DNA from: Oceanobacillus zhaokaii
GTDB taxonomy: Bacteria; Bacillota; Bacilli; Bacillales; Amphibacillaceae
Direction: 5' to 3'
Assembly (NCBI RefSeq): GCF_003352005.1
Contig: NZ_CP024848.1
Span: 3,853,001-3,917,000 of the forward strand
Length of the DNA stretch: 64,000 nucleotides
The notes below the pieces were generated by a model that did no database searches, was not told the origin of the DNA, and was given only the letters and a program-made list of their open reading frames with translations. The translations under genes and the position numbers were made by a program. Positions 1 through 64,000 of this stretch are shown one piece after another (within the stretch, counting starts at the first letter, position 1; each line of letters starts with the position of its first letter).

Positions 1-870
1 GAGTCCATCTGCATAGCCGATTGGCATCGTTGCAATGATTGCTTCCTCCTGAGGGGTGAAGGTGCATCCGTAACTTATTGGCTGACCTGCCGCAACATTT
101 TTTATAAAGATTGCTTTCGTTTTTAAGCTCATCGCTTGTTTTAATGAAATCTTTTCCAGCAAATGCTCACTAGGATACAGGCCATATAGACTTATACCAA
201 CCCTAACCATATCAAGATGCATCTCCGGAAAAGCAATGGTTGCTGCACTATTGCAGCAATGCTTGATCGGGATTTCAATTCCTTGCTCCTCCAGATAAGA
301 AACAATCTCAATAAACGTTGAAAATTGTTGCTCTGTATAGGTGGAATCTATGCTGTCCGCATCTGCAAAGTGAGTAAATATACCTTCTAAACATACATAT
401 TCTGAAGCTATTGAATCAACTAAAGCATGCGCATCTTCCTTATTGTTAATTCCAATCCGATTCATGCCACTATCAATCTTTACATGGACTTGAACCACCT
501 GCTTCCTCTCTTCGGCGACTGCTATTATTTTCTCAACGACCTCCGAAGTAAATACAGTTAAAGTAATATTATGCTTAATGGCATCCTCTACAGCGGATGA
601 TTTTGTATAGCCAAGAACTAAAATTGGTGACGTAAGTCCTGCTTGGCGAAGTTGAATTGCTTCGTCAAGAAAGGCAACTGCTAAATAGTCAGCACCGGCT
701 TCTTCCGCAATTTCAGCAACCTCTACTGCACCATGGCCGTACCCATCCGCTTTTACGACTGCCATTAGTTTCACATCGTTATGAATATAGTTCTTAAATG
801 TTTTCACGTTATCTTGAATATTGTCTAATGATATTTCAGCCCATGTGTCACGATAACTTCCTTGGTTCAT
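1..870 (-). CDS. alr: Alanine racemase (partial, cut by window edge)
   Basis: Pyridoxal-phosphate enzyme that interconverts L- and D-alanine in the cytoplasm. The first 290 codons are present of a family length near 370-390, so about 90 C-terminal residues lie outside the window. The PLP lysine lies in the motif AVVKADGYGHGA (K40), and the second catalytic residue is the tyrosine of PISYG (about Y267); the C-terminal domain begins with the conserved PIGYADG. The start is ATG at 870, preceded by GGAGGAAAAAAG. It lies downstream of alanine dehydrogenase in the same direction, but a terminator hairpin separates them. That context suggests a role in using D-alanine as a nutrient; a cell-wall role cannot be excluded. 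The family call is secure. Confidence 0.93.
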   Translation of the reverse strand, partial: MNQGSYRDTWAEISLDNIQDNVKTFKNYIHNDVKLMAVVKADGYGHGAVEVAEIAEEAGADYLAVAFLDEAIQLRQAGLTSPILVLGYTKSSAVEDAIKHNITLTVFTSEVVEKIIAVAEERKQVVQVHVKIDSGMNRIGINNKEDAHALVDSIASEYVCLEGIFTHFADADSIDSTYTEQQFSTFIEIVSYLEEQGIEIPIKHCCNSAATIAFPEMHLDMVRVGISLYGLYPSEHLLEKISLKQAMSLKTKAIFIKNVAAGQPISYGCTFTPQEEAIIATMPIGYADGL

Positions 871-956
871 CTTTTTTCCTCCAACTATTCTGTTAAGAAA
901 ACTTAGTTGCACTTATGTAGTAAGAAATATTTTATACTTTCTTAACTACTTAAGAA

Positions 957-997
957 AATAAATACCCTTCCATTTTAAATGAGAAGGGTATTTTTAG
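957..997 (-). terminator. Rho-independent terminator after ald
   Basis: Arms AATACCCTTC and GAAGGGTATT enclose a 10-base loop and are flanked by A- and T-rich runs on both sides, so it can act in either direction. It follows the ald stop codon and separates ald from the racemase. Confidence 0.7.
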
Positions 998-1005
998 TCT
1001 ACTTA

Positions 1006-2133
1006 TTAGTGATTAGGTGTAGCCAATACATCTTCAACAGATACATATTCATACCCGAGGTCTTCTGCTACTACCTTTAATGTAATCTTACCATCTAACA
1101 CATTAACTCCAGCTTTTATTGGTTCACTTGATTTAATCGCTTCTTCTACACCCTTTTTCGCGATTTGTACAGCATATGGAACGGTAACATTCGTTAAACC
1201 AATCGTTGCCGTACGTGGTACAGCGCCTGGAATATTAGCAACAGCATAATGTAATATACCGTGTTTTTCATAAATTGGATCATCGTGTGTCGTTGGATGG
1301 TCGACCGTTTCAAAGTTACCACCTTGGTCGATTGCAACGTCAACAATAACAGATCCTGGCTGCATCGATTTAACCATCTCTTCTGTTACAAGTTTAGGAG
1401 CTTTCCTACCCGGAATTAAAACAGATCCAATAACTAAATCTGATTCCTTCACAGCATTCGCAATATTTAATGGATTAGACATTAATGTTTGAACTCTATC
1501 GCCAAAGATATCATCTAATTCTCGTAAACGTGCAGGGTTCAAGTCAATGATGTTCACATTAGCACCTAGTCCAACAGCAATCTTAGCTGCATTGGCCCCA
1601 ACTACGCCACCACCAATAATGGTAACTGTTCCACGTCCAACACCAGGAATGCCACTTAATACAACGCCTTTGCCTCCTTGGGATTTCTCCAAGTAATGTG
1701 CACCCTTTTGAACAGACATCCGACCAGCAACCTCACTCATCGGTGTAAGAAGTGGTAATGTACGGCCTACTGTTACTGTTTCATATGCAATCGCTGTAAC
1801 TTCATGCTCGACTAACGCCTTCGCAAGTTCTGGTTCATTAGCTAGGTGAAGATAAGTAAATAGGATTAATCCTTTACGGAAATATTGATATTCAGACTCA
1901 AGTGGTTCTTTTACTTTCATTATCATGTCTGCTTCTGCCCAAACATCTGAAGCGCTTTCAATTATTCTTGCGCCTGAATTCGTGTACTCGTCGTCAGTGA
2001 AGCTGCTTCCTAGTCCCGCACCTTTTTCAATAATTACCTCTTGACCAGCACTGACAAGATTGACAACTCCAGCCGGTGTCATTGCTACACGATTTTCATT
2101 ATTCTTTATTTCTCTTGGTACCCCTATAATCAT
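1006..2133 (-). CDS. ald: Alanine dehydrogenase
   Basis: Cytoplasmic NAD-dependent enzyme that deaminates L-alanine to pyruvate and ammonium. The 375-residue length is normal. It begins with [16 protein letters not shown], carries the substrate-binding lysine in MKVKEP and the catalytic histidine in YLHLANEP, and has a Rossmann loop [10 protein letters not shown] near residue 175. The open frame extends three codons further, but GAGGAG lies nine bases before ATG 2133 and directly abuts the upstream ATG, so 2133 is preferred. It lies 103 bp downstream of the PucR-type regulator and near a divergent Na+/amino-acid symporter, forming an alanine catabolism cluster. The identity is very secure. 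Confidence 0.96.
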
Positions 2134-2236
2134 TCTTAACATCTCCTCAATGTTTAATATACTTCCATTGTAGCGCCAGTTTATTTACTTTAGTTTATCA
2201 AAAAAACTAAAATATAGTCAAAAGATTTGTATAAAA

Positions 2237-3499
2237 CTACAAACTCTTTTTCTTTAGCTTTTCCAATTGCAAATCAAGATATAAACACACTTTTTGATTT
2301 GTGTCTTTTAGGTCAATGCCGGTAATATCGATAATCCGCTTTATCCGATAGTTTAATGTATTCGTGTGAACGTGGATAGAACTTGCTGCTTCACGCACAT
2401 TACTGTCAAATTCCAAATAAACCTTAAGTGTTTCTAATAATTCTGTATTATTCTGTTGATCATAATGCTTTAACTTTTCAATCGATCGATTTTGGTAATT
2501 TTCTCGAGTCTGCTTTTTTTGAAGTTCATCTATAAACTGATAAATGCCTAACTCTTGATAACTAGAAATTAATTGTAATTCCTTTGGAAACTTATCCTTG
2601 AGTGTTAACACCTTTAACGCTTGATGGTAGCTATCTTTAATATATTCTGGATTCATATAAATCGCTCCACTAGAACCTCTTACATTGGCAGTTGGCAATC
2701 GTAAACGCAACTTTTGGATGAAGTGCTTCAGAAACTGATTTAGAATCATTGTTGAATCATTATTGTCATTAAGTCTTATTAGTAATATCAGTTGGTTTTG
2801 GTCAATTAACCGGCAAACTACGTGAATCCGATGTAAGGTTTCTAATAAATAATTGATATGCTTTTCAACTGTTTCACTTATTTCTAAATCAAATTCAAGT
2901 ACTGTAATAGCTTGTCTTCCATAAAGTTCGATGCCATACTCTTTAGCTTGCTCAACTATTACTTCCTTCTCATTAAGTTGACCCGTCAAAAGTCGCCAAA
3001 AGAACTCCTGATGATTTTCCTCTTCTTTTACCTTCTTTATACGCTTCTGAAGCAGCTGGTTCTTAACAATTTGCGCAGACTTTTTTAGAATATATAACTT
3101 TTCTTCATCAAGAAAACTATCACTAGTATGTGCCCAAATAAATCCTAGTATTTTATTATTTTTTCGTATAGAGACCGCAACTCGATTACCAAGACCGACC
3201 TCTTTTATCGCAGGAACAATAACTGGTTCGTCGCTTTCGAATAGTTCGGTCATCACGCCACTCTTCCAAAGACTGTTAATAATATTATCTGGTACTTTCC
3301 TACTCATAATAGTAGCAATTCTAACCTCATCGATGTCTTGTTTATGCTTGCTGTAGGATATAATGCCATGTTTAGAATCTTCAATTGTAATAGGACATTC
3401 AAGCGCCTCACCAATTCGTTCTGCTAAAAGATCTGGGGAATCAAAAGTATCTTTGAACATCTCAGAAATAACTTCATTACGGAGTTGTGAATGAATCAA
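2237..3499 (-). CDS. adeR: PucR-family transcriptional regulator, AdeR-like activator of ald
   Basis: A 420-residue cytoplasmic regulator. The C-terminal ~60 residues form the PucR helix-turn-helix (SSIHVHTNTLNYRIKRI), preceded by a CdaR-type middle domain (~170-290) and an N-terminal sensory region that shows no recognised ligand motif. In Bacillus subtilis the PucR-family protein AdeR activates ald; the same adjacency here supports that role, but the activity is inferred. The start is TTG at 3499, with AAGGGGG eight bases upstream. It is transcribed towards ald and away from the symporter, so its upstream region may also control the divergent gene. Confidence 0.8.
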   Translation of the reverse strand: MIHSQLRNEVISEMFKDTFDSPDLLAERIGEALECPITIEDSKHGIISYSKHKQDIDEVRIATIMSRKVPDNIINSLWKSGVMTELFESDEPVIVPAIKEVGLGNRVAVSIRKNNKILGFIWAHTSDSFLDEEKLYILKKSAQIVKNQLLQKRIKKVKEEENHQEFFWRLLTGQLNEKEVIVEQAKEYGIELYGRQAITVLEFDLEISETVEKHINYLLETLHRIHVVCRLIDQNQLILLIRLNDNNDSTMILNQFLKHFIQKLRLRLPTANVRGSSGAIYMNPEYIKDSYHQALKVLTLKDKFPKELQLISSYQELGIYQFIDELQKKQTRENYQNRSIEKLKHYDQQNNTELLETLKVYLEFDSNVREAASSIHVHTNTLNYRIKRIIDITGIDLKDTNQKVCLYLDLQLEKLKKKSL

Positions 3500-3670
3500 T
3501 GGTGTTTCCCCCTTCCTAGTTAAATTATAGCATATTCATCGAATCAAATATATTTTGAGTTGTGCAATTTGACAAACTATATAAACTATTTTTTGCTTTT
3601 TTAACAAATTACCGCCTTGCAATATTCTGATAGAATTATAGAAAGGGGGAGGCATCTATCGGACGCATAA

Positions 3671-3685
3671 ATGTAAGCGTTTTAT
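3671..3685 (+). promoter_or_regulatory. Candidate cre site (CcpA) before the symporter
   Basis: ATGTAAGCGTTTTAT matches the cre consensus WTGNAANCGNWNNCW at 14 of 15 positions; position 14 is A instead of C. It lies 90 bp before the start of the symporter gene, where a repressor site would be effective. Confidence 0.4.
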
Positions 3686-3774
3686 AAAAACAGCTTTTTC
3701 ATCTTTTAATTTCACTCATACAAGCGAGCACTTTTATTTGGTGAATTGCACATACAACATGGGGGTAGAAATTT

Positions 3775-5175
3775 GTGTTAGATATTTTGAACAAAATTAA
3801 TGGGTTTCTCTGGGGCGCACCTAGTCTAATTTTACTTCTCGGAACTGGTCTGTTTTTTACAATCATATTAAAGGGACTTCAGTTCAAAAAATTAGGCTAT
3901 GCTTTCAAACTAGCATTTACTAAGGATAAGGAAGATGCTGCAGCAGATGGGGATGTCAGTAACTTTAAGGCACTGATGACATCACTTGCCGGTATGATTG
4001 GTAATGGAAACATCGCTGGTGTGGCCACAGCTGTTACGCTTGGTGGTCCTGGGGCGATCTTTTGGATGTGGATTGCCGGTCTACTTGGTATGGTGACAAA
4101 ATACGCTGAAGCCCTACTTGCGCAAGTATATCGTGTAAAAAATGAGAAAGGTGAATATTCCAGCGGGCCAATGTATTATATTGAGCGTGGCCTGGGTAAA
4201 AGGTGGAAACCTCTTGGTATCGCTTTTGCCATTTTCGCAGCATTTGCTGCATTAGGAACAGGTAATGGGGTACAGGCGAATACGATTGCTGATGTAATGG
4301 ATAACAGTTTTCATGTAACTGGCTGGGTTACTGGTGTACTTCTCGTGTTACTGACAGGCTTGATTATATTTGGTGGCCTGAAACGTATCAGTAATGTAGC
4401 CGGAGTGTTTGTACCTATCATGGCTATTTTATATATTGGTGGTTCATTAATAATTATAGCTATGAATTACGATAAAATTATTCCGGCCTTTGGACTAATT
4501 TTTCAATACGCATTTACTCCTGTATCTGCAGCAGGCGGATTTTCCGGTGCTATTGTTAGTCAAGCAATCCAGCACGGAGTTTCGAAAGGGATTTTTTCCA
4601 ATGAGGCAGGTCTTGGTACCATTGCACTGATTGCGGGTAACGCAAAGACAACCCATCCGGTAAAACAAGCGCTTGTTGCGATGACAGGTACATTTATTGT
4701 TACTATTATCGTTTGTACCATGACAGGACTTGTCCTTGTTATAACTGGCTTCTGGGATCCATCCGGGGGACTTCTCTCAGGTGTAACCCATAATCCTAAC
4801 CTTGAAGGTGGTGCCTTAACTAGTGCCGCATTCGGCTCGACACTCGGAGTTACTGGCGAATATATTGTTTCCGTTTCCGTAGTATTTTTCGGATTTTCTA
4901 CAATTATTGGCTGGTATGTCTACGGTGCAAAATGTTTTGAGTATTTATTCGGGGTGAAGTATGTTGCTATTTACGGCATTCTTTATCTTGCTGCTACCTA
5001 TATTGGTTCCATAGCCGACTTATCAGTAATCTGGGCTTTTGCCGATACAACAAACGCACTTATGATTATTCCGAACTTAATTGGTCTGTTGCTGTTATTT
5101 AAAGTAGTTAGAAGGGAAACCCAAAACTACTTCGCTAATCCAATTGAAAAGCTGCACATTGCAAAAAAGGCATAA
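3775..5175 (+). CDS. Na+/alanine (or glycine) symporter, AGCS family
   Basis: A 466-residue integral membrane transporter with about 10-11 hydrophobic segments that imports a small neutral amino acid with Na+. Family signatures include the N-terminal segment FLWGAPSLILLLGTGLFFT, GMIGNGNIAGVATA, GGPGAIFWMW and FSNEAGLGT. The start is GTG at 3775 with GGGGGT eight bases upstream. It diverges from adeR-ald-alr, so alanine is the likely substrate; this is inferred from context. A cre-like site precedes it. A second member of the family lies at 50060-51535 behind glycine and ZTP riboswitches, which suggests the two paralogues are specialised. Confidence 0.92.
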   Translation: MLDILNKINGFLWGAPSLILLLGTGLFFTIILKGLQFKKLGYAFKLAFTKDKEDAAADGDVSNFKALMTSLAGMIGNGNIAGVATAVTLGGPGAIFWMWIAGLLGMVTKYAEALLAQVYRVKNEKGEYSSGPMYYIERGLGKRWKPLGIAFAIFAAFAALGTGNGVQANTIADVMDNSFHVTGWVTGVLLVLLTGLIIFGGLKRISNVAGVFVPIMAILYIGGSLIIIAMNYDKIIPAFGLIFQYAFTPVSAAGGFSGAIVSQAIQHGVSKGIFSNEAGLGTIALIAGNAKTTHPVKQALVAMTGTFIVTIIVCTMTGLVLVITGFWDPSGGLLSGVTHNPNLEGGALTSAAFGSTLGVTGEYIVSVSVVFFGFSTIIGWYVYGAKCFEYLFGVKYVAIYGILYLAATYIGSIADLSVIWAFADTTNALMIIPNLIGLLLLFKVVRRETQNYFANPIEKLHIAKKA

Positions 5176-5412
5176 AAGTAGACCTTTTTTCGAATAACCT
5201 ATTATTGTTGAACTTTCAATCTGGGAGAGATACACTTTAATTACAAACATATTTTTGTCTCTTTGAAAGATTCATTTAAAAGAAAGCGTAGATTTAGCTA
5301 TTAAGGTTTCTGATTATGCCCATCTAAAACAAAAGTCCTTAAGATGGTAAATAGGTAACTTTTTAAAATTAATTTGACAAGACTCAATAATACAGAAAAC
5401 ACGGAGGATACT

Positions 5413-6534
5413 ATGAAGAAAACATTACAGATAGGTAGTGCACTTGTAGGTATTATCGTGGGTGCTGGATTCGCCTCCGGGCAGGAAGTTTTACAGTATT
5501 TCACTAGTTTTGGAATGATTGGAATAGTTGGCGCAATCATTTCTGCAGCATTATTTGCTTATATGGGAATGACGATGACTAGATTAGGAAGCAGAATGCA
5601 AGCAACTTCTCATCGTAATACAATCCATAAAATTAGCGGGAAATTGCTAGGTACTATTATCGATTATATTATTATATTCACTTTATTCGGCGTTGGTGTA
5701 GTTATGATAGCTGGAGGTGGATCCATTTTAAATCAGCAATTTGGTCTGCCAGTTTTTGTAGGAAATTTGCTGTTAATTGCTCTCGTAATACTGACAGCAA
5801 CACTTAACGTTAATAGGGTTGTTCAAGTAATTGGGAGTATTACACCGTTTTTAATCATTTCGATTATCCTGCTATTCATCTATAGTATAGCGACAATGGA
5901 TGCTACCTTTACAGAGCTTAATCCAATTGCAAAGCAGCATGATTCCGCACTTTCAAACTGGATCTTCTCAGCAATAAACTACGTCTCCTTTAACATCGCA
6001 GTTGGTGTTTCCATGTCGATCGTTATGGGTGGAGATGAAAAGAATGAGAAAACAGCGGCAATTGGCGGCCTTATCGGTGGGCTTACAATTGGGGTTCTAA
6101 TCATGGTCAGTCATTTTATGATTTTCTCAAAAATTGATGTTATCGGCAGCTTCGACATGCCTATCTTAAAGCTTGCAGATGATATTTCTCCTATTTTAGG
6201 TGTGGTTTATTGTTTAATTTTATTCGGAATGATATTTAATACTGCTGCAAGTATGTTCTTCTCATTTAGTGCAAGATTTACTGAAATCGGAACAAAGAAA
6301 TTTAAAATTTTTACACTCATTACTGGTATTGTTGCATTTTCCTTAAGCTTTGTCGGCTTTACCGAGCTTGTAGCATTATTCTATCCTTTAATCGGGAACC
6401 TTGGACTCGTGCTTATGATTGTCCTAATCGTTGCCTCCTTTAGAATGGGAGGATTCAAGAAAGAGTCAGAAGAACAGGCGGAGGAAATAGAGGAGCACTA
6501 CCATACACAAAAAAGAAGCGGCACTAACGCCTAG
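5413..6534 (+). CDS. YkvI-like multi-spanning membrane protein, putative transporter
   Basis: A 373-residue protein with about ten hydrophobic segments. Its N-terminus, MKKTLQIGSALVGIIVGAGF followed by ASGQEVLQYF, is characteristic of the Bacillus YkvI family, distant relatives of amino-acid/polyamine permeases. The substrate is unknown. The tail after residue ~350 is charged (EESEEQAEEIEEH-like) and probably cytoplasmic. The open frame starts 39 bases earlier, but ATG 5413 has GGAGG six bases upstream and begins the family's usual N-terminus. It follows the alanine symporter by 237 bp, with no clear terminator between, so read-through is possible. The family assignment is from memory of the N-terminal motif. 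Confidence 0.65.
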   Translation: MKKTLQIGSALVGIIVGAGFASGQEVLQYFTSFGMIGIVGAIISAALFAYMGMTMTRLGSRMQATSHRNTIHKISGKLLGTIIDYIIIFTLFGVGVVMIAGGGSILNQQFGLPVFVGNLLLIALVILTATLNVNRVVQVIGSITPFLIISIILLFIYSIATMDATFTELNPIAKQHDSALSNWIFSAINYVSFNIAVGVSMSIVMGGDEKNEKTAAIGGLIGGLTIGVLIMVSHFMIFSKIDVIGSFDMPILKLADDISPILGVVYCLILFGMIFNTAASMFFSFSARFTEIGTKKFKIFTLITGIVAFSLSFVGFTELVALFYPLIGNLGLVLMIVLIVASFRMGGFKKESEEQAEEIEEHYHTQKRSGTNA

Positions 6535-6570
6535 TACCGCTTCACCTTTATCAATATAAAAGCATACCTT

Positions 6571-7308
6571 TTATTTTTTCTTCTCTTTTTCTTTTTCAAG
6601 CATCATGAATCTATTCGTAGTTTGATTCGATCCGGTTATCAAATTCATCAAATACGAGGAAGTCTGTTCTATTTTTTCCGAAAGAAAGTTCGTTCGTTCA
6701 TAAAGGGCAGATCTGAAATGGCTAAGCTGTCTGGAGATTTTCTCTGTTAATGCTTCTTGATTATCTAGTCTGTCCAACACTTCCTGTTGTGTAGCATCTT
6801 GGGTTGAGATTCTTTCTGTCAATTGTTGCTGAACCTTGATTTGCTCATCAATCTTTGATGAAATCTGTTCATTTGCTGACCCGTATTGTGTAAGCTTATG
6901 TCCTATTTTTTCATATGACATGGTTATATTCTGCACTTGTTCATTGAATTGCTCTTCTGAGAGCTGATGGTTCTCCATTAACTTCATTAATCCATTATTA
7001 TCTTCTTCTAATTTCTTCATTTGCATCATGAAATGCTTTTCTAATTCGGTATACTTCTCGTTCATCCCCTGCAGTTCAGTTAATTTATTACCAATCTCTA
7101 TCCACCTTGTCGTTTGCCGATTTTCTTGCATTTCATAAATATGCTTCAATCCCTGGAATGATTCATGCAGGCTAGCATTTACTTTCTGTTGTTCTTGAAT
7201 CATTTCCTCCATATGATTCTTAATAAAAAGCTTCTGATTTGGTGCCTGGATATCGCTATTGTTTTTATAAATAGCACCATCTATATGCCGATTTATATAC
7301 AATCCCAT
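6571..7308 (-). CDS. Coiled-coil protein of unknown function
   Basis: A 245-residue protein, not recognised. Residues ~35-225 are rich in Q, E, K, L and M in a heptad-like pattern (for example HFMMQMKKLEEDN and LTEKISRQLSHF), which predicts a long, mostly continuous coiled coil. There is no signal peptide or membrane segment, and the C-terminus is very basic/acidic (MLEKEKEKKK). The open frame starts 30 bases earlier; ATG 7308 is chosen because AAGGGGTG lies seven bases before it. It converges with the YkvI-like gene. A structural or cell-surface-associated role is possible, but nothing in the neighbourhood fixes it. Confidence 0.7.
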   Translation of the reverse strand: MGLYINRHIDGAIYKNNSDIQAPNQKLFIKNHMEEMIQEQQKVNASLHESFQGLKHIYEMQENRQTTRWIEIGNKLTELQGMNEKYTELEKHFMMQMKKLEEDNNGLMKLMENHQLSEEQFNEQVQNITMSYEKIGHKLTQYGSANEQISSKIDEQIKVQQQLTERISTQDATQQEVLDRLDNQEALTEKISRQLSHFRSALYERTNFLSEKIEQTSSYLMNLITGSNQTTNRFMMLEKEKEKKK

Positions 7309-7492
7309 CTCTTTACACCCCTTCATATCGACTAACATAGCTTATGCGTTCTGGTCAATATTGGGACTTTCACTTGATTATCACTGTGTTTTAAGTTGAT
7401 AGCTCTAGTTGCACTTAGAAAGTATTTGCACGTTCTAAAACCTCCAAGAATAGAAGATTGAGGAATCTTATCTTTTGAATCCTTCTGAGCAC

Positions 7493-7532
7493 AATAAAGG
7501 ATACTGCCTGATAATTGACAGTATCCTTTATT
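7493..7532 (-). terminator. Bidirectional hairpin terminator in a 313-bp gap
   Basis: Perfect 14-bp arms (AATAAAGGATACTG and CAGTATCCTTTATT) around a 12-base loop. It is placed to terminate the gene at 7622-7906. The rest of the gap 7309-7621 shows no gene. Confidence 0.65.
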
Positions 7533-7621
7533 ATTAATAAGACAAGTTAGGCCACATCCAGTCCGTACGTCGCTAAACTAGCTTTAAGCTTTTGATTATT
7601 CTGAGGTAAATATGAATTAGC

Positions 7622-7906
7622 TTATTTTTTAACATATTTCTTAAAAGCATTCAGAAATGGAAGGGGAGATGTTTTTACAGTATACGAGTATACTCCATTC
7701 GTAGTGTGCACATAGAGGAGTCCCCCTTTACCACCTATTGAACGATAGGACATATCAGTTACATCCTGTATCGGGAACTCACGGTGTTTGGTGACAAGTT
7801 TTTCATTATATAAATACATGGTGCGTTGATGCTCTGTATCAATTTGGCTGATACTGCTTACAATTCGCTCGACCTTAACATATTGCTGTTCGGCAATCAA
7901 GTACAT
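7622..7906 (-). CDS. Small conserved-looking cytoplasmic protein, PH-like beta fold suspected
   Basis: A 94-residue protein, not recognised. It has no signal peptide or membrane segment and alternates hydrophobic and polar residues in a way that predicts several beta strands followed by a C-terminal helix (PLPFLNAFKKYVKK), as in small bacterial pleckstrin-homology-like domains. The start ATG 7906 has an excellent GGAGGG six bases upstream, which supports real translation. It is followed by a strong terminator and lies between a coiled-coil gene and the Spx paralogue, all on the same strand. The fold is inference only. Confidence 0.65.
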   Translation of the reverse strand: MYLIAEQQYVKVERIVSSISQIDTEHQRTMYLYNEKLVTKHREFPIQDVTDMSYRSIGGKGGLLYVHTTNGVYSYTVKTSPLPFLNAFKKYVKK

Positions 7907-8011
7907 GTAATCCCTCCAAGTTAATCAGCACTTAGCAATGAGGGAAGATTAATTCGCTTACTATGTAAGTAAAGCTGTTTCATTTTAGCGATACATACAT
8001 TCCAGAATTCT

Positions 8012-8422
8012 TTAACCTTCTGCAAGCTGCAATCTATTCAAGCGCCATTGTAACCATTGATATTCACGAGTTTTTCTTGGTAAGAACTGACGAATATCTT
8101 CCTCATGATAACCAACCTGTAATCGCTTCTCATCAACCATAATCGGACTACGTAATAATCGCGGATGCTCATGAATTAATTCCAGTAATTCTTGTAATGG
8201 CAGTGTCTCAATGTCTAAATTAAGATCTTTATATATCTTTGATCTCGTTGAAATAATCTCATCTGTTCCATCAACTGTCATTCTAAGTATTCCTTGAAGC
8301 TCACTAACTGTTAATGGGTCTTTAATAATATTTCTTTCTACATATTTAACTCCATGCTTCGAAAACCATTGCTTTGCTTTACGAGTAGATGAGCAAGCTG
8401 CTCCATAAATTGTAACTGTCAT
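8012..8422 (-). CDS. Spx/MgsR-type ArsC-family regulator with altered redox motif
   Basis: A 136-residue thioredoxin-fold protein of the Spx family, whose members bind the RNA polymerase alpha C-terminal domain and reprogram transcription under thiol stress. Conserved Spx segments are visible: GTDEIISTRSKIYK, LIHEHPRLLRSPI, DEKRLQVGYHEEDIRQFLPR. The N-terminal redox switch, normally C-x-x-C, reads C10-S-S-T13, so an intramolecular disulfide cannot form as in Spx. The C-terminal extension (EYQWLQWRLNRLQLAEG) is longer than in Spx. It is a single gene, with the TetR gene 70 bp upstream on the same strand. Whether it is SpxA2-like or MgsR-like cannot be decided from the sequence alone. Confidence 0.85.
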   Translation of the reverse strand: MTVTIYGAACSSTRKAKQWFSKHGVKYVERNIIKDPLTVSELQGILRMTVDGTDEIISTRSKIYKDLNLDIETLPLQELLELIHEHPRLLRSPIMVDEKRLQVGYHEEDIRQFLPRKTREYQWLQWRLNRLQLAEG

Positions 8423-8494
8423 TTATCTATCAAACCCCATTCTATTTATTTTTTGAAGATCTTATTGTAATACACTTATTATGCATGGATAGTT

Positions 8495-9112
8495 TCATTT
8501 TTTCTTATAAAGCCCATTTTTTAATAAATTCATTTCCATTCTAAAGATGTTAATTGCTTCCTCATCAGACAGCTCTCCGGAATATTTCTCAACAAAGTTA
8601 CGAAACGCTACCGCTGCAACAATTTTAATGATACGAATTACATCCTTATCGTCTGATATGTTTAAGTGATTTTTATTTATTAAATTGGTGACCTCTTTCA
8701 TTTGCTCACTACTACTATTCCCTTCAAAAATAGAAGTAAACGAATCTTCCATTTTATGTGTAACATTCAATAGTGCATTTTTAAAAAAGTCACGTTCATT
8801 CTCATCTGGAAGAACTATAAGGAATTGATGGTACATTTCTATCATCGATTCAATAATGTCACCATTATTCTCCCTTAAGATAGAAATAAATTGCATGTTT
8901 CGCTCTTTCATCTGTTGATTTAACAAGAAAAAGTAAGCATCCTCTTTGTCTTCAAAGTATTGGTAAAAACTCCCTCTAGCAATACAGGCTTCTTTTACAA
9001 TATTCGCAATCGATGCTTCAGATAAAGGGGCCCTAGCAAATTCCTTTTCTGCTGCTGCTATCAGATTATGCCTTTTACTCTCAGGTAGGTTAAAAAAAGT
9101 TTGTTTCGGCAA
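8495..9112 (-). CDS. TetR-family transcriptional repressor
   Basis: A 205-residue regulator. Residues ~10-55 form the TetR helix-turn-helix with the typical end of the recognition region, GSFYQYFEDKEDAYFFLL; the rest is an all-helical ligand and dimerisation domain of unknown specificity. The start is TTG at 9112 with GGAGG seven bases upstream; the nearest ATG upstream is out of frame. Three palindromic operators overlap its promoter (see 9137-9217), so it probably represses itself. No divergently transcribed partner gene lies next to it, which is unusual for this family; its other targets must be elsewhere. Confidence 0.9.
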   Translation of the reverse strand: MPKQTFFNLPESKRHNLIAAAEKEFARAPLSEASIANIVKEACIARGSFYQYFEDKEDAYFFLLNQQMKERNMQFISILRENNGDIIESMIEMYHQFLIVLPDENERDFFKNALLNVTHKMEDSFTSIFEGNSSSEQMKEVTNLINKNHLNISDDKDVIRIIKIVAAVAFRNFVEKYSGELSDEEAINIFRMEMNLLKNGLYKKK

Positions 9113-9136
9113 TGCCCATCCTCCATATTCTTCTGA

Positions 9137-9217
9137 AGTGACACAGTGTCATGTTATTCTTCTATAATAAATGACACCGTGTCACTTGTCAATATTTTGA
9201 GTGACACCGCGTCACTT
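9137..9217 (-). promoter_or_regulatory. TetR promoter with three palindromic operators
   Basis: Three near-identical palindromes: TGACACAGTGTCA (9139-9151), TGACACCGTGTCA (9172-9184) and TGACACCGCGTCA (9202-9214), spaced 33 and 30 bp. A strong promoter for the repressor gene, TTGACA (9192-9187) and TATTAT (9169-9164) with a 17-bp spacer, places the middle operator within the spacer, one upstream and one downstream. Confidence 0.85.
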
Positions 9218-9590
9218 TTTATTCTACCTGGTAAGTATACATTATCAAACAATTGTGGCAGGTTTATGGGAAATATAGGATAACTTTATATTTTTAACAA
9301 ATACGGAAAAATTTCATAGTCAAATGAACACAATGAGGGCAACATTATTACCTAATTACCTGGTAACTCACCTGTATTTATATACTTTACCCTAAGAAAA
9401 AGAGGGTATCCGTGTTCTTTCATCTCAATTCCGATTTAAATAATATTTTATGTACGCTTGGAAAACTCGAAAACTTTACTAAGTAGAATTAAGACGTCAG
9501 AGAAATCATGCCGAAATACCGAACTGCCTTAGTATAGTGGAAACTGTTTATTAATATACCTTATAATACAATTAGGGAGGAAAAAAAATA
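9218..9590. other. Gene-free stretch between tetR and the pspC leader
   Basis: AT-rich, with no open frame having a good start. TATAAT at 9562-9567 is a possible -10 box for the pspC transcript, but no convincing -35 box is seen. Confidence 0.4.
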
Positions 9591-9665
9591 ATGATTGCAG
9601 CTCTAATTTTATCATCGTCTAATAATACCTTTTGTTTTAAAAAGGGGGAATCGCATGAAGAATAA
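9591..9665 (+). CDS. Short upstream ORF overlapping pspC
   Basis: A 24-codon frame beginning MIAALILSSSNNTFCF and ending 11 bases inside pspC. It has a strong ribosome site (AGGGAGG, nine bases before ATG 9591), stronger than that of many real genes here. The first nine residues are hydrophobic. It is not recognised; it may couple translation of pspC or be a small membrane peptide. The overlap with the pspC ribosome site is the main reason to report it. Confidence 0.4.
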   Translation: MIAALILSSSNNTFCFKKGESHEE

Positions 9666-9837
9666 ATTAAGGAAATCATCAACTGATAAATCAATATCAG
9701 GAGTTTGTGGAGGCATAGCTGACTTCTTCGGTATATCTTCTTTTGCAGTAAGACTAATCTTTATTTTCTTACCTGCTAATCTGCTTATATATATTATCCT
9801 TGCTAATGCAATTCCCGATAGTCCTCCGTCATTGTAA
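9655..9837 (+). CDS. PspC-domain membrane protein
   Basis: A 60-residue protein consisting only of a PspC domain: the charged start KLRKSSTDKSISGVCGGIADFFG is followed by one hydrophobic segment (~residues 28-50) ending in NAIPDSPPS. PspC proteins take part in envelope-stress sensing; single-domain forms are common in Bacillus, but their exact job is not known. The ribosome site is AAAGGGGGA before ATG 9655. It is preceded and overlapped by a 24-codon ORF. Confidence 0.85.
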   Translation: MKNKLRKSSTDKSISGVCGGIADFFGISSFAVRLIFIFLPANLLIYIILANAIPDSPPSL

Positions 9838-10146
9838 TTTAAAAAGATTTGAATTTATTAAATAGGGTACAAGAATGAGGTGAGGAGTTGTCATATGGCA
9901 ACTCCTATTTGCTAATCAGTAAGGAATATTAGTGAATAACAGTCGGATATTAAACGAAGCTAATACTGAGATTTGTATAGCGTTAATTATGATCTTTCTT
10001 TACTGCTAAAAAAATTAATACCTTTTTAAAACAATTCGTGTATAATTATTTCGATATGCACGAAAGTTGTAAGAAATAATCAACTTTTAGCAAAAAAAAT
10101 TAGGATTTACTTAAATAATCCAACTAACCATGGGGGAGGTACTGCG
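9838..10146 (+). promoter_or_regulatory. Leader region of the pot operon
   Basis: A gap of 309 bp. A hairpin with arms AGGAGTTG/CAACTCCT (9884-9907) may end pspC transcription. TATAAT at 10041-10046 is a plausible -10 box for potA, although its -35 is poor. Downstream is a small inverted repeat, AAAGTTG/CAACTTT (10063-10087), of unknown role. Confidence 0.4.
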
Positions 10147-11253
10147 ATGACAAACACGATAATTCAGTTTAATAACGTGACAAAGCAATACGATAATGAT
10201 CCAGTTGTGCTGGACAATGTAAGTTTTGAGATTGAACGGGGAAAGTTTTACACCCTGCTTGGTCCTTCAGGCTGTGGAAAGACGACGATTTTACGATTAA
10301 TCGCTGGCTTTACGGAAGCATCTTCAGGAGAAATTTACTTTGATAATAAGAAGATAAATAATATTCCAGCCAATAAACGCCAGGTAAATACGGTTTTTCA
10401 GGATTACGCGCTTTTTCCTCATCTAAATGTATTTGAGAATGTTGCATTTGGCTTACGAATTAAGAAAATGAAAAACACAGAAGTAGAAGCAAAGGTGAAA
10501 GAAGCACTAAGCTTCGTAAACCTCCTTGGTTATGAACAACGGGAAATAAAGGAAATGTCTGGTGGTCAGAGACAGCGTGTTGCCATTGCACGTGCCATTG
10601 TCAATGAACCGGAAGTAATTCTACTTGATGAACCATTATCTGCACTTGACTTGAAATTACGTTATCAAATGCAAGGAGAATTACGAGATTTACAAAGACG
10701 ACTTGGTATTACCTTTATCTTCGTTACACATGATCAAGAAGAAGCACTTGCAATGTCTGACGAAATATTTGTTCTTAATAAGGGGAAAATCCAGCAAAGT
10801 GGTACCCCAATTGATATATATGATGAACCGATTAATCGTTTCGTTGCTGACTTTATCGGTGAATCCAATATTGTAAAAGGAACTATGATTGAAGACTTTT
10901 TAGTAGAATTCGGTGGAAAACGATTCGAATGTGTTGACCAAGGGATGAATCCAAATGAACCAATTGAGATCGTCATTCGCCCTGAGGATTTAGAAATCAC
11001 TTCATTCGATAGTGGCATGCTGAAGATTGAAGTAACATCACAATTATTCCGTGGGGTCCACTATGAGATTACTGGAGTCGACCACGATGGAAATGAGTGG
11101 CTTGTCCATTCAACAAAGAAGGCGGAAGTTGGCGATAAAATCGGCCTGCACTTCAGCCCAGAGGCAATTCATGTTATGCGTTTTAATGAGACAGAAGAAG
11201 ACTTTGACCGTCGTTTAGAATCTTATGCGGAGGGGGAAGCAGATGGAAAATAA
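10147..11253 (+). CDS. potA: Spermidine/putrescine ABC transporter ATPase
   Basis: A 368-residue ATPase that powers polyamine import through PotBC. Walker A is GPSGCGKTT (~residue 40), the signature is [14 protein letters not shown], Walker B is [12 protein letters not shown] and the switch histidine is in VTHDQEEAL. The C-terminal ~130 residues form the TOBE domain typical of the CUT1/PotA group. The start ATG 10147 follows GGGGGAGGT. It is the first gene of potABCD, with potB starting 11 bases before its stop. Identity as PotA rather than another MOI-type ATPase rests on the complete four-gene context. Confidence 0.94.
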
Positions 11254-12046
11254 AGTAACGCGCAATCTCTATATGATTCCATATGCACTTTGGATAATTT
11301 TCTTTGTTATTGCGCCGATACTCCTTGTTGTCTACTATTCATTTCTTGATATTGAGGGGAACTTCTCGCTTGTTAATTACCAGAACTTCTTTACGTCTAC
11401 CTATTTACAAATGACGTTGAGTTCATTTTGGTATGCATTTTTAATTACAGTTATATCTCTTTTAGTTGCATATCCTACCGCCCTTTTCTTAACAAGGACG
11501 AAGCATAAACAGCTTTGGCTATTATTAATTATCGTGCCATCATGGATTAATTTACTTTTAAAAGCATATGCGTTTATCGGGATTTTTGGCACATACGGTG
11601 CTGCAAATAATTTGTTGGAATTTCTTGGAATTGGCTCGCAGCAAATACTCTTTACTGATTTTAGCTTTGTTTTTGTTTCAGTATACATTTTTATTCCATT
11701 TATGATTTTACCAATCTTTAATGCATTAGAGAGTTTGAATCCAACATTACTCGATGCTGCGAATGATTTAGGTGCATCAAAATGGACGACATTTCGCCGT
11801 GTTGTTTTCCCACTAACAATTGATGGCGTGAAATCGGGTTGTCAGGTCGTGTTTATTCCAGCACTTTCCTTGTTCATGTTGACAAGATTAATCGCTGGAA
11901 ATCGCGTCATCACACTCGGTACAGCGATTGAACAACATTTTCTTGTTACTCAGGATTGGGGAATGGGTTCAACAATTGCGGTTTTCTTAATCATCATTAT
12001 GTTTGTCATTATTTCACTGACTGGCATACGGAAGCGGGGTGCATAA
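11243..12046 (+). CDS. potB: Spermidine/putrescine ABC transporter permease PotB
   Basis: A 267-residue inner-membrane subunit with about six membrane segments. The EAA-like cytoplasmic loop is visible ([19 protein letters not shown]), which docks the PotA ATPase. The open frame starts 18 bases earlier, but GGAGGGGG is seven bases before ATG 11243, and this start overlaps the potA stop by 11 bases, suggesting translational coupling. It forms the channel with PotC. Confidence 0.93.
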
Positions 12047-12047
12047 G

Positions 12048-12854
12048 TTGAGCAGAAAATCATCACCATTCGCAAATCTATTTTTAGTTATTATCTTTTT
12101 CGTTCTCTATGCACCCATTTTTTATTTAATCTTCTACTCCTTTAATAGCGGGGGTACAATGAGCGGCTTCGAGGGCTTTACTCTCGATTGGTATAAGGAA
12201 CTCTTCTCAGATACAAGACTGCTGATTATCGTCTTGAACACCGTTGTAATTGCCTTATTGTCTGCGTTAATTTCCACGATTATCGGTGTATTTGGGGCAA
12301 TTGGGATTCGTGAGATGAAGCGGAAAAGGAATCAGAATTCGATCCTAGGATTGAACAATGTACTAATTGTTAGTCCTGATGTTATTATTGGTGCTTCATT
12401 TCTGATTTTGTTTACGATGGCAGGAATACAGCTTGGATTCTATTCTGTACTGTTATCACATATTGCCTTTAGTATTCCAATTGTCGTCCTAATGGTTCTG
12501 CCTAAATTAATGGAAATGAGCCCATCCTTAATTGATGCTGCTCGTGATCTTGGCGCAAGTCGCTGGAATGTATTAACAAAGGTTATCTTGCCGTACATTA
12601 CTCCGGGAATATTTGCTGGATTCTTTATGGCGCTAACGTATTCTCTAGATGATTTTGCCGTTACATTCTTCGTAACAGGAAATGGTTTTTCTACATTATC
12701 CGTTGAAATCTATTCCTTAGCACGTCAAGGTATCTCACTTAATATTAATGCCTTGTCTGCACTTATCTTTTTAGTTACGGTCGTTCTTGTGATTGTTTAT
12801 TACTACATTAGCAGACGTGCCGGAAATCAAGGTATGGGAGGAATGAGAAGATGA
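12048..12854 (+). CDS. potC: Spermidine/putrescine ABC transporter permease PotC
   Basis: A 268-residue permease with about six membrane segments and the coupling loop RDLGASRWNVLTKVILPYI. TTG at 12048 is preferred because the purine-rich GAAGCGGGG lies about nine bases before it; an in-frame GTG at 12039 lies directly on that sequence and would have no spacer. The gene overlaps potD by four bases (ATGA). The two starts differ by only three residues. Confidence 0.92.
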   Translation: MSRKSSPFANLFLVIIFFVLYAPIFYLIFYSFNSGGTMSGFEGFTLDWYKELFSDTRLLIIVLNTVVIALLSALISTIIGVFGAIGIREMKRKRNQNSILGLNNVLIVSPDVIIGASFLILFTMAGIQLGFYSVLLSHIAFSIPIVVLMVLPKLMEMSPSLIDAARDLGASRWNVLTKVILPYITPGIFAGFFMALTYSLDDFAVTFFVTGNGFSTLSVEIYSLARQGISLNINALSALIFLVTVVLVIVYYYISRRAGNQGMGGMRR

Positions 12855-13924
12855 AGAATCTTATTCAGGCATTTTTAGCAGTACTCGTTGTTTCAATCGT
12901 TTGCTTAATTGCAATCAATCGATTAAATGCCTCTGCAGGATACTCAGGAACCAACACGTTAACTGTTTACAACTGGGGTGACTATATCGATGAGGAGGTT
13001 ATTGATCAGTTCGAGGAAGAAACTGGGATAACTGTCATTTATGAAACCTTTGATTCAAATGAAGCAATGATGACGAAAATCCAACAAGGCGGTACAACCT
13101 ATGATGTTGCCGTGCCATCAGAGTATATGGTCCAAAAAATGATGGAAGAAGATTTACTTATAGAATTGGATCATTCAAAGCTTCCAAACTTGAAAAACAT
13201 CGACGAACGATTTATGGATCTCGCCTTCGATCCAGGAAATAAATTCTCAGTCCCATACTTCTGGGGTACAGTTGGCATTGTCTTTAATACGAAGATGCTT
13301 CCTGATATGAATTTCAAGAGCTGGGATGACCTCTGGGATCCCGAGTTAAAAAATGACATTTTATTAGTTGATGGTGCCCGCGAAGTTATCGGTATGGGCT
13401 TAAACAGCCTAGGCTATTCCTTAAATGATACTAATAAAGTTCACTTACAGGAAGCACAGGATAAGTTAAATACATTAACACCGAATATCAAGGCTATTGT
13501 TGGTGATGAAAATAAACTGTTGATGGCTAACGGTGAAGCACCTGTAGCACTTGTTTGGTCAGGCGATGCATCCGAGATTATGTTTGAAAATGAGGACTTG
13601 GACTACTCCGTACCTGAAGAGGGATCCAATTTATGGTTCGATAATATGGTCATTCCTAAAACAGCAAAAAATATCGACGGTGCACATCAATTCATTAATT
13701 TCATGCTTGATGCTGAAGTAGCTGCACAGAACACAGAATATGTTAGTTATTCAACACCAAACAAGGAAGCATTAAAGTACATGCCAGAAGAAATGGTAAA
13801 TGATGAACGCTTCTATCCATCACCAGAGTTAACAGATAAACTTGAGGTGTATGATAACCTAGGTAAGAAGAATTTAGCATATTATAATGAGTTGTTTTTA
13901 GAGTTTAAAATGTATCGGAAGTAA
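12851..13924 (+). CDS. potD: Spermidine/putrescine-binding protein PotD
   Basis: A 357-residue extracytoplasmic solute-binding protein. An N-terminal hydrophobic segment (~residues 5-24) targets it to the membrane; the cysteine at residue 18 is not in a convincing lipobox, so it may stay attached by an uncleaved anchor. The mature part begins TLTVYNWGDYIDEEVIDQFE, the usual PotD start, and contains PYFWGTVGIVFNT and LVWSGDASEIM, consistent with the acidic and aromatic polyamine pocket. It is the last gene of potABCD, followed by a terminator. Confidence 0.93.
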   Translation: MKNLIQAFLAVLVVSIVCLIAINRLNASAGYSGTNTLTVYNWGDYIDEEVIDQFEEETGITVIYETFDSNEAMMTKIQQGGTTYDVAVPSEYMVQKMMEEDLLIELDHSKLPNLKNIDERFMDLAFDPGNKFSVPYFWGTVGIVFNTKMLPDMNFKSWDDLWDPELKNDILLVDGAREVIGMGLNSLGYSLNDTNKVHLQEAQDKLNTLTPNIKAIVGDENKLLMANGEAPVALVWSGDASEIMFENEDLDYSVPEEGSNLWFDNMVIPKTAKNIDGAHQFINFMLDAEVAAQNTEYVSYSTPNKEALKYMPEEMVNDERFYPSPELTDKLEVYDNLGKKNLAYYNELFLEFKMYRK

Positions 13925-13930
13925 TTTGAG

Positions 13931-13967
13931 GTGCCAAGGACTGTTAAATGTCCTTGGCGCTTTTTTA
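13931..13967 (+). terminator. Terminator of potABCD
   Basis: Arms GTGCCAAGGAC and GTCCTTGGCGC with an 8-base loop, followed by TTTTTT. Confidence 0.9.
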
Positions 13968-14028
13968 GTTTGTGCGAATGATTGCTGGAGCGATTTTTGT
14001 ATATCCTCGTGCGAAAGAAATACCATTT

Positions 14029-14061
14029 GAAAAAGCCTGGATAGCACATGCTAACCAGGCT
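14029..14061 (-). terminator. Terminator of htpG
   Basis: Read on the minus strand, arms AGCCTGG and CCAGGCT are followed by TTTTTC, 23 bp after the htpG stop. Confidence 0.85.
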
Positions 14062-14083
14062 CAGATTGCTTCCAATCTATTTC

Positions 14084-15961
14084 TCAGACCATCACTTTAC
14101 AAATATCATTCGTAAACTCTACTGGGTCATTGATTGGCAGCCCTTCAATAAGGAGTGCTTGATTGTAGAGCAGGTTTGTGTACAGCTTCAATTTGTCTTG
14201 ATCATTTGCAAAGGCATCTTTTAATGCACCGAAAACTTCGTGGTTGATGTTGATTTCTAATACTTTATCAGCCTTGATATTTTGATCATCTGGCATTGCA
14301 TTGATGACCTTCTCCATCTCAATTGATATTTCTCCATCAGCTGTTATAACAACTGGATGCGATTTTAATCGTTTGGATGCTCGTACATCTTTTACCTTGT
14401 CAGCCAAAATAGTTTTCATTTCAGCAAATAGGTCTTTGTTTTCTGTTGCTGCTTCCTCTTTTTCATCCTTATCTTCATCTTCAATGCCTAGGTCGCCACT
14501 TGAAACTGATTTAAATTCTTTTTCTTTGTAGCTCATTAGCATTTTGATTGCGAACTCATCAATTTCCTCTGTGAAGTATAAAATTTCATAGCCTTTATCT
14601 GCGACAACTTCTGTTTGTGGAAGCTTGTCAATTCGCTCATTGGAATCACCAGTAGCATAATAAATATACTTCTGCTCTTCAGGCATTCTTGATACATATT
14701 CTTCCAGGGTTACCATTTTCTTTTCCGTAGAAGAATAGAAGAGAATTAAGTCCTGCAGTACTTCTTTATGTTGCCCATAATCGCTATACAAGCCGAACTT
14801 CAATTGTTGGCCAAATGATTGATAGAACTTCTCATAGCTTTCACGGTCATCTCTTAATAAGCTGAGCAACTGACTCTTGATTTTCTTGCTAATATTTTTA
14901 GCGATAATTTGCAGTTGTCTATCATGCTGCAGCATTTCTCTGGAAATATTAAGTGACAAGTCTTCTGAATCTACCATCCCTTTAACGAAGCTGAAATAAT
15001 CCGGAAGCAATTCAGGACTCTTCTCCATGATTAACACACCGCTTGAATATAGCTCTAAGCCTTTTTCATATTCGCGTGAATAGTAATTATATGGTGCGCT
15101 CTCTGGGATGAACAGAATTGCATTATAGCGGACCGTACCATCAACACTTAGATGAATATGTTTTAATGGCTTGTCGAAACCATAATGCTTTTCATTGTAA
15201 AAATTCTCATAATCTTCATCTGTAAGCTCACTCTTGTTCTTTTTCCAAATCGGAACCATCGTATTGACGGTTTGCTCTTCGACTACCTCTTCATATTCGT
15301 CCTCAGAACCTTCTTTAAGCTTACTTTCCGTTACGTCCATTTTAATTGGGTAGCGAATGAAATCGGAATACTTTTTAATAATTTGTTTCAAGCGGTATTC
15401 TTCCAGAAACTCATCATAGTTGTCGTCTTCTGTGCTCTCTTTAATCTTCAGTGTAATTTCTGTTCCGACTTCGCTTTTCTCAGCAGGTTCAATTGTATAG
15501 CCATCAGAGCCTGTAGACTCCCATTTGTAAGCTTCATCACTATCGATTGATTTACTTACAACCGTCACAACATCAGACACCATGAACGCTGCATAGAAAC
15601 CTACACCAAACTGACCAATGATATCATGGCCATCTTTAACTTCATTTTCACTCTTAAACGTATGGGAACCACTTTTTGCGATGACGCCAAGATTACTTTC
15701 TAAATCCTCTTTCGTCATCCCAATTCCCGTATCAATGATTTTAAGTGTACGTTCATCTTTATTCGGAACTACTTTTATGTAGTAATTCTCTTTATTGAAA
15801 CTTAGATTATCATCCGTTAATGCCCGGTAATAGATTTTGTCAATTGCATCACTTGCATTGGAAATAAGCTCTCTTAGGAATACCTCACGTTGAGTATAGA
15901 TAGAATTAATCATCATATCTAGTAATTTTTTTGATTCTGCTTGGAACTCTTTTTTCGCCAC
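14084..15961 (-). CDS. htpG: Hsp90-family chaperone HtpG
   Basis: A 625-residue ATP-dependent cytoplasmic chaperone. The N-terminal ATPase has [20 protein letters not shown] and [13 protein letters not shown]; the middle domain and a shorter bacterial C-terminal dimerisation domain follow. The open frame extends 13 codons upstream through the CIRCE element, but GGAGGAG eight bases before GTG 15961 and the family start [16 protein letters not shown] decide for 15961. A perfect CIRCE lies in the leader, so HrcA repression is expected. This differs from B. subtilis, where htpG is known not to be controlled by HrcA. Confidence 0.97.
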
Positions 15962-15993
15962 TGATATCTCTCCTCCAAATAAGATACTCGCCA

Positions 15994-16061
15994 TTAGCAC
16001 TCTAAGAGCTAGAGTGCTAATCCCTATACTTTAAATACCATATCAATCACTATCGTGTCAA
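15994..16061 (-). promoter_or_regulatory. CIRCE operator and promoter of htpG
   Basis: TTAGCACTC-N9-GAGTGCTAA at 15994-16020 is a perfect CIRCE inverted repeat, the HrcA operator. A promoter read on the minus strand has TTGACA (16061-16056) and TATTTA (16037-16032) with an 18-bp spacer, so the operator covers the expected transcription start. Confidence 0.95.
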
Positions 16062-16122
16062 TTAAATTAACTATTAATGAAATAACAGGGTATCATTAGA
16101 AATAGAAAGGCGGGAAAATACA

Positions 16123-16827
16123 ATGTTAAAAAACTTTCTAAATGAAGCGAAATACACAGTGGTCTTTACTGGTGCTGGAATGTCAACCGAGAGCGGGTTA
16201 CCTGATTTTCGTTCCTCTAATCAAGGTCTATGGAGGAAAAAAGACCCAAGTAAAATTGCGAGTACAAATGCACTCAATGAAAATGTGAATGAATTTATTG
16301 ATTTTTACCGTGAACGTGTCCTTGGTGTTAAGGAGTACAACGCCCACAAGGGACACTATATTTTAGCAGATTGGGAAAAGCGGGGTATCATCCAGTCGAT
16401 CATTACACAAAATGTCGATGGTTTTCATCAGCAGGCTGGAAGTAAACGAGTGGCAGAGCTCCATGGCACATTACAAAAGCTCCATTGCCAGAAGTGCGGG
16501 AAAGTTTATGATAGTGTCGAATATATTAATCAAGAATACTATTGCAGCTGTGGTGGTGTGCTCCGTCCATCAATCGTATTATTTGGTGAAACCCTGCCAG
16601 AAGAAGCGTTTCAATTTGCATTGACTGAAACGGAAAAAGCGGATTTATTTATTGTTTTAGGTTCATCTCTAACGGTAACACCAGCAAATCAATTTCCGCT
16701 GATTGCCAAAGAAAATGGTGCCAAATTAGTGATTGTTAATCAGGAAAGAACTGAAATGGATCGGTATGCAGACCTTGTGATTAATGAAAGGAAGATTGGG
16801 AGTATATTAAAAGAACTGGATGGCTAG
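16123..16827 (+). CDS. cobB: NAD-dependent protein deacylase, Sir2 family
   Basis: A 234-residue sirtuin that removes acyl groups from protein lysines using NAD. The NAD-binding motif is TGAGMSTESGLPDFRS (residues 16-31), TQNVDGFH lies at 95-102, and the catalytic histidine is H114 in ELHG. A zinc site is formed by C122/C125 and C141/C143, the second pair spaced C-x-C rather than C-x-x-C. In Bacillus the equivalent protein is called SrtN. It is a single gene divergent from htpG, with its own terminator overlapping the stop codon. Confidence 0.93.
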   Translation: MLKNFLNEAKYTVVFTGAGMSTESGLPDFRSSNQGLWRKKDPSKIASTNALNENVNEFIDFYRERVLGVKEYNAHKGHYILADWEKRGIIQSIITQNVDGFHQQAGSKRVAELHGTLQKLHCQKCGKVYDSVEYINQEYYCSCGGVLRPSIVLFGETLPEEAFQFALTETEKADLFIVLGSSLTVTPANQFPLIAKENGAKLVIVNQERTEMDRYADLVINERKIGSILKELDG

Positions 16828-16848
16828 CCTGCCAATCCAGTTCTTTTT
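16811..16848 (+). terminator. Terminator overlapping the sirtuin stop
   Basis: Arms AAGAACTGGATGG and CCAATCCAGTTCTT followed by TTT; the stop codon lies in the loop. It may also serve the convergent rhodanese gene. Confidence 0.8.
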
Positions 16849-16862
16849 AAAGCTATGCAAAT

Positions 16863-17162
16863 TTATACTTCTACTTCATCTTCCCAATCAAGCATGCCGC
16901 CTGCCATGTTGGTTGCATCATAGCCCTCAGCTTCTAGAAATGCACTTGCTCTGCCGCTTCTTGCCCCAGAGCGGCATACCATGTAATATTGCTTCTCTTT
17001 GCTTAGCTCATCTAACCGATCCGGTAATTCTCCTAGAGGAATATGTGTTGCCCCAGGGATTTTCCCTTGTGCTACTTCTTCATCTTCACGAACATCGATA
17101 ATATTTAATGACTCTCCATCATTTAATTTCTTTGCTAATTCTATTGCTGTAATTTCTTGCAT
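16863..17162 (-). CDS. Single-domain rhodanese
   Basis: A 99-residue sulfurtransferase domain covering the whole protein. The active-site loop is CRSGARS (cysteine near residue 63), with the CH2A-like start NIIDVREDEEVAQGKIPGATHIPLGEL. It would carry persulfide sulfur in the cytoplasm. A CsoR/CstR-family gene lies 390 bp upstream on the same strand, but a palindromic repeat separates the two, so a shared operon is not shown. Confidence 0.9.
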   Translation of the reverse strand: MQEITAIELAKKLNDGESLNIIDVREDEEVAQGKIPGATHIPLGELPDRLDELSKEKQYYMVCRSGARSGRASAFLEAEGYDATNMAGGMLDWEDEVEV

Positions 17163-17269
17163 TTCTTCTTGCCTCCAGTAATATTCTAATAATAGTAATT
17201 TTCACGTATACTTCTAAGTATGAAGTTTATTTAAAGTGCAATCTAATTTTGAATGATATTTGCATCCTT

Positions 17270-17362
17270 GGCTATCGCTCCAGAAATACACTGCGTTTTC
17301 CTCGGGAGCTGGTGAGCCTCTTCATCCCGCAGGAGTCTCCGTGTATTTCTTCCGCTGAGGAA
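17270..17362. repeat. Palindromic intergenic repeat, copy 1
   Basis: Imperfect palindrome beginning GCTATCGCTCCAGAAATACA and ending GTGTATTTCTTCCGCTGAGG, with a GC-rich core containing GGGAGCTGGTGAGCCTC and CCCGCAGGAGTCT. Related copies occur at 20230, 31993, 35671, 43022 and 49744. It accounts for most of the 388-bp gap 17163-17551; the open frame here is an artefact of the repeat. Confidence 0.85.
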
Positions 17363-17551
17363 AATGCAGAATCTAAAATACAGAATCCCTTATCTAATAA
17401 CGCATTGATCTTAAACGAAGGAATGGAGCATCTTGTGAATAGCAACGACTGTCCAGATCTGAAATCACAATTGTCACTAGTTCGTACTTTATATCAACTG
17501 TGACGTAGTTAAAGCAGTTATCTTTTAAATTCAACTTAAAACTAAAGTAAT

Positions 17552-17815
17552 CTATCTACTTTTTACTAGCAAATTAACTGCTTCCTGAACAAGATCCTCA
17601 GAGCTTTTTTCATTTTCCTTTTCATCAGTACGGATGCTTTGCTCTAAGTTTTGAGTGACGATAAGCGCAGCGGTACGGTCCAATGCATTTCTAGCTGCTG
17701 TTAGCTGTGTAATCACATCTTTTACAGCTTTTTCCTCTTCCATCATTCTTAAGGCGCCTCTCACTTGCCCTTCAATACGCTTCATCCGATTGGTCACTTT
17801 TTCATTATACTTCAT
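17552..17815 (-). CDS. CsoR/CstR-family protein without cysteines
   Basis: An 87-residue all-helical DUF156 (CsoR/FrmR/CstR) regulator: RMKRIEGQVRGALRMMEEEK and VITQLTAARNALDR are family hallmarks. Known members sense copper, persulfide or formaldehyde through a cysteine at the end of helix 1-2 and another in helix 2. Here those positions are V31 and S60, and the protein has no cysteine at all, so it cannot sense in the usual way. The C-terminus (EDLVQEAVNLLVKSR) most resembles CstR-type proteins. No target gene or operator is obvious. It may be a degenerate paralogue or a partner subunit. Confidence 0.85.
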   Translation of the reverse strand: MKYNEKVTNRMKRIEGQVRGALRMMEEEKAVKDVITQLTAARNALDRTAALIVTQNLEQSIRTDEKENEKSSEDLVQEAVNLLVKSR

Positions 17816-17893
17816 TCCACACTTCTCCCCTACCCATTGATGTGAAGAACCTTAGTAGTACTTGAAAATATATACACAAGACGGTACAGGTAT

Positions 17894-17928
17894 GGAAAGG
17901 AATCCCTAGTAATGAGGGATTCCTTTCT
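17894..17928 (-). terminator. Terminator after ypjP
   Basis: Arms AAAGGAATCCCT and AGGGATTCCTTT with a 7-base loop, 15 bp after the ypjP stop. Confidence 0.75.
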
Positions 17929-17942
17929 TTCAGCTATAATAA

Positions 17943-18557
17943 CTATGCCATCCATTTTGGCGGCGTATTTTTATCCCAAAAAATCTCACCAATTTCATGA
18001 TGATCCTTGAAACCATCCTTACTTAAATGGTAATGGAAATTAAAATAATAACCATCTAATGGCCGATTATCACGGCGCACATGAAATCTGGCAATATCCT
18101 GTTCATTTAAATGATCGTAAACGTGAAAGATTTTCTCCCCGTAACCTTTTGTTGGTTGCTCGGTAATTGCATAGTAGCGAGATACATCTTCATCTGCATT
18201 TTCCATTATGGATTGTAATGCTAATTCAATATTAGGTAAGATAAATGCTGTAAAATCATCTTCTACCTGATTCGCAATTCTAGGTCCAAATTTAGTAATT
18301 GTTAGATCCTTTGCCTTTTCAGTTAGGCTATTAATATAGTAGGCCTTATTACTAAGGTTATTCGTATTAATCCAAGAGTCAATTCCGGGTTCTTCCCTTA
18401 CCTCTGCAGTCGAGGTTGAAACGGAATCACCGGTGTTTGATGCAACACTATCCTTACTTTCATCTGCATCGACTTGCAATAATTCGGTTGGAACATATAT
18501 ACCTAATGTAGCAACCGTAACTAGGGCTACTATAATTTTCCTCATCCATAGTTTCAT
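17943..18557 (-). CDS. ypjP: YpjP-like exported protein
   Basis: A 204-residue protein with a basic start and hydrophobic segment (MKLWMRKIIVALVTVATLGI) that is a probable signal peptide or anchor, then a low-complexity Ser/Thr/Asp/Glu linker (~30-60), then a conserved domain ending HYHLSKDGFKDHHEIGEIFW and DKNTPPKWM, which I recognise as the YpjP family of Bacillus. Its function is unknown. The start ATG 18557 follows AAAGGGGAC. Confidence 0.75.
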   Translation of the reverse strand: MKLWMRKIIVALVTVATLGIYVPTELLQVDADESKDSVASNTGDSVSTSTAEVREEPGIDSWINTNNLSNKAYYINSLTEKAKDLTITKFGPRIANQVEDDFTAFILPNIELALQSIMENADEDVSRYYAITEQPTKGYGEKIFHVYDHLNEQDIARFHVRRDNRPLDGYYFNFHYHLSKDGFKDHHEIGEIFWDKNTPPKWMA

Positions 18558-18950
18558 AGAAAAAGTCCCCTTTATATGTAAGCACTTACTAGAATTTTAC
18601 CATGTTAGCGATAGATGTCTATCATTTTTTCAATTTTTAACTAAAAATTAATACTTTAATTGCTTTAGTTGCTTTGATCCTCTAGAAGCATCAATGCCTA
18701 ATTATTCCAAATGCCATCTGCAAGGAACTTAAAGACAGTAATCAATAATACATTCATTATAACATGTCGTTCACTCTTTATAGTTGTTGGATGAAGTTTT
18801 TATAAAATACTTTGAATTCAAGAAAAATTAGTATCCCAGAACAAAAAAGGAAGAATCTTGTCAATAAAGATAATAAAGCCTTCAAAAGTAGTAAGTATCT
18901 GTTCTACTTTTGAAGGCTTTTTAGATTATTCTTCTTATACGACTAGCTTA
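18558..18950. other. Gap with a bidirectional terminator
   Basis: A 393-bp gap without genes. A perfect hairpin AAAGCCTTCAAAAGTAG/CTACTTTTGAAGGCTTT at 18875-18920 is flanked by A and T runs and ends the dioxygenase transcript. Before ypjP, GTAAGCACTTAC (18578-18589) is a small cre-like near-palindrome with a CA centre. Confidence 0.6.
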
Positions 18951-19925
18951 TTAACCTAAAATAGCGGGCTCTTTTATTTGCGGTGTTCCATACCTAAAGT
19001 ATTCTGCTGGAAGTGGAGCGCCATACCAAATGATTGCTTTTTCCACTTCTTCTTCCGTCCATGCTACAGGCTTCCAGTCTGGGTCAAAGATTAAGTATCC
19101 TGCATCGCCAAATAATTCAACACGATTTCCCCCAGGCTCTATTACATAAAGGAAATTTGCTTGACTGATACCGTGTTTTCCAGGTCCTGCTTCGATTTGA
19201 ATGCCATTTTCTACACATAGATCGGAAAGATCATTTAAATGTTGCGGATAGCCATACCAATAGCAAACATGGTGTAATCTCCCCTTACCGCCCATTGCAT
19301 CTCCCAGAAATGCAAGCTCATGTACTAGTGGACTTACACTCAACCATGCAGCACCATCTGTCCCGTCTTTATTTACTAAATGCTCACGTAAACGAAAACC
19401 CAGTTCATCCATCATGAATTGCTTGTTCGACGTTGGGTCGTTAGCAAGTAAATTGACGTGATCCAACCTACGTACTGGAACTCCATTTAATGGGCGCTTT
19501 TGTGGACGGTTTTTTAATTTTGTCGTTTGTCCTTCAGGTGCCTGATAATACTCCACATCCCAAAGAATCTCCATATTATGTCCATCTGGGGTGATGAATT
19601 GGTATGCATCACCATGACCATAATCTCCATCAATCCATCCTTTGCCATATCCCGATTTCATTAAGGCCTCCACACGACGTTCCAGCGCTGGTTTCGAGCT
19701 CGCCCTCCAGCCAACATGCCCTAAGCCTGCTTGTTTTCCTTCTGTCACTTTCAGACTATGGTGATAAAAATCCTCATACGCACGTAAGTATACAGATTGC
19801 CCTTCTCTTTTCGTTTCGCTCATCCCTAATAACTCTTTGAAAAACCATAAAGTCTTATCAGGATCTGGTGTAAGAATCTCCACATGTGCTAATTGTGCAA
19901 CATCAAAAATTTGCTCTTTTCCCAT
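18951..19925 (-). CDS. Extradiol ring-cleavage dioxygenase (catechol/homoprotocatechuate 2,3-dioxygenase type)
   Basis: A 324-residue two-domain VOC-fold enzyme that opens catechol-type rings next to the diol using Fe(II) or Mn(II). The metal ligands fit H156 (RRLDHVNLL), H219 (RLHHVCYW) and E270 (GNRVELFGD) in the C-terminal domain, the usual arrangement for type I extradiol enzymes. The C-terminal tail resembles homoprotocatechuate 2,3-dioxygenase. No other aromatic-degradation genes lie nearby, so the substrate is unknown. A perfect cre consensus sits upstream, so glucose repression through CcpA is expected. Confidence 0.88.
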
Positions 19926-19958
19926 TGTAGTTCCCCCTGTATTAAATAAATTTTATCA

Positions 19959-19973
19959 AGTAATCGCTTACAT
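19959..19973 (-). promoter_or_regulatory. cre site (CcpA) before the extradiol dioxygenase
   Basis: Read on the minus strand, ATGTAAGCGATTACT matches WTGNAANCGNWNNCW at all 15 positions, 34 bp before the start codon. Confidence 0.7.
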
Positions 19974-20229
19974 TTACTTTTTAAAGCTAATTACCAATTT
20001 AAAGTTTAATACTGATTGCATTAGAAAAATGGATACTAATCTATGATGTTTTCTAGCAACAAATATGACATATTCTTTCTATGAATTTAAATGACTAATT
20101 GATCCTTACTTAATTTAATTATATGGGATTTAATATTAGAAAAAAGGCATTAGTTCCTCTATGCGCAACTAAATCCAAAATAGTTTAAATTTACTGAAAT
20201 TAAATATGGTAATAGCAAATATATAATTC

Positions 20230-20312
20230 GGATAGCGATGGAAATACACGGAGATTCCTGCGGGAGGCCTACCAGCCGTCCGTGAAAAGCCTAATGTATT
20301 TCCATAGCAGCA
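20230..20312. repeat. Palindromic intergenic repeat, copy 2
   Basis: Reverse orientation and the most diverged copy: GATGGAAATACACGGAGATT, then CCTGCGGGAGG, then TAATGTATTTCCATAGC. It lies in the 491-bp gap 19926-20416, which otherwise holds only the cre site. Confidence 0.7.
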
Positions 20313-20416
20313 GGCCAGAAAGTAGATACAGTTATACTAAAAACACCTTCAATCATTAGATTCACGTCTAATTCTAACGATTAAAGATGTTGTTCAATTA
20401 AAGGCTATACATATTT

Positions 20417-21280
20417 TTAATTATTCGTTGAAGCTGGGAAGTAACGACTCTTCAAACGTGTTGAAATAATTTCCAATAAAACCGCGATAATTAGAATTGC
20501 ATAGGTGATGAAGCCAACTTCACGTAAATCAAAATAGAATCCTGATGCCATGAATAACTCAAAGCCAATTCCACCTGCTCCTGCAGCTGCTCCCATCGCT
20601 ACAGCTACACCGAAGTTAATCTCGAAGCGTAAGAAGACCCATGATAGAAGGTAGGTAAACGTTGATGGCAATACGCCATGTGTTACTACATGCCACCAGT
20701 TTGCGCCTGTTGCTCGAAGCGCTTCAAGGATTCCCGCGTCAACTTCTTCAAATGCCTCCGAGAATGCCTTCACTAAATAAGCGATCGAGTGAAATAACAT
20801 CCCTAGCACGGCTGCTTCACTACCAAGACCCGCAGCAATCGCAAAAATTAACACCCATAATACGGTAGGAACTGCACGAATGATGGCAACAACCGCACGA
20901 ACAGATTTCGAAATCCATGGTTTTGATAGGTTTTCCGCTGCCATAAGCGCTAAGAAAAGCGCGATTACTGCACCAATAACTGTTGCTAACACACCTAATC
21001 CAACCGTGATTCCTACTTGGTAAACTGCTTCTCCCAAGCTAAAGTGATTTAAGGCTGGTTCTAGGAACATCGCACGCAGATTATGGGCTGTTTCCGGAAT
21101 CGCTCGTTCCAATTGTAAACCAGTATAATTAAAAAAGAAAAATGCCATCACGGTTAATATCGAAAGGATGATTATCGTCCATTTGATAACAAGATCAATT
21201 TTATTGCCCGATTTAATATTGATCCGACCATCCTTCGTCCGTTTGATATATGGCACACCATTTGTTCTTCCCAATTCCAT
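20417..21280 (-). CDS. phnE: Phosphonate ABC transporter permease PhnE (second copy)
   Basis: A 287-residue permease with about six membrane segments and the coupling-loop sequence EALRATGANWWHVVTHGVLPS. Two PhnE proteins usually form the channel of the phosphonate importer. Its start overlaps the stop of the other phnE by one base, so the two are co-translated. It is the last gene of the phosphonate locus. Confidence 0.92.
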   Translation of the reverse strand: MELGRTNGVPYIKRTKDGRINIKSGNKIDLVIKWTIIILSILTVMAFFFFNYTGLQLERAIPETAHNLRAMFLEPALNHFSLGEAVYQVGITVGLGVLATVIGAVIALFLALMAAENLSKPWISKSVRAVVAIIRAVPTVLWVLIFAIAAGLGSEAAVLGMLFHSIAYLVKAFSEAFEEVDAGILEALRATGANWWHVVTHGVLPSTFTYLLSWVFLRFEINFGVAVAMGAAAGAGGIGFELFMASGFYFDLREVGFITYAILIIAVLLEIISTRLKSRYFPASTNN

Positions 21281-22071
21281 TATAAAATCACCTTCCGTAT
21301 CCTGTTAGAAATCGAATCAATTATAAGCACGGCGATGACAATTGTGATTGTAACGAGTGCAACTGCATTATAATTTAGAGACTTATAATACAGGTCGAAT
21401 GTATATCCAATTCCAGTCCCAGTTAGAATTCCTACCAATGTTGCACTTCTGATATTTGTCTCAATCATAAATAAAATCCAGCTAAGCATCTGGGGCAAGC
21501 TTTGGGGAATAACTGCTTTGTTTACGATTTGGAAATAGGTCGCACCAGTAGCTTGCAGTGCCTCTACAGCATCCCCGCTTGCTTCATCAATTGATTCGAT
21601 GAAAGCCCTCGTTAAGAAACCTAATGTACCTACAAAAAGTGCTAGAAATCCTGTAACAGAATTTTGACCAAAGGAAATCAGTAATATGAGTGACCATGCA
21701 ACAACGGGAATATTTCTTGAAATGGAGGCAATGAACCTGGCAAGAATACTAAATACATTGTTTACCTTCGTTGTCTTCGATCCCATTAGTCCTAAGAAGA
21801 TAGATATAATCGCTGCTAGTGTTGTAGCGGCAATAGACATAAAAATCGTTTCTAATAGTTTCTCCATAATTGTCGGTAATCTTTCTAGCGTCTCTGCTGT
21901 AATCAATAGATTAGCAGCCATCCAGCCCAAAGCTTTTGGTATTGTCGCTAATCCGTCAAGAAAGTTAAACTCGGTTATCGCAGCAGATAAATATGTGACG
22001 ATAATAATTATTAGTAGAAAAACTACCGTCTGCATTCTGCTTTTTCGCATCTTTGTTTCGTTCACCTTCAT
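21280..22071 (-). CDS. phnE: Phosphonate ABC transporter permease PhnE (first copy)
   Basis: A 263-residue permease with about six hydrophobic segments and the EAA-like loop EALQATGATYFQIVNKAVIPQSLPQMLSW. It heterodimerises with the adjacent PhnE, with which it shares only the fold and loop motifs. It lies six bases downstream of phnC, consistent with one transcript. Confidence 0.92.
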   Translation of the reverse strand: MKVNETKMRKSRMQTVVFLLIIIIVTYLSAAITEFNFLDGLATIPKALGWMAANLLITAETLERLPTIMEKLLETIFMSIAATTLAAIISIFLGLMGSKTTKVNNVFSILARFIASISRNIPVVAWSLILLISFGQNSVTGFLALFVGTLGFLTRAFIESIDEASGDAVEALQATGATYFQIVNKAVIPQSLPQMLSWILFMIETNIRSATLVGILTGTGIGYTFDLYYKSLNYNAVALVTITIVIAVLIIDSISNRIRKVIL

Positions 22072-22077
22072 TACCCC

Positions 22078-22842
22078 TTATACCGTAATTAGTTCCCTAA
22101 GTTCCGTTCCGTAGATATGATTAATTTGATTTTCATGAAGTTGTTTGCTTGGTCCGTCAAATACAATTTCACCCTTCCTGAGGCCTATAATCCGATCAGA
22201 ATAATCTTGCGCAACCTCAACTTGATGAAGGTTTACTAAACAAGTAATCCCCATCTCTGTTGTGATAGACTTAAGATGATCCATAATGACCTTTGAGGAA
22301 TTGGGATCCAGTGACGCGATTGGCTCATCACAGAGTACAAGCTTCGGTTCTTGAATAAGTGCGCGGCAAATACCAACACGCTGCTGCTGCCCACCACTCA
22401 ATTGATCACAACGTTTATACGCATGTTCTTCAATGCCAAGCTTTTTTAGCAGGATAAACGCACGCTCTTTCTCCTCTTCTGTAAATCTGCCTAATATACC
22501 TTGCAACGTCGTTTTATAACCAAATCTCCCATGCAGGACATTTTCTATCACGGTTAATCTTGGTACGAGGTTATAATGCTGGAAAATCATCCCAATATTT
22601 GTCCGCAGCTTACGCAATTCATTCTTCTTCAACGAGCCTACATCAGCATTATCAAAAATAACCTTGCCTTCATTTATTTCAACCATTCGGTTAATGCAGC
22701 GTAATAAGGTAGATTTACCCGCTCCTGATGGACCGATAATGGAAACAAATTCGCCAGCATTTACTTCAAAATCAACATTCTTCAATACTTGTGTCTCTGA
22801 ATTATAAGACTTCCCAAGACCTTTAACCTGTAGCAATGTCAT
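22078..22842 (-). CDS. phnC: Phosphonate ABC transporter ATPase PhnC
   Basis: A 254-residue ATPase: Walker A GPSGAGKST, signature LSGGQQQRVGICRA, Walker B LVLCDEPIASLDP, and the switch histidine in LVNLHQVEVA. The NLHQV form of the switch is typical of PhnC rather than other importers. It drives phosphonate uptake with PhnD and PhnE. A stem-loop in the 123-bp gap to phnD probably lowers its expression relative to the binding protein. Confidence 0.94.
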   Translation of the reverse strand: MTLLQVKGLGKSYNSETQVLKNVDFEVNAGEFVSIIGPSGAGKSTLLRCINRMVEINEGKVIFDNADVGSLKKNELRKLRTNIGMIFQHYNLVPRLTVIENVLHGRFGYKTTLQGILGRFTEEEKERAFILLKKLGIEEHAYKRCDQLSGGQQQRVGICRALIQEPKLVLCDEPIASLDPNSSKVIMDHLKSITTEMGITCLVNLHQVEVAQDYSDRIIGLRKGEIVFDGPSKQLHENQINHIYGTELRELITV

Positions 22843-22895
22843 TATATTTGGCTCCTTTTTTCCTATTTAGTAGGTAGTTGACACTTTTTCCTCTA

Positions 22896-22940
22896 AAAAG
22901 ATTAGAGTATGCACTTTTACGTACATGCATACTCTAAGAT
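22896..22940 (-). terminator. Intercistronic hairpin between phnD and phnC
   Basis: Read on the minus strand, arms ATCTTAGAGTATGCA and TGCATACTCTAATCT are followed by TTTTAG. It lies within the operon, so it is probably an attenuator or mRNA-stabilising element that keeps PhnD in excess. Confidence 0.6.
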
Positions 22941-22965
22941 TTACTGTTATGAAGTTTTCCCTAGT

Positions 22966-24006
22966 TTAGTTTGAAAGCTCACGGATTGGATCAAACCATG
23001 AATCTTCCGCTTCTACAAATCTTTCATCTGCAGATTTAAAGAATAGTCCTGACTCTCCTGAATCTTCAGGAACGAAGATCTTCTCATTATCAGCCACTTC
23101 ATCAGAAGTAAATAATTCTTGCAATGTATCAAAGTCTTCCTGACCTAATACATCAATATTTGCAGCAAAGGGTGCGTTTAATACTGGTGTCACACTCATT
23201 AGTGTAAATTCTTTTCCTGTTACCGTGTTAAAAGGCTCCGCTGCATCGTCTTTTACTTTATAAACAGCACCAACCGTGTTTGCATCGCCTTCTGCAACTT
23301 CTACATAGTTTTCTACACAAGTATCACAGAATGCTGCAACATCGGCATTACCATTTAATAGATTAACTGCAGAACCTTGGTGAGATCCACCAAACAATAC
23401 TTGTTCAAATAATGGACCACCCTCCATTAAATCTTCTTGAACTAAATCAGCATATTCTTCTTGTTCGTTGAAATGAGCAAGAATACTTGATGATGGTACA
23501 ACAAATCCTGAAGTTGAGCTATTTGATACAAAAGAGAAGTTTGTACCAGCAATGGTATCAAGTGAAAACTCTCCTTCTACTTTATAATTATCCTGTTCAT
23601 CTACATTTACTGCTAACCAGCTGTAGTAAATTGCATCTTCTAATGTACCAGACTCACCAGATGGAACTACTAAAGGAGTAACTGCATCATTACCATTTTT
23701 TGCTTCGATATATCCCTGTGCACCCATAAATGCTAAGTCTGCATTATTATTAATTAATGTTTCAATTGCAATTGCGTAGTCTGTTGTTAATTGGTGCTCT
23801 ACTTCTTTACCAGTAGCTTCCGTGATTACTCTGCCGATTTCATCTCGAGAGGATTTCATATCATTACCAGATTCATTTGGATACCATACGATATTAATCA
23901 CATCGTCTACTTCAGCTGCACCAGCATCTTCACTATCTTCCGAACAAGCAGCAAGAAGAACTGCAAAAGTAATTAGCATTACAAATAAAGACCATTTCTT
24001 TTTCAT
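22966..24006 (-). CDS. phnD: Phosphonate-binding lipoprotein PhnD
   Basis: A 346-residue solute-binding protein of the phosphate/phosphite/phosphonate family. The lipobox LLAAC (cysteine near residue 21) predicts lipidation and attachment to the outer face of the membrane. Motifs include the start INIVWYPNESGNDMKSSRDE and the region FVSNSSTSGFVVPSS, which fits the Ser/Thr phosphonate-binding loop. The mature protein is acidic, as expected for a moderately halophilic or alkaliphilic Bacillaceae member. A 204-bp gap separates it from the PHP gene upstream, so it may have its own promoter. Confidence 0.93.
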   Translation of the reverse strand: MKKKWSLFVMLITFAVLLAACSEDSEDAGAAEVDDVINIVWYPNESGNDMKSSRDEIGRVITEATGKEVEHQLTTDYAIAIETLINNNADLAFMGAQGYIEAKNGNDAVTPLVVPSGESGTLEDAIYYSWLAVNVDEQDNYKVEGEFSLDTIAGTNFSFVSNSSTSGFVVPSSSILAHFNEQEEYADLVQEDLMEGGPLFEQVLFGGSHQGSAVNLLNGNADVAAFCDTCVENYVEVAEGDANTVGAVYKVKDDAAEPFNTVTGKEFTLMSVTPVLNAPFAANIDVLGQEDFDTLQELFTSDEVADNEKIFVPEDSGESGLFFKSADERFVEAEDSWFDPIRELSN

Positions 24007-24210
24007 TGTGGACTCTCCCTTTTCATTTTGTAATATGATAGTATTCCTGTTTAATCCCTGTAATGAGTAGCAACGTAACTAGCATGAATAACTCTGGAGG
24101 AAAAAACACCCCATTCCTTCTTCTAGTTTAAGCTAGTCTCATTGAACCATATTTTTTTGTGAAATAGCTTCTTTTTACAGTATCTTAACGATTACTTAAG
24201 ATACTTTACA

Positions 24211-25017
24211 TTATTCTAATAATCTATTAAAAGGGCTACTTATGCTCCCTATCTCGATGGCCTCCCCAAATGAACCGTGATAATCAGTTCCACCTGTCAT
24301 TATAAGATTGTATTGTTTAGCTAATGTTTCTACCTTTTGGGCATCTTTTGCTGAATGATCTAAATGATTGCGTTCAATGCCTCCTAACCCAATTTGAACA
24401 AGTTCAGGGATGAGGTCATATGAATCTAATTGACCAGGATGAGCGATGACAGCAACTCCACCATCAGCAATAATGGCACGTACCGCATCAAAGACATCCA
24501 CATATGTAGTATCACCAGAAGCAACGCCATCTCCTTTAAAAAGCTTAATATAGAGCTGCTTATATTCCGCTGCTGTAAAGGCTGCGTCGGTTAAAGCCTG
24601 CATAATATGTTGTTTATAAACCGTATTACTTGGCTTTGCAGCTTCGATAATCGCGTCCATATCTAATGAATAACCGGCAGCTCTAATACGATCCGCTTGC
24701 CATAATGAATGCTTATGACGTCTTTTAAGGATTTGGTCGCAAGTTTCCTTTATATTGACTGCTTCCGTTTGATAATTATATCCAAGTACATGTACTTTTC
24801 GATTTCGTTTAAAATCATATGCAGAAATTTCAATTCCCGGAATAACTGTAATACCAAATTCCGAACCTTGCCGCTGTACTTCCGGCAGACCGGCAACTGT
24901 ATCATGATCAACAAAACTTATATGTGTAATTCCATTGTCATACGCTTGTTTCATAGCATCCCTTACTGAATTAGAGCCATCAGAAAAATTGCTATGAACA
25001 TGTAAATCAGCCTTCAT
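24211..25017 (-). CDS. PHP-domain phosphoesterase, probable cyclic ribose-phosphate hydrolase (PhnPP-like)
   Basis: A 268-residue PHP-fold metal-dependent hydrolase. Metal-ligand motifs are ADLHVHSNFSDG at the start, SFVDHDT, PGIEISA, VIAHPG and TGGTDYHG. In other bacteria PHP proteins inside C-P lyase clusters (PhnPP of Eggerthella) hydrolyse the cyclic ribose phosphate made by PhnJ; here no phnP gene is present, so this is the natural candidate. ATG 25017 is preferred over the upstream GTG at 25035; it overlaps the end of phnL by 11 bases. The exact reaction is inference from context. Confidence 0.8.
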   Translation of the reverse strand: MKADLHVHSNFSDGSNSVRDAMKQAYDNGITHISFVDHDTVAGLPEVQRQGSEFGITVIPGIEISAYDFKRNRKVHVLGYNYQTEAVNIKETCDQILKRRHKHSLWQADRIRAAGYSLDMDAIIEAAKPSNTVYKQHIMQALTDAAFTAAEYKQLYIKLFKGDGVASGDTTYVDVFDAVRAIIADGGVAVIAHPGQLDSYDLIPELVQIGLGGIERNHLDHSAKDAQKVETLAKQYNLIMTGGTDYHGSFGEAIEIGSISSPFNRLLE

Positions 25018-25726
25018 TAGAGACACCAGCTTCACGAACGAGTTGCCTTGCCTTCATGTCATAAACCTTGTCACAAAGTCCTTCCATAAATTCAATATCA
25101 TGAAAAATCCCTACTAATGTTGTTCCATTTACCTTTAATTTCTCAATAATTTGCCGAACCTTTAGCTTTGATTGTTGATCTAAGCTTGCTGTCGGTTCAT
25201 CAAGCAATAATAATCTTGGTTTTTTCACTGTCGCTATCGCAATGTTTAAACGTAATTTCTCACCACCGGAAAAGGTATTGGGATAGTTGTCCCACAATTT
25301 AGGATCAAGCTCAAAATGTGTTAATGCTTTTTCTGCTTCACTAAGTGCTACTTCTTCTGGCTCACCCATTTCTAAGAGTGCCTGCTCTACAAGCTGTCTA
25401 GAAGTCGTTCTCGGCATCACATTTAGAAATTGCGATACATACCCAATTTCATGCTTTCGCAAATAAAGGATTTGTCGTTCGGAAGCCTTGAACAAATCAA
25501 CCGTTCCAAATCGGTCCGAATTATAAAGAATGCTACCAGTATCAGGTAAGTAGGTACGATAAATGCTTTTCAGGATAGTTGATTTTCCACTGCCACTCTT
25601 GCCAACAATCCCAATGAATTCTCCTTTTTCTAAGTTAAAATTAATTTCTTTAACTGCTTGCCGTGTTTTACCTAAATGATGAATGGTAAATTGCTTGCCA
25701 AAATCAATAATTTCCAGCATCGACAT
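25007..25726 (-). CDS. phnL: C-P lyase ABC-type subunit PhnL
   Basis: A 239-residue ABC-ATPase-like protein: Walker A GKSGSGKST, signature FSGGEKLRLNIA, Walker B LLLLDEPTASLD. PhnL is needed with PhnGHI for the nucleophilic attachment of phosphonate to ribose. It has no transport partner, in keeping with its role in the lyase complex. The start ATG 25726 follows GGAGGAGG by seven bases, 19 bp after phnM. Confidence 0.93.
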   Translation of the reverse strand: MSMLEIIDFGKQFTIHHLGKTRQAVKEINFNLEKGEFIGIVGKSGSGKSTILKSIYRTYLPDTGSILYNSDRFGTVDLFKASERQILYLRKHEIGYVSQFLNVMPRTTSRQLVEQALLEMGEPEEVALSEAEKALTHFELDPKLWDNYPNTFSGGEKLRLNIAIATVKKPRLLLLDEPTASLDQQSKLKVRQIIEKLKVNGTTLVGIFHDIEFMEGLCDKVYDMKARQLVREAGVSNEG

Positions 25727-25745
25727 GATGTAACCTCCTCCTTAT

Positions 25746-26927
25746 TTACTTCACGCGATAATTCGTCGTAGTCATTACCGAGCCATTGACCATTGTTGTC
25801 GTTAGCATTGGATAGCCGTCATCCATTCTTTCAATAATGAGAATATCTGCCTTCTTACCAGGTTTAATTGACCCGAGTTCATCGTCCATTCGTACAGCTT
25901 TTGCCGGATTTAATGTCACCATCATAAACATACGATGTAAATCATTGCCGTATTTTTCACTTAACTCGAATATCGCATGCAGTAGTGCGGCTGGATAGTA
26001 ATCGCTGCATAGAATATCAACACAGTCATGTTTAATAGCTTCTGCAGCTGAAAGATTACCAGAGTGTGATCCTCCTAATAATACATTTGGTGCGCCAGCA
26101 ATCGTTTGTAGTCCTAATTCTTTTGCTTTTTTAGCAACCTCTAATGTGATTGGAAATTCACTTATCGTTGTGCCAAAAGATTTGACCAGCTCCAGTTTTT
26201 TAATATTGTCATCATCATGAGAGGCTACTGCAATGCCTTTAGATATTGCAATATCTGCTACCTGTTTAATCTTTTCCATCGTCATAAACGTACTATTTTG
26301 GCGTTCTTTGATAATTACGTTTACTTCATCATCCGTCAATTCGCGATAGCCTTTTAATGTGTCACGATATACTTCTAAATCCCTGTACTGGCCTTGTCCA
26401 GGTGTATGGTCCATAAACGAGAGCAGATGTACTTTATCATTTTCGATATTCTCAACGAGTCGATCGACTTCATCAATATTATCTATCTCAAATCTTGCAT
26501 GGAGCCTATGACGAATCAGATGCAATTCATTATGGGTTGCCTCAATCGCATCCACCAAGCGCTGCGCATTTTTTGGATAACGCATCGGTTTATGTGTAAA
26601 AACATCTTCGCGGTAGAAGGACAGGGAATGAAACATTGTCGTAATCCCATGGCTAATTAATATTTTCTCGGCTTCTCTCAAGCTGATATTAAGATCCATC
26701 ATACTTGTCGGGCGCGGTGATACAATTGTTTCGATATAATCGGAATGAATATCAATAAATCCTGGTGAAATATAGCCGCCGTTTGCATCAACCAATGCTG
26801 CGTCTGGATATTTAGAAGCCTCTTCCTCAGGTATAATTGCTTGAATATGCTCACCTTCAATAACAACCGCAAATCCACTAATGATTGCTTCTTCTGTTAC
26901 TATTTTTCCATTTGCAATGATATACAT
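25746..26927 (-). CDS. phnM: Alpha-D-ribose 1-methylphosphonate 5-triphosphate diphosphatase PhnM
   Basis: A 393-residue amidohydrolase-fold enzyme that removes pyrophosphate from the ribosyl-phosphonate triphosphate intermediate. Motifs: PGFIDIHSDYIE (metal ligands HxD variant typical of PhnM), FMDHTPGQGQY, ASHDDD and SDYYPAALLHA. Size and motifs fit the family. It follows phnK after 90 bp. Confidence 0.95.
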   Translation of the reverse strand: MYIIANGKIVTEEAIISGFAVVIEGEHIQAIIPEEEASKYPDAALVDANGGYISPGFIDIHSDYIETIVSPRPTSMMDLNISLREAEKILISHGITTMFHSLSFYREDVFTHKPMRYPKNAQRLVDAIEATHNELHLIRHRLHARFEIDNIDEVDRLVENIENDKVHLLSFMDHTPGQGQYRDLEVYRDTLKGYRELTDDEVNVIIKERQNSTFMTMEKIKQVADIAISKGIAVASHDDDNIKKLELVKSFGTTISEFPITLEVAKKAKELGLQTIAGAPNVLLGGSHSGNLSAAEAIKHDCVDILCSDYYPAALLHAIFELSEKYGNDLHRMFMMVTLNPAKAVRMDDELGSIKPGKKADILIIERMDDGYPMLTTTMVNGSVMTTTNYRVK

Positions 26928-27017
26928 CGCTTCACTTCCTTCTATGAATTATGTATACGAGCTGGGGTAAGCATAACTGGTCGACTAAGCTCGCTGCACC
27001 GAATGTACTTTACTTCT

Positions 27018-27857
27018 CTATAACAATGAATAAACTAATTGCTGTGTATAAGCATGCTGTGGATCCTCTAATATTTGATCCGTCAGCCCTTCTTCAATAA
27101 TCGATCCATTCAGCATGACGACGGTACGATCTGCAAGCATACGGATGACTGCTAGATCATGGGAAACAACAATCATGCTTATGCCTAATTCCCGCTGGAT
27201 TTTTTTAATCAGATCTAGAACGTTCGCCTGTACAGATAAATCCAGTCCGGTCGTCACTTCATCTAAAAACAGAATCGGTGGATTATTTGATAAGGCCTTG
27301 GCAATTTGTACCCGTTGCTGCATGCCGCCAGAGAAGTTTTGTGGAGCTTCTTTCATCCGAAACAATGGGATGTGGACACTTTCTAACAGGTCCTTACCAA
27401 TTGCCTCCATTTCCGATACATTACGATTACCTGCTGCAATTAATTTCTCTGCGATATTGCCAATGGAGGAAAAATTCATCTTTAATCCATGAACTGGATT
27501 TTGATATACCATGCCATATGTATGATTACGAATATAACGTTTTCGTTGGGAAGACAATGTAAAAACATTATTGCCATCCAGGGCAGCATCATGAATATAC
27601 GCTTCTCCCGATGTCACATCTGCATCAAAATACAAGCACTGCATCAATGTTGATTTACCGCTCCCACTTTCACCAACGATACCTAGGATTTCACCAGGAA
27701 ATAAATCAAAGGAAACATCCTGGCAGGCATACACTGTGCCACAGTTCGAACAGTAATTTTTCTCTAATCCCTTGTCATGTTCTTGATTACATTGGTGGCA
27801 GCCTGGTCCAAATTGTCTGTTTAAATTTCGTACGCTTAATATTGGCTCTTCATACAT
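27018..27857 (-). CDS. phnK: C-P lyase ABC-type subunit PhnK with N-terminal four-cysteine insert
   Basis: A 279-residue ABC-ATPase-like protein that docks on the PhnGHIJ core complex. Walker A is GESGSGKST, the signature is FSGGMQQRVQIAKAL and Walker B is ILFLDEVTTGLD. Before Walker A is an insert C20-x2-C23-x12-C36-x2-C39 that could bind zinc or a metal cluster. ATG 27857 is chosen because GGAAGG lies five bases upstream; a GTG six bases earlier has no spacer. It overlaps phnJ by eight bases. Confidence 0.94.
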   Translation of the reverse strand: MYEEPILSVRNLNRQFGPGCHQCNQEHDKGLEKNYCSNCGTVYACQDVSFDLFPGEILGIVGESGSGKSTLMQCLYFDADVTSGEAYIHDAALDGNNVFTLSSQRKRYIRNHTYGMVYQNPVHGLKMNFSSIGNIAEKLIAAGNRNVSEMEAIGKDLLESVHIPLFRMKEAPQNFSGGMQQRVQIAKALSNNPPILFLDEVTTGLDLSVQANVLDLIKKIQRELGISMIVVSHDLAVIRMLADRTVVMLNGSIIEEGLTDQILEDPQHAYTQQLVYSLL

Positions 27858-28716
27858 ACTCACCTTCCGCCTCCACTTCTTCGTCCATATTTAATCTTTC
27901 TAAACAATAGCTCGTGTCATTACATTGATAAATCGTTTCGCCATTAAGATGATCGATCAATTCATCCATGAAAACATTCGTTGCTCCACATAAATGACAA
28001 TGTTTCCCTTTAAACGATTCAACCGTAAATGGATAATCATCAAAGGCAAGTGATGCTACATCTGTATAAGGCGGTACAGCATAAATTTTCTTTTCACGGC
28101 CAGCACCTAAAAGAATTAATGCTTCTGATTGGTGCATTTTTGGATTATCAAATCTAGGGATTGGACTAGGTGCCATTACATAGCGATTATTTACATATAC
28201 TGGGTGATCCGCGCCTGTCGCTGTTTTTCCATATTTCATAATTTGTTCAAAAAGCATGAGCCATGCTCCGCTATAATCCTCTTCAGAATGGAGAATTTTC
28301 GTTTTATATTCTTTTGCTTCGTATTGTCTAAGTGGTTCGGGCATTGGAACTTGCAGAACTAAAATTTGTCCCTCTGTTAAGGCTATTTCTGGAATACGGT
28401 GCCTCGATTGGATAATACTTGATTCTCCCGTTCGTTCCGTTAGCTCTACCCCCGTTGTTGCTTGCACTAATTTCTTAATACTGACAGCATTTACAGACTC
28501 ATCTGCACCTTGGTCGATAACCTTCAGTACATCCTGTTTACCAATAATTGAAAGGGTAATCTGTAGGCCGCCTGTACCCCAGCCACGTGCAATTGGCATT
28601 TCTCTTGAAGCGAATGGTACTTGATAGCCCGGGATAGCTACAGCCTTTAGAATGGCACGACGGATTTCCTTTTTCGAACCTTCATCAAAAAAGGCGAAAT
28701 GCGTATTAGTTTTCAT
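27850..28716 (-). CDS. phnJ: C-P lyase radical SAM catalytic subunit PhnJ
   Basis: A 288-residue enzyme that breaks the carbon-phosphorus bond using a 4Fe-4S cluster and S-adenosylmethionine. The cysteines are C-x2-C-x21-C-x5-C near the C-terminus (CHLC ... QCNDTSYC), exactly the PhnJ spacing. Other family landmarks are SREMPIARGWGTGGLQITLS and NNRYVMAPSPIPRFDNPKM. ATG 28716 has AGGTGG eight bases upstream; the longer GTG form would add four residues. It overlaps phnI by 11 bases. Confidence 0.96.
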   Translation of the reverse strand: MKTNTHFAFFDEGSKKEIRRAILKAVAIPGYQVPFASREMPIARGWGTGGLQITLSIIGKQDVLKVIDQGADESVNAVSIKKLVQATTGVELTERTGESSIIQSRHRIPEIALTEGQILVLQVPMPEPLRQYEAKEYKTKILHSEEDYSGAWLMLFEQIMKYGKTATGADHPVYVNNRYVMAPSPIPRFDNPKMHQSEALILLGAGREKKIYAVPPYTDVASLAFDDYPFTVESFKGKHCHLCGATNVFMDELIDHLNGETIYQCNDTSYCLERLNMDEEVEAEGEYV

Positions 28717-29818
28717 CCTTGTCCCCACCTTTCACCTGACGGACACTGTCCAGCTTCGATTGAAACGTTACATAATGTGGCAGCTTCAAGTGCGAAATAA
28801 AGCCTGTCGACTCAACAGAATCGATGTGCAGCAGGACAAATTCCTCATCATGTGTAGGAAATTCCGCTTCCGGATGCTCTAAACATTGGTCTAAGATGCT
28901 CATCGCAATTGCCTTTGTTTCATTTTGGCCATAACAAATGCCATAGCCAATTTCAAATTCAAGCTCCGATTCATTCTGTTCGTTTTTCACGGTGACAGGA
29001 ACAAAGGATTCTACCTCAGTCACTCTAATTTCACCGATATAAAATTCATTTTCCTCGTCTTGCTCCATTTCATTTGGATGTGCGACATATATCGGCAAAT
29101 TGCCAACACGAACTTCCCCAACATTCGGGTGGACTTGTCCATATCCTCGAAGTGATGCATAACCTAATGAAGTGACAGCACCTGTTTGTCCACGTGTCAA
29201 TACTTGTAATTTCGCACTTCTTGATGCTGGAAATTGTAAACTCTGTTTTGTAATATCATCTGGGTCTGTATTATTTTTCTCATACTTTTCAAAAAGGCCT
29301 TCTTCACGCAAATAGTCGACTACTTTTGGAAAATACTGCACTTCATTCTGTGCTCGGGTTGCAGCTAATTTATCCTTATAATCTCGTAACCATTGCTCGT
29401 TATCGCTTTGATCCTCATCAATTAATTGAAAATCAAGTAAACGATGGGTATAGTCACGAGTAGCACCGAGCAGCTGTCCACCGGGAATATCTTTAAAACT
29501 CGCAGAAATACGGCGTTCCACTAACATCGATTCTGCTTCAACTGTTTGACTATAATAAAGTCTAGGAAGCGTAGAACGATGCGCACGCATTAAGAATACT
29601 GCCTCCTCCATGCTGCCTTCCGCTTGCTTAATTGCAAGTGCTGCTAAATATGGGGAATACAAGCTGCTCTCTGACATCACTTGATCGATCATTGCTTTCA
29701 TTGTTGCTAATATTGTGTTGACCTCTAGTATTTCTTCATCCTTTAATCGCTCGTACTTCAATCGTTCAATCGAAGCTTCGATAGCTTTCGTACCACCCTT
29801 TACCGCAACATAACCCAT
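28706..29818 (-). CDS. phnI: C-P lyase core subunit PhnI
   Basis: A 370-residue subunit of the PhnGHIJ core that, with ATP, attaches the phosphonate to ribose while releasing adenine. The start MGYVAVKGGTKAIEASIERL is typical of PhnI. ATG 29818 shares one base with the phnH stop codon, and the 3' end overlaps phnJ, showing tight coupling in the operon. Confidence 0.95.
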   Translation of the reverse strand: MGYVAVKGGTKAIEASIERLKYERLKDEEILEVNTILATMKAMIDQVMSESSLYSPYLAALAIKQAEGSMEEAVFLMRAHRSTLPRLYYSQTVEAESMLVERRISASFKDIPGGQLLGATRDYTHRLLDFQLIDEDQSDNEQWLRDYKDKLAATRAQNEVQYFPKVVDYLREEGLFEKYEKNNTDPDDITKQSLQFPASRSAKLQVLTRGQTGAVTSLGYASLRGYGQVHPNVGEVRVGNLPIYVAHPNEMEQDEENEFYIGEIRVTEVESFVPVTVKNEQNESELEFEIGYGICYGQNETKAIAMSILDQCLEHPEAEFPTHDEEFVLLHIDSVESTGFISHLKLPHYVTFQSKLDSVRQVKGGDKDEN

Positions 29819-30414
29819 TATTTCACCTCCAGTATTTCCACAGAAGTTGTGCGAGGCACACAGGCCAACTGTGCTTTTTCATCTATAAAAATGAGGTCAA
29901 TCCCCAATGGATATTCCTTCGTGCGCTCATTTCTTGCTTGCCATATTTCCTGTGTTAGTCCCACTTGAAGCTCGGTATGGTGTTTTATACCTGGGCCCGT
30001 TAATGTAAGCTCTGCCTCATTCGCTATCAGCGGACACTCGATTATCCATGTTGCAGAAGCTTGCGGGTCAATTAAATTTCCAATCTTACAATACTCCATA
30101 GCCTGTATGATTGTTGATTCTGTATCATCATGTAATACAATGACAAAGTCTGCTTCTGTAATTGGTGCATATTTTGCCAGAGTATATTCCGAAATTTTTT
30201 CAATTAATTCTTGATTTTTCTCGGAAAGAATATGAAACGTAACCTCAGCATCCAGCAATGTCATGACACTTAGAAATGTTGCTTGATAGCAGGGAAGCTT
30301 ATATACTATCCGCTCTGCAATCTCATGAATTGATGAAATCGTACCTGGCCGTGACATACTATGTAATAATTTCCGGTATACATGCTGCGTATCATGTACT
30401 TGATCAATCGCCAT
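29818..30414 (-). CDS. phnH: C-P lyase core subunit PhnH
   Basis: A 198-residue core-complex subunit. The start MAIDQVHDTQHVYRKLLHSM followed by SRPGTISS is a family signature, and LIDPQASATWIIEC and LTGPGIKHH are also typical. GAGAGGAG precedes ATG 30414. It lies 23 bp after phnG. Confidence 0.94.
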   Translation of the reverse strand: MAIDQVHDTQHVYRKLLHSMSRPGTISSIHEIAERIVYKLPCYQATFLSVMTLLDAEVTFHILSEKNQELIEKISEYTLAKYAPITEADFVIVLHDDTESTIIQAMEYCKIGNLIDPQASATWIIECPLIANEAELTLTGPGIKHHTELQVGLTQEIWQARNERTKEYPLGIDLIFIDEKAQLACVPRTTSVEILEVK

Positions 30415-30437
30415 GCTATTGCTCCTCTCTGTCTAAT

Positions 30438-30863
30438 TTAAACATCCATCGTTTCAAAATTGACCTTGGTTTCAAATAAATCTGCCTGCTCTTTCGCGCG
30501 CCGGCTCATTATCTGCTGCTCTGCTCTCTGCAACTGTGGATTCCATTCCTCTACCTCAGGCAGGTTTGCTTTATATGCCGCGTCAATAATCGCTAAATGC
30601 TTTGCAAGCTCATCCTGCATTCCCACTACAATCCCTATGCCAATTTGATTATTTATCTCAACCTTTGCCTCGGTAACAAGTACTTCACCAATATAGAAAA
30701 GGGAATTCTTTGCTGATTCGCGCATCTTAATCATCGTCAATCCATACTGCGGAGCAACAATTTCCTGACATTCATGGTTCTGAGTAATCATTTCTGCAAA
30801 ACTTCTAGCTAAACTAGAGTCACTTTGAATAAGAATCTCTGTTCTTCTTCGTCTCTTCATCAT
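30438..30863 (-). CDS. phnG: C-P lyase core subunit PhnG
   Basis: A 141-residue subunit, first structural gene of the lyase operon. Motifs such as PQYGLTMIKMRESA and FYIGEVLVTEAKVEI are typical of PhnG. Two ATG codons in a row (30863, 30860) follow the good ribosome site GAAGGAGGGTG; either could start. The promoter and a long inverted repeat lie upstream. Confidence 0.93.
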   Translation of the reverse strand: MMKRRRRTEILIQSDSSLARSFAEMITQNHECQEIVAPQYGLTMIKMRESAKNSLFYIGEVLVTEAKVEINNQIGIGIVVGMQDELAKHLAIIDAAYKANLPEVEEWNPQLQRAEQQIMSRRAKEQADLFETKVNFETMDV

Positions 30864-30927
30864 TCAGGTGCACCCTCCTTCTTTAGAAAAATTGACATTC
30901 GGCGAATTGCCTTAGTTGTACATACTC

Positions 30928-31012
30928 GTTAAGCTAGTTTTCTTATCTGTCAAAACTAGCTTAACTTGTCGCCAAGTGCTTGTGTATTAAGAAAAGGTAA
31001 AGTATATGTAAA
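30928..31012 (-). promoter_or_regulatory. phn operon promoter and leader inverted repeat
   Basis: Promoter on the minus strand: TTTACA (31012-31007) and TAATAC (30989-30984) with a 17-bp spacer. Downstream, in the transcribed leader, is a perfect inverted repeat with 14-bp arms, GTTAAGCTAGTTTT and AAAACTAGCTTAAC (30928-30965), around a 10-base loop. It has no T run, so an operator for the GntR regulator or a regulatory RNA hairpin is more likely than a terminator. Confidence 0.65.
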
Positions 31013-31033
31013 GGGAATTAATAAAGGGTAAAT

Positions 31034-31080
31034 AAAAAAACAGATAAGCAAACCCATTTGCAGGGTATCTTATCTGTTCA
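31034..31080 (-). terminator. Terminator of the GntR regulator gene
   Basis: Read on the minus strand, arms AACAGATAAG and CTTATCTGTT with inner pairing TACCC/GGGTT are followed by TTTTTT. The first arm contains the stop codon. It separates the regulator from the phnG promoter. Confidence 0.8.
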
Positions 31081-31794
31081 ATCCATCGTTATATCATATT
31101 TAAATTTATCACTACGGTATAAAATTTTCGTATGCTCTAATATTTGCTTTGATTCTGCATCAATACAATCACTTTCAACTTTAATAAGTGGCACCATGCT
31201 TTTACAGGAAAGCAGCCGCTGTTCCTTCGAGGTTGGAAAAGTTATACTTAGCATGGTTTGGCGGCTCGAAAATTCCTTAAATCCCTGCTTTCGGTAATAG
31301 GAAAACATTGATTGAATCGCTGGTCCTTCTTCCTCAATCTTTGGGAAGCTGGATTCACTTACATATGAATTGTGGATTGCGATTGGTTCACCATTGATAA
31401 CCCGCAATCTCCCAATTTTAAAAACAGCTTCTCCTCTAGCTGTACCTAAGATCCGATAAACTTCAGCGTCATAATCGATTTTTTCACAGTAAATGTTACT
31501 TGTTTTTAATTCAAAGCCTAATTGGTTCATTTTTTCTGTAAAACTTATTTTCCCTGTCAAACTCAATTGAATCGGGATTGCGGCTTCTTTTACATATCGG
31601 CCCTTCCCTTGCTTGGAATAAATATATCCACGTTCCTCTAATTTTAATAACGCGTGCCGCACTGTCATCCTTGGAACTCTGTATTTATCTGCTAGTTCAT
31701 TTTCAGAAGGCAGCTTTTCCCCTGTCCCTATCTCTCCTTTTACAATTTTATCCATTATGTCATCGGTGATTTGATTTTCCTTATCTATTGAAAT
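31078..31794 (-). CDS. GntR/HutC-family regulator (PhnF-like), probable ATT start
   Basis: A repressor with an N-terminal winged helix (PSENELADKYRVPRMTVRHALLKLEERGYI) and a C-terminal UTRA effector domain, the architecture of PhnF. From ATG 31755 the protein is 225 residues but lacks the first helix that the family needs. In frame upstream, the sequence ISIDKENQITDDI restores that helix, begins at ATT 31794, and has AAGGGGG seven bases before it; no ATG, GTG or TTG lies in this stretch before a stop. An ATT start is therefore proposed; the cautious alternative is 31755. It lies directly upstream of phnGHIJKML and is the likely local regulator. Confidence 0.8.
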   Translation of the reverse strand: MSIDKENQITDDIMDKIVKGEIGTGEKLPSENELADKYRVPRMTVRHALLKLEERGYIYSKQGKGRYVKEAAIPIQLSLTGKISFTEKMNQLGFELKTSNIYCEKIDYDAEVYRILGTARGEAVFKIGRLRVINGEPIAIHNSYVSESSFPKIEEEGPAIQSMFSYYRKQGFKEFSSRQTMLSITFPTSKEQRLLSCKSMVPLIKVESDCIDAESKQILEHTKILYRSDKFKYDITMD

Positions 31795-31992
31795 AATATG
31801 GCCCCCTTAACTGAAAGCTTTCTTTGCCTTTTATAACTCTGCACTCCTATCTACATTATAGTAGAAATCCCCTTAAACTAGGAAATCCATTTTTATTCTT
31901 ATTTTAATTTATTTAAATCTAAAACTACAGACTGATTTGTTATTGTTTGTCGCCATTGATATAAACCGTGAACTAATTTAAGATGTCAAATG

Positions 31993-32132
31993 CTCTTGGG
32001 CCAGTCGCTCCGAAAATACACTTCGCTTTCCGCGGGGGGCTGGTGAGCCTTCTTGTGCTGTCGCACTTCGAAGTCTCACCGATGCGCTTCCTCCCGCAGG
32101 AGTCTTCGTGTATTTTCTCCGCTGGGATTGCG
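31993..32132. repeat. Palindromic intergenic repeat, copy 3
   Basis: Starts GCTCTTGGGCCAGTCGCTCC and ends CGTGTATTTTCTCCGCTGGG. The core carries a nested inverted repeat, GACTTCGAAGTGCGA-like, shared with copy 6. The flanks are also similar to copy 4 (ATATAAA before, CAACATTG after), so the element may span about 240 bp and explains most of the gap 31795-32378. Confidence 0.85.
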
Positions 32133-32378
32133 AGTAAAAATTATTTTCTATCCTATATTAGATAGAGTCGCATTTTCCTCTTTCATGGCTGTGATTGTAG
32201 CGGAAATCAACATTGTGCTTAGTTCGCAGTTTGTATAAACAGCGAATTATCATCCACAATCGCAGATAAGAAACTATAAAATTTCCCACTAATAAGCACT
32301 CCCAAAAAGGAAATACATCTTTTAAAACGAATGATATACAATAAGAAATAATATTTCACAAAGATAGGAGCTGCGAAA

Positions 32379-32825
32379 ATGAATCGATTAAATTTAATAA
32401 CATTAGGTGTAAGAGACATGGTAGAATCACTTAAGTTTTACCGCGATGGGCTTGGGTTTGAGGTTGTTGTTCATGGAGAAGAAACGAACCCAGATGTGAT
32501 TTTCTTTAATAATGGTGGTACAAAAATTTCACTGTTTCCGATTGAAAATCTTGCTAAAGATATTAATGATGAAAATCCACCAGCAGCATCTGAAGGATTT
32601 AGTAGAATCGCGCTTGCATATAATGGCAAGTCGAAGGAAGAAGTCGATGAAGTGTTTTCTTTAGCAGAAAAAGCTGGTGCTAAAATCGTTAAGAAGCCCC
32701 AAACCGTGTTCTGGGGCGGCTATAGTGGATACTTTCAAGATCCTAATGGGTTTTACTGGGAAGTAGCATACGGAGAAGATTGGGCATTCGATGAAAATGA
32801 CATGCTAATTGTAAGTAAAAATTAA
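32379..32825 (+). CDS. VOC-superfamily (glyoxalase/bleomycin-resistance fold) protein
   Basis: A 148-residue single-gene protein with two beta-alpha-beta-beta-beta units: MNRLNLITLGVRDMVESLKFYRDGL opens the first and YSGYFQDPNGFYWEVAY closes the second. Such proteins are metal enzymes or binding proteins for small molecules; the substrate is unknown. Ribosome site ATAGGAGC precedes ATG 32379. Confidence 0.85.
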   Translation: MNRLNLITLGVRDMVESLKFYRDGLGFEVVVHGEETNPDVIFFNNGGTKISLFPIENLAKDINDENPPAASEGFSRIALAYNGKSKEEVDEVFSLAEKAGAKIVKKPQTVFWGGYSGYFQDPNGFYWEVAYGEDWAFDENDMLIVSKN

Positions 32826-32894
32826 TCCGCTTTAAAGTGGCATTGCTAGGCACCTATCATATATATGAAGTAAACGACGTTACGAGGTGATACG

Positions 32895-33230
32895 ATGGCA
32901 CTTTGGATTGATATTTCAGTAGGTAATCATCAACTAAAGCTTTACGATGCAAGTACACTGCTTAAGACATATCCAATTGGAGTAGGAAAAATACTGACAC
33001 CTACACCAAAAGGAAATTATATCATTGTTAACAAAGAGGAAAATCCCGGTGGACCTTTTGGTGTTTTATGGATGGGTTTATCTAAGCCTCATTACGGAAT
33101 ACATGGCACAAATGATCCTTCATCAATCGGCAAGTCTGTTTCACATGGCTGTATTCGGATGCATAACGAGGATGTAGTGGAGTTATCCAATATGGTTCCT
33201 CTTGGCACGAATGTCTATATTCACCCTTAA
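32895..33230 (+). CDS. Minimal L,D-transpeptidase (YkuD domain) without signal peptide
   Basis: A 111-residue protein that is only a YkuD catalytic domain. The catalytic motif is HGTND ... SHGCIRM, with the nucleophilic cysteine in SHGC; these enzymes form 3-3 cross-links in peptidoglycan or attach proteins to it. Unlike most family members it has no signal peptide, membrane segment or LysM domain, so how it reaches the wall is unclear. A good ribosome site (GAGGTG) precedes ATG 32895, and no upstream in-frame extension is seen. Confidence 0.88.
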
Positions 33231-33252
33231 TAATATTTTTATGGTAGGTTGA

Positions 33253-33293
33253 AACAGGCGAACGGCTTAGATGCTGTTCGCCTGTCAATCTTT
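33253..33293 (+). terminator. Probable terminator of the L,D-transpeptidase gene
   Basis: Arms AACAGGCGAACGGC and GCTGTTCGCCTGT around TTAGAT, followed by a weak T-rich stretch. The rest of the gap to 33574 is AT-rich without genes. Confidence 0.55.
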
Positions 33294-33574
33294 ATAGATT
33301 ACAGCTTCACATGTTAATGTTAATTTCCCAACATTAAACTGATCTTGATAAAGATTATTAGGCAAAATTTTATTTTATAACCCTACTACTTTTAAACTAG
33401 CATGAGCTAAAACCAATCTTCAAATAATGATAGGATACCTAGCACTTTAAGCAGTATAGGGAAATAGTAATATAAATTGTTCGATTTATTAAAAAACTTT
33501 TACATCCATGTAATCTAGCGTTAAAGAACATGGATTATAATGAAAGGGTACCAAAAATGTTAGGAGAGGTGATC

Positions 33575-33793
33575 ATGTTGAAATTGAAAAAATTAACATT
33601 TGCAACAATGGGGGCAATCCTTTCTACAGGTCTATTGTTTGGATGTGCTGCTGACGAAGAAGATCCTGCAACAGAGGATCCTGCAACTGAAGAACCAGCA
33701 TCAGGAGAACCAACAGAAGAACAAGATACAGACGATGGTGCAGAAGAAGAAGTACCTGAAGATGGTGCAGAAGAAGAAGGTACTGAAGGTTAA
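33575..33793 (+). CDS. Very acidic mini-lipoprotein
   Basis: A 72-residue protein, not recognised. Residues 1-22 form a lipoprotein signal peptide (MLKLKKLTFATMGAILSTGL then LFGC). The mature ~51 residues are almost only Glu, Asp, Ala, Thr, Pro and Gly, with two internal repeats (DPATEDPATEEPA and DDGAEEEVPEDGAEEEGTEG) and no basic residue. It should be an unstructured, strongly negative tail anchored outside the membrane. The open frame extends 45 bases upstream, but GGAGAGGTG before ATG 33575 decides the start. A strong terminator follows. Confidence 0.75.
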   Translation: MLKLKKLTFATMGAILSTGLLFGCAADEEDPATEDPATEEPASGEPTEEQDTDDGAEEEVPEDGAEEEGTEG

Positions 33794-33816
33794 TTATTAT
33801 TACTTACGAATTAGGA

Positions 33817-33845
33817 AGCCTCCACTAATAAATGTGGAGGCTTTA
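33817..33845 (+). terminator. Terminator of the mini-lipoprotein gene
   Basis: Arms AGCCTCCAC and GTGGAGGCT with an 8-base loop, followed by TTTAAT. Confidence 0.75.
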
Positions 33846-33896
33846 ATAATGGACAATCTCTCTAAATGAGCTAGGGAAGGATCAGACGTATCTTCA

Positions 33897-35258
33897 TTAA
33901 TTAATCAATGCCTGCAACGGTGCAGCAATTCTTCCACCGCGTTTAATAAATTTTTCCGAGCTATATGGGTTTACACCCATAACAGGAGCACGACCTAGAA
34001 GTCCACCAAACTCTACCATTTCCCCTTCTCCCTTACCGGGAACGGGAATAACTCGCACAGCAGTTGTTTTTTTATTAATCATACCAATCGCCGCTTCGTC
34101 CGCTATAATACCAGACAAAGTCGCAGGTGTAACATCACCAGTAAGTGCGATCATGTCCAGGCCGACTGAACAGACACAGGTCATTGCTTCTAATTTCGGG
34201 AGAGTTAAGGAGTTATCCATAATCCCGCGGATCATGCCGTTATCCTCACTAACAGGGATAAACGCGCCACTAAGTCCACCAACAAATGAACTTGCCATTG
34301 CTCCGCCTTTTTTCACTGCATCATTCATTAATGCCAGCGCTGCAATTGTTCCATGGGTGCCGACACGTTCAAGACCAATCTCTTCCAGTATTTCTGCTAC
34401 ACTATCATTCATTGCATTTGTTGGTGCGAGAGATAAATCAACGATGCCAAATGGAAGCTTTAGTCGTTCGGCAACAACACGACCGATTAATTCCCCTGCT
34501 CTTGTAATCTTAAAGGCTGTCTTCTTAATAATCTCGGATATGTCACTTAGATTAGCATCATCATGCCGTTTCAATGCGCTTAAGACAACACCTGGCCCAC
34601 TAACACCAACATTAATGACAGCCTCCCCTTCACCAGTACCATGGAATGCTCCAGCCATAAATGGATTATCTTCTACTGGATTACAGAAAACTACTAGTTT
34701 TGCACAAGCGAGACCATTTTGATCCTTTGTCCTTTCTGCTGCTTCTTTAATAATCATTCCCATTTTCGCAACGGCATCCATGTTAATCCCTGCTCTCGTT
34801 GTGCCAATTGAAACCGAGGCACATACGCGCTCCGTAACACTTAAAGCCTCTGGCAGGGCATCGAGCAATGTTTCGTCACCCTTTGTCATTCCCTTGTGAA
34901 CGAGTGCAGAATAACCGCCAATAAAATCTACTCCAAGCTTAATAGCAGCTTTATCCAGTGTCTTTGCTATTTCAATAGCTTGTTCCTTGCTAGCATTCCC
35001 TAAAATTTCAGCAATCGGTGTAATCGAAATTCGTTTATTAATAATCGGAATCCCGTATTCTCTTTCTACCGCTTCAGCAACTGCCTTTAATTCCCCTGCG
35101 TAACGAGTGATTTTGTTATAAATGTTTTGATTAAGGTTAGCAAAATCAGCGTCTGCACAATCATGCAGACTAATTCCCATTGTAACGGTACGGATATCCA
35201 GATTCTCCATTTGAATCATTCGGATTGTTTCAATCATTTCATTATGTGCAATCTTCAT
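33897..35258 (-). CDS. UPF0210/DUF711 family protein (PFL-like fold)
   Basis: A 453-residue cytoplasmic protein of the UPF0210 family, which resembles pyruvate formate-lyase in fold but has no known activity. Recognisable segments are [46 protein letters not shown] and the end [12 protein letters not shown]. It lies 18 bp after a small ACT-domain gene, a pairing conserved across many bacteria. A glycine riboswitch cassette reads towards this pair from 36.1 kb, which hints at a glycine-related role. Confidence 0.9.
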
Positions 35259-35276
35259 CCCAATTCCCCCTAGTCC

Positions 35277-35552
35277 TTATACACGATGCATTGCTTGGAA
35301 AATTTCTTCAAGCTGAATATTAATTTTTAAACCAAGTGCATCTCCTAAATGATTAAACTGATCCTGCAACTGGTCGAGATCTTCTCTTCCTGCAACATCA
35401 ACAAGCATCATCATCGTAAAGAAGTCTTGGAGAATTGTCTGACTGATATCCAAAATATTAATCTGTTTATCTGCCAATATGTTCGTTACCTTTGCAATAA
35501 TACCTACTTGGTCCTTACCAATTACACTTACAACTGCGTGTCTTTCCCTCAT
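35277..35552 (-). CDS. ACT-domain protein, UPF0237 family
   Basis: A 91-residue protein consisting of one ACT domain (VSVIGKDQVGIIAKVTNILADKQINILDISQ), the fold that binds amino acids and regulates enzymes; it is related to the GcvR group. ATG 35552 is chosen because GAGGTG lies six bases upstream; a GTG nine bases earlier lies on that site. It forms an operon with the UPF0210 gene and probably senses a small ligand for it. Promoter, glycine aptamer and terminator lie 370-590 bp upstream. Confidence 0.9.
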   Translation of the reverse strand: MRERHAVVSVIGKDQVGIIAKVTNILADKQINILDISQTILQDFFTMMMLVDVAGREDLDQLQDQFNHLGDALGLKINIQLEEIFQAMHRV

Positions 35553-35670
35553 CTTGATCACCTCGTATAAGATTTATAAAATAGTTAATTTCTAAACTAT
35601 TGCTGCTCATTCAAGTGAATATTGATATTTCGTAGTTGATATAAAATGCCAACTAGATTAATGTGCTAAG

Positions 35671-35794
35671 GGCTCTTCGGCCAGCCGCTCCAGAAATACA
35701 CTACGCGCACCTTAGGGGAGCTGGTGAGCCTACTCGCGCTATGCGCTTCTTCCCGCAGGAGTCTTCGTGTATTTCTTCCGCTGGGGATTGTGCA
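35671..35794. repeat. Palindromic intergenic repeat, copy 4
   Basis: GGCTCTTCGGCCAGCCGCTC and CAGAAATACACTACGCGC at one side, GTCTTCGTGTATTTCTTCCG at the other. It sits in the leader between the glycine riboswitch and the ACT gene. Confidence 0.85.
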
Positions 35795-35921
35795 AATACC
35801 TATCAATGTTCAGATGGTAAACACGCTAACTATTACCGTTACCGTTGATATTAGCAACATTGCGCTCAATTCACAGAATATATCAATACCAGCACACTAT
35901 ACAAAATGAGCCTAAAACAAA

Positions 35922-36080
35922 AAACGAGATTGGAATCAGTCCAATCTCGGTAGATGCAAGAATAACATACGAAAAATATGTATACGTTACTCTTCCGTCC
36001 TTTTGCCTGAGATTGTGAATCCTTCGGCGCCGCAAATTGCGATCTCTTCAGAAGCTGCTCCCACTATAGTTTTACCCATA
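35922..36080 (-). ncRNA. Glycine riboswitch (single aptamer) with terminator
   Basis: Read on the minus strand the aptamer (about 36070-35985) carries the conserved core GCGCCGAAGG and CTCAGGCAAAAGGACGG. A terminator hairpin CCGAGATTGG/CCAATCTCG followed by TTTTTTG lies at 35951-35921. Only one aptamer is clear. The first downstream gene is the ACT/UPF0210 pair, 370 bp on. Confidence 0.9.
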
Positions 36081-36115
36081 ATGTTCATCGCGTATTTAAT
36101 TAAAAAGATAGGATA

Positions 36116-36144
36116 ATATTAGCAATTAATAACTAAATGGTCAA
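36116..36144 (-). promoter_or_regulatory. Promoter of the glycine riboswitch transcript
   Basis: TTGACC (36144-36139) and TAATAT (36121-36116) with a 17-bp spacer, about 45 bp before the aptamer. Confidence 0.8.
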
Positions 36145-36350
36145 TAGGTGATTCATTTATTGGCTGATTTTTATAAATAGAGAGATTTTTATGAAGTTTG
36201 CCATCATTCGATTTTTCTGCTATTGCAGAGACTGCATCACTCCTATGTGGCTAATGGTCTTCACCTCGACAGTCAGCAGTCATAAAAGAGCTATATTAGA
36301 CGAATAGTGTGAGAACTAATTAAGTAATAGCAAGGAGCTTTTTTAAATAG

Positions 36351-37394
36351 ATGATTAAAGAATGGAATTTACTCAGAGTAATTGCTTGTTTAAGTATTGT
36401 ATTTTTACATAGCACGACATTTACCGTTTGGTCAAAAGGTAATCTTAATCTCGAATATTATCAATTTTTCCGACTTTTATTATGTTTTGCAACACCCACA
36501 TTTATCATTCTGTCTATCATAATCTTGGCCTACAAGTATAATAATAGATTGCCAGATGAATTCTTTAAACGCAGGGCAAAATTAATTTTACTGCCATTCA
36601 TCTCTTTCGCCATAATAGATGCATGGATGGTTAATGCAACGAGCACGGGTGGCATTGATATACCCGAGAAAATATTACTAAATTTAGTAGGGGAATATGA
36701 AGGTTATTTTATTTTAGTTATTTTCCAATTTTATATCATCCATTATCTCGTCGTAAAATTTAAGATATCTGTAGAAAAGTTTTTACCGATTAGTATCCTC
36801 CTAATGGCAACAAGCCTCTATTTTCTATTCAGCAACTATCCTTTCTTTATTCAATACCGTAAAGTCTTTGAAATTTTGTTTATTAGTTGGGTAGGATATT
36901 ATACTGTTGGATTTGTTATTGGTAAACATTATGATGCTATCAGGAAATTCCTGAAGGATTATAAGTGGTATACGATTATCGTACTAGCGTTTTCAGTCTA
37001 TCTTCTTTTCTTATCTTTTGAGGCTGGTAATATCAATGTGCGTTCGAGAAGAATCGATATATTTGCAGTAGCTTTGTCTGCTAGTCTAGTCGTGCTAGCT
37101 TGGGGACAACTGGTACCTAAGTTAAAAATCGTAAATCTTATTAGTAACTATTCTTTAGGTATCTATTTAGTACATTGGCAGGTTATGCGAGTATTGGCTC
37201 CTTTTCTCGCGGAGCATATTCATTCGATGACTTCCATGATACTCTGCTTATTCTTTTCAACTTTAATTATTTCCATGGTTATTATTAAACTAATTTCATT
37301 GCTTCCATTTGGTAAATATATTGTTGGGAATGTTAAACGGAAGTATAATAAAAAGCAATCTACCGTGAAGTTAGGAGAAAGCGCGGTATCCTAA
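36351..37394 (+). CDS. Acyltransferase-3 family membrane protein
   Basis: A 347-residue protein with about ten membrane segments. The first segment carries RVIACLSIVFLHSTTF, with the family histidine, and NYSLGIYLVHW occurs near the end; these are hallmarks of integral-membrane O-acyltransferases such as OatA-like and IcaC-like proteins, which acylate sugars or wall polymers at the surface. The acceptor is unknown and no glycan cluster is adjacent. The ribosome site CAAGGAGC lies 11 bases before ATG 36351. Confidence 0.85.
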   Translation: MIKEWNLLRVIACLSIVFLHSTTFTVWSKGNLNLEYYQFFRLLLCFATPTFIILSIIILAYKYNNRLPDEFFKRRAKLILLPFISFAIIDAWMVNATSTGGIDIPEKILLNLVGEYEGYFILVIFQFYIIHYLVVKFKISVEKFLPISILLMATSLYFLFSNYPFFIQYRKVFEILFISWVGYYTVGFVIGKHYDAIRKFLKDYKWYTIIVLAFSVYLLFLSFEAGNINVRSRRIDIFAVALSASLVVLAWGQLVPKLKIVNLISNYSLGIYLVHWQVMRVLAPFLAEHIHSMTSMILCLFFSTLIISMVIIKLISLLPFGKYIVGNVKRKYNKKQSTVKLGESAVS

Positions 37395-37474
37395 TTGAAA
37401 AGCCGAGGTAAATACAAAGACGCAGCAACTTGTGCTGATAATTACATGATTCCTTTCACAATTAAAAGCCCTAG

Positions 37475-37530
37475 CAGGCATTTAATAGATCCTTTTTCAT
37501 ATCGGGTTTATTGAATGCCTGATTTATTTA
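37475..37530 (+). terminator. Probable terminator of the acyltransferase gene
   Basis: Arms CAGGCATTTAATA and TATTGAATGCCTG with a ~22-base loop, followed by ATTTATTTAG. The remainder of the gap 37395-37697 shows no gene. Confidence 0.5.
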
Positions 37531-37697
37531 GTTAGAATAGGAACTCCACATTTAAAGATAAACGCCCGGAAACTTTTCTAGGCATCTGCATACCTTATAG
37601 AGGATGTTAAAAGTCCTTTCAATTACGATACTTCGCAGTTTATAAAATAGTAACAGCATCCTTTAAACAATTAAGAATGGAAATGAGGGGTTACTTA

Positions 37698-38108
37698 ATG
37701 GATAATCAAGATCAAGTGCAGGAATCGTTTCAAATGCAGGATTCGCTCGAGAGACAAGAAGGTTATGACATGCAGGTTCAAGGGGAAGATTGGAATGAAG
37801 AGCTATATAGAAGGCCATTTCATGGATTTGGAGGATTTCACGGCGGATTCGGAAGACCATTTTTTGGTGGATTCCATGGCGGATTCGGGAGACCATTTTT
37901 TGGTGGATTTGGAAGACCATTTTTTGGTGGATTCGGGAGACCATTTTTTGGTGGATTCGGGAGACCCTTCTTTGGATACGGTGGCTTCGGCTTACCATTT
38001 CTCGGGGGATTAGCAGCAGGAGGGTTATTAGCCAGTACACTTTATAACCCATATTTATATGGCTATGGTTACGGTTACGACGGATACTATCCACCATATT
38101 ATTACTAA
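37698..38108 (+). CDS. Gly/Phe/Tyr-rich repeat protein, possible spore-coat or surface protein
   Basis: A 136-residue protein, not recognised. Residues 1-40 are acidic and Gln-rich; residues ~42-95 contain five copies of GFGRPFFG, two of them extended by GGFHG, encoded by a 24-bp tandem DNA repeat; a Gly/Leu hydrophobic stretch (GGLAAGGLLAST) and a Tyr/Gly/Pro tail (YGYGYGYDGYYPPYYY) follow. Such compositions occur in coat proteins and adhesive surface proteins of spore formers. ATG 37698 has GAGGGG seven bases upstream. There is no signal peptide, which favours a coat role; this is inference. Confidence 0.75.
   Translation: MDNQDQVQESFQMQDSLERQEGYDMQVQGEDWNEELYRRPFHGFGGFHGGFGRPFFGGFHGGFGRPFFGGFGRPFFGGFGRPFFGGFGRPFFGYGGFGLPFLGGLAAGGLLASTLYNPYLYGYGYGYDGYYPPYYY
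37828..37973 (+). repeat. Tandem 24-bp repeat inside the Gly/Phe protein gene
   Basis: Unit GGATTCGGGAGACCATTTTT-TGGT, five near-identical copies with two interrupted by a GGATTCCATGGC-like spacer. Identity at third codon positions shows recent expansion, so length variation between strains is likely. Confidence 0.85.
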
Positions 38109-38117
38109 TCAATTTAG

Positions 38118-38149
38118 AAAGGAGCAGTCAGCATGATGATTGCTCCTTT
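38118..38149 (+). terminator. Bidirectional terminator between the repeat protein and livF
   Basis: Arms AAAGGAGCA and TGCTCCTTT, followed by CCTTCTT. The two flanking genes converge here. Confidence 0.75.
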
Positions 38150-38154
38150 CCTTC

Positions 38155-38862
38155 TTATACGCCTCCAAGATATGCCTGCCTGATTTCTTCACTTGCCTGT
38201 AGATTCTCTGCAGTTCCTGAAGTAATCACCGATCCCGTTTCAATTACATATGCCCTTGTCGCAATGGATAGTGCCATATGCGCATTTTGTTCAACTAAAA
38301 GAATAGTCGTTCCATCCCGATTAATTTCCTCAATAATGTTGAAAATCGTTTTAACTAATAGTGGCGCCAACCCCATGGATGGTTCGTCAAGAAGAAGCAA
38401 CTTCGGCTTTGCCATCAGCGCTCTCCCCATTGCAAGCATTTGCTGCTCTCCACCGGAAAGCGTACCAGACAACTGCTTTTTCCGCTCAAATAATCTTGGA
38501 AACAATTCAAATACCTTCTCAAAATCCTCGCGAATCCCTTTCGAATCTTTCCTCAAATATGCACCAAGCTCTAAATTTTCCTCTACCGTCATATTCGCAA
38601 AAACACGACGTCCCTCGGGTACATGGGAGATGCCTGCTTTTACGATAGCTTGAGCTGGTTTCCCTGCAATCGATTTATTATTGTATTCAATTTCTCCCTT
38701 CTTCGGTTTTAGTAAGCCAGACAATGTTTTTAATAATGTACTCTTACCTGCTCCGTTTGCACCAATCAATGTTACAATTTCGCCTTCATTTACGTTTAAA
38801 GAAACACCTTTTAATGCTTTTATATTTCCATAGTAGACATCAATTTCCTCTACATTAAGCAT
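38155..38862 (-). CDS. livF: Branched-chain amino-acid ABC transporter ATPase LivF
   Basis: A 235-residue ATPase: Walker A GANGAGKSTLL, signature LSGGEQQMLAMGRAL, Walker B LLLLDEPSMGLAP, switch histidine replaced in the LivF manner (LLVEQN). ATG 38862 is chosen because the upstream GTG lies within the GAGGAGG ribosome site; the spacer to ATG is long (12 bases). It overlaps livG by eight bases. Together with LivG it energises import by LivHM. Confidence 0.94.
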   Translation of the reverse strand: MLNVEEIDVYYGNIKALKGVSLNVNEGEIVTLIGANGAGKSTLLKTLSGLLKPKKGEIEYNNKSIAGKPAQAIVKAGISHVPEGRRVFANMTVEENLELGAYLRKDSKGIREDFEKVFELFPRLFERKKQLSGTLSGGEQQMLAMGRALMAKPKLLLLDEPSMGLAPLLVKTIFNIIEEINRDGTTILLVEQNAHMALSIATRAYVIETGSVITSGTAENLQASEEIRQAYLGGV

Positions 38863-39643
38863 GGCTGCTGACGACCTCCTCACCGAGATATGCTTCTATC
38901 ACTTTTGGGTGATTCCGCACTTCATTTGGTGTCCCTTCTGCAATCAATAGCCCATGATCCAGTACAGAGATCCGCTCACAAATCCCCATTACTAGCTTCA
39001 TATCATGCTCGATTAGGAGAATGGTCAAGTTAAATTGTTCTCGAATAAACGAAATTAATTCCATCAAATCTTTTGTTTCCTGTGGGTTCATACCTGCAGC
39101 TGGTTCGTCGAGCAAGAGCAATTCCGGACCAGCTGCAAGTGCCCTCGCAATCTCTAATCTTCTTTGCTCGCCATATGGTAAATTCTTTGCCTTTTCATCC
39201 TTTACTTTATCCAATTGGAAGATTTTAAGAAATTCAATTGCCTTTGCTTCCATCTCCTGTTCGCCGACAAAATGATTTCGTAAGCGGAAAATAGAACTGA
39301 GGATAGAATGTCTTGCTAGAGAATGATAAGCAACCTTTACATTATCTAATACTGACTGTTCATTGAAGAGACGGACATTTTGAAAGGTACGGCTAATTCC
39401 TTTGCGTGTCACCTTATAAGGTGCAAGCCCATTAATTCTTTCGCCATTAAGCGTTATTTCACCCTCTGTTGGCGTGTATACCCCCGTTAGTAGGTTAAAG
39501 ACTGTCGTTTTTCCAGCGCCATTTGGTCCAATTAGGCCAATCAGTTCCCCTGGATAGAGCTTCAGATTAAAGCCAGACACGGCCTTCAATCCACCGAAGT
39601 TAATCCCAGCCTGACTGACATGCAGAATCGGTTTAGCCTCCAT
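38855..39643 (-). CDS. livG: Branched-chain amino-acid ABC transporter ATPase LivG
   Basis: A 262-residue ATPase: Walker A GPNGAGKTTVFNLLTG, signature LPYGEQRRLEIARAL, Walker B LLLLDEPAAGMNPQE and switch LLIEHDM. The LPYGEQ signature and NPQE are typical of LivG. It overlaps livM by 11 bases and livF by eight, so the ATPases and permease are translated in a coupled manner. Confidence 0.95.
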   Translation of the reverse strand: MEAKPILHVSQAGINFGGLKAVSGFNLKLYPGELIGLIGPNGAGKTTVFNLLTGVYTPTEGEITLNGERINGLAPYKVTRKGISRTFQNVRLFNEQSVLDNVKVAYHSLARHSILSSIFRLRNHFVGEQEMEAKAIEFLKIFQLDKVKDEKAKNLPYGEQRRLEIARALAAGPELLLLDEPAAGMNPQETKDLMELISFIREQFNLTILLIEHDMKLVMGICERISVLDHGLLIAEGTPNEVRNHPKVIEAYLGEEVVSSHA

Positions 39644-40592
39644 ACTGATTCCCCCCCTTTATCCGCTTCCATTTCCACTTTCCGAAGTAATCGGTTATTT
39701 CATGTGTTCCCATTAATCCTTGAGGGCGATAAAGCATGACCATAACGAGTACTAAGCTATAAATAATCATCCGTGTCTCCGGAAGCTCTTGAAGAAATGT
39801 GGATACAACCGTTAATAAAATTGCAGAAATAACAGCCCCAGATAAGCTTCCCAGTCCACCTAATACAACAAAGATCAAAATATCAAATGATTTCAAAAAT
39901 CCAAAGTTTACAGGCTGAATAATGTAGAAATTATGTGCATATAATCCTCCGGCAATCCCAGCAAAAAAGGAACCGATTACAAATGCTGCAACTTTATAAT
40001 AAGTTGTATTTATTCCCATTGCATCGGCAGCAATTTCATTTTCACGAATAGAAATACATGCACGCCCATGTCGGGAGTTTGTAAAATTAACGATTACCAC
40101 AATCGTGAGAATTAGACAGAGAAAGGATGTCGTCCAAGTCGTTGCATGGGTAACCTGCATTCCTGCAGCACCACCAACATAATCGATGTTTAAGAATATA
40201 ATTCGAATGATTTCAGCAAATCCCAGCGTGGCAATTGCTAAATAATCTCCTCGAAGACGTAAGCTAGGAATTCCAACAACCAATCCTGCTAGAGCTGCAA
40301 CAACCCCACCTGCAACTAGTGCGAGGGAAAATGGCAGATCAAGCTTCATCGTCATAATTGCTGAAATATATGCACCAAGAGCTAAAAATCCGGCATGGCC
40401 TATTGAAAATTGACCTGTAATCCCAATTACTAAATGAAGACTTACAGCAAGAATAATATTAATGCAAATAAAGATAAGCGTGTTCGAATAAAATGGATTT
40501 AAAATCGATGTCGAGATAAGCAGCTGAATAACTCCATAGAATAAAAATGCGAGAGTGATAGCCAACCAAAATGGACTCACCTTTTTCAACAT
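39633..40592 (-). CDS. livM: Branched-chain amino-acid ABC transporter permease LivM
   Basis: A 319-residue permease with about nine to ten membrane segments. The family region GHAGFLALGAYISAIMTMKL and the loop AADAMGINTTYYKVAAFVIG are present. ATG 40592 is preferred over a GTG nine bases earlier because AGGTG lies six bases before the ATG. It follows livH directly. Confidence 0.94.
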   Translation of the reverse strand: MLKKVSPFWLAITLAFLFYGVIQLLISTSILNPFYSNTLIFICINIILAVSLHLVIGITGQFSIGHAGFLALGAYISAIMTMKLDLPFSLALVAGGVVAALAGLVVGIPSLRLRGDYLAIATLGFAEIIRIIFLNIDYVGGAAGMQVTHATTWTTSFLCLILTIVVIVNFTNSRHGRACISIRENEIAADAMGINTTYYKVAAFVIGSFFAGIAGGLYAHNFYIIQPVNFGFLKSFDILIFVVLGGLGSLSGAVISAILLTVVSTFLQELPETRMIIYSLVLVMVMLYRPQGLMGTHEITDYFGKWKWKRIKGGNQYGG

Positions 40593-40601
40593 GTTACACA
40601 C

Positions 40602-41477
40602 CTACACTTTCTCTTTCGAATTTTTCCCAAAGATGCCTGAAGGTCTAAAGATTAGAATTAAAATGAGAATAATAAACGCTGCTGCATCTCTCCATAGGGA
40701 AAATCCAAGCGCACTAACAACTGTTTCAACAATTCCTAAAACAAATCCACCAATTACTGCTCCAGGAATAATGCCAATCCCACCTAAAACAGCGGCAATA
40801 AAAGCCTTCAACCCCGGAATGATTCCCATCAGAGGTTCAATTTTTGTATAGTAAACACCAAAGATTACCCCCGCAGCTCCTGCAAGTGCAGAACCAATTG
40901 CAAACGTGGCGGAAATCGTATTATTTACATTAATTCCCATTAGTTTTGCTGCATCTGGATCAAATGAAACAGCACGCATTGCCTTGCCAATCTTCGTTCG
41001 ATGGACAACAAATTGCAGAATGATCATCAGTACGATCGAAACTAAGAGAATAAGGAGGGATTGACTACTTATTTGTATACCAAAAATATCAAGTGTTCGA
41101 TTTGGCAGTACATTCGGATATGCTTCTGGTTGTGCACCCCGAATATAGATAACGACATATTGAATTAATAAGGATACCCCAATCGCTGTAATTAAAGCAG
41201 CAATTCTTGTAGAGCTTCGCAGCCGTTTATACGCAACACGTTCAATCAGCACACCGAACACCGCACAAATCGTCATCGATAGGACAAGTGCTGGAAAAAA
41301 TCCAAGCCCCCAAAATGCAATTGCATAAAATCCTGTAAACGAGCCAATCATGAAGACTTCCCCATGGGCGAAATTAATTAGCTTAATAATTCCATATACC
41401 ATGGTATAACCCAGGGCAATTAATGCATAAATACTGCCGAGTGATATTCCATTAAAAAGCTGCTGCAGCCATTCCAT
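40602..41477 (-). CDS. livH: Branched-chain amino-acid ABC transporter permease LivH
   Basis: A 291-residue permease with about eight membrane segments; the start LQQLFNGISLGSIYALIALG followed by YTMVYGIIKLINFAHGEVFM is diagnostic, and the cytoplasmic loop contains DPDAAKLMGINV. GGGGTGG precedes ATG 41477. It is separated from livK by 129 bp containing two hairpins. Confidence 0.95.
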   Translation of the reverse strand: MEWLQQLFNGISLGSIYALIALGYTMVYGIIKLINFAHGEVFMIGSFTGFYAIAFWGLGFFPALVLSMTICAVFGVLIERVAYKRLRSSTRIAALITAIGVSLLIQYVVIYIRGAQPEAYPNVLPNRTLDIFGIQISSQSLLILLVSIVLMIILQFVVHRTKIGKAMRAVSFDPDAAKLMGINVNNTISATFAIGSALAGAAGVIFGVYYTKIEPLMGIIPGLKAFIAAVLGGIGIIPGAVIGGFVLGIVETVVSALGFSLWRDAAAFIILILILIFRPSGIFGKNSKEKV

Positions 41478-41509
41478 CGATTCCCACCCCTATAAATCAT
41501 GAGTTTAGA

Positions 41510-41596
41510 AATGGGAGAAGCAACCTCCTCCCATTAAAAAATTGTCTATATAGATAAAGAGCAAATGCCTGTAAGTCATCGTTACTACAGGCATTT
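41510..41596 (-). terminator. Two hairpins between livK and livH
   Basis: AAATGCCTGTA/TACAGGCATTT (41563-41596) follows the livK stop, and AATGGGAG/CTCCCATT (41510-41535) lies before livH. They probably attenuate transcription or protect the livK message so that the binding protein is in excess. Confidence 0.6.
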
Positions 41597-41606
41597 TCTT
41601 CAGTGA

Positions 41607-42788
41607 TTACGGATTGATTTTTGTTTTAAAAACTTGTTTCCCATCGACATATTCTAAGATTGTTGCCGATTTAACTGGATTATGATCCTTGTCAATCGTA
41701 ACAACTCCCGAAACTAGCTTAATATCCTTGGTTTCTTCTAGTGCGTCTTTTATTGCTTTAGAATCCGCACTTCCCGCACGCTCAATTGCATCGGCTAACA
41801 AGTAGACAGAATCATAGCCAAGTGCATGAAAAGCGTTAGGTGATGATCCATCATATTTTTCTTTATATTTCGTTACAAAATTTTGAATGGTTTCATCTGG
41901 ATCTTCCGATGAATAATGATTTGTAATAAATGTATTATTCAATGCATCAGCACCAGCCAGCTCTACAAGAGTAGGAGAATCCCAGCCATCTGCTCCCATA
42001 AGAGGGACCTCAATTCCCATTTCCCGGGCTTGTTTAATAATTAATCCTACCTCTTCATAATATCCAGGAATGAAAATGAATTCTGGATCTGCAGACTGAA
42101 TATTTGTTAAGATTGAACGAAAATCGGTATCTTTCGCAACATAAGCCTCTTCTGATACAATTGTTCCACCAGCGGCTTCGAAAGTTTCCTTGAAAGCAGT
42201 ACCTAGCCCTTTCGCATAATCACTCGCATTATCTGCTAAAATGGCAGCATTTTTAATTCCCAGCTCGTCGATTGCAAAATTTGCTGCTACAGTTCCTTGG
42301 AATGGATCAATATAGGAGGTGCGGAAAACAAAGTCATTCAATGTTCCATCATCCTGAATCGTTACATTCGGACTAGTCCCAGAAGGAGAAAGAAGTACCG
42401 TTTCCGTATCATTTGCAATTTGCGCCTGGGCTACTGTGTTTCCACTCGTTGCAGCACCAATTATTGCAGTAACCTTATCCTGACTCGTTAATTTAATTGC
42501 TGCATTCGTTGCTTCCGCTGCATCTGATTTATTATCAACCTTAGTCACCTTAATCTGTTTCCCGTCGATACCACCGGCTTCGTTTATCTCCTCAACAGCT
42601 AGTTCAATCCCTTCCGTATCTGATTGTCCATAAGATGCAACCGCTCCAGACAGCTCCATATTCACACCTATATGAATTGTATCTCCGCCACCATCACTTT
42701 TAGCTCCTGAATCTTCCGAACCACAAGCAGCAAGTACCATCGCAAGAAAACCTAAGGTGAAAAGAATTTTAATTACGCTCTTCTTCAT
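41607..42788 (-). CDS. livK: Branched-chain amino-acid binding lipoprotein LivK
   Basis: A 393-residue periplasmic-binding-type I protein. Lipobox VLAAC (cysteine near residue 22) predicts lipid anchoring. The start of the mature domain, IHIGVNMELSGAVASYGQSD, and IIGAATSGNTVA, LLSPSGTSPNVT match Leu/Ile/Val-binding proteins. It is the first gene of livKHMGF; two CodY-like boxes lie upstream, which fits repression in the presence of branched-chain amino acids. The exact amino-acid preference cannot be read from the sequence. Confidence 0.93.
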   Translation of the reverse strand: MKKSVIKILFTLGFLAMVLAACGSEDSGAKSDGGGDTIHIGVNMELSGAVASYGQSDTEGIELAVEEINEAGGIDGKQIKVTKVDNKSDAAEATNAAIKLTSQDKVTAIIGAATSGNTVAQAQIANDTETVLLSPSGTSPNVTIQDDGTLNDFVFRTSYIDPFQGTVAANFAIDELGIKNAAILADNASDYAKGLGTAFKETFEAAGGTIVSEEAYVAKDTDFRSILTNIQSADPEFIFIPGYYEEVGLIIKQAREMGIEVPLMGADGWDSPTLVELAGADALNNTFITNHYSSEDPDETIQNFVTKYKEKYDGSSPNAFHALGYDSVYLLADAIERAGSADSKAIKDALEETKDIKLVSGVVTIDKDHNPVKSATILEYVDGKQVFKTKINP

Positions 42789-42813
42789 GACTAAATTCCC
42801 CCTCTTTCATTAT

Positions 42814-42882
42814 CTTTTTCAGATAATTTATATCATGCTGCTTCGTTATTTATGTTTTATTCTGAATAATTATCTGAAAATA
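42814..42882 (-). promoter_or_regulatory. Two CodY-like boxes before livK
   Basis: AATTATCTGAAAATA (42868-42882) matches the CodY consensus AATTTTCWGAAAATT at 13 of 15 positions; on the other strand AATTATCTGAAAAAG (42828-42814) matches at 12. The first lies inside a longer inverted repeat, TATGTTTTATT/AATAAAACATA. Confidence 0.5.
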
Positions 42883-43021
42883 AAACATATACTAATTATT
42901 TTATTAATTTATAATATTATAAATCTAAATAGATAGTTAGTCCAGTTATTTTTTCATTAAGTATATTTTGTATTTTTTGTTGTTATTTAGATAAAATGCG
43001 ACATAACTTGGGTGGTAATTA

Positions 43022-43105
43022 CTCGGACCAGTCGCTCCGGAAATACACTATGCTTTCCGCGGGCGGCTGATGAGCCTCCCTGTATTTCCTCACTGGGATT
43101 GTGCG
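43022..43105. repeat. Palindromic intergenic repeat, copy 5 (shortened)
   Basis: CTCGGACCAGTCGCTCCGGA then AATACACTATGCTTTCCGCG, then GGCTGATGAGCCTCCCTGTA and TTTCCTCACTGGG. The middle part present in the other copies is missing. Confidence 0.85.
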
Positions 43106-43231
43106 AGATATATAATTTTCTAGTTCTCCTATAGGATTAAAAATGTTCCCTTTCTCGTTACCGCTAATTGCTATTTTTGCTTTTATTATTTGCACTAAAA
43201 TTATCAGAATTGCACAACTTGGAAATTCCCA

Positions 43232-43260
43232 TTGACTTAATCGAAGTTTGAATCTATTAT
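43232..43260 (+). promoter_or_regulatory. Promoter of the SAM-riboswitch transcript
   Basis: TTGACT and TATTAT with a 17-bp spacer, about 40 bp before the aptamer. Confidence 0.8.
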
Positions 43261-43300
43261 TAGATTTAAATCTTATGAAAATTAAATAGCAATACATCAA

Positions 43301-43475
43301 TTCTTATCAAGAGAGACTGAGGGATAGGCCCGATGATGTCTCGGCAACAGGTTCTAAATTAGAATACTGTGCCAATTCCTACAAATGCTGAGGCATTTGA
43401 AAGATGAGAACTAGGGTGGATTCTAATAATAGAATCTCTCTTTTCTTATCTACTTAAGAAAAGAGGGATTTTTCG
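43301..43475 (+). ncRNA. SAM-I riboswitch (S-box) with terminator
   Basis: Stem P1 pairs TTCTTATC with GATGAGAA (43301-43410). Conserved elements: ATCAAGAGAG, GGCCCGATGATGTCTCGGCA-ACAG, GTGCCAATTCC and TTTGAAAGATGAGAA. A terminator CTCTTTTCTT/AAGAAAAGAG followed by GGATTTTT lies at 43436-43475. Binding of S-adenosylmethionine should stop transcription before the amidohydrolase gene. Confidence 0.97.
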
Positions 43476-43565
43476 TTTTATCTCAATCCTATTCAAGGAT
43501 TACAACAAATGATTGGATTACGGAAGTTTTACATAAGTAATAATAAAAAATAGGGGGAATTTGCA

Positions 43566-44768
43566 ATGAGTACTGTAATAGATCGTAAAGACGTATTGTT
43601 TCAATCGATTGAGGAGAATAAAGAGCTTTACATACAAACGAGTCAGGACATCCATGCGAACCCAGAAATAGGCAATCAAGAGTTTTATGCAAGTAAAAGA
43701 CATGTAGAAAACTTGAGAAATGCAGGATTCGCTGTTACAACAGCGGTCGCTGGACATGAGACTTCCTTCTATGCTGAGAAAGATAGCGGCATTGAGGGCC
43801 CAACGGTTGCATTTCTAGCTGAATACGATGCATTACCTGGTATTGGTCATGCTTGCGGCCATAATATTATCGGCACGACAAGTGTTGCGGCTGGGATAGC
43901 ACTCGCTAAAGTATTACCAGATACTGGTGGTCGTGTCGTTGTACTCGGAACCCCAGCTGAGGAAGGCGGGCCAAATGGCAGCGCGAAAGGAAGCTTTGTA
44001 AAACACGGCTACCTTAAGGATGTCGACGTCGCACTTATGCTTCATCCAGGTGGAAAAACATCGTTAACTAGTGAAACACTTGCCGTCGATCCGCTTGACT
44101 TCCATTTTTACGGAAAACCAGCGCATGCAGCTGGAGCACCCGAAAAAGGAATCAATGCACTCGATGCGGTTATCCAATTATTTAATGGCATCAGTGCATT
44201 ACGCCAACAGCTGCCTTCTGATATTAGAATTCATGGCATCATTACACATGGCGGGGATGCCCCAAATATCATTCCTGAGTATGCATCTGCACGTTTCTTC
44301 ATTCGTGCAGAAACATGGGCAAAGACGATTGAAACATCCGATAAAGTTCGCGCTATCGCTGAAGGTGCAGCACTTGCTACAGGGGCATCTGTAATAATTG
44401 AACGGTTCCAGAATGAAGTAAAAGACTTTGTTCTTAACGCTGTATTGGATAATGTATTGAAAGAAGAACTCAAGGAGCTAGGTGAAGTTGTTCATACAGA
44501 AAAATCTCAAGGCAAGGAATCAACGGATGCTGGAAATATTAGCTATGAAGTACCAACCGCACATGGATATATCAAAATTGGGTCAGATAATTTGGTTGGC
44601 CATACGGTAGAATTCCGTGAAGCAGCTAAATCGGAATTGGGCGACAAGGCTTTGATCACGGGAGCGAAGGCACTTGCATCAACAGGGTATCGCTTATTAA
44701 CAGACTTTGAATTGTTACATCGAGTTAAAAAGGAATATGAGAGCGCACTAGCAGAAAAGCAGCAATAG
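43566..44768 (+). CDS. M20-family amidohydrolase/peptidase under SAM-riboswitch control
   Basis: A 400-residue metal-dependent hydrolase with a two-domain M20D architecture. Motifs: LAEYDALPGIGHACGHN (metal ligands), GTPAEEGGPNG (catalytic glutamate), FYGKPAHAAGAPEKG and the dimerisation domain after ~185. Relatives cleave N-acyl amino acids, aminobenzoyl-glutamate or dipeptides. The S-box upstream links it to methionine/cysteine supply, so an N-acylated sulfur amino acid or peptide is a reasonable substrate; this is inference. GGGGG precedes ATG 43566. A terminator follows. Confidence 0.9.
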   Translation: MSTVIDRKDVLFQSIEENKELYIQTSQDIHANPEIGNQEFYASKRHVENLRNAGFAVTTAVAGHETSFYAEKDSGIEGPTVAFLAEYDALPGIGHACGHNIIGTTSVAAGIALAKVLPDTGGRVVVLGTPAEEGGPNGSAKGSFVKHGYLKDVDVALMLHPGGKTSLTSETLAVDPLDFHFYGKPAHAAGAPEKGINALDAVIQLFNGISALRQQLPSDIRIHGIITHGGDAPNIIPEYASARFFIRAETWAKTIETSDKVRAIAEGAALATGASVIIERFQNEVKDFVLNAVLDNVLKEELKELGEVVHTEKSQGKESTDAGNISYEVPTAHGYIKIGSDNLVGHTVEFREAAKSELGDKALITGAKALASTGYRLLTDFELLHRVKKEYESALAEKQQ

Positions 44769-44778
44769 CAAGGATTTA

Positions 44779-44815
44779 AGCTGAAGTGACGACAAGTCGT
44801 TTCAGCTTTTTATTT
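44779..44815 (+). terminator. Terminator of the amidohydrolase gene
   Basis: Arms AGCTGAAGTGACGA and TCGTTTCAGCT with a CAAG loop, then TTTTATTTT. Confidence 0.85.
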
Positions 44816-45052
44816 TGGATAATAAGATGACATAAGGTGTAGAGAAAACTTTAAGTGAAAGTGCAATCTTGTTTAGCATCAAAGACCAGCGTTTCATTGC
44901 TGAATTTTCCCAATAAATTCAATTCCACTTTTGCCTTAAAAATGTAAAGCAAAATGCTGACATCCGCCTTTTTTTCGGATAAGATATTTGAATGGTACCA
45001 CTAAATATGTTTTTTAATCTGCTATACAGCTTCCTAAGGAGGTACTGTTTTT

Positions 45053-45868
45053 ATGAAAAATTTAATCGTCGTTGCCGGCTCGCTTGTGATAGCATTTGCC
45101 TTTAATTTCTTCCTCGTACCACATGGCATCTTAAGCAGTGGAATAAGTGGGATTGCCATCTTACTTGGGATTATTACTCCGTTTGATACGGGTTTACTAA
45201 ATCTAGTTCTTAACCTGCCATTACTTATATTGGGTTATATTAAGCTAGGTAAGAAAATCACCATAAATACAATGGTTTGTGTCGTATCGCTTTCCTTATT
45301 CCTATACTTATTGCCAGCCATTACAGTTACTGACAATATGCTGCTCTCCTCCATTTTCGGTGGGGTTATCGGCGGGATAGGGATTGGTATCGTCATGAAG
45401 TACTCCGGAACTTCGGGGGGGCTTGATATTATTGCCATTATTGTTTCGCGAACAAGTAATTTCAGTGTCGGTCTGCTGCTTACAGGAATGAACGGTGTGA
45501 TTGTATTAATCTCCGGCGCAGTCTTTGATTGGGATATCGCATTATATACCCTGCTTTCTATTTACCTAACAGGGAAAATGATTGATAAAGTGCACACAGA
45601 CCATATTAAATTAACGATGCAAATCGTCACGACAAAAGGTGAGGTCATTCGTGATGAATTACTCTCTTCGATCTACAGGGGAATTACCATAATGAATGGT
45701 TACGGTGGCTATACAAAGGAACCGAAACAAATCATCATGATGATTGTGACACGCTATGAAACACTGCAAATAAAGGAAATTGTAAGGAAGCATGATGAAC
45801 GTGCATTCATTAATGTTTACGAAACAGTCGAGGTCGATGGTGAATTCGCACAAAATATGAAGAGTTGA
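45053..45868 (+). CDS. YitT-family membrane protein
   Basis: A 271-residue protein with five or six membrane segments in the first ~180 residues (FNFFLVPHGILSSGISGIAI, YSGTSGGLDIIAI) and a C-terminal cytoplasmic DUF2179 domain (~205-265, TTKGEVIRDELLSSIYRGIT). The family is widespread in Bacillaceae and of unknown function. AAGGAGGT precedes ATG 45053. It stands alone, with a bidirectional terminator after it. Confidence 0.88.
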   Translation: MKNLIVVAGSLVIAFAFNFFLVPHGILSSGISGIAILLGIITPFDTGLLNLVLNLPLLILGYIKLGKKITINTMVCVVSLSLFLYLLPAITVTDNMLLSSIFGGVIGGIGIGIVMKYSGTSGGLDIIAIIVSRTSNFSVGLLLTGMNGVIVLISGAVFDWDIALYTLLSIYLTGKMIDKVHTDHIKLTMQIVTTKGEVIRDELLSSIYRGITIMNGYGGYTKEPKQIIMMIVTRYETLQIKEIVRKHDERAFINVYETVEVDGEFAQNMKS

Positions 45869-45920
45869 TTATTTTCAACTTTAATCGTTAGCTTTAGAGT
45901 ATAGTTTAATCAAATAAAAA

Positions 45921-45961
45921 GAGAGCGTATTTTGAAGCAAGTTAATCAAAATACGCTCTTG
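45921..45961. terminator. Bidirectional terminator
   Basis: Perfect 14-bp arms AGAGCGTATTTTGA and TCAAAATACGCTCT between convergent yitT-like and VOC genes. Confidence 0.8.
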
Positions 45962-46068
45962 ATATATTCAATTTATTCCACTCTATTATTAGAAAGTTGA
46001 CTCACTTTTTTCTTACTTCTAAACATACAGCCTTCCACGTTGATAAGTTAATCACCTTTAACTGGAAC

Positions 46069-46488
46069 CTACTCATTTTCTCTTTCTCCTAAGTTTTGGG
46101 CAAGCCTTAATAAATATCCATCTGGGTCCATGACTAAGAATTCTTTCTGCCCCCTTAATTTAGTACCTGCTCTATACCAATTCTCTTCAATTTCCATCTT
46201 AATCGGATACTGATACTTTTTTAGACTCTCATATAATTCGTTAATATCACGTACCATAATCTGAAAGTTAATTCCTCTCCCAAAAGGATATGATAACTCC
46301 CCTGTTTGCCAAAAGCCATTTATTTCTTCAATCATAATTTGACTGTTATTTAATGACAGCATTGCGAACTTATCTTCTGGACGTTGATAATCTAACTTAA
46401 ACTTAAGAATGTTTGTATAAAAATTTAGGCTCTTATTTATATCTGAAACTGATAACTCTGGTACTAATGTATTTTCTCGAAACATCAT
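46069..46488 (-). CDS. VOC-superfamily protein, bleomycin-resistance-like
   Basis: A 139-residue protein with the VOC fold: NTLVPELSVSDINKSLNFYTNIL opens it and EFLVMDPDGYLLRLAQNLGE closes it, as in bleomycin-binding and glyoxalase-like proteins. The open frame begins 18 bases upstream; GGAG six bases before ATG 46488 favours the shorter form (MMFREN). Substrate unknown. Confidence 0.82.
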   Translation of the reverse strand: MMFRENTLVPELSVSDINKSLNFYTNILKFKLDYQRPEDKFAMLSLNNSQIMIEEINGFWQTGELSYPFGRGINFQIMVRDINELYESLKKYQYPIKMEIEENWYRAGTKLRGQKEFLVMDPDGYLLRLAQNLGERENE

Positions 46489-46657
46489 TTCTATCTCCAT
46501 TTCCACTTTTACTAATGTATGTACTGTTACTCTATATCTTTATTACGAAACTCATTCTTTCTCAAAGTTACTCTTCGATAAACTGACCAAATGCAGCATT
46601 AAGAGTTTGATTAAACCTTTTTAAAACCGTGCAACTTGAGTGCCCGAGCGAAAATTA

Positions 46658-47218
46658 TTATTTCTTAGGTGCATTCTTCCAAACCTTGGCATATTTCTTC
46701 TGATATTTAGGGTCTTCTTCCTTTTCAATTAAGCCAAGAGCAATCTCTTTAATCTTCTCTTCGGTCATTTCGTCGTATAGATTTCTCAAATCCTGGATGA
46801 TGTCAAAGCGCACAAGTTTACAATTCTTTTCACTCTCACATGTCTCGAAGCGGTCTACAAGCTGGTTAATAACCAAGTCCTTCTGTTCCTCTCCTGCTAG
46901 TGCTATTCGCCAAATGGCCTGTAAGCTGTGTCTCGCAGTGACCGTTCGTTTGTCCTTCGTTACTTCCCATACAGCTGGAAAATCCGTTAACATCCTTTTT
47001 TCCGGATCACTAATTGCTAAATTAGAAAGAAACTGCGCATAGCGAGAACGCTTATGATTATTAGACGAAGTTAACCCTGCTAGCAGCTCATCCCACACCT
47101 CATATGCCCACTCCACTTCTTCCTTCGTAGCATCAAGTATATTCATGAATGCCTCGTATTGGAGATTCTTATCTTCTGATTCCAGATTATTAAAATTTGT
47201 CTGCATCGCTTTATCCAT
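46658..47218 (-). CDS. Helical-repeat protein of unknown function
   Basis: A 186-residue cytoplasmic protein, not recognised by name. It is predicted to be all-helical, with repeated amphipathic helices (for example NNHKRSRYAQFLSNLAI, ARHSLQAIWRIALAG, VRFDIIQDLRNLYDE) arranged like HEAT repeats, which usually mediate protein contacts. The C-terminus is Lys-rich. The start ATG 47218 follows GGAGTGGAAT. Neighbours give no hint. Confidence 0.7.
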   Translation of the reverse strand: MDKAMQTNFNNLESEDKNLQYEAFMNILDATKEEVEWAYEVWDELLAGLTSSNNHKRSRYAQFLSNLAISDPEKRMLTDFPAVWEVTKDKRTVTARHSLQAIWRIALAGEEQKDLVINQLVDRFETCESEKNCKLVRFDIIQDLRNLYDEMTEEKIKEIALGLIEKEEDPKYQKKYAKVWKNAPKK

Positions 47219-47366
47219 TTATTCCACTCCTATTGCAATAACATTCTTCTTATATTCAGTTTACCAAATCGATCATGAAGGATAAGCTTTTTCGAAAAAA
47301 AACTGGAAATGTCGCGCGTAAAGTTTTATAGTTTTATATAGATTCAGTTGAAAGTGAGGGCACAAC

Positions 47367-48086
47367 ATGGGCCGTAAATGGAATAATATTAAAGAGAAGA
47401 AAGCGTCGAAGGATGCAAATACAAGTAGAATATATGCAAAATTTGGGCGCGAAATATATGTAGCAGCAAAACAAGGAGAGCCAGATCCAGAGGCAAACCA
47501 AGCATTAAAAGTCGTGCTTGAACGCGCGAAAACATATAGTGTACCAAGACACATTATTGACCGGGCGATCGAAAAGGCAAAAGGTGGATCCGAAGAAAAT
47601 TATGATGAAAATCGTTATGAAGGGTTTGGACCAAACGGATCAATGGTCATTGTTGACACATTAACCAATAATGTAAATCGTACGGCATCTGAAGTACGTG
47701 CTGCTTTTGGTAAAAATGGCGGAAACATGGGTGTAAGTGGCTCTGTAGCCTATATGTTTGATCATGTCGCTGTGTTTGGTATCGAAGGCAAGACAGAGGA
47801 AGAAGTACTTGAGCTCTTAATGGAAGCAGATATTGAAGTTCGTGACATCTTAGACGAAGAAGGAACCATTATCGTTTATACAGAACCAGATCAATTCCAT
47901 GCAGCACAGGAAGCATTTGAAAGTGTTGGAATCACTGAGTTCACGGTAGCAGAATTAACGATGCTTGCGCAAAATGATGTCTCACTGCCAGCAGATGCAT
48001 TAGAGCAGTTCGATAAGATGATTGATGCATTAGAGGAATTAGAAGACGTTCAGCAAGTTTATCATAATGTTGACCACGGTGAATAA
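47367..48086 (+). CDS. yebC: YebC/PmpR-family protein
   Basis: A 239-residue cytoplasmic protein: [40 protein letters not shown] and [13 protein letters not shown] are diagnostic. Members were annotated as transcription factors and are now known in some bacteria to bind the ribosome and relieve stalling at proline stretches. This copy has the shorter MGRKW start of the YrbC/YeeI-like Bacillus group. A bidirectional terminator separates it from the convergent helicase gene. Confidence 0.94.
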
Positions 48087-48091
48087 TATAG

Positions 48092-48119
48092 AAAAGCAGA
48101 CCAAATGGGTCTGCTTTTT
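48092..48119. terminator. Bidirectional terminator between yebC and the helicase gene
   Basis: Arms AAAAGCAGACC and GGGTCTGCTTTTT with an AAAT loop. Confidence 0.85.
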
Positions 48120-48121
48120 CC

Positions 48122-49570
48122 TTACTTCTTATTCGCTTCATAAACCTTGAGTAATTTACCTTTTACCTTGGTATCCTTCATCGTTTGTAATACGAGTGGA
48201 CCCTTGCCATTTAATATTTCGACAAAAGATGCTGTATCCTGGATTGTAATAATACCGATGTCCTCTGCCGATACACCATCTATTTTTGCAATGGTACCAA
48301 CGAAGTCAACTGCTCTTAGCTTCTTTTTCTTTCCGCCATTAAAGTATAGCTTCATAATTTGTTTATTTAGATTTTCACTTTTGGACTTTTTAATCGTTGG
48401 CTGTTTTTTCATTTTTGTTTCAAAGGCAGCTTTATTAATAGCGACTTCTTCTTTTAATGGTGCAAGTCTAGCTGGAATCTTGAAACCGATATATTCCTCT
48501 ACCTCATTCAAGAAGCGACCTTCAAACGGTGTTACGAATGAAATTGCTTTTCCACTTAGTCCCGCTCGTCCCGTTCTTCCTGTACGATGAACATAACTTT
48601 CTTTTTCTAATGGGATGTCATAATTAATAACATGGGTAATATTATCAATATCAATTCCCCTTGCAGCCACATCAGTCGCAATTAAATAGCGGAATTCTCC
48701 CCTTCTAAAGTCATTCATTACTGCCAATCGGTCGTCCTGTTCCATTCCTCCGTGGATTTTGTCACAGCTATACCCTAAATCATCTAACTCTTGACATACT
48801 GTGTCTACTCTGTCTTTTGTTCGACAAAATATGATGCAGCTATCCGGGTTTTCAATAATCGTAACGTTCGTAAGCAGTTGGAATTTATCTTTTTCTGGGA
48901 CTTCATAAAGAAAATGCTCAATGTTTTCTGTCGTAAGCCCAGTTGCTTTAATTTCTATATCGATTGGGTCTTTCATATAATTGCTTGCTAAGTTCTTAAC
49001 CTTCTCAGGAAGAGTCGCTGAGAATAGGAGTGTTACTCTTTCTCTAGGCAGCTTATTAATAATTGTCTCTACCTGTTCAATAAATCCCATATTTAACATT
49101 TCATCCGCTTCATCTATTACAAGGTAGCGGATCTTATCTAACGGAAGTGTATCCCTTTCAATGTGATCCAACACACGGCCAGGGGTACCAACGACAACAT
49201 GGGTCTTTTGTTTCAATTCTGTCTTTTGGATGGCAATCGGTTGCTTGCCATAAACAGCGGTTGCTTTAATCCGCTTAAATCGCCCTATATCTGTCAGATC
49301 GTCTTTCACTTGAACAGCGAGTTCTCTCGTGGGAGTTAAGACCAGTGCCTGTGGCTTGTTTTCTATCCATTCAACCAGCTCACAAATGGGAATCCCATAA
49401 GACGCTGTCTTCCCGCTTCCTGTTTGCGATTTAGTCACAAGATCTTTCTGCTCTAGCACGAGTGGAATAACCTTGCGCTGAACCTCTGTTGGTAAGGTAT
49501 ATCCTAAACCATTTAATGCATTCGTTATGTCTGTACTTAATTTGTAATCTGTGAAACGCTCTTGCGTCAT
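48122..49570 (-). CDS. dbpA: DEAD-box RNA helicase, DbpA/YxiN type
   Basis: A 482-residue ATP-dependent RNA helicase. Motifs: Q motif region, [12 protein letters not shown] (I), PTRELAVQ (Ia), [11 protein letters not shown] (II), SATLPE (III), [10 protein letters not shown] (VI). The C-terminal ~75 residues ([20 protein letters not shown] ... [15 protein letters not shown]) form the DbpA RNA-binding domain, which in YxiN recognises a hairpin of 23S rRNA, so a role in large-subunit assembly is expected. The ORF stands alone on the minus strand. Confidence 0.93.
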
Positions 49571-49743
49571 ATTTTAACCTCTTTTATAGTTTATCTTTAT
49601 ATTATTTTTTGTTTTTTTAATATTTGAGTGATAATGATAGGTCAATGTAAAGGCGAACTAGTGATAATTTTTCCAATCCCTCGCTACATTCAATTTCAAT
49701 TGTTAGTAGTCAAGCTACTTCTCTTTAGATAGATTCTGCACTT

Positions 49744-49880
49744 ACCTAGCGGAAGAAATACACGGAGACTCCTGCGGGAAGAAGAGCCTAGGTGAGACCT
49801 CGAAGTGCGAAAGCACTAGAAGGCTCACCAGCTCCCCGCGGAAAGCGTAGTGTATTTCTGGAGCGACCGGACCAAGAGCT
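49744..49880. repeat. Palindromic intergenic repeat, copy 6
   Basis: Reverse orientation relative to copies 1, 3, 4 and 5. Ends: GCGGAAGAAATACACGGAGA and GTAGTGTATTTCTGGAGCGA. A nested hairpin CTCGAAGTGCGAAAGCACT lies in the middle. It fills most of the 489-bp gap 49571-50059. Confidence 0.9.
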
Positions 49881-50004
49881 ACCTACTATGCTATGTGGTA
49901 TGTCTCACTTTATATAATAATAACTAAAATCATCCCTATTTAAAGCTTAGTATAACATGAATGATACCTGGCCATTCACTTTTCCCGATTTGTATAAAAA
50001 AGAA

Positions 50005-50041
50005 AAGGTCACACAAAATGGATAATTTTGTGTGACCATTA
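50005..50041 (-). terminator. Terminator of the second symporter gene
   Basis: On the minus strand, arms AATGGTCACACAAAAT and ATTTTGTGTGACC are followed by TTTTCTTTTTT. Confidence 0.9.
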
Positions 50042-50059
50042 TATTGACTAGCGTTTATG

Positions 50060-51535
50060 CTATGAAATCTTTTCATCCTTTGTATTATCATTTTTCCCAT
50101 TATATCCATCCGCCCAAAAATCAGCATTTTTAATCCCAAGCTTCGTAGAATTAAAGGTCGGATCCAATCCTTGCCTTTTTTGGCGTTCATAATCCTTTAA
50201 TGCGATAATTGCTGGCTTCGCTAATAATACAATCGCAATATAATTCAGCCAAACCATGACACCAAGTCCTATATCGCCGAAGATCCATGCGAGCTGTGAT
50301 TCCTTCACTGCCCCGTAAAAGGTAGCAGCGAGCAACGCTATTTTTAATACACTTGAAGCGATGCTGCTATATTTTCCTTTTACTAAATAAGCTAGATTCG
50401 TTTCAGCGATATAATAATAGGACATAATCGTTGTGAAGGCAAAGAACAATAGTGCAATCGCAACAAACCCAGAACCGAATCCAGGTAAAATACTATCGAC
50501 TGCTGCTTGCGTATATCCCGGTCCTTCCTCTACTCCGGAAATATTTTGAACGATATATTCGCCTGAGCTCTCATCTATCGTATTAAACTGCCCTGTAAAT
50601 AAAATCATAAATGCAGTAGCAGTACATACTAAGAAAACATCTAAATAAATAGAGAAAGATTGAACAAGTCCTTGCTTCACAGGATGGGAAACTTCCGCGG
50701 CGGCTGCAGCATGTGCGCCTGTACCCTGCCCAGCTTCACTCGCATATAGCCCACGCTTCACTCCCCAAGCAATTGCCGCTCCGAGAATACCGCCAAACAC
50801 CGAGTCTCCGCCAAATGCACTGGAGAAAATCAGTGAAAATACAGCTGGAATTTTTTCAGCATTCATAGCAATCGTCAGAATCGCTACCAATATGTATCCA
50901 ACAGCCATAAACGGTACAATAAATTGCGCAACATTTACAATCCGCTTCACTCCGCCAAAAATGATTAACCCAAGTACTAAGACAAGAATAATGCCCGTTA
51001 TAACTGTGCTTGTACCAAAAGCATTATCAAGTGAGATTGCGATCGAATTTGATTGTACTCCCGGCATTAAGAGTGCCATCGCAATCAATGTCGCTATTGC
51101 AAAAATGATGGCATACCATTTTAAACCGAGGCCTTTTTCAATATAATAGGCTGGTCCACCACGATATTGACCATTTTGTTTTTCTTTATAGATTTGTGCA
51201 AGTGTAGATTCTATAAATGCTGATGCAGCGCCAAAAAATGCAATGACCCACATCCAAAATACTGCTCCAGGGCCACCAAATGCGATTGCCGTTGCTGTAC
51301 CTGATATATTTCCTACACCCATCCGTCCTGATAAAGCTAGAGATAAGGCTTGGAATGAAGAAACCCCTTCATCGGAGCTCTTCCCTTTAAATAACAGTCC
51401 AACCATATCTTTAATATGACGGACTTGGAGAAATCTGGATCTTAATGTAAAGTATAGTCCAACCAATACACAAAACGTAATTAGAATCGGACTCCATAAA
51501 AAATTATTCATATTATTAAATATTTGCTCTATCAA
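50060..51535 (-). CDS. Na+/glycine (alanine) symporter, AGCS family, under riboswitch control
   Basis: A 491-residue transporter with 10-11 membrane segments. Family motifs: FLWSPILITFCVLVGLYFTL, GRMGVGNISGTATAIAFGGP, YASEAGQGTGAHAAAA. It has a long loop (~residues 320-345) and a hydrophilic C-terminal tail. The start is TTG at 51535, with GGAGGAG five bases upstream; an ATG eight codons later lacks such a site. A tandem glycine riboswitch directly upstream makes glycine the most likely substrate, and a ZTP aptamer lies further upstream in the same leader. It differs clearly from the symporter at 3775. Confidence 0.93.
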   Translation of the reverse strand: MIEQIFNNMNNFLWSPILITFCVLVGLYFTLRSRFLQVRHIKDMVGLLFKGKSSDEGVSSFQALSLALSGRMGVGNISGTATAIAFGGPGAVFWMWVIAFFGAASAFIESTLAQIYKEKQNGQYRGGPAYYIEKGLGLKWYAIIFAIATLIAMALLMPGVQSNSIAISLDNAFGTSTVITGIILVLVLGLIIFGGVKRIVNVAQFIVPFMAVGYILVAILTIAMNAEKIPAVFSLIFSSAFGGDSVFGGILGAAIAWGVKRGLYASEAGQGTGAHAAAAAEVSHPVKQGLVQSFSIYLDVFLVCTATAFMILFTGQFNTIDESSGEYIVQNISGVEEGPGYTQAAVDSILPGFGSGFVAIALLFFAFTTIMSYYYIAETNLAYLVKGKYSSIASSVLKIALLAATFYGAVKESQLAWIFGDIGLGVMVWLNYIAIVLLAKPAIIALKDYERQKRQGLDPTFNSTKLGIKNADFWADGYNGKNDNTKDEKIS

Positions 51536-51540
51536 AAAAA

Positions 51541-51562
51541 CTCCTCCTCTTATTTAGAGGAC
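51541..51562 (-). promoter_or_regulatory. Possible Shine-Dalgarno-sequestering hairpin of the symporter gene
   Basis: On the minus strand CCTCT and AGAGG pair around AAATA, covering part of the AGAGGAGGAG ribosome site. Just upstream TCTGTCC can also pair with GGACAGA of the second glycine aptamer, so translation may be controlled in addition to transcription. Confidence 0.4.
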
Positions 51563-51591
51563 AGAAAAAAAAGCATGCGTTGCTCTACCCT

Positions 51592-51790
51592 TTGCTCTGT
51601 CCTTTTACCTGAAAGTTTCATCCTAAATAAATAGGATATTCCCCATTGGTGGCGTCCTTGTAAATACGCGCTCTCCAGAGTTGCGTCCAACTGTGATCCT
51701 TCTACCTGAGAGATTGGTTTTCAAGGGTTTTCTTGAAACTTGCTCCTTCGGTGGCTTTGATTCTTGCACTCTCTCACAGCTTTCATCCAC
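51592..51790 (-). ncRNA. Tandem glycine riboswitch
   Basis: Two aptamers read on the minus strand. The first (about 51785-51692) has GCCACCGAAGGAGCAAG and CTCTCAGGTAGAAGGATCAC; the second (about 51690-51592) has AACTCTGGAGAGCG and TTTCAGGTAAAAGGACAGAG. They are joined by the usual short linker. It controls the symporter gene, probably turning it on when glycine is high. Confidence 0.96.
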
Positions 51791-51820
51791 TTATTCATTT
51801 TTAATTAATAGTAGAAAACG

Positions 51821-51841
51821 CTAAAAATGCGCCTTCTGCAT
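51821..51841 (-). CDS. Six-codon ORF between the ZTP and glycine riboswitches
   Basis: ATG at 51841 opens MQKAHF followed by TAG. It has a very strong ribosome site (AAAGGAGGG, seven bases upstream). It may be a leader peptide or the remnant of a gene once controlled by the ZTP aptamer. Translation is unproven. Confidence 0.3.
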   Translation of the reverse strand: MQKAHF

Positions 51842-51857
51842 AGCCTTTCCCTCCTTT

Positions 51858-51900
51858 ATAGCATAAAGAGCTAAGGGATGTTAGAATCCCTTAGCTCTGC
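51858..51900 (-). terminator. Hairpin after the ZTP aptamer
   Basis: Arms AGAGCTAAGGGAT and ATCCCTTAGCTCT with a 6-base loop, followed by TTATGC. Its position immediately after GCCTGGGC makes it the likely expression platform; the T run is short. Confidence 0.75.
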
Positions 51901-51968
51901 CCAGGCGAACGGCTATTCAACGAATGTGTTCCCTCACGGTGATCCGTGTTCGCCAGTCACACATCGTT
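51899..51968 (-). ncRNA. ZTP (pfl) riboswitch
   Basis: On the minus strand: P1 ATGTGT/ACACAT, conserved GACTGGCGAACA, hairpin CACGG/CCGTG, AGGGAA, then GCCGTTCGCCTGGGC. The pseudoknot GGCGAAC with GTTCGCC is complete. It senses ZTP/ZMP, an alarm for lack of 10-formyl-tetrahydrofolate. Confidence 0.9.
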
Positions 51969-51983
51969 TTTTCTATTAATCTT

Positions 51984-52012
51984 ATCCTAGCAGAATTTCT
52001 ATCAAGCTTCAA
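51984..52012 (-). promoter_or_regulatory. Promoter ahead of the ZTP-glycine leader
   Basis: TTGAAG (52012-52007) and TAGGAT (51989-51984) with a 17-bp spacer. No equally good promoter is seen between the two riboswitches. The gap 52013-52223 shows nothing else. Confidence 0.6.
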
Positions 52013-52223
52013 TCCTCATTTTTGACTAGTATGAAAACCCTGATAATAGCGAAACCGCTCTCTATATCTAGATCATTCATTATAATTTTATTGAATATCA
52101 GGTTTAAATCAGATATGGAATGGGCATAGATTAATTTTGACTAAATCCTATTTGTATGTTGGAATTTCAAGAAGATAATTTTCCTGATAAAATTGATTAT
52201 CTCCTTCACTACTGCCTGACCCT

Positions 52224-52538
52224 CTAAGAAACAAGCTTTAAACCTACAGCAGCACCTAAAACCATCCCTATAAAAATGAGTCTTTTCCAGTCTTTTGATT
52301 CGCCATAAAATAACATTCCTAAGATTGCTCCTCCAGATGCCCCAATACCAGTCCAGATTGCGTAGGCTGTACCCATAGGAAGTGTTTCCATTGAATAAGC
52401 AAGAAAAATAAAACTTGCACCAAACCCGAGAATTAATAAAACAAATGCTTGCCAATTTCGATCGTTATGCAATTTATTTATCATAGCAACACCAAACATT
52501 TCACATAAACCTGCTAAGATTAAAGAAATCCATGCCAT
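52224..52538 (-). CDS. ykkD: SMR-family guanidinium exporter subunit, YkkD-like
   Basis: A 104-residue protein with four membrane segments of the small multidrug resistance family. The membrane glutamate is in LILAGLCEMFGVA, and GTAYAIWTGIGASGG is the conserved third-helix loop. With its partner it should export guanidinium in exchange for protons, as deduced from the guanidine-I riboswitch. Its start shares one base with the stop of ykkC. Confidence 0.9.
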   Translation of the reverse strand: MAWISLILAGLCEMFGVAMINKLHNDRNWQAFVLLILGFGASFIFLAYSMETLPMGTAYAIWTGIGASGGAILGMLFYGESKDWKRLIFIGMVLGAAVGLKLVS

Positions 52539-52879
52539 TAGGATTCATCACCTTCCTGAACTTTGTCCGTTGTAACTAATTTCAAACCAATGACTCCCGC
52601 TAATAAAACTAAAATCAAGAGTATTTTTTCCACTTTGAATGGTTCTCCAAAGAAAAGGATCTCAGAAAAGACAGTTCCTGCTGTACCTAGACCAACAAAA
52701 ACTGCATACACAGTTCCCACGGGGAGTTTTCGCCCAGCCATTATCATTAAATAGAAGCTGATAAAGATAGAAATAGCAGTTCCAGACCAAGACCAAAAGT
52801 CATTTGCATGTTTTAAGCCAATAACCCAAAAAATTTCAAAGAAAGCAGCAATAAATACTTTAATCCACTCTTTATTCAT
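52538..52879 (-). CDS. ykkC: SMR-family guanidinium exporter subunit, YkkC-like
   Basis: A 113-residue, four-helix SMR protein. The glutamate lies in [15 protein letters not shown], and [14 protein letters not shown] is present. The open frame extends 56 codons upstream, but that part is the riboswitch; ATG 52879 follows GGAGGTG by eight bases. Paired unequal SMR genes usually form a heterodimer. Confidence 0.91.
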
Positions 52880-52916
52880 CTGAAAGACACCTCCAATGTT
52901 ATTATTACCTAAAAAC

Positions 52917-53052
52917 AGAAAAAGCCTAAGAGATAACTGTAATACAGTTTCTCCCAGGCTTTTATCCCTCCGTGGCACAGCATAAAAGCTGTGTGTTTTC
53001 TCTTGGACCAGTCCAACATTAATTTGTTGCGGAACCCTAGAAAACATTCAAT
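52917..53052 (-). ncRNA. Guanidine-I riboswitch (ykkC RNA) with terminator
   Basis: Conserved elements on the minus strand: CTAGGGTTCCGCA, GGTCCAAGAGAAAACACAC, GTGCCACGGAGGGATAAAAG and CCTGGGAGA. A terminator AAGCCTGGGAGA/TCTCTTAGGCTT followed by TTTC lies at 52962-52917 and overlaps the 3' part of the aptamer. Confidence 0.95.
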
Positions 53053-53069
53053 CTATGCAATTACTTAGT

Positions 53070-53097
53070 ATTATACACATTTTTAAATCTTGTTCAA
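53070..53097 (-). promoter_or_regulatory. Promoter of ykkCD
   Basis: TTGAAC (53097-53092) and TATAAT (53075-53070) with a 16-bp spacer, about 20 bp before the riboswitch. Confidence 0.8.
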
Positions 53098-53234
53098 GAG
53101 GTAAGAATAATTTATCATCCCTACCATATCAAACGAAACTTTTTTCATAATTTCAGTGTTAAACCCGATGATTATATGAAGATTATAGTATAATAGTGCT
53201 ACAGCATGATATAAATTAATGGAGGAAAAAATAA

Positions 53235-53690
53235 ATGAAAAAGATTTTAGCAGCTTTACTAGCAGTAACACTCGTATTCTCACCACTTGGCAATCTTCTT
53301 TTACAAGATCAGCCGACAACCGTTGAAGCAAAAGGTTATAAATCTGGAAAGAAAGGCTTTAACTTCAACAATAATAATAACAACAAATCAAGCAATAATT
53401 CATTTTTCCAAAACAATAAGAAAGACTCTGTTTCAAACAATAAATCTACAGCCAACAAGGCAGATAATAAAGGTGGCTTTATGTCAGGCGGTCTGATGAA
53501 AGGCCTTATGCTTGGCGGACTTGCTGGATTATTATTCGGCGGACTATTTGCTAATATGGGCATGTTGGGTTCTATTCTAGGACTTGCAGTTAATATTCTT
53601 GCAATTGTCGTTTTGATTGGAATTATCCGTAAGATCTTCTCATTCTTTAAAAACAAGAAGAAAGAGGATACAAATCCATGGAGAAGCTAG
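53235..53690 (+). CDS. Asn-rich exported protein, Tim44-like in annotation
   Basis: A 151-residue protein. Residues 1-33 form a signal peptide with a likely cleavage after VEA, followed by an Asn/Lys/Ser-rich low-complexity stretch (~40-85), a Gly/Met/Leu-rich stretch (MSGGLMKGLMLGGLAGLLFG), one further hydrophobic helix (~115-135) and a basic tail. Similar Bacillus proteins are labelled preprotein translocase subunit Tim44 because of the Gly/Leu region; the function is unknown. Its end overlaps yxcD by 13 bases, so the two are coupled. GGAGG precedes ATG 53235. Confidence 0.75.
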   Translation: MKKILAALLAVTLVFSPLGNLLLQDQPTTVEAKGYKSGKKGFNFNNNNNNKSSNNSFFQNNKKDSVSNNKSTANKADNKGGFMSGGLMKGLMLGGLAGLLFGGLFANMGMLGSILGLAVNILAIVVLIGIIRKIFSFFKNKKKEDTNPWRS

Positions 53691-53965
53691 TCATTCCTGA
53701 ACAGGACATTATTAATGCCATCTGTGTTTATATTGCTAGGAAAAAACAAGTTACACCAGAAGAAGTAGAAGTAGAGCTTATGTATGATGATGATACTGGT
53801 TTCTCTGCTGAAGCTTTTGTAGCTGGACGCAAGCAGGTACTCATTACAGGAAATATGATTGAGGCACTGCGAATGTGGCTAGAGGAGTTTTTAAACAGGG
53901 ATCCGTTTTCCGGAATTAAGCTCGAGCTTGATGACGAAGAAGGTATCATTGCCATTATTAGATAA
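53678..53965 (+). CDS. yxcD: YxcD-family protein (DUF2653)
   Basis: A 95-residue cytoplasmic protein: IPEQDIINAICVYIARKKQV, VEVELMYDDDTGFSAEAFV and KLELDDEEGIIAII are typical of YxcD. Function unknown. It is the second gene of a pair with the Asn-rich protein and ends at a strong terminator. Confidence 0.88.
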   Translation: MEKLVIPEQDIINAICVYIARKKQVTPEEVEVELMYDDDTGFSAEAFVAGRKQVLITGNMIEALRMWLEEFLNRDPFSGIKLELDDEEGIIAIIR

Positions 53966-53968
53966 GAA

Positions 53969-54008
53969 AAAGCGGTCATAGGTTTAACGCCTATGACCGC
54001 TTTTTTTG
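53969..54008 (+). terminator. Terminator of the yxcD transcript
   Basis: Arms AAGCGGTCATAGG and CCTATGACCGCTT followed by TTTTTT. Confidence 0.95.
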
Positions 54009-54257
54009 ATTCCATTTTTAGATCATCCTCCACAATCATGATTTTCTCCATCCCGCTCACTCCTTTATTCAACACAATTATGGCATATTGCTGTGGTGCC
54101 TGTCACTTCCCGTATTTTGTCGAATATCAACGCATTCACTCTATATCAGCGGTCTTTCAATTATATCGGTATTTTCCAAATTATCTGCGCGTAATTATAG
54201 AACTTATCGGAAAATTACCTTATAATGATTGAAATGACGGAAAGGGGATTAGGAGAA

Positions 54258-55166
54258 ATGCCAATTAAAATTCCAAAGCAATTACCTGCTCATGATATTT
54301 TAGAAAAAGAGAATGTATTTATCATGGATGAGACTCGAGCGGATACCCAAGACATACGTCCAATGGAAATAGTTATCGTTAACCTTATGCCGGAAAAGGA
54401 GCGAACCGAAACCCAATTAATGCGATTATTAGGGAATTCACCACTCCAGGTCAACGTGACATTAATTCACACTGCATCGCATGATTCTAAAAATGTGAGC
54501 CAATCACATTTAAATCAGTTCTATGACACGTTCGATAATATTCGTGGAAGTCGATATGACGGAATGATTATTACAGGGGCGCCTGTTGAACTGCTGCCAT
54601 TTGAGGAAGTCGATTATTGGGAAGAATTGAAGGAAATTATGGACTGGTCAAAAACACACGTTACATCAGTCTTGCATATTTGCTGGGGTGCACAGGCTGC
54701 TCTTTACCATCATTATGGTATCGGAAAATTTGAGCTGCCTCGCAAATGCACAGGAGTAATTAGTCACACCATCACCGATACAACGATAAGACTTGTACGC
54801 GGATTCGATGACGAATTCTTAGCACCACACTCTCGTTATACAAGTGTAGCTGCCGAGGAGATTAATGCGAATGAAGCGTTGATTCCGCTAGCTCTCACAG
54901 AAGATGGCGACCCATTTCTTATGCTATCAAAGGATGAAAAGCATGTAATGGTCACAGGTCACTTGGAATATGACAATAAGACCCTAGCTGATGAGTATTA
55001 CCGTGATATCAATAAAGGACTGGAAACAGATATCCCGAGAAATTATTTTCCAAATGATAATCCAGAGGAAAAACCACTAAATCGCTGGCGCTCACATGCC
55101 CATCTTTTATTTTCCAATTGGCTTAATTATTATGTCTATCAGGAAACACCGTACGAATGGAAATAA
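54258..55166 (+). CDS. metAA: Homoserine O-acetyltransferase, MetA family
   Basis: A 302-residue enzyme for the first step of methionine synthesis from homoserine. The catalytic cysteine is C142 (HICWGAQA), with the histidine and glutamate in VTGHLEYD. Residue 111 is Glu (GAPVE), which in Bacillus MetA gives acetyl-CoA rather than succinyl-CoA specificity. The open frame starts 33 bases earlier, but AGGAG just before ATG 54258 and the family start [15 protein letters not shown] fix the start. No S-box lies upstream, although methionine genes of Bacillaceae often have one. Confidence 0.94.
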
Positions 55167-55422
55167 TTGGGGCATGAGGGTAAGCTATGCCCTTGGGTGA
55201 CCTTTCACTCAAAACTATGATAATCGCTTTCTAGCATTCCTTTTTGCACTCATAAGTTAAGGAAGTTTTTATTATTAAGCGAATCGTGGCAGTTTAAGAG
55301 CATTTTATGTGAAAAAGGGGGGCCTATTTTTTGTATCGTTAAAGCATGGTAACTGCAACTACACGATGAGGTCCTTTTTATTTTCGCAAATGTCTGTTAC
55401 TGATTAAGATGATATATTTTAT

Positions 55423-55437
55423 ATGAAAGCGTTTAAA
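55423..55437 (+). promoter_or_regulatory. Candidate cre site before lytS
   Basis: ATGAAAGCGTTTAAA matches WTGNAANCGNWNNCW at 14 of 15 positions. It lies 26 bp before the lytS start; the rest of the gap from 55167 has no gene. Confidence 0.4.
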
Positions 55438-55462
55438 TAATGGTACCAAAGGATGAATGTAG

Positions 55463-57229
55463 ATGTTAAATTTAGCACCATTAATGATAGAAAAAGTTGG
55501 CATTATCGTTATTGTTGCCTTTCTACTTTCAAAAATGAGATCATTCCGGCAAATGGTTCAAAAGGAACACAATAAAAATGAGAAAATAATGCTCATTTTA
55601 CTTTTCGGTGCATTCGGTTCAATTAGTAATTTTACAGGAATAGAAATTAGCCCCCAAACCTTTAGTCAAACTGGTTGGGTAACAGAAATAGATCCTGAAA
55701 GTGCACTAGCGAATACGAGGGTAATGGGGGTAGTCATAGGTGCATTACTTGGAGGTCCAATGGTCGGCTTAGGTGCTGGCTTGATTGCAGGACTCCACCG
55801 TTACACACTTGGAGGATTTACTGCTTTTGCTTGTTCCATTTCTACCATTCTAGCTGGTTTAGTGGCTGGCTATATAAGCAAAAAACGGAAGCAGAAGGGA
55901 AAGAAGATTACATCGGGAGTTGCTGTTGGAATTGGTATGATATTAGAAGCAGTACAGATGCTCATCATACTCTTAACGGCTAAACCATTTGAGGATGCAC
56001 TGAATCTCATTCAAATCATTGCAATTCCTATGGTTGTTATCAATGGCTTTGGGACCTTGCTGTTCATGTTCATCATTGAAGCCATCATGCGGGATGAAGT
56101 ACGAGTGCGGGCGAACCAAACGAATATGGCCTTTCGTATTGCTGATCTGACACTGCCATTTTTCCGACAAGGCTTAAACACGCATTCATGTAAAAAAATA
56201 TCTGAAATTATACTAAAACTAACCGACGCTGATGCTGTTGCTATAACAGATGAACAAAAAGTGCTTGCCCACGTTGGCGCAGCTTCAGATCATCATGTAC
56301 CTTTGGCAGACCTTACAACGGGTTTGACAAAGCAAGCAATTGAAAGTGAAAGGATATCAGTGGCAAGGTCAAAAGCAGGAATTTATTGTTCTCATAAACC
56401 ATGTCCCTTAGAGGCCGCAATTGTTATTCCGCTAAAGGTAAAAAAACGAATTGCAGGGACGTTAAAAATGTACTTTACAAACCCGGAAAAACTAAATAAT
56501 GTACAACAGCAATTAGCAGAAGGACTTGCGAATCTTTTTTCAACACAGCTGGAGCTTGCTGAAGCAGAGCAACAGGCAAAGCTGTTAAAGGATGCAGAAA
56601 TAAAAGCTTTACAGGCACAGATTCATCCGCACTTCTTATTTAATAGTATCAATACCATTTCAGCCCTATGTCGTACAGATGTAGATAAAGCTCGAAAATT
56701 GCTGTTAGAATTAAGTTCGTTTTTTCGCGGTAATCTTCAAGGAGCAAGGCAGATGCTTATTCCTTTAGAGAAGGAATTAAAGAATGTTAAGGCCTATATT
56801 TCTTTAGAGCAAACTCGTTTTCCAAACAAGTACACGATTACTTTTGACATTGAGCCTCATCTCGAGAAGGTTTACATTCCGCCATTTACTTTGCAGCCTT
56901 TAGTTGAAAATGCCATTCATTATGGATTTCCAGAGAGCAGTTCTAAAGGGGATATTAACATAAAGATTTACACGCAGGATAAACATTTGCAAATTGCAGT
57001 TTATGACAATGGGAAAGGGATTCCTAAAGAAAGGATGGAAGATCTCGGTAAACGGGTTGTGAAATCAGCTAAAGGAAATGGTACAGCCATTTTTAATATA
57101 AGCGAGCGTCTTAAAGGCATTTATAGTGGCCAAGCTGGTTTTACGATAAAGAGTGAAGTGGGTACCGGAACGACGATTAAGATCTCCATTCCACTTCATC
57201 ATAAAGGGGTGTTTCAACAAGTTGTTTAG
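55463..57229 (+). CDS. lytS: LytS-type sensor histidine kinase
   Basis: A 588-residue membrane sensor. Residues 1-200 form the 5TMR-LYT membrane domain (GGPMVGLGAGLIAGLHRYTL), then a GAF-like domain (~220-360), a His_kinase domain with the phospho-histidine in QAQIHPHFLFNSINT (~residue 390), and a HATPase domain with PLVENAIHYG and YDNGKGIP. In B. subtilis and E. coli LytS/BtsS-type kinases respond to pyruvate. It overlaps lytT by eight bases and is followed by cstA. Confidence 0.93.
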   Translation: MLNLAPLMIEKVGIIVIVAFLLSKMRSFRQMVQKEHNKNEKIMLILLFGAFGSISNFTGIEISPQTFSQTGWVTEIDPESALANTRVMGVVIGALLGGPMVGLGAGLIAGLHRYTLGGFTAFACSISTILAGLVAGYISKKRKQKGKKITSGVAVGIGMILEAVQMLIILLTAKPFEDALNLIQIIAIPMVVINGFGTLLFMFIIEAIMRDEVRVRANQTNMAFRIADLTLPFFRQGLNTHSCKKISEIILKLTDADAVAITDEQKVLAHVGAASDHHVPLADLTTGLTKQAIESERISVARSKAGIYCSHKPCPLEAAIVIPLKVKKRIAGTLKMYFTNPEKLNNVQQQLAEGLANLFSTQLELAEAEQQAKLLKDAEIKALQAQIHPHFLFNSINTISALCRTDVDKARKLLLELSSFFRGNLQGARQMLIPLEKELKNVKAYISLEQTRFPNKYTITFDIEPHLEKVYIPPFTLQPLVENAIHYGFPESSSKGDINIKIYTQDKHLQIAVYDNGKGIPKERMEDLGKRVVKSAKGNGTAIFNISERLKGIYSGQAGFTIKSEVGTGTTIKISIPLHHKGVFQQVV

Positions 57230-57959
57230 AGCCTATATAGTCGAAGATGAGCCTTTAGCACGCGATGAGTTAAAATACTTGCTTGTTCGAAGCAAAATGG
57301 TAGAAATATTGGGGGAAAGTGACAATTTCAAGGATGCTCTTGAAGATATTGTCAAAATGAAACCAGACATTGTATTCTTAGATATTGAACTGTCGGATGA
57401 TAATGGATTGAGCTTAGCGAAGCAATTGGAAACTTTAGAGACCGCTCCTGCAATTGTGTTTGCAACTGCCTACGATGAGTATGCCTTGCAAGCTTTTGAA
57501 CTTAATGCAATCGATTATATTTTAAAGCCATTTGATGAAGAGCGTATTCAAAAAATGTTAGAGAAAATGGGTAAAATGCTACATATGACGAATAAGAACA
57601 TTCCTATTTCTCCTTCATTAAATGATAACTACAAAGGGAAAATCCCAGTACTAGTAGATGATAGAATTATTCTATTAACCTATGCGGATATATTATATAT
57701 AGAATCCAGCGATGGGAAATGCATCATCAAAACGATGGAACAAGAATATAAAGTTAATGAAGCACTCATCATTTTGGAGAAAAAGTTAAGCAATACGCAT
57801 TTCCTCAGGATTCACCGCAGCTATATTGTAAACCTGGATCATATTGCAGAAATAGAACCATGGTTTAACTCTACCTATAATTTAATCATGAAGGACAACT
57901 CCAAAGTTCCAGTTAGCCGGACCCATATAAAAGAATTGAAGCAAATTATCGGTTTCTGA
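57222..57959 (+). CDS. lytT: LytTR-family response regulator
   Basis: A 245-residue response regulator: receiver domain with phospho-aspartate in DIVFLDIEL (~residue 55), FATAYDEYALQAFELNAIDY and the K in ILKPF, then a LytTR DNA-binding domain (IPVLVDDRIILLTYADILYI ... FLRIHRSYIVNL). TTG 57222 is chosen because it begins LFRAYIVEDEPLARDE and has AAAGGGGTG about ten bases upstream; the longer frame lies inside lytS. It probably activates the next gene, cstA. Confidence 0.92.
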   Translation: MFRAYIVEDEPLARDELKYLLVRSKMVEILGESDNFKDALEDIVKMKPDIVFLDIELSDDNGLSLAKQLETLETAPAIVFATAYDEYALQAFELNAIDYILKPFDEERIQKMLEKMGKMLHMTNKNIPISPSLNDNYKGKIPVLVDDRIILLTYADILYIESSDGKCIIKTMEQEYKVNEALIILEKKLSNTHFLRIHRSYIVNLDHIAEIEPWFNSTYNLIMKDNSKVPVSRTHIKELKQIIGF

Positions 57960-58099
57960 AAATATGATAAAGTCATTCACCTTTAAATTCCTGCAATTCA
58001 ACTCTATATTCGTGTATTTTATCATGAAAACGGGATATAAGCATTTTCATTCTGTATGATAAACCCTATATACCAGTTGAATAAAGGAGGAACAAACAA

Positions 58100-59905
58100 A
58101 TGAATGCGATTACAATAGTGGTTGGTTCGATCTGTATACTTATGATTGTCTATCGTCTATATGGAACATTTATGGCTGCCAGGGTGTTAAAGCTCGATGA
58201 TTCAAAGCCAACTCCCGCACATAAATTAGATGACGGACAAGATTATGTACCCACAAATAAATGGGTTGTATTTGGTCATCATTTTGCTGCGATTGCTGCA
58301 GCTGGCCCGTTAGTTGGTCCAATATTGGCAGCCCAGTTTGGTTATTTACCAGGATTGCTTTGGTTACTAATCGGGGCAGTAATTGGTGGAGCTGTTCATG
58401 ATATGGTTGTTCTTTTTGCTTCTATGAGAAGAAACGGAAAATCTCTATCTGAAGTTGCAAAAGAAGAATTGGGACCTGTAGCAGGATTCTGTACAGGTTT
58501 AGCAATGCTATTTATTATTACAATTACAATGGCGGGACTTTCACTAGTTGTGTTAGGCGCACTTGAAAGAAATCCGTGGGGAACATTTGCGGTTGGAATC
58601 ACTATTCCGATAGCAATGGGTGTTGGAATATATCATAAAAAGACTGGCAACTTAAAAGGTGCCACGATTGTTGGTTTTGCACTTATTATGGCAGCGATTC
58701 TTTTAGGACCAAACATTCAAGGCACAGCGCTTGGTGATTTTCTAACGCTTGAAAAAAGTACACTAGCTATTATTCTGCCAATTTATGCATTCTTCGCTGC
58801 TGCATTGCCAGTCTGGTTATTGCTGGCACCACGTGATTATTTAAGTACATTTATGAAAATTGGGGTCTTTGCTGCATTAATTATTGGGGTATTCATTGTC
58901 AATCCAGAAGTTCAATTCCCAGCATTCACAGAGTTTGTAAATGGCGGTGGTCCCGTTATTGCTGGTCCAGTCTGGCCGTTTATTTCGATTACGATTGCCT
59001 GTGGAGCAATCTCGGGTTTCCACGCGTTCATTGGATCTGGTACAACACCGAAAATGATTAACCGCTGGAGTGATGTTAAAGGCGTTGCGTTCGGTGCGAT
59101 GCTGGTTGAATGTTTAGTAGCAATTATGGCTTTAATTGCAGCTGTATCTTTACAGCCAGGAGATTATTTTGCCATTAACTCTACACCCGAAAAATTTGAA
59201 ACATTAGGTATAGAAACGGTCCATCTTGCACAACTAAGTGAAGATGTTGGAATGGACCTTGAAGGAAGAACTGGTGGGGCTGTTACACTTGCTGTAGGGA
59301 TGACTTATATCTTTACAAAAGTTCCTTTCTTTGAAACGTTGGCATCTTATTTCTACCAATTTGTAATTCTTTTTGAAGCTGTCTTTATCTTAACGGCTAT
59401 TGACTCAGGGACGAGGGTTGCCCGTTACCTCATCCAAGATTTCTTTGGAGGCATGATTAAGCCTTTGAAAAACACGAAATCAATTGGAGCGAATATTATT
59501 GCTAGTGCTTTAGCATGTGTAGCCTGGGGATATTTACTTTTCTCTGGGGATATCAGTTCCGTCTGGGCATTATTCGGCGTATCTAACCAATTAATGGCTG
59601 CAATCGGCTTGATTATTGGAGCAACAGTAGTTCTGAAGATTGCTCAAAAACGTTGGTATATGCTGACATGTCTCATTCCCCTTGCTTATCTTTATGTAAC
59701 CGTTAATGCAGCAGGATACTGGATGGTTAAAAATGTCTACTTAAATGCGGAAAACGCTGGTTTTAATGTGTTAAATGGCGTTCTTTCTATTATCATGCTA
59801 ATTCTTGGATTTGTAATTTTAATTACATCTATTATGAAGTGGATAAAGCTTTGGAAAATTCCACAGCATGTACTAGTTGAACAATCGAAAAACGAAGTAG
59901 CTTAA
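58100..59905 (+). CDS. cstA: CstA-family pyruvate/peptide transporter
   Basis: A 601-residue permease with about 16 membrane segments. Start motif RLYGTFMAARVLKLDDSKPT, then VVFGHHFAAIAAAGPLVGPI, FHAFIGSGTTPKMI and IDSGTRVARYLIQDFFGG are diagnostic. Relatives in E. coli (CstA, BtsT) import pyruvate and are controlled by LytS/LytT-like systems, so pyruvate uptake is likely here; peptide uptake is the older suggestion. AAGGAGG lies 12 bases before ATG 58100. Confidence 0.94.
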   Translation: MNAITIVVGSICILMIVYRLYGTFMAARVLKLDDSKPTPAHKLDDGQDYVPTNKWVVFGHHFAAIAAAGPLVGPILAAQFGYLPGLLWLLIGAVIGGAVHDMVVLFASMRRNGKSLSEVAKEELGPVAGFCTGLAMLFIITITMAGLSLVVLGALERNPWGTFAVGITIPIAMGVGIYHKKTGNLKGATIVGFALIMAAILLGPNIQGTALGDFLTLEKSTLAIILPIYAFFAAALPVWLLLAPRDYLSTFMKIGVFAALIIGVFIVNPEVQFPAFTEFVNGGGPVIAGPVWPFISITIACGAISGFHAFIGSGTTPKMINRWSDVKGVAFGAMLVECLVAIMALIAAVSLQPGDYFAINSTPEKFETLGIETVHLAQLSEDVGMDLEGRTGGAVTLAVGMTYIFTKVPFFETLASYFYQFVILFEAVFILTAIDSGTRVARYLIQDFFGGMIKPLKNTKSIGANIIASALACVAWGYLLFSGDISSVWALFGVSNQLMAAIGLIIGATVVLKIAQKRWYMLTCLIPLAYLYVTVNAAGYWMVKNVYLNAENAGFNVLNGVLSIIMLILGFVILITSIMKWIKLWKIPQHVLVEQSKNEVA

Positions 59906-59949
59906 AACAAACAGCACCCATTTTACTAATGGGTGCTGTTTGTTTTTCA
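59906..59949 (+). terminator. Terminator of cstA
   Basis: Arms AACAAACAGCACCCATT and AATGGGTGCTGTTTGTT with a 5-base loop, then TTTC. Confidence 0.95.
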
Positions 59950-60090
59950 TTATCTAATACATATTTCTCCATACCTAAGTAGTTTATTAACGACAAACCT
60001 ACAGATTCTATAAGCCATAAATATACACAAAAAAAATTAATAAAATGCTAAATTAAAACTTGACAAAACAGAAAAACCTCACTCGACTTT

Positions 60091-60119
60091 TTGCTTCGTT
60101 TGACAATTAATGTTATAAT
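60091..60119 (+). promoter_or_regulatory. Promoter of the NCS1 permease gene
   Basis: TTGCTT and TATAAT with a 17-bp spacer. It lies inside the apparent upstream part of the open frame and so supports the later start at 60208. Confidence 0.7.
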
Positions 60120-60207
60120 TGTTAACGTTGTTGTTTTTTGTGAAGCAGAGCACAAAAACATGAATCAGACTTGTGAAAACATACACAAAGAAATGGAGAT
60201 GATATTT

Positions 60208-61608
60208 ATGAGATCTGTTGATTATACAGATCACGAAGTAGAGGATAATGGAAGTGACGATTATTCATTAGATAGGGTCCCTCGTGATAAAAGAAACATG
60301 GGCTGGTTAAGTATTACCAATATCACTTTTGGTATTGCGACAGCGATTTTTTATTTCCAAATGGGTAGTGTAATGGCTCTTCAATTTGGTGCTATTAATG
60401 CAATTATTTCTGCCATTTATGCAATTATTGTTGCTGGTATATTAGGAACATTTATCGCTTACTTATCTGCGAAGTCAGGCATGAATGTGAATTTATTATC
60501 CAGAGGTGGCGGATTCGGTTATATTGGTGCATCGTTAACCTCGTTTATTTACGCCACTAACTTTATTATGTACTGTGCGTTAGAAGGCATGATTTTAGTC
60601 ACTGCCGTCCACGAATTTTTTCCAGTAATCCCACAATGGGCATTAATCATTTTCTTCGGCTCCATTGTTATTCCATTAAATTGGTTTGGAATCAAACAAT
60701 TGGATAAACTGCAAAAGTGGTCATTGCCACTATTCTTCATTTTCTTAATAGCAGCTATCGTTATGGCTACACGCACACCGTCTGTATATGAAGGCAGCTT
60801 CTGGTCTTACATGCCTGAAGGTGTTCAAATCGGCGGAACCGCATTATTACTATGCATTGGGATGCAGCACGGTATTATGGGCTTAACACCATTACTTGCT
60901 TCAGACTATGCTCGTTTTCTTAAACCAAAAGATATGAAAATTGGCATATTTGCAATTGGATTTGTCCCGCAAATATTCTGTTTCGGAGTCATGGGAGGTC
61001 TCGGAATATGGTTTGGTGTTCGTTTAGGAGAGCCTAATCCAGGGGTATATATTGTATTGCTTCTTGGTATTTGGGGAGCCTTATTTACCATGATAACGCA
61101 AGTAAGAATCAATATAACGAATATTTATAGTGGTTCACTATCACTATCGAATTTCTTTGAAAACATTTTCAAATTTAAACCAGGCCGACGTTTTTGGGTT
61201 GTCGTTACAGGCGTTGCATCAATAATCTTAATGCTTGGTGGTATCGTCAATCACCTTGAAACGGTAATGACATTCCAAGGAGTATTCTTATTAACATGGG
61301 CAGCGATTCTCGTAACGGATGCTGTATTCGTCAAACGTATCCTGAAGATTGGGCCAGGCTATTACGAATCGAGGCAACGGAATCTATATAAGTGGAATCC
61401 AGTTGGTGTCGTTTCCTTGATTGTTGCAAGTGGATTAGGTACCATTGCCGCACTTGGTTTCTTAGGTACATTTTTACAAAGTACTGCCGCATTCCTGTCA
61501 GCGATTCTAGCATCTATCCTTACTGTTGTTCTGGCTATTGCTACCAAGGGGAAATATTATATTAAAGCAGAAGACAGACACATTGAAAGAGAAGATTATA
61601 TCGCGTAG
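60208..61608 (+). CDS. NCS1-family nucleobase permease (cytosine permease-like)
   Basis: A 466-residue transporter with 12 predicted membrane segments. The N-terminal tail (DYSLDRVPRDKRNMGWLSIT) leads into NITFGIATAIFYFQMGSVMA, the usual first helix of CodB-like proteins; SRGGGFGYIGASLTSFIYAT and NWFGIKQLDKLQKWSLPLF are also typical. It imports a pyrimidine, purine or related nucleobase with a cation; no catabolic gene is adjacent to define it. ATG 60208 is chosen because the promoter lies at 60091-60119 and GGAG lies nine bases before it. Confidence 0.87.
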   Translation: MRSVDYTDHEVEDNGSDDYSLDRVPRDKRNMGWLSITNITFGIATAIFYFQMGSVMALQFGAINAIISAIYAIIVAGILGTFIAYLSAKSGMNVNLLSRGGGFGYIGASLTSFIYATNFIMYCALEGMILVTAVHEFFPVIPQWALIIFFGSIVIPLNWFGIKQLDKLQKWSLPLFFIFLIAAIVMATRTPSVYEGSFWSYMPEGVQIGGTALLLCIGMQHGIMGLTPLLASDYARFLKPKDMKIGIFAIGFVPQIFCFGVMGGLGIWFGVRLGEPNPGVYIVLLLGIWGALFTMITQVRINITNIYSGSLSLSNFFENIFKFKPGRRFWVVVTGVASIILMLGGIVNHLETVMTFQGVFLLTWAAILVTDAVFVKRILKIGPGYYESRQRNLYKWNPVGVVSLIVASGLGTIAALGFLGTFLQSTAAFLSAILASILTVVLAIATKGKYYIKAEDRHIEREDYIA

Positions 61609-61652
61609 TATAGCAGATGCTTAAACAAAGAATTATTAAAATAAATAGCAAG

Positions 61653-61687
61653 TCAAAAACGCTCAGATTTAATCTGAGCGTTTTTGA
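61653..61687 (+). terminator. Terminator of the NCS1 permease gene
   Basis: Near-perfect palindrome: arms TCAAAAACGCTCAGATT and AATCTGAGCGTTTTTGA. Confidence 0.9.
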
Positions 61688-61750
61688 TATATTATCTATT
61701 ATGATACTCTGCAAACCAGTTTTCTTGTTTTAAATGCACTCTGACTATCG

Positions 61751-62458
61751 TTAACATCTTACATATTTACGTTTAAAACCAAGCTTTCCTCTATCAACTT
61801 CTTTTTGAATACTTTCATAAGCGTTTAGGGTACTGCTTTTTTTCTTGCCTCGTTTAACTTCAACAGTTCCTACTTCCTTTGCTGTCTCGATCGCCTTTTC
61901 ATGCAGTGGCAAATAGGAAATCCCCACAGTGTACAGAAAATTATTCATTGCAGCTTTCGCTCGCTCCGGTGCATCATGAATCGTATTTTTCACAAGATCA
62001 AGCATATTGTTAATCTTGTTTTCCGGAAATTCGTTGTCCTTACGATTCCCTAAAAGCCAGCAGTAGCAGCTCCATCCTCCTGACATTCTCAGCTCGTCAC
62101 TACTTGCAATCCATTTATCAGCAACTACTTGGGCAATATCTGATTCTGATAAAGTTACTGCCACTACATAATCGGACAGCATATAAAAATACGCTTCATC
62201 CATCCAACGATCAAAATCCGACTCAGTCATAGCTTTTGGATCGGCAATAATGCCTGCAAAATACATTGCATCATAGTTACCTGTAGCATAAAGTTCTTCC
62301 GCTAAAGGTTGATTTATTTTTATTTTCTTTGCGATTGGTTTCATAGCACCTGTAGCCACGCCAAAAAGCGGCTCGTGCGCACCATTGGATATGTACATTT
62401 TTTTCATTCGTTCTTTGCTGAGCGTTTCGAGCTCCAGCATTACAGTTTCAAAATCCAT
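61751..62458 (-). CDS. AlkD-like DNA alkylation repair protein
   Basis: A 235-residue, all-helical HEAT-like protein of the AlkC/AlkD DNA alkylation repair family; members are glycosylases that remove bulky or positively charged alkyl bases. HEPLFGVATGAMKPIAKKIK and WSCYCWLLGNRKDNEF are visible. The C-terminal part is Lys-rich. ATG 62458 is preferred over an ATG 12 bases upstream that lies within the AAGGATG purine stretch. It lies 23 bp after hprK on the same strand and may be co-transcribed. The precise base substrate cannot be read. Confidence 0.8.
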   Translation of the reverse strand: MDFETVMLELETLSKERMKKMYISNGAHEPLFGVATGAMKPIAKKIKINQPLAEELYATGNYDAMYFAGIIADPKAMTESDFDRWMDEAYFYMLSDYVVAVTLSESDIAQVVADKWIASSDELRMSGGWSCYCWLLGNRKDNEFPENKINNMLDLVKNTIHDAPERAKAAMNNFLYTVGISYLPLHEKAIETAKEVGTVEVKRGKKKSSTLNAYESIQKEVDRGKLGFKRKYVRC

Positions 62459-62481
62459 CGTTTTGCACATCCTTTGTTGAT

Positions 62482-63444
62482 TTATTTATTAGTTGAATCA
62501 CCCGACTCAATTCGCTCAATGAACTCTTCTGCAGCGCTATAGCCCTGTTGCTTCAAGTACCAATTATTTGCCGCTGCTTCGATAAGTCCAGCAACATCAC
62601 GTCCTGGTTGAAGCTGGATTTCGATATGCGGAATCGGAACACCCATATATTCTGTATAGCTCGTTTCTAGTTCCAATTCATTGTTCAACGTGTGCTGTTT
62701 CCACTCTGTTAGTTCAATATCGAGCGCAATTCTCGTTTCGTCCTGAAACGCTTTTCTCCCATACACCCGCACGACATTTAATAGCCCAATACTTCGTAGC
62801 GCTAGAAATTCCTTGTTCATCTGATTATGGGTGCCAAGAATCGTTTTATGGCTGAGCTTCTTCAGAACAACCATATCATCTGCCACGAGCCGATGTCCTC
62901 TCCCGATTAAGGTATGTGCTGTTTCACTCTTACCAATTCCTGATTCACCACGCAGTAAGATTCCAATTCCGAATACATTAAGACAAACACCATGCACCGC
63001 GATCTCTGGTGCTAATGACCTTGTCAAATAATTATCTACTTTTGCAATAAAATCGGATGTATCCTCCTTCGTCCGCAGAAGGGGAATGTCTTCTTCATTA
63101 CAAAACTGCTTGAGATACATTAATCCTTCTTGCCCTGTTGTAACAATAAAGCACGGCGGATGGTAATCTACAATATTTCTAATCCGCAGCTGACGCTCAC
63201 TATGACTTAACTGATGCAAATATGTAATTTCCTTAAGACCGAGTATTTGAACACGTTCCATTGGAAAAAAGTCGAAGTAACCAATAAATTCAAGCCCTGG
63301 ACGATGTGTCCGTGAAGTTGTAATCTTCCGGCCAATATGATCTTCTCCTGCTAATACTTCTAATGAAAACTCACGAACTAAATCCTTAACGCCAATAGCT
63401 TTCAATTCTGGTAGCACTTCCTTCCCAACACTGCTGTTTGTCAT
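62482..63444 (-). CDS. hprK: HPr kinase/phosphorylase
   Basis: A 320-residue enzyme that phosphorylates HPr on Ser46 and so controls CcpA-dependent catabolite repression. Walker A is GESGIGKSE, followed by RGHRLVADDMVVL; an N-terminal domain (~1-130) has the usual PGLEFIGYFDFFPMERVQI. The signature that reads IRGLGIINV in B. subtilis is LRSIGLLNV here, a moderate divergence. No lgt gene follows, unlike the common hprK-lgt order. It could be the only copy or a second paralogue. Confidence 0.92.
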   Translation of the reverse strand: MTNSSVGKEVLPELKAIGVKDLVREFSLEVLAGEDHIGRKITTSRTHRPGLEFIGYFDFFPMERVQILGLKEITYLHQLSHSERQLRIRNIVDYHPPCFIVTTGQEGLMYLKQFCNEEDIPLLRTKEDTSDFIAKVDNYLTRSLAPEIAVHGVCLNVFGIGILLRGESGIGKSETAHTLIGRGHRLVADDMVVLKKLSHKTILGTHNQMNKEFLALRSIGLLNVVRVYGRKAFQDETRIALDIELTEWKQHTLNNELELETSYTEYMGVPIPHIEIQLQPGRDVAGLIEAAANNWYLKQQGYSAAEEFIERIESGDSTNK

Positions 63445-63530
63445 TATTATACAGTAAAAAGAAATAGCTTTGTGAAAAAATACACTTATTGAGAAGGAAT
63501 TTACTGATAGTGAAAATAGGGAATTTCCAT

Positions 63531-63866
63531 TTAAACCTTCTTAACAAATTCAGACTTCAATTGCATCGCACCAAATCCATCGATCTTACAATCAATATCA
63601 TGGTCGCCATCAACTAAACGAATATTTTTTACCTTCGTTCCTACTTTTAGTGGAGTAGAACTCCCTTTTACTTTTAAATCCTTGATTAATGTCACAGTAT
63701 CACCGTCGTGCAGCACGTTTCCATTGGCATCTTTTACAATCTTTTCATCCTCGACTACCTCTGGATCCGCTGTCCATTCAAGTGCACACTCTGGACAAAT
63801 GAGAAGAATTCCATCTTCATATGTATATTCTGAATTGCAATTAGGGCAATTTGGTAAATTAGTCAT
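63531..63866 (-). CDS. phnA: PhnA/YjdM-family zinc-ribbon protein
   Basis: A 111-residue protein: an N-terminal zinc ribbon (C-x2-C ... C-x2-C in [22 protein letters not shown]) and a C-terminal SH3-like PhnA domain ([19 protein letters not shown]). It was named for alkylphosphonate uptake in E. coli, but that role was later doubted; it is not linked to the phn operon here. The open frame extends 75 bases upstream, but GGAGG before ATG 63866 decides the start. Confidence 0.9.
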
Positions 63867-64000
63867 GATTAAATACCTCCATCTATTATTGGAAACAGAG
63901 GGCAAAAGCCTCCTGTCCTTGTGTTCCACTTCATAGTTCATATACTGTCATAGTTTCTTATATTGTCAACTGCCCAGAAAATATCCCCAGACAGCGTCAA

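Follow-up and report, generated by a model that had tools for sequence, protein, structure and literature searches.

The gene for an AgcS-family sodium:alanine/glycine symporter in Oceanobacillus zhaokaii is preceded by a leader that carries a ZTP riboswitch followed by a tandem glycine riboswitch. This observation is confirmed here for the window, the whole stretch of 64,000 nucleotides that was analysed (part of contig NZ_CP024848.1). The leader is likely to act as an "A AND NOT B" gate on the symporter, with ZTP as the ON signal and glycine as the OFF signal. Comparison between genomes and structural models support the aptamers, their order, a promoter-like site, a covarying hairpin, possible alternative pairings, the gene family and conservation in three species.

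Layout of the leader and its surroundings

All elements of the leader lie on the minus strand. A sigma-A-like promoter (TTGAAG-N17-TGnTAGGAT, 52012-51984) precedes the ZTP aptamer, also known as ZMP/ZTP or pfl (51970-51892; RF01750, 57.6 bits against a cut-off of 39, E 9.9e-7). The span 51900-51861 holds a terminator-like hairpin, AGAGCUAAGGGAU/AUCCCUUAGCUCU (hairpin itself 51898-51867), and its short, imperfect U tract. It is followed by a Shine-Dalgarno-like AGGAGG without conserved start codon (51855-51850) and by a six-codon ORF (51841-51821). Glycine aptamers 1 (51786-51684; RF00504, 61.3 bits against a cut-off of 32, E 2.9e-10) and 2 (51680-51595; RF00504, 40.3 bits against the same cut-off, E 1e-4) lead into an expression platform (51602-51541), which was folded with and without P1 in three species and ends with the symporter Shine-Dalgarno (51550-51541). 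The symporter gene (51535-50060, 491 aa) starts with TTG at 51535. The initial annotation, made by reading the letters, had named both riboswitch classes, and the covariance models agree: the ZTP segment matches RF01750, the glycine segments match RF00504 and all three aptamers exceed the Rfam cut-offs. The promoter before the ZTP aptamer and the TTG start had also been placed at the coordinates given here (52012-51984 and 51535).

The ZTP and glycine matches are separated by 105 nt. The only ORF between them is the six-codon ORF, which is not conserved. According to the main text of Sherlock et al. 2022 (PMC9481103), a tandem has both classes in the same leader, no intervening ORF and a gap of at most 300 nt; the present leader has this form. 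Two observations bear on chance adjacency. The 4.1-Mb genome contains one ZTP aptamer and five glycine aptamers (the leader pair, a pair before gcvT and, at 36061-35985 of the window, a single aptamer), and two further species, O. arenosus and O. chungangensis, show the same adjacency. A search for the same order in related genomes, proposed in the initial annotation, shows that the whole order is kept in these three species. The gcvT gene behind its own glycine aptamer pair matches TIGR00528 (461.1 bits, cut-off 235.85).

The Rfam cmscan of the 64-kb window returned six matches above gathering scores, including the three leader aptamers. The single glycine riboswitch (36061-35985, minus strand) resembles those of the serine-type leaders described below, with a terminator-like hairpin recognised by eye. 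An ACT-domain gene (NF001220) and a DUF711 gene (33897-35258) follow it after about 430 nt, and the scan of the window gave no ZTP match near it. A SAM riboswitch (97.6 bits) is present at 43301-43410 (plus strand). A Guanidine-I riboswitch and, behind it, a pair of small multidrug-resistance genes (53051-52224, minus strand) lie directly upstream of the ZTP leader; O. arenosus and O. chungangensis showed no such pair there. Intergenic stretches that appear by eye GC-richer and repeat-like occur at about 35800-35680 and at 49860-49800.

The promoter-like site is constant among the 11 ZTP/glycine tandem leaders collected in this work. In all 11 the best site has TTG, a spacing of 17 and TGn before the -10 element, and it lies 22-36 nt before the ZTP core (shuffle p 0.005-0.12, values that are rough because the shuffles are mononucleotide and the score is our own). 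By the same measure the best score between the ZTP and glycine parts is ordinary in all 11 leaders (p 0.18-0.94). The constancy of the site is a better argument for a promoter than these p-values. In the window the site matches 8 of 12 consensus bases and was therefore missed by a promoter scan demanding 9. That scan listed two other promoter-like sites further upstream (52108-52079 and 52070-52043), a number expected by chance. The three symporter leaders are clearly conserved from approximately the promoter onwards, least so in the stretch that separates AGGAGG from the glycine leader. A separate promoter between the riboswitches, which the initial annotation had named, if combined with a lack of read-through from the ZTP part, as evidence against its reading, is not conserved among the three; O. 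chungangensis has a promoter-like match there (TTAACG-18-AATAAT, 9/12) that does not rise above shuffles. One promoter probably serves both riboswitches.

The Shine-Dalgarno-like motif behind the ZTP hairpin is a wider feature of ZTP leaders. Among leaders whose hairpin end fitted the pattern of our script, 37 of the 56 serine-type ZTP leaders with a gene start at least 60 nt beyond the hairpin carry RGGRGG within 30 nt after it (SerA 33/47, SerC 4/9), compared to 1 of 148 control windows from the same leaders. The distance from the hairpin is always 7-13 nt, and a start codon of any kind occurs 4-14 nt past the motif in 10 of these 37. All three symporter leaders have it (control windows 0/26), and further examples occur throughout the order in ZTP leaders such as L031, L033, L243 and L267. 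The six-codon ORF noticed in the initial annotation sits on the conserved AGGAGG and occurs in this genome only of the three. Its interpretation as a leader peptide was rejected because neither O. arenosus nor O. chungangensis has it at the corresponding position. The motif resembles the STAB-SD element of Bacillus thuringiensis cry mRNA; one guess is that it may stabilise the mRNA.

Predicted switching and the proposed gate

In a 20-sequence alignment 12 of the 31 predicted pairs are changed on both sides, pairs of the ZTP aptamer among them. The terminator-like hairpin (-21.3 kcal/mol) is located directly 3' of the P3 3' strand of the aptamer. One of its pairs covaries: 16 of the 20 sequences have G-C, O. 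chungangensis has U-A, and both this genome and O. arenosus have C-G. PMC2864571, as far as the parts consulted go, describes terminators overlapping many pfl RNAs and a ligand that raises expression; a hairpin abutting P3 fits this view, i.e. an ON switch. Binding of ZMP/ZTP and the ON direction are predictions for this leader. The U tract is poor (UUUAUGC), and the terminator scan listed the hairpin in O. chungangensis only, not here or in O. arenosus. Between the parts, the scan also lists another terminator-like hairpin (51837-51813), which it gives for this genome and for neither of the other two.

Taken as one unit in a 1.5-kb stretch, the two glycine aptamers score 96.9 bits against RF03166 (glycine-GGAnGA), under the cut-off of 110 for this family. 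P1 of aptamer 2 consists of CUCUG and CAGAG (51680-51676 and 51599-51595). The segment GGACAGAG (51602-51595) can pair either in P1 or with CUGUCC (51564-51559), and UCCUCU (51561-51556) is complementary to AGAGGA (51550-51545) within the Shine-Dalgarno. Seven U residues follow the AGAGGA pairing region and overlap the TTG start, and the scan gives a terminator-like match at 51561-51545. In the models of the three species the Shine-Dalgarno had a mean unpaired probability of 0.50, 0.22 and 0.41 before P1 was forced and of 0.18, 0.19 and 0.15 afterwards, while the probability of the covering hairpin went from 0.22 to 0.91, 0.76 to 0.86 and 0.03 to 0.81; when P1 was forbidden the Shine-Dalgarno was unpaired with probabilities of 0.42, 0.34 and 0.55. 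P1 forcing hides the Shine-Dalgarno in all three species, with a small change in O. arenosus, where the free fold already hides it and the predicted glycine effect is therefore small. In the serine-type leaders, an aptamer segment AUCUC can pair with GAGAU of the terminator (GAGAUUGG...CAGUCU plus U tract) in 8 of 8 cases. The platforms of both types point to a glycine OFF switch. That of the symporter may act on transcription, translation or both.

The gene itself was called a symporter in the initial annotation, and profile matches place it in the AgcS family (TIGR00835 agcS, 482.9 bits, cut-off 272.65; PF01235, 518 bits, above cut-off). The sole PDB relative found is 6CSE (E 1.3e-75). The gene product is a probable importer of glycine or alanine. 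Proteins of the AGCS family are reported to symport alanine and/or glycine with Na+ or H+ (PMC5829553, in the parts consulted), and members can carry alanine or glutamine (GutA). Glycine is the cargo suggested by the riboswitch pair.

The following sequence of events may be proposed. A single transcript would begin a few nucleotides before the ZTP aptamer. A shortage of 10-formyl-THF would let ZMP/ZTP accumulate and bind the aptamer, blocking the invasion of P3 by the terminator-like hairpin, so that RNA polymerase continues and makes the two-aptamer glycine riboswitch. At low glycine the P1 3' strand of aptamer 2 would pair with the downstream CUGUCC, which would weaken the hairpin over the Shine-Dalgarno and allow the AgcS symporter to be made. 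At high glycine P1 would form, and the UCCUCU:AGAGGA hairpin would cover the Shine-Dalgarno and might, in addition, terminate transcription at the U tract. Glycine, which donates one-carbon units by way of the glycine cleavage system, would thus be imported when one-carbon folate is short, unless internal glycine is already high. The initial annotation had suggested a leader reading both signals; the folds fit its two riboswitches, ZTP as ON and glycine as OFF, while the six-codon ORF it had included drops out of the scheme.

Three other explanations were weighed against this gate. Glycine riboswitches typically induce glycine cleavage or export genes (PMC5829553, parts consulted), and the glycine part could accordingly be an ON switch for an exporter, the leader gating glycine release. 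We regard this as very improbable: forced P1 favours the Shine-Dalgarno hairpin in three species, weakly in O. arenosus; AGCS proteins are reported as symporters; and the comparable Streptococcus pyogenes leader is OFF, with premature termination at high glycine (both from the same source). A review (PMC11477304, again in part) likewise describes the riboswitches before AGCS genes in Vibrio cholerae and S. pyogenes as OFF switches. A cargo that is mainly alanine or another amino acid, with a gate that balances nitrogen or cell-wall precursors rather than one-carbon units, seems unlikely to us but agrees with the names of the Pfam family PF01235 and of 6CSE, both sodium/alanine symporters. Against it, two sensors of one-carbon metabolism precede the gene, and riboswitches often govern the metabolism or transport of their own ligand (PMC5829553, parts consulted).

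The ZTP part could also be a passenger, a remnant of a ZTP-serine operon, the symporter being under an internal promoter and glycine alone. The absence of serC above cut-off from the three symporter genomes, compared to its presence in the 10 genomes of the genus with a ZTP-serine locus, speaks for such a remnant, as do the match between the parts in O. chungangensis and the poor U tract of the ZTP hairpin. The aptamer, the promoter-like site and the hairpin are nevertheless kept in three species with one pair changed on both sides, no promoter is conserved between the parts, and the symporter loci share no neighbouring genes with four serine loci within 14 kb. A passenger appears improbable, and the two-input gate remains the preferred reading.

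Distribution and origin of the tandems

The combination of a ZTP aptamer, two glycine aptamers and a symporter gene was found in 3 of 28 genomes of the genus (this one, G007, taken for O. arenosus, and G022, taken for O. chungangensis), 13 of which have a ZTP aptamer. The nearest relatives of the symporter are those of O. chungangensis (95%) and O. arenosus (93%), then Peribacillus asahii (77%); above 90% identity it occurs only in these three genomes (26 genomes of the genus searched). Within 700 nt upstream of 80 symporter relatives, a strict pattern for ZTP- or glycine-like cores matched only in O. chungangensis and O. arenosus, at least four loci having less than 700 nt upstream (L099, L110, L122, L123). 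The Rfam scan of 17 Bacillota relatives, out of 78 others, gave no glycine riboswitch above cut-off. In the part of PMC6944388 consulted, transport genes lie behind 7 of 48 Bacillaceae glycine tandems.

At the family level ZTP aptamers occur in 53 of 159 genomes, at 66 places, of which 65 were scanned (G125:C44 being the single place outside the scan). At the order level 147 of 397 genomes have a ZTP match, and 81 loci outside the family were scanned, from among the matches listed at that level. A glycine aptamer lies behind the ZTP part in 11 of the 146 loci scanned, all inside the family: 8 before serA or serC and 3 before the symporter. The serine-type tandems precede serA in G001 and G023 and serC in G006, G013, G026, G055, G194 and G195. 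None was found in the 81 loci outside the family (three matches at E 0.29-0.79 were taken as chance) with the glycine model R1, which was built from 13 family aptamers with no more than 3 base pairs and could overlook glycine aptamers that are distant. The Rfam scan agrees with R1 for 15 of these 81 loci; the first 40 of the 146 loci were additionally scanned with Rfam. The serC of G055 behind its ZTP/glycine leader (L186 6334-7415, minus strand) is read as two overlapping ORFs of 265 and 108 aa and is therefore possibly a broken gene or a sequencing error.

The genes behind 141 ZTP leaders, classified by blastp against seeds named by eye, comprise 59 SerA, 36 SerC, 33 FolD, 3 AgcS, 3 DJ-1-like, 2 amino-acid permeases and 5 others. 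Five of the 146 loci (L006, L037, L244, L259, L272) misfit the core pattern and were excluded from the gene-class and motif counts. Profile checks covered the AgcS of the window, both permeases and one protein each of the SerA, SerC and DJ-1-like classes. Two of the 5 others are cases in which serC, as read from the frames, lies several hundred nucleotides beyond the riboswitch (L022, L209); stretches that look GC-richer and repeat-like by eye are found in between. With 3 AgcS and 2 permeases among 141, import is rare as a ZTP target in this sample. The two permease genes, of the APC family and directly behind a ZTP riboswitch (L260:1632-3077, plus strand; L263:2-1444, minus strand), belong to genomes outside the family of the window and represent a second kind of amino-acid transporter behind ZTP. 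The DJ-1/PfpI-like genes (L232 and two further loci) are 3 of 141 by blastp, one of them Pfam-checked.

The two types of tandem differ in their glycine parts, 76-81 nt with one aptamer in the serine type versus 198 nt with two aptamers in the symporter type. Comparison of 14-kb stretches (blastp 1e-8) found no common gene of at least 80 aa between the symporter loci of the three genomes and four serine loci. Across the 28 genomes, serC exceeds its cut-off (TIGR01364) in 10, which are exactly those that have a ZTP-serine locus, although in G001 and G023 serC lies on a different contig from this locus; the three symporter genomes have neither. The different glycine parts, the lack of synteny and the serC pattern together suggest two assemblies of the gate. 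We give an even chance to the view that two assemblies took place in one family, each with its own glycine module, and that Oceanobacillus lineages without ZTP-controlled serine genes retain the importer version; the effector would then have been exchanged while the RNA logic was conserved. Alternatively, the glycine part may have been swapped.

Two related ideas were abandoned. Replacement of the serine operon in place is unsupported, the loci of the three symporter genomes and the four serine loci being non-syntenic. Serine auxotrophy as the cause of a swap was dropped because 26 of the 28 genomes, all three included, have a full-length PGDH SerA above cut-off, and because this genome has, directly before serA, a 394-aa ORF with a weak serC-model match that is class-V aminotransferase-like by eye.

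Comparison with known tandem riboswitches

The leader suggests that the ZTP alarmone may gate amino-acid import in addition to enzymes for folate, purines and serine; should glycine be the cargo, the leader would tie folate stress to the uptake of nutrients. The existence of biosynthesis and import versions makes the one-carbon logic testable by reporters in B. subtilis, and the leader offers a natural example in which to study whether the shuffling of riboswitch modules can re-form RNA logic gates.

Several known systems share parts of this design. The S. pyogenes leader also has two glycine aptamers before an AGCS-family gene (sodium:alanine symporter) that glycine represses; the abstract and discussion of PMC5829553 do not mention a ZTP riboswitch for it. 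The ZTP/THF-I tandem described in the main text of PMC9481103 likewise places a ZTP ON switch before an OFF switch for a one-carbon metabolite, but with another second sensor and other genes. The glycine/T-box(Ser) tandem on serC, serA and serS, from the same text, combines a two-aptamer glycine switch, predicted OFF, with a second sensor; it differs in the partner sensor, in the order and in its biosynthesis genes.

The closest likeness is to the ZTP/glycine tandems of PMC9481103. The initial annotation had left unclear whether the arrangement had been described; the order ZTP then glycine is already published there, before a serine-synthesis gene. That search of RefSeq 80 and environmental sequences yielded five examples from Bacillus and Oceanobacillus, interpreted as "A AND NOT B" and placed before a gene that initiates the synthesis of serine from 3-phosphoglycerate. 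The word "symporter" is absent from the main text of that paper and "transporter" appears in the references only, and in the limited collection of literature searched we found no paper linking a ZTP riboswitch with a symporter or amino acid permease. The class of ZTP/glycine tandems is therefore not new, and the importer version appears to be so. Both have the same riboswitch order and the same predicted logic, applied there to a serine-synthesis gene and here to an importer. The 8 serine-type leaders of our scan use one glycine aptamer and an intrinsic terminator, whereas the symporter leader uses two glycine aptamers and a hairpin over the Shine-Dalgarno.
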